Source: Oscillospiraceae bacterium (GTDB lineage Bacteria > Bacillota > Clostridia > Oscillospirales > Oscillospiraceae). Taken from it: 10,317 bases of DNA. Below the pieces are notes generated by a model that saw only the letters and a program-made list of their open reading frames with translations, had not been told where the DNA came from and did not search any database. The DNA is taken from contig JAGBGB010000175.1 in NCBI GenBank assembly GCA_017936205.1, positions 1-10,317 on the forward strand, read 5' to 3'. This document shows positions 1-10,317 of the stretch, one piece after another. Made by a program: the position numbers and the translations under genes. The number at the start of each line of letters is the position of its first letter. Position 1 is the stretch's first letter.

Positions 1-1209
1 GACTTCCGGATGATCCAAGAGATATTGGAGCTTTTCCTCATAGATCCCACAATCCACAGCTACACTGCGGATGGCAAGATGCCTCTGTAGCAGCCTGCGA
101 TGCTGCGGCTCCAAAGGCAGATAGTCTGTCCTCGCAACATCCTCCATACAATCTGCCCAAAGAGTGGGAATGCGGAAGCCCGTTTCTCCCTCCACCACGG
201 TATCCCGATATCCGTCCCAATCGCTGACGACTTGAGGGACAGCGCATGCCATGGCTTCAATTGGCGTAAGGCCAAAGGTTTCCTGAATATTATCCACAGG
301 AGAGGTAAATACATCACAGGCAGAATACAGCGCCGCCCGATCAGAAATCTCCCGATTGGGAAGGATCCGAACCCTGTCCTCAAGGTGGAAATATCCGATC
401 TGTTGGCGGAGCGTGATCTCATAATTCGTAATAGAATCTCCGCAACCTGCAAGGATCAGTTGCATTTTTTTCATAGGGTTCTTCAGAACCAGCTGATGAA
501 ATACATGAAGCAGGGGGTACAGATCCGCCTTGAACAGATCTGAGAATCTGCCAAACCACAGTATCACAAAGGCATCCTGAGGAATGTGGTATGTGTCCCT
601 GGCGACAGTTCGGTCCCGTGGAGAAAAATAGTCCGTATCAATGCCCAGAGGCACTTTTTCCAGACGAATCATAGGACGACTTCTCACCTGTTCCCCCAAA
701 TTTCGAGCCAAAATCGTTTGACACCGATCCAAGATCCGGCGAATGGAGCTGCGAACAGCTTCGGATGTACAGATAATAGCGTCATATGGTTTAAAGGGCA
801 GGAACAGGGTGGGAAGGAAGGTATCCAACAGCAGGTGCTGCTCTGCCAGAGAATGTACTGTATAGGTAATGGGAATGGGCTTCCCTATAGATTCCCGCAG
901 GGCAAGAAGGGGCATTGCATCCTCCTTGACGCTATGGAGAACATCTACGTCCGGCATCAAGGAAGCACCATGGAACAGGAGGTCATATTCACTGACCATC
1001 TGCACCCTTTCTTCCATTCCGGAGGTCTTTGCCATTTCACGGAGTCGATCCTCCTGATATCGCCCCGGTTCGTAGAGACAAACAAGCTTGTCGGCCTTTG
1101 CGTGGCGGAGAAATCCGTCCATCAGGTCACAGGAGGCTGTAAGAAAGCCTGTGACCAGCCCGGTATTCTTTATGGGATGATAGGTGTTTCCTAATAGTCC
1201 TACGTTCAT
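1..1209 (-). CDS. GT4-like glycosyltransferase, C-terminus cut by window edge
   Basis: Open from an ATG at 1209 through all 403 codons to base 1 with no stop, so the C-terminus lies outside the window. The family transfers a sugar from a nucleotide-sugar donor in the cytoplasm with a GT-B fold. The N-terminal half has a Rossmann-like start (MNVGLLGNTYHP) and a PIPITYTVHSL strand. The C-terminal half starts after VPLGIDTDYFSP, a typical GT4 linker. It has R221 and K227 in FGRFSDLFK, the usual donor-phosphate pair, and an E310-x7-E318 motif in ETFGLTPIEAM. It starts 1 nt after the carrier-protein stop, with AAGGA 5 nt upstream of the ATG, so it is cotranscribed and probably translationally coupled. 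Its acceptor is unknown; the Ser/Tyr/Asn-rich precursor core or an acyl-linked intermediate are possible (inference). Fold is well supported, role is not. Confidence 0.85.
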   Translation of the reverse strand, partial: MNVGLLGNTYHPIKNTGLVTGFLTASCDLMDGFLRHAKADKLVCLYEPGRYQEDRLREMAKTSGMEERVQMVSEYDLLFHGASLMPDVDVLHSVKEDAMPLLALRESIGKPIPITYTVHSLAEQHLLLDTFLPTLFLPFKPYDAIICTSEAVRSSIRRILDRCQTILARNLGEQVRSRPMIRLEKVPLGIDTDYFSPRDRTVARDTYHIPQDAFVILWFGRFSDLFKADLYPLLHVFHQLVLKNPMKKMQLILAGCGDSITNYEITLRQQIGYFHLEDRVRILPNREISDRAALYSACDVFTSPVDNIQETFGLTPIEAMACAVPQVVSDWDGYRDTVVEGETGFRIPTLWADCMEDVARTDYLPLEPQHRRLLQRHLAIRSVAVDCGIYEEKLQYLLDHPEV

Positions 1210-1210
1210 A

Positions 1211-1441
1211 TCAGTCCTTCTTCCGGAGCAGTTCCAGCAGATCTGCTACCGTAACCACGTGGACAAAGGCAGACAGATCCATAATCACATTGCATTCACG
1301 TTCTAAGGCGACGAGAGCCATAAGCAGACCCATGGAATTCATCATAAGGTCTGCCTGCAGTTGATCCGAAGGGAGGATCGTGCCGTCTTTGACAGCACCG
1401 CTTTCCCGCAGGATCTCAGATAAGCGTTCCAAAGATATCAT
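1211..1441 (-). CDS. Acyl/peptidyl carrier protein
   Basis: This 76-residue protein has the size and helical pattern of a free-standing acyl carrier protein, which holds acyl groups as thioesters on a 4'-phosphopantetheine arm. The likely attachment serine is S36 in LMMNSMGLLMAL, at the start of the predicted second helix. The family motif is D-S-L/M, so an Asn replaces the usual Asp before the serine. The following ALERECNV and the C-terminal VTVADLLELLRK resemble the recognition helix and last helix of carrier proteins. Its ATG overlaps the ligase stop (ATGA at 1441-1438), implying stoichiometric coupled translation. The neighbour ligase probably loads it and the GNAT two genes upstream may unload it. 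No phosphopantetheinyl transferase is in the window, so a host enzyme would be needed. Confidence 0.82.
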   Translation of the reverse strand: MISLERLSEILRESGAVKDGTILPSDQLQADLMMNSMGLLMALVALERECNVIMDLSAFVHVVTVADLLELLRKKD

Positions 1442-2799
1442 GTTCGTTTCACCTTTCCCATAGCATTTTTCGGAATGGGCTGTGCTCGGATGATCAACTG
1501 ATAGGGATACAGATCCCTCTCCCTCATGATCTCATCAATATGAGGTCTTAGCTGCTCAGAGGAAAGGGGAGTTACGACCGTAACCACCGGGATCTCGTGT
1601 ATCTCGGTTTTATACTGAGAAACCACGCTCTCCTCTATTCCCTCTACGGCGTTGATCCGACTTTCTACATTTTCCGGAATACATTTTCTTCCGTTAGAAA
1701 AGACAAGCATGGAGGACTTTCGTCCCACGATCCAAAGATGTCCACACTCATCAAAGCGTCCCAGATCCCCGGTATGAAGATATCCTTCCCGAATACGGTC
1801 ACGGGTGGCAGCTTCGTCTTGGAAGTAGCCAAGCATTACAGTATCGCCCCCAACCAAAATCTCCCCGTCCTCTGCCAGTTTTACAGACACATGATCCAGA
1901 GGAGGTCCGGCACTGCCTATGCGGATATCCTCTTCCCCCGTTAAAGAAACACAAGGAGAGCACTCTGTCAGGCCATAGGCGGCACAGGGCAGGATCCCAT
2001 GTTGGAGAAGGGTACGGGCTGTTTCTTCCTTCAAAGGTGCTCCGGCACACATGAGCTTCTCCAAGGATCCACCCGTTACGGATTCCGGGGTGGGTGCAGC
2101 GGAAATTGCGGCACATAGGGCGTCTGCCACTGAAGGGGGAATGTGGAGGCTGTGAGGGCGGAAGCTTCGCAGTCCGTGGAAGAAATGGAGGGGCGAGGCC
2201 GGCAGAAATACGCTGACCCCTGCGTGAAGGGGCGCCAACAGATCCGTCAGCAGCCCGAAGAGATGCCGGTAGGGTAACATATGCACCAGCCGTTCTCCCA
2301 ACCAGTAGCGATGACGCATCATGCCTAATTGGGTATCTGTCAGGAGATTCTTCTGAGACAGCACCACACCCTTGGGAACCGCGGAGGTTCCTGAGCTAAA
2401 GGCAACGGTGCAGGGTGCATTGGGCTCAGGCGCCTGTAACATAGAGGGGTCTGCAGGCTCCAACATCAGCCACTGCTCCAGATCCTCCTCTGTCACAACG
2501 GGATAGCCGACCATGGTATCGGGGATGGGATGTCCGTCAGGCAGCAGGCATAGCGTATGCCCCGTAAGGATCAGGGCAAAATAGCCGATGGCAAAGAGCT
2601 TCTGCTGTTCAATGGAGTAAATGACGACACCCTTAGGCACCCGGGTTCCCCCTGCAGCAGCTCTGCGAACAAGCTCCCAAAAATCGGCGAAGCTGATTTC
2701 CTCCCTGTCCGTACAAAACAGAGGCTCTTCTCCGAAGGAGCTTGCGGCATGGAGCAGGAGCTCCTTGAAATCGCGGATCCTATGAACCGGATAAGCCAT
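1438..2799 (-). CDS. AMP-forming acyl ligase (ANL superfamily adenylation enzyme)
   Basis: This 453-residue protein has the ordered motifs of the ANL superfamily, which activates a carboxylic acid as acyl-AMP and passes it to CoA or a carrier-protein thiol. Visible are the phosphate loop SSGTSAVPKG (135-144), YGLTE (275-279), the ribose-binding Asp in TGDLG (D345), GRKSSMLVFSNG (359-370), which holds the hinge arginine, and the C-terminal catalytic lysine in PKNAMGKVKR (K449). It is somewhat shorter than typical acyl-CoA synthetases, with a compact N-terminus. The start at 2799 follows GGAGG by 6 nt and lies 1 nt after the GNAT stop. The stop overlaps the carrier-protein start. With a carrier protein next door, acyl-ACP formation is more likely than acyl-CoA formation (inference). 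The acid cannot be read from the sequence; it may be a fatty or aryl acid. Confidence 0.9.
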   Translation of the reverse strand: MAYPVHRIRDFKELLLHAASSFGEEPLFCTDREEISFADFWELVRRAAAGGTRVPKGVVIYSIEQQKLFAIGYFALILTGHTLCLLPDGHPIPDTMVGYPVVTEEDLEQWLMLEPADPSMLQAPEPNAPCTVAFSSGTSAVPKGVVLSQKNLLTDTQLGMMRHRYWLGERLVHMLPYRHLFGLLTDLLAPLHAGVSVFLPASPLHFFHGLRSFRPHSLHIPPSVADALCAAISAAPTPESVTGGSLEKLMCAGAPLKEETARTLLQHGILPCAAYGLTECSPCVSLTGEEDIRIGSAGPPLDHVSVKLAEDGEILVGGDTVMLGYFQDEAATRDRIREGYLHTGDLGRFDECGHLWIVGRKSSMLVFSNGRKCIPENVESRINAVEGIEESVVSQYKTEIHEIPVVTVVTPLSSEQLRPHIDEIMRERDLYPYQLIIRAQPIPKNAMGKVKRT

Positions 2800-2800
2800 T

Positions 2801-3343
2801 TCACACCTCCGGATGGAGCAATTTGTGCCAGCGCTCTCGGAATTGCTCCCGAGTGATCGTCAGGATCAATAAGTCATGATAGCTGCCGTCATGGTACTTA
2901 TATTCTTTCAAACGTCCCACTTCCTCGAAGCCCCGCTGCAGTGTAGCACAGAGGCTGGCAGCATTATAACTGTAAATGTCGCAGAATACTCTGCGGAAGG
3001 GATAGTAGCAGAAGAGGTAATCCACCATTTTCAGGGCAGCCATTGCGCCGGGACCGTTCCGCCATTGGGGAGCAATATAGACCGCCACCTTGCAATGACC
3101 GTCCCGCATTCTCTGCTCATAGCTGTACACGATCCCGATGGGCTGTCCGTCCCCCAATTCCACCACAAAGAACTCATGATAGAAGTATTTTAAACGGTCC
3201 TGTATCCAACCTTCGAAATCTCGGAGGCTGTTACATGTGCTGTGAGACAGGAACATAGCCTGTTCCTCAGGCGCATTCATCCAGGCGTACAGCACTTCCA
3301 AATGACGGCGGTGATCGTAGCGCACAAACTTAAGATGTTCCAT
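2801..3343 (-). CDS. GNAT-family acyltransferase (RimJ/RimL-like)
   Basis: A 180-residue protein with GNAT features: an acyl-CoA/acyl-donor pyrophosphate loop in VAVYIAPQWRNGPGAMAAL (87-105, with N96-G97-P98-G99) and a later DIYSYNAASLCATLQRGFEEVG segment (122-143) typical of RimJ/RimL-type members. GNAT enzymes transfer acyl groups to amines such as peptide N-termini or lysine. The start is set by GGAGG at 3352-3356, 8 nt before the ATG at 3343; the reading frame is open further upstream but lacks such a site. It overlaps the upstream U32 gene by 14 nt. Just downstream are a ligase and a carrier protein, so the donor may be an acyl-ACP, as in GNAT-acylated RiPPs such as goadvionins (family knowledge). 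The acceptor is not visible; the mature peptide N-terminus or the last residue K98 of the precursor are candidates. Confidence 0.85.
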   Translation of the reverse strand: MEHLKFVRYDHRRHLEVLYAWMNAPEEQAMFLSHSTCNSLRDFEGWIQDRLKYFYHEFFVVELGDGQPIGIVYSYEQRMRDGHCKVAVYIAPQWRNGPGAMAALKMVDYLFCYYPFRRVFCDIYSYNAASLCATLQRGFEEVGRLKEYKYHDGSYHDLLILTITREQFRERWHKLLHPEV

Positions 3344-4310
3344 GGGTGTTACCTCCATAGCGGATTTCAGGATAATAGCAGCTGCAGCCCTGATAGCACA
3401 TATTGTCATACCGCCGAGGCAGCAGTAATTGACTGAGATATTCTTCTCGGGAGCTGCAGCTTGCGGCAAGGTTCAGATTGCGGTTTAGCAGGGCCATTTC
3501 TTCCTCGATACTCTCGGCACCGTCGGCACGGCCTACGATCTTGCCTGCGTGGATCCCCATTTGCATCAGATCCCAAATTGCGCAGATCCCACAAGCGGAT
3601 TTATGAAATACCTGAGAGAAAAACAGGTGATTGAACACTGCTGCATCGTGTGCAGCGAAGGATCGCTCCGCAAGGCCGCAATACCGTGGTTTGGAACGGT
3701 CCAAATAAGTACACAGAGCTCCATAGCGGTCACTGTGCCGTGCAAGACAATGGGAGTCGGAATAACGGCAACCGTTACGCATCAGGAAGCACTCATATTC
3801 CACCCCGGGAACCTGCTCGGTGATTTGTGCGATCTCCCTCAAAGTCAGATCACGGGGAAGAATCAACCGCTGGAAGCCCTGATCTACACAGAATTTGGCA
3901 ATATCCTCATTGTAGATCCCTACCATGGTACTGGCAACCGCCTTCAAGCCCACATCTCGAACCAAGGGGGCAAGATAAGGATCTCCAATAATGATTCCCG
4001 TAATCTGTAGTTCTTTCAGCTGTATCAGTACATCCTTCAGGAATTCTGTCTGCGGAGGGCTGTAGATTCCCGCATTCAGAGTAATGAAGATCTCGTGACC
4101 CTCCGCTGCGGCGACCAGCTCCTTCACAGGAGCGAAGCCCTCCATATTCGCCTGACGCCGAAAGGAGGACATTCTGTTCAGATCTTCCATGGGACCAAAG
4201 GCGTCCTCCCAGCTTTGGAGGCAAAGCCCTGCATAAAATTCTACGTTCTCACCGTATGGCAGCAATCGGGCAATATGCTCCGGAGCATTGACAGGTAACA
4301 GGAGCTTCAT
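3330..4310 (-). CDS. U32-family protein, UbiU-like cysteine pattern
   Basis: A 326-residue protein of the U32 family, which was named for peptidases but includes Fe-S enzymes for oxygen-independent hydroxylation (UbiU/UbiV in ubiquinone synthesis, RlhA and TrhP on RNA). It has the family signature YECFLMRNGCRYSDSHC around 172-188. C181-x6-C188, then C200 and C240/C243, resembles the [4Fe-4S] cysteines reported for UbiU (C169-x6-C176, C193, C232). Extra cysteines occur at the C-terminus (C305, C309, C311). The early part (APVKELVAAAEGHEIFITLNAG) fits a TIM-barrel start. ATG at 4310 overlaps the stop of the smaller U32 gene (ATGA) and follows GGAG by 7 nt; the open frame upstream of it is only the overlap. 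A classical peptidase role is the alternative. Substrate unknown. Confidence 0.82.
   Translation of the reverse strand: MKLLLPVNAPEHIARLLPYGENVEFYAGLCLQSWEDAFGPMEDLNRMSSFRRQANMEGFAPVKELVAAAEGHEIFITLNAGIYSPPQTEFLKDVLIQLKELQITGIIIGDPYLAPLVRDVGLKAVASTMVGIYNEDIAKFCVDQGFQRLILPRDLTLREIAQITEQVPGVEYECFLMRNGCRYSDSHCLARHSDRYGALCTYLDRSKPRYCGLAERSFAAHDAAVFNHLFFSQVFHKSACGICAIWDLMQMGIHAGKIVGRADGAESIEEEMALLNRNLNLAASCSSREEYLSQLLLPRRYDNMCYQGCSCYYPEIRYGGNTHGTS
3352..3356 (-). promoter_or_regulatory. Shine-Dalgarno fixing the GNAT start
   Basis: GGAGG on the minus strand, 8 nt upstream of the ATG at 3343 and inside the end of the U32 gene. It supports 3343 over the in-frame ATG at 3358 and earlier starts. Confidence 0.7.
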
Positions 4311-5131
4311 AGGCTTTCTCCTTTCTCTCCGGGACAGGTCGTTCCGACTTTTGCGGCAAAAACGCTTTCGATCATCCGTATATTGGCAGAATCGGTTTCC
4401 CCAAGCTCTCCGAAAACAGGAGTATACACTGCCCGTCCATGCTTCAGGAAACACTGTGCATTCTGCTCGAACCACATCCAATGAGACATACACTGCCGAT
4501 TACAGGGACGGTATAATTGGAATTTTTCTCCGGCGGGAAGTCCGATAGATCCAAATTCACAGATCCTCCCCATTGTCAGATAGGCAAAGGGAACATGGAT
4601 CCCCAAGCCATAATGGGATATGGGGTAGTCGTTTGGAGAAAGTTGGGTTACATCCGATTCCACGCCCAGGATCTTCCATCGGTTGTGCCACCGGTGCTCC
4701 ACCTGTTCCAAGAGCTTCCCATGAATACCGGGGAGGCAATACCGAGGATCCCGAAGCTCCTTGTCCATGGTACGTCCCAACCAAATGCCGATCCTTGGGT
4801 AGTTGGCAGAGACCCATTCCAGCATACCGCTGTCGTTGACCACCACTTCCTGAATCAGCTCTCCGTATGCGTCCATAAGGGCATGGGTCTGGTTTTTAAG
4901 GGTACCCAAAAGGGCTTGAGACGGAGTAGGAATGACCAGAACCGCAGCGACTCCCCGATCTCGGGCGACTGAAAAGCATTCTTCCCAAATCCTCGGCGAT
5001 GTACTGCAGTAGTATCGGTCACAAAAATAGGATCCCACATACAACAGCTCTGTGTGCTCGGGCAGCGGGGGCTGTCCCTCTGCAAAATATTCCATTGCAT
5101 CACACAGATCGTAGGCATAGTGTATACTCAT
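4307..5131 (-). CDS. Second U32-family protein, UbiV-like cysteine pattern
   Basis: A 274-residue protein read from an ATG at 5131 that overlaps the stop of the radical SAM gene (ATGA), with AAGGA 7-8 nt upstream. The frame is open 23 codons further but that part is overlap. The C-terminal half carries PFAYLTMGRICEFGS and LYRPCNRQC, which match the U32 pattern of UbiV-type proteins. The cysteines C37, C191, C210 and C214 mirror the reported UbiV cluster ligands C39, C180, C193 and C197, including the C-x3-C at the end. UbiV is about the same length. UbiU and UbiV work as a heterodimer, and here the small and large U32 proteins are adjacent with overlapping genes, so I infer a heterodimer. No paralogous ubiquinone genes are nearby, so the substrate is probably the peptide or a moiety attached to it. 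Confidence 0.75.
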   Translation of the reverse strand: MSIHYAYDLCDAMEYFAEGQPPLPEHTELLYVGSYFCDRYYCSTSPRIWEECFSVARDRGVAAVLVIPTPSQALLGTLKNQTHALMDAYGELIQEVVVNDSGMLEWVSANYPRIGIWLGRTMDKELRDPRYCLPGIHGKLLEQVEHRWHNRWKILGVESDVTQLSPNDYPISHYGLGIHVPFAYLTMGRICEFGSIGLPAGEKFQLYRPCNRQCMSHWMWFEQNAQCFLKHGRAVYTPVFGELGETDSANIRMIESVFAAKVGTTCPGEKGESL

Positions 5132-6153
5132 GGCTGAATTCCTTGCTCTTTCAGTGTTTGCCGCAGTGCTTTTAGCCTGTGGGTACGGTAGGCATAGCAT
5201 CCGCAGCTACATTTCCCGGATAGGTACTGCCTGCATTGTGCACAAGCCTCGTTGGGAAGAATATGATAAGCCGGAGCATCCACCTCTAAAAGGAAATGGC
5301 GGCGGAGCTCCTCTGTATTTTGAAAATCCATAAGGGAAACCTTATATAGATCGCTCATTCCAAAACAGCGAACTACCTGCAAGTCCGGGAGGATATCCAA
5401 TACCGGGCTGCAAATGGGATTGATCCGATTCAGGTTGCTGCGTTCCATAGTTGTCTGATATGTTTGGAAAAGCTCCAAGTCCGATGGCTCCAGCAGGCAG
5501 GAGGGAATATAGTTGCAATCGAAATTCGGTGCAACATCGATCTCTAAGAGCTGTTCTAACAGCGACCTCACCAAGGGCTTCATGCTCTTGAAATAAGCCA
5601 GAGGATCAACCTGACGATTCCCCTCTAAATTGGGAACTGCCACGGAAATACGGAGCTTCTTCTGTCGGAACCGCTTGAGCACCTCGATCATATAGGAAAA
5701 ATCCATGTTGGGATCATACAGATTCAATCCCAACCCCACCTGATCTCTCATATAGAGCCGGTTGATCATCTGATCCAAATTATCCATGATCTTCCCATAA
5801 TGTGCAGCTCCGATCTGCTCCTGTGAATTTAGATTGATGAGAATTTGGAACTTGGAATTCCGGAGCTCATTGAAATATCGGTCAACCAGGATCCCGTTTG
5901 TAAAGAGACAGACAGATTGAAAGGGACTGTCTATCAGCGCCCCAAGCATCCGCTTTAAGTCCGGATGCAAGGTAGGTTCTCCCCCGATCAGGCCGATCCG
6001 CTCCCGAGGGTCAGAGGACAGAAACCGCAGACAGGCTTCAAATTGTTCAAAGGACATGATATCGCTCTGCTTGTTGACAAATTCATTGGCGAAGCAGTAG
6101 CTGCAATGAAGATTGCATTGTTTGGTCAGCATAAGATTTGCCAAGGAGATCAC
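5128..6153 (-). CDS. Radical SAM protein with C-terminal auxiliary-cluster cysteines
   Basis: A 341-residue radical SAM enzyme. Reductive cleavage of S-adenosylmethionine by a [4Fe-4S] cluster starts radical chemistry. The cluster motif is C13-N-L-H-C17-S-Y-C20, followed by GGEPTLHP (57-64) for SAM binding. The C-terminus has ICSP, RCFGM and a CAQC-x7-CSCGC cluster (C304, C307, C315, C317, C319), a SPASM-like arrangement for additional Fe-S clusters. The start is GTG at 6153 with GAGAGG closely upstream; spacing is short, and the ATG at codon 8 is a weaker alternative because it would clip the first strand. It lies 77 nt beyond the precursor stop and its stop overlaps the UbiV-like gene. It could make a crosslink or epimerisation on the peptide, or act with the U32 pair. 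The exact reaction cannot be read. Confidence 0.88.
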   Translation of the reverse strand: MISLANLMLTKQCNLHCSYCFANEFVNKQSDIMSFEQFEACLRFLSSDPRERIGLIGGEPTLHPDLKRMLGALIDSPFQSVCLFTNGILVDRYFNELRNSKFQILINLNSQEQIGAAHYGKIMDNLDQMINRLYMRDQVGLGLNLYDPNMDFSYMIEVLKRFRQKKLRISVAVPNLEGNRQVDPLAYFKSMKPLVRSLLEQLLEIDVAPNFDCNYIPSCLLEPSDLELFQTYQTTMERSNLNRINPICSPVLDILPDLQVVRCFGMSDLYKVSLMDFQNTEELRRHFLLEVDAPAYHILPNEACAQCRQYLSGKCSCGCYAYRTHRLKALRQTLKEQGIQP

Positions 6154-6177
6154 CGCCTCTCAAAAGGGAATGGATAA

Positions 6178-6226
6178 ATGGGTGCGTTGACCGGAGCCGC
6201 CTTCGGCATGGCTCCGGTCTACCCAT
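6178..6226 (-). terminator. Strong hairpin between precursor and downstream genes (attenuator or mRNA-stabilising stem)
   Basis: The minus-strand transcript can fold with a perfect 10-bp stem GACCGGAGCC/GGCTCCGGTC (6219-6210 with 6198-6189), an inner GCC-GAA-GGC, and an outer ATGGGT/ACCCAT pair. It begins 4 nt after the precursor stop. No U-tract follows (the next bases are TTATCCATTCCC), so it is not a textbook intrinsic terminator. A partial attenuator or 3'-end stabiliser that raises precursor mRNA relative to the downstream enzymes is the likely role (inference). Confidence 0.65.
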
Positions 6227-6230
6227 AGGA

Positions 6231-6527
6231 TTATTTTCCGCCGGAATAGTTACTCCAGCCACTGTTGGTCCAACCGCTGGAATAGTTATTCCATCCGCTG
6301 TTGAGCCAACTGCCGGAGTAGTTGCTCCAGCCACTGTTGGTCCAACCGCTGGAATAGTTATTCCATCCGCTGTTGATCCAACTGCTGGAATAGTTGCTCC
6401 AGCCTCCATTGGTCCAATCAGATGCCATCATGGGATTTGGTGCATTCAGGATCATGCCGCCGATCGCACCGGCACCTGCAAGAACCGGAGCCCCTGCTTT
6501 TTGGGAAAAAACACGCAGTTTATCCAT
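6231..6527 (-). CDS. RiPP precursor peptide with five W-x-N repeats
   Basis: A 98-residue precursor starting at ATG 6527 with a perfect AGGAGG 7 nt upstream. The frame is open further but the Shine-Dalgarno and codon content set this start. Residues 1-37 form the leader: a basic start (MDKLRVFSQK), a Gly/Ala-rich hydrophobic stretch (11-27) containing GG at 23-24, then NAPNPMMASD. Residues 38-97 are five tandem 12-mers of the form W-x-N-[GS]-G-W-[SN]-N-Y-S-[SG]-[SG], and K98 ends the protein. W1, N3, G5, W6, N8, Y9 and S10 are invariant, giving ten W-x-N motifs and no Cys. The core therefore cannot be a thioether or lanthionine peptide. Trp-x-Asn is the substrate motif of three-residue cyclophane radical SAM maturases (known for XyeB/XncB-type systems), so Trp-ring to Asn C-beta crosslinks are the leading prediction. 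It sits between radical SAM genes and has its own UTR-like gaps on both sides. Confidence 0.88.
   Translation of the reverse strand: MDKLRVFSQKAGAPVLAGAGAIGGMILNAPNPMMASDWTNGGWSNYSSSWINSGWNNYSSGWTNSGWSNYSGSWLNSGWNNYSSGWTNSGWSNYSGGK
6237..6416 (-). repeat. Five tandem 36-bp coding repeats (12 residues each)
   Basis: Five directly adjacent 36-bp units encode the core repeats at residues 38-49, 50-61, 62-73, 74-85 and 86-97. Odd repeats read W-T-N...W-S-N; even ones read W-[IL]-N...W-N-N. The units therefore alternate, and the true period is 72 bp after the first unit. No spacers are present. Confidence 0.93.
6259..6402 (-). repeat. Recent 72-bp tandem duplication within the core
   Basis: Bases 6259-6330 and 6331-6402 differ at only three of 72 positions by eye. 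Such identity, including at wobble positions, points to recent duplication or gene conversion that can change the repeat number of the product. Confidence 0.9.
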
Positions 6528-6534
6528 TTTTATT

Positions 6535-6540
6535 CCTCCT
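6535..6540 (-). promoter_or_regulatory. Strong Shine-Dalgarno of the precursor
   Basis: AGGAGG on the minus strand, 7 nt before the ATG at 6527. It is a perfect consensus site, in keeping with high precursor synthesis, and it fixes the start far inside the longer open frame. Confidence 0.85.
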
Positions 6541-6555
6541 TCAAAACGATATCCA

Positions 6556-6569
6556 TCAGCTTCTGCTGA
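6556..6569 (-). other. Small hairpin in the precursor 5' gap
   Basis: TCAGC-AGAA-GCTGA forms a 5-bp stem with a 4-nt loop inside the 62-nt gap (6528-6589) between the second radical SAM gene and the precursor. The gap is otherwise AT-rich; I see no convincing promoter in it. The stem may be chance. Confidence 0.3.
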
Positions 6570-6589
6570 GAATACTATAATTGCAAAAA

Positions 6590-7543
6590 TCATTCCTCCA
6601 CATAGGGTAGGATCCTCTTTGCCACAGACTCCCCAAAATATCGGTATGCGGAATGCCATACACCGGGACATTGGTCTGCGACACAGCAGCCCTCACAGGC
6701 ACGGAAATAAATGTTACAGTCGTTCTCTACCTCAGTATGGAGATTAACGGCTCCCGTCTTCCTCTCGGGCGCACTGTACTGGGATAAGCAGCTACGGGAA
6801 ACCTTGGTAAAGAAGCCCCAGTAAAAAGGGTCTACGGAGCACAGAGGCAGATCTGCCACTGTTACCTGAGGGAATGCCCCAAACTGTTGTCTGAGGGAAA
6901 TGACGAAATCCAGAGCCTGCTCCAAGCTGCTTCCCATAGTGGGATAGTCTACGGCTACCCGGGCAATTTGTTCCCCTGTCATGCCGCAGAAATCCATACC
7001 ACACAGAGTCAGGCTCACAAAGGGACCATAGCTTTTGTACACGAAATCCACGAAGTCCGGTAACCGGTCGTAATTCCAGCGACTGATCACCTGCTTCACC
7101 GTAACAGGGATCCCCAAATGAACCAAATTCAGAAGCCCTTGGACGGTTCTCAGGAAGCTGCCCGGCACATCGGTCACCCGCTCATGGATAGAGGGCAAAT
7201 CGCTGTGAATAGCTGTTGTAACGCTAACAGAGCGGGGATCTACATCCTCGAAAAGTGCCGCTGTGCGATCCTTGTCTGCCAAGCTGTCTCCGTTGGACAA
7301 AACAGAAACCTGCAAGCCGTGATCCACGCAATATTTCAGAATATGATGAAAATCGGGGTGCAGGGTAGGTTCTCCACCGGAAAGGGTAATGTGATCGATC
7401 CCTCGATCCCTGATCCCCACATCAATGGCATGAAGCAGCTGCGCCTTCTCCCCAAAGGGAGTCAAGCCGTTCTTTTCTCCGCAAGGGCAGAAAAAGCATC
7501 GATGGTTACACAGATACCCCAATGCCAAATACATAGAAGCCAT
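6590..7543 (-). CDS. Radical SAM maturase, HxsC-like position and size
   Basis: A 317-residue radical SAM protein. The cluster motif is C12-N-H-R-C16-F-F-C19, followed by LSGGEPTLHP (54-63). There is no full SPASM domain, but the C-terminus has C276, then CEGCCVADQCPG (283-294) and HSAYRYFG, a pattern common in radical SAM peptide maturases. The start ATG at 7543 is 1 nt after the SPASM gene stop, with GGAG 9 nt upstream. The two radical SAM genes are thus coupled, as in the paired radical SAM proteins HxsB/HxsC, whose sizes match (family knowledge, from memory). The precursor follows by 62 nt. It probably acts on the same precursor or assists the SPASM enzyme; which of the two makes the crosslink is unknown. 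Family-level identity with HxsC is not certain. Confidence 0.88.
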   Translation of the reverse strand: MASMYLALGYLCNHRCFFCPCGEKNGLTPFGEKAQLLHAIDVGIRDRGIDHITLSGGEPTLHPDFHHILKYCVDHGLQVSVLSNGDSLADKDRTAALFEDVDPRSVSVTTAIHSDLPSIHERVTDVPGSFLRTVQGLLNLVHLGIPVTVKQVISRWNYDRLPDFVDFVYKSYGPFVSLTLCGMDFCGMTGEQIARVAVDYPTMGSSLEQALDFVISLRQQFGAFPQVTVADLPLCSVDPFYWGFFTKVSRSCLSQYSAPERKTGAVNLHTEVENDCNIYFRACEGCCVADQCPGVWHSAYRYFGESVAKRILPYVEE

Positions 7544-7544
7544 A

Positions 7545-8909
7545 CTACACCGCTCCGTTCAGTAAATATTGACCAAAGGACGGTTCGGCTAAGAGAAGCT
7601 CTACCAATCTCGGGTAAAGTTCCCGATTGAACCGACATTCTGTTTGGTCGATCCCCAAGGGGCTGCCTGTATCATACTTAGCCGCAGACCGACAGCCTCC
7701 ACGGCAGTAATACCACCAGGGACAATCCGCACAGGCAGACGTATCCCGTTGTCGGAAGTACTCATGACCTTCGGCTATGGCTGTGTGTACCATTTCCTCA
7801 AGATCCCCACGGCAGACCTGCCCCAAACAATAGTCAGCATAGTCGCTGAGCTCACAAGGATAGACCCCGCCCTCAGTATCTATGGAAAGCATACGGTAGC
7901 CTCCATGACACCCGTGGGCGTTACAGATATTATTATTTGGTCGGAACAGGAGATTGGCAATTCTCTGGGCAATGTTCTGTTCCACAATGGAAAGTCCCTC
8001 CTGATAGAACCCACGCATACAGCGGAGCAGGGTGTCTACATATTGAGGGATCTCCTCTAAGGAAATAGCCAAATCCCGATTGTACTCGTTCCTGCGCATC
8101 AAGTTCAGCTTTACAGTGGGGAGTTGGAGGGTATGGGCAAAATAATCCATGATCTCCGGCAAATGTCTCAGGGTATTCCGTGTGACTACTGTAATCGTGC
8201 CGAAGTGTCTGTAGCCTGCAGAGCGGAGGTGTTCTATTCCTCGCTCTACCATTTGCAGAGAGGGACCTCCGCCTCGGGTAGGACGTTGCGCATTATGCAC
8301 CGAACCGATCCCGTCGATGCTGATGCCTACCTGTATCTGGTTTTCAAACAAAACGCTTGCTGTTTCGGCAGAGATCAAAGCCCCATTGGTTTCAATTACG
8401 ATTTCCGGCGAGAGGTCAGCCTCCCGGAATCTTTGTCGTAACCGGACGATGGATTCCAGCTCCAGAAGAGGCTCCCCACCCCATGCCTGAATGCTGAGCT
8501 TCCGTTCAGGATGCTTCCGTGCATAGGAAATCAATCCTCGGCAAATTCGATCCAGCGCCTCAGGGGTGATCCACTTCTTCCTCTCTTCCGGGGTGCGGAA
8601 GCAGTATGTACAGCACAAATTACAGTCTTTGGTCAAGTCAATAAGGAAGAAGGCTGGTTGAATTTCCTCCGAGAAGGAGGAAATGGGGCGGCTATGGGGA
8701 TGCTGTGCCATTCCCCGCTGGATCAGCAGGAAAGCAAGATCCTCAGACAGCGTCTGCCCTTGCAGTTCCTCTGCACAGTCTGCAGAAAGGGCCAATGTGG
8801 TTCCCGTCTCCGGGCAGAGCACCATGACTCCCGAGCTGCAAATACAGGCAATTAACCTACTGACAGAGATATCTCCGTATGAGAAGGGGGGGATCACCCG
8901 ATATTCCAT
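7545..8909 (-). CDS. Radical SAM/SPASM peptide maturase, HxsB-like
   Basis: A 454-residue radical SAM protein with a full SPASM domain, the likely main maturase of the W-x-N precursor. Order: an N-terminal region (about 1-80) with a CPETGTTLALSADCAEEL stretch and a following short helix resembling the precursor-contact segments of SPASM maturases; C96-N-L-C-C100-T-Y-C103 for the SAM cluster; AWGGEPLLEL (142-151); and SPASM cysteines C334-x17-C352, then CADC-x5-C-x3-C (393-406) and C425. The start chosen, 8909, overlaps the upstream stop as TAATG and opens on domain-like sequence (MEYRVIPPF). An ATG at 8936 has GGAGG 5 nt upstream and would add nine residues, so it remains possible. SPASM enzymes of this kind form C-C, thioether or cyclophane links in peptides. 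The absence of Cys in the core favours C-C cyclophanes (inference). Confidence 0.92.
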   Translation of the reverse strand: MEYRVIPPFSYGDISVSRLIACICSSGVMVLCPETGTTLALSADCAEELQGQTLSEDLAFLLIQRGMAQHPHSRPISSFSEEIQPAFFLIDLTKDCNLCCTYCFRTPEERKKWITPEALDRICRGLISYARKHPERKLSIQAWGGEPLLELESIVRLRQRFREADLSPEIVIETNGALISAETASVLFENQIQVGISIDGIGSVHNAQRPTRGGGPSLQMVERGIEHLRSAGYRHFGTITVVTRNTLRHLPEIMDYFAHTLQLPTVKLNLMRRNEYNRDLAISLEEIPQYVDTLLRCMRGFYQEGLSIVEQNIAQRIANLLFRPNNNICNAHGCHGGYRMLSIDTEGGVYPCELSDYADYCLGQVCRGDLEEMVHTAIAEGHEYFRQRDTSACADCPWWYYCRGGCRSAAKYDTGSPLGIDQTECRFNRELYPRLVELLLAEPSFGQYLLNGAV

Positions 8910-9181
8910 TACTCCAGCACCCCCTGTCTCATCCATTCCTCCATAAGCTCCCCGACAGGAACCTGTGGCAGCTCCCGACGGAAGTGATCACGGAGGGCAG
9001 TCTCTTCAACGCCCTGCTGCAACAGGGATAAGAGCGCTTCTCCCTGTGCTCCGCTGCAAGGTAAGGATACCGTAGTGGCGAACAGAGTGCTTCTGATCAC
9101 CAGTTCCCGTTCTCCCACCCACACGGTAGTATATGGAGATAAGTAAATCATATTATCCTGTGTTCCATGATAGATTCTCAT
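8909..9181 (-). CDS. Small protein in HxsD position, possible peptide-binding partner
   Basis: A 90-residue protein I cannot assign by motif. It starts with a beta-like stretch (YLSPYTTVWVGERELVIRS) and ends with helices (LRDHFRRELPQVPVGELMEEWMRQGVLE). Its ATG overlaps the kinase stop (ATGA) and its TAA overlaps the maturase ATG, so it is tightly coupled to the SPASM enzyme. The size and place directly before the paired radical SAM genes match HxsD of the His-Xaa-Ser system, but I do not see a clear HxsD signature. A RiPP recognition element of the PqqD kind, which binds the leader and presents it to the maturase, is the other obvious possibility. Both readings are inference from context. Confidence 0.7.
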   Translation of the reverse strand: MRIYHGTQDNMIYLSPYTTVWVGERELVIRSTLFATTVSLPCSGAQGEALLSLLQQGVEETALRDHFRRELPQVPVGELMEEWMRQGVLE

Positions 9182-10101
9182 AGGCTGCTCCCTTGTTCTG
9201 TTAATAGATCTCCCAGTCGGTCGGCAAGAGCCCGGCAGGAATGCAGTCGCTGCTTCGGATCCGGCTCCAAACCGTGAAGGAACAGCGTCAGCAAACTGTT
9301 ACACCGTTCCTTCGACCATCCGAGAAGTCGGGGCTGAATATTGGAAATGAATCCTTCTCGGATCCGTTCCCGTTCAAAATTCCCCCCAAGCTTCCTGAAC
9401 AACATCGCACATATGCTGTATACATCACTGTGAAAGCCAACCAAGGGATTTCGGCAGGCGATCAATTCCGCCGGCGCTGTTTCGCTGGAGCACAGGAAGC
9501 TTTTTTGGTATCCGATCCTCCTGCAGGGGATCATACTATCAAAATCTGCCAATCGCACAGCAACATCCCCTCGGGGTAGAGGCTCCACCAAAAAATTTGA
9601 TGCCTTAATATCTATCAGAAGCCACTGCATCCTGTGTACTTCTTCACAAAAGGTAGCGATCCGAAATCCGATCTGCAAAATCTGTTCCGGCGTTTCTCCT
9701 GCAACGGCATCCCAAGAAGTCCCGTCCAGCCCCTCCGTAACAGTATATATGGTTCCTTGCCCAACATACAGCGCCCACAGCCCCACAACTGCGTCCATGG
9801 TTCTCGGCTCCTCTCGGAGGAGAAATGCGACCTTCCCTGCTCTCAAGCAACGGCACCATGCTCGGAACCACTGCAGGGACCCGGCAGGGGCTTTCCTGAG
9901 AGCGATTCGACCTTTTTCGGTTCTGGTCAACAAGCCCTTTTCTCGTAGGGAGAGAGGAAACAGCTCCTTTACCACGCAGGGGATCCCTGCACGCTCTGCG
10001 GAATATACCAAATTGCTGCAGCCGGATGCGATCTGATGACCAATGGTAAATGGTTGGGGACCCGTTCTGATATGGGAGAGGAGAAACGAAATGGTTTTCA
10101 T
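9178..10101 (-). CDS. Eukaryotic-like Ser/Thr protein kinase
   Basis: A 307-residue protein kinase fold with most catalytic motifs. The Gly-rich loop is degenerate (GHQIASGCSNLVYSA, 21-35). K45 in VVKE is the ATP lysine. The catalytic loop reads IDIKASN (D164, K166, N169), with HRMQW just before it instead of a clean HRD. The metal-binding Asp is D186 in ADFDS rather than DFG. An APE-like segment (TAPAE, 208-212), D226 in HSDVYS and R285 in DPKQR complete the C-lobe. No membrane segment or sensor domain is seen, so it is a compact cytoplasmic kinase. The start at 10101 follows AGGAGG by 8 nt; the frame is open 12 codons further. It opens the operon and overlaps the next gene (ATGA). It could phosphorylate the Ser/Tyr-rich precursor, or a regulator. 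No lanthipeptide-type lyase or cyclase domain is present. Confidence 0.9.
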   Translation of the reverse strand: MKTISFLLSHIRTGPQPFTIGHQIASGCSNLVYSAERAGIPCVVKELFPLSLREKGLLTRTEKGRIALRKAPAGSLQWFRAWCRCLRAGKVAFLLREEPRTMDAVVGLWALYVGQGTIYTVTEGLDGTSWDAVAGETPEQILQIGFRIATFCEEVHRMQWLLIDIKASNFLVEPLPRGDVAVRLADFDSMIPCRRIGYQKSFLCSSETAPAELIACRNPLVGFHSDVYSICAMLFRKLGGNFERERIREGFISNIQPRLLGWSKERCNSLLTLFLHGLEPDPKQRLHSCRALADRLGDLLTEQGSSL

Positions 10102-10109
10102 ACGTGCTT

Positions 10110-10115
10110 CCTCCT
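10110..10115 (-). promoter_or_regulatory. Shine-Dalgarno fixing the kinase start
   Basis: AGGAGG on the minus strand, 8 nt before the ATG at 10101. It favours this start over the in-frame ATG at 10137. Confidence 0.75.
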
Positions 10116-10161
10116 TTCCGAATTCATTGGACCCCATTCTTTAGAGTAGAATACAGCTTTC

Positions 10162-10173
10162 AGGTTATAACCT
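10162..10173. promoter_or_regulatory. 12-bp perfect palindrome, possible operator
   Basis: AGGTTATAACCT is a perfect palindrome about 60 nt upstream of the kinase start. It lies just downstream of the candidate -10, where a repressor would block transcription. No regulator gene is in the window, and a second copy was not found by eye. Confidence 0.35.
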
Positions 10174-10189
10174 TTCATAAGCAAACCGC

Positions 10190-10198
10190 TATATAGCA
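10190..10198 (-). promoter_or_regulatory. Candidate extended -10 promoter for the operon
   Basis: TGCTATATA on the minus strand fits an extended -10 (TGnTATAAT). No good -35 is seen 17 nt upstream (ATGATT at best). It gives a start near 10183 and a leader of about 80 nt before the kinase gene. Confidence 0.35.
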
Positions 10199-10227
10199 AG
10201 GCCTTCAGCGAAAATCATGCGCTGTAG

Positions 10228-10249
10228 GGGCGAAGCTGTGTCTTCGCCC
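10228..10249. repeat. GC-rich inverted repeat upstream of the operon
   Basis: GGGCGAAG-(6 nt)-CTTCGCCC is a perfect 8-bp inverted repeat with a short loop. On the plus strand it sits in GTAGGGGCGAAG...CTTCGCCCG, the style of short intergenic palindromic repeats found in many gut Clostridia (from memory). No U-tract follows on the minus strand, so it is not a clear terminator. The rest of 10102-10317 has no gene I can support. Confidence 0.55.
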
Positions 10250-10317
10250 GTGGCACTACGATTTTGAACCATACTCAAAAAGAACGATGCTCTTTGCCAT
10301 TCGGTAGTTTCTCGGGC

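Follow-up and report, generated by a model that had tools for sequence, protein, structure and literature searches.

In the triceptide systems (XncB, OscB/GrrM, FxsB and YhhB), a SPASM radical SAM enzyme is encoded beside a precursor with aromatic-x-Asn/Asp motifs, and the three-residue cyclophane enzyme OscB is described as joining C7 of Trp to the Cβ of Asn or Asp (PMC11002830). The window, by which we mean the whole 10,317-nucleotide stretch of contig JAGBGB010000175.1 analysed here, which comes from a gut-type anaerobe of the Oscillospiraceae, likewise places a SPASM enzyme beside such a precursor, and the tolerance of OscB for Asn and Asp (PMC11002830) parallels the W-x-N and W-x-D triplets of the window's family. 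Unlike the triceptide systems, the window encodes a stand-alone RRE protein, an HxsC-like enzyme as its second radical SAM member, a precursor with up to ten motifs, acyl genes and U32 genes, and its maturase scores fall under the curated cut-offs.

The pairing of a SPASM enzyme with an HxsC-like partner is common to the window cluster and the His-Xaa-Ser system, and the two also agree in the small additional protein and the repetitive precursor that belong to the Hxs make-up. However, the window precursor (P0001) contains no His and hence no His-x-Ser repeat, the second radical SAM enzyme reaches only 123.7 bits against its best NCBIfam match, HxsC (TIGR03977; cut-off 267.9), and the SPASM enzyme scores 104.4 bits against HxsB (cut-off 370). 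The top NCBIfam model for the SPASM enzyme is the dynobactin maturase DynA, yet at 138.8 bits against a cut-off of 450.

A published map of SPASM enzymes notes Aro-x-x-Asn repeats and HxsB/HxsC clusters (PMC9062424). The window's family is absent from the accessible part of that map and goes unmentioned in the accessible part of a Bacteroidales mining study (PMC10352776), and our literature search, with most subscription papers outside its scope, yielded no recognised description of it. That the window cluster represents a new radical SAM RiPP family, its chemistry being predicted, is well supported by the results below, and by analogy the family is best read as combining a variant form of triceptide-type chemistry with an Hxs-like architecture.

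Organization of the gene cluster

The cluster (Table 1) reads in the order RRE protein, SPASM radical SAM enzyme, HxsC-like radical SAM enzyme, precursor and third radical SAM protein. As expected of a RiPP system, a short precursor with a conserved leader and a variable core lies beside its maturases. The preliminary description had treated 7545-9181 as a single gene; in fact, 8909-9181 and 7545-8909/8936 are separate ORFs, each in its own frame, that meet in a TAATG overlap, from which we chose 8909 as the SPASM start.

Table 1. Predicted features of the window and the evidence for each.
Feature	Position	Strand	Basis or remark
Kinase-like protein	9178..10137	-	PF00069 28.8 bits, slightly below cut-off 31.7; cluster membership uncertain
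90-aa protein, predicted RRE fold	8909..9181	-	Fold prediction
Radical SAM/SPASM maturase	7545..8909 (ORF also open from 8936)	-	PF04055 and PF13186
Second radical SAM enzyme, HxsC-like	6590..7543	-	PF04055; HxsC TIGR03977 below cut-off
Precursor ribosome-binding site	6535..6540	-	Strong; AGGAGG, read 6540-6535; ATG at 6527
Precursor, 98 aa, ATG-to-TAA ORF	6231..6527	-	Five repeat units
Stable RNA hairpin just 3′ of precursor stop	6154..6233	-	-32.2 kcal/mol, z -3.9
Third radical SAM protein	5128..6153	-	PF04055
Partner of U32 protein	4307..5200	-	No Pfam match; adjoins U32 gene
U32 family protein, possible O2-independent oxidase	3330..4313	-	PF01136 97.8 bits, cut-off 22.4
GNAT acyltransferase	2801..3349	-	PF13302, PF13523 and PF13420 over cut-off
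AMP-dependent acyl ligase	1438..2799	-	PF00501 134.7 bits, cut-off 29.9
Acyl carrier protein (ACP)	1211..1441	-	PF00550 24.2 bits, cut-off 20.8
Glycosyltransferase, cut by window edge	1..1209	-	PF13692 and PF00534; pathway membership uncertain

The third radical SAM protein is 62-66% identical to its counterparts in two related loci, L003 and L007, and the glycosyltransferase is 60% identical to its counterpart in L003. Among the loci examined, L003 is also the sole other carrier of the kinase-like gene. The kinase-like product also weakly matches defence kinases of the PD-T4-6 type (best E 2.1e-9).

The hairpin that follows the precursor has a likeness in L003, placed 19 bases 3′ of the precursor stop; L007 offers at best a weaker local hairpin at a distance of 118 bases, with nothing comparable directly after the stop. 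Such a hairpin may separate the level of the precursor from that of the downstream genes. Promoter and terminator scans scored at or below chance, and an Rfam scan gave no match. The host assembly is 72.5% complete and split into 364 contigs, so that misbinning of the contig is possible; against this, most of the window operon is also present in L003 and L007.

A repeat precursor with ten W-x-N triplets

The precursor consists of a leader (residues 1-36, MDKLRVFSQKAG...) and a core (residues 37-98) that holds five units of the form W-x-N-x-G-W-x-N-Y-S-x-x, starting at residues 38, 50, 62, 74 and 86, and ends in the tail GGK. TRF recovers a 36-bp unit in five copies (score 227), and all ten core Trp lie within W-x-N, which bears out the preliminary description of a Cys-free precursor with five 12-residue repeats and two W-x-N triplets in each. 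The N-Y-S described there as invariant is indeed present in all five window units, but it does not hold across the family (NYG in P0010 and one NSS in P0004).

In 20,000 residue shuffles, the number of W-x-N triplets averaged 1.9, with a maximum of 7, and never reached 10, which excludes a chance arrangement given the composition. Comparison of the five units reveals 14 synonymous and no nonsynonymous differences in the columns W, N, G, W, N and Y, against similar rates in the remaining columns (pN 0.27, pS 0.31); since unit pairs are not independent, these counts describe constraint and give no test statistic. At the level of the coding sequence, then, the motif residues of the repeat are under constraint. 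P0001 matched no NCBIfam precursor family. Membership in a named family was rejected for the seven precursors scanned (P0001 and those of L007, L012, L015, L016, L021 and L022), the only NCBIfam match being a chance one (L021, lacB, E 0.13).

The peptide is known from its gene sequence, with no modification observed, and it could in principle be an unmodified, low-complexity structural repeat that the radical SAM genes adjoin by chance. We consider this highly improbable in view of the constrained motif residues, the predicted RRE, the conserved leader and the co-localisation of precursor and maturases in both Clostridia and Bacteroidales.

Homologous precursors conserve the triplet

A protein search returned 19 homologous precursors, each inspected at full length, and 17 further precursors were found beside related maturases; in both sets the triplets are of the form W-x-[N/D/H] and are arranged in one to five units. 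Profile A2, an alignment of 40 HxsC-like proteins, matched 77 loci in genome_contigs (L003-L079) and 31 in viral_contigs. Neighbours and precursors were examined in 27 of the 77 (L003-L029), in the best of the 31 (L101) and in 14 short loci (L081-L083, L132-L136 and L139-L144). A precursor was recognised by the leader motif plus W-x-[NDH], or by several W-x-[NDH], and chance regex ORFs were dropped by eye in L003 (antisense), L005, L009, L012, L016, L021, L022, L023 and L101. By this rule, 17 loci hold a precursor (L003-L008, L010-L013, L015-L017, L020-L022 and L101), and none was assigned in L009, L014, L018, L019, L023-L029 or the 14 short loci.

The leader motif [VILM][FY]Sx[KR] is found in all homologous precursors except that of L022, which nevertheless lies between a GNAT gene and an HxsC-like gene. 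The peptides of Bacteroidales, Lachnospiraceae and Blautia also have leader and gene neighbourhood in common.

Of the 173 Trp in the query and its 19 homologs, 166 are followed at +2 by Asn, the remaining seven by D (three) and T, Y, H and L (one each). Pooling all 37 precursors gives 215 N at +2, alongside 24 D, 8 A, 5 H, 4 S, 3 K and five other residues once each, with four more Trp whose +2 position falls beyond the peptide end; these pooled counts are biased upward, because the recognition rule favours conserved motifs and ORFs were dismissed by eye. When the near copies of L011 (L006, L013 and L015) are left out, the 34 distinct precursors give a +2 entropy of 1.04 bits, the lowest among offsets -4 to +7, followed by 1.91. 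The distance between successive Trp, by comparison, takes chiefly the values 5 and 7 within an overall range of 2 to 12, P0010 has 11-residue units, and L022 has irregular linkers. Spacing and linkers thus vary while +2 stays, which identifies the triplet, and not the repeat, as the constrained unit. As in triceptide substrates, an Asn/Asp-like residue is conserved at position 3 of aromatic-x-x. The preliminary description had asked whether homologs keep W and N; they do, with variable linkers, and the loss of these positions that would have counted against it did not occur.

In L007, L020 and L022, each unit has Asp in the first triplet and Asn in the second. The Bacteroidales precursors, that of L015 among them, contain a single unit (SWMNNGWNNWGAICN) and extra Trp without N or D at +2, which in several relatives take the form W-E-S and W-G-A.

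Unit number also differs between near-identical precursors, with five in the window and three in P0002 at 93-94% identity. This could suit a multi-copy cassette from which each repeat is excised as a small bicyclic peptide, leaving no rod. However, the lower number in P0002 may be an assembly collapse of repeats, and neither an exporter nor a protease was found among the Pfam-scanned window genes or the assigned genes of L003, save the U32 protein, a peptidase by name. We regard excision as quite unlikely.

Co-localisation of precursor and maturases spans Clostridia and Bacteroidales. The precursor was present in 1 of 400 genomes of the window's own family, namely the window's own, and the notion that it is common in its taxon was rejected. 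The looser A2 matched 4 of 345 genomes at the level of order and 6 of 391 at class, together with 8 of 397 for the G722 family and 1 of 17 for the G718 genus, each count including its centre genome; beyond the centres and the L021-bearing G730, all of these matches are weak, with E values of 1e-46 at best. A phage or plasmid home likewise received no support: A1 had no match in viral_contigs, the best of the 31 A2 loci there, L101, was the one inspected, and the matches elsewhere were four plasmid records at 26.5% and one phage at 24.5%. Relatives are present in Gemmiger sp. An120 (L022) and in Blautia caecimuris DSM 29492 (L016), which makes bench work possible.

The RRE-like protein and the radical SAM enzymes

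The product of 8909-9181 is predicted to fold into three strands followed by three helices, an arrangement of the RRE type that points to a leader-binding subunit. The RRE assignment comes from the predicted fold; sequence models gave no match. Its identification as HxsD found no support either: among 19 RRE-like proteins, none matched the HxsD model, which is presumably in the library, at E up to 5.

In the SPASM enzyme, the motifs CX3CX2C, CX12GX4C and CX2CX5CX3C are all present, the first and third of them in all 18 SPASM proteins inspected, that of the window among them; a looser regex for the first half of SPASM missed one, L003. PF13186 is matched at 27.9 bits (cut-off 21.5). None of the named triceptide maturase models reaches its cut-off (GrrM 100.8/310, FxsB 67.6/370, YhhB 90.9/445 and AmcB 106.5/425 bits), and ranthipeptide (PapB) and sulfatase maturases stand alongside cyclophane formers among the best models. 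For the three radical SAM proteins, every NCBIfam family among the best 25 of 44, 73 and 59 matches lies far below cut-off, and the predicted linkage type consequently rests on motif analogy. The HxsC-like enzyme has four C-terminal Cys (235, 283, 286 and 292) that are invariant in the A2 alignment of 40, which could suffice for one auxiliary cluster.

Several related loci show other arrangements. L006, L011, L013 and L015 each contain two maturase pairs, and the second SPASM enzyme of L011 scores 287.3 of 400 bits against the FibroRumin maturase model. L027 and L028, from archaeal and Buchananbacteria MAGs, have rows of several HxsC-like genes, those of L028 beside a U32 pair. Directly 3′ of a related SPASM gene, L025:12630-12782 is a 50-aa ORF with contiguous W-x-A triplets (WTAWPAWTAWDAWTAWDAS), possibly a back-to-back triplet substrate.

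A model for cross-linking of the core

From sequence, fold prediction and analogy, we propose as fairly probable a radical SAM RiPP pathway in which an RRE-presented core acquires Trp-Asn C-C bonds within W-x-N, forming up to ten cyclophanes. The RRE protein would bind the leader through its VFSxK motif and hand the core over to the two maturases, SPASM and HxsC-like, both of which would act on it. By analogy with OscB, the Trp ring would be joined to the Cβ of the Asn two residues on, so that one 62-residue core could carry up to ten three-residue cyclophanes. The presence of two triplet types and two maturases suggests a division of labour, and we speculate that the enzymes split W-[TIL]-N/D (before Gly) and W-[SN]-N (before Tyr) between them. 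The peptide is probably cross-linked by radical SAM enzymes into a long, stiff product. As a prediction, the candidate W-x-N radical SAM RiPP of the preliminary description gains support from the predicted RRE fold, the two maturases upstream and the conservation in homologs. Points against the pathway are the radical SAM scores far under the family cut-offs, the Trp of several relatives without N or D at +2 and the missing leader motif in L022.

A somewhat unlikely alternative is that the radical SAM enzymes catalyse a different reaction on the peptide (epimerisation, hydroxylation or the formation of Trp-Trp, Trp-Tyr or Trp-N bonds), or that one enzyme forms part of the linkages and the other performs different chemistry. 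The window does hold three radical SAM genes, a Trp-Trp spacing of 5 (113/222) and Tyr at +3 (83/251) are also common, and the SPASM enzyme scores as near to dynobactin and ranthipeptide maturases as to those of triceptides. In homologs, however, the spacing between triplets and the Tyr are far more variable than Asn/Asp at +2.

If Trp-Asn cross-linking is correct, the cluster would use dual radical SAM enzymes and a stand-alone RRE to make a polymer that is genetically encoded, cross-linked between Trp and Asn and extendable in tandem, and the family would provide a natural length series, from one to five units, for multi-site processing in one chain.

A putative acylation module and the U32 pair

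A C-terminal Lys ends 19 of the 20 proteins formed by the query and its homologs; the sole exception, P0015, comes from a contig of 522 bp and is apparently truncated. Profile searches (E up to 1e-5) located the ligase/ACP/GNAT module in the window, L003, L004, L005, L007, L019 and L022. Within the 18 precursor loci, window included, the module is present in 6/6 with a Lys-tailed precursor and 0/12 others, among which L006 is a short locus of 8.8 kb. The corresponding Fisher p of 5.4e-5 ignores kinship, several of the 12 being near relatives, and the Lys-tail rows occupy two places on the SPASM tree, a five-row clade and L022, so that there are two independent contrasts at best. In P0085, moreover, an HxsC-like enzyme is fused to a GNAT akin to that of the window (26% over 177 aa, E 4e-25 for the pair).

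This association of the acyl module with Lys-tailed precursors is new and suggests acylation. As judged from co-occurrence, the module probably acylates the peptide once cross-linked, most simply on the conserved C-terminal Lys. Acylation of Lys side chains by GNAT enzymes is known in RiPPs, and in selidamides and nostolysamides, as in the window, a GNAT gene lies beside the RiPP (PMC13060382). Unlike in those systems, the window GNAT is accompanied by an ACP and an AMP-dependent ligase, the core lacks Cys for lanthionines, and acylation is a prediction.

GNAT, ligase and ACP might instead form a separate pathway that leaves the peptide untouched, given that the module is missing from many related clusters and that L019 has it without a recognised precursor. 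We find this quite possible, if doubtful, as Lys tail and module agree in 18/18 precursor loci, in two tree branches, and the fusion in P0085 ties a GNAT to a radical SAM enzyme.

The U32 gene and its partner are adjacent in the window, L003, L007, L021 and L028; L018, a 3.7-kb contig, encodes a 597-aa relative of the partner and no U32 gene. Cys residues are conserved in both proteins (five relatives), those invariant in the partner being Cys 60, 214, 233 and 237, and the published CX6CX15CX3C motif is matched in the window solely at its CX6C start (C182-C189). An adjacent pair, one U32 member and conserved Cys are features shared with UbiU/UbiV; unlike there, the window partner has no U32 Pfam match, or any other, and its AF2 model is too poor to be used for fold (pLDDT 49). 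A search for relatives of the pair among solved structures gave none useful. U32 oxidases hydroxylate without O2 (PMC11574389, PMC10470549), and by analogy the window pair may do the same, which we offer as a lead. If true, ACP-dependent acylation and an anaerobic hydroxylase would be predicted in one RiPP pathway.

W-x-N repeats in larger proteins

L003 also encodes (11697-13568) a 623-aa protein in which a TIR domain (PF13676 48.2 bits, cut-off 28) is combined with W-x-N repeats that closely resemble those of the L003 precursor, partly decayed and with some W replaced. No leader motif was seen at its N-terminus. Its homologs are P0141 (98%) and P0142 (76%), the latter with ten clean triplets by eye. 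In the window's genome, at its 72.5% completeness, no TIR protein was found beyond the repeat match. The FxSxx-COOH system presumably contains a TIR-like protein too, FxsC. In L020 (2739-3404), the precursor repeats are fused to a CFI-box-CTERM domain within a 221-aa protein, and this C-terminal domain is the sole NCBIfam match of the L020 precursor (NF041770 47.3 bits, cut-off 40).

A full scheme would combine the ten-cyclophane rod with ACP-dependent Lys acylation by the GNAT, hydroxylation by the U32 pair and a W-x-N module in TIR and CFI-box proteins (L003, P0141, P0142 and L020). We hold it unlikely that all of these parts are correct together; if they were, cross-linked repeat rods would reach beyond small molecules and serve bacterial signalling or immunity as modules that can be embedded in proteins.

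At L145:2576-5085, 3′ of the TIR gene and beside it, we note another SPASM radical SAM enzyme, whose best model is ScmE (105.6 of 400 bits), together with a second protein that has a TIR domain.
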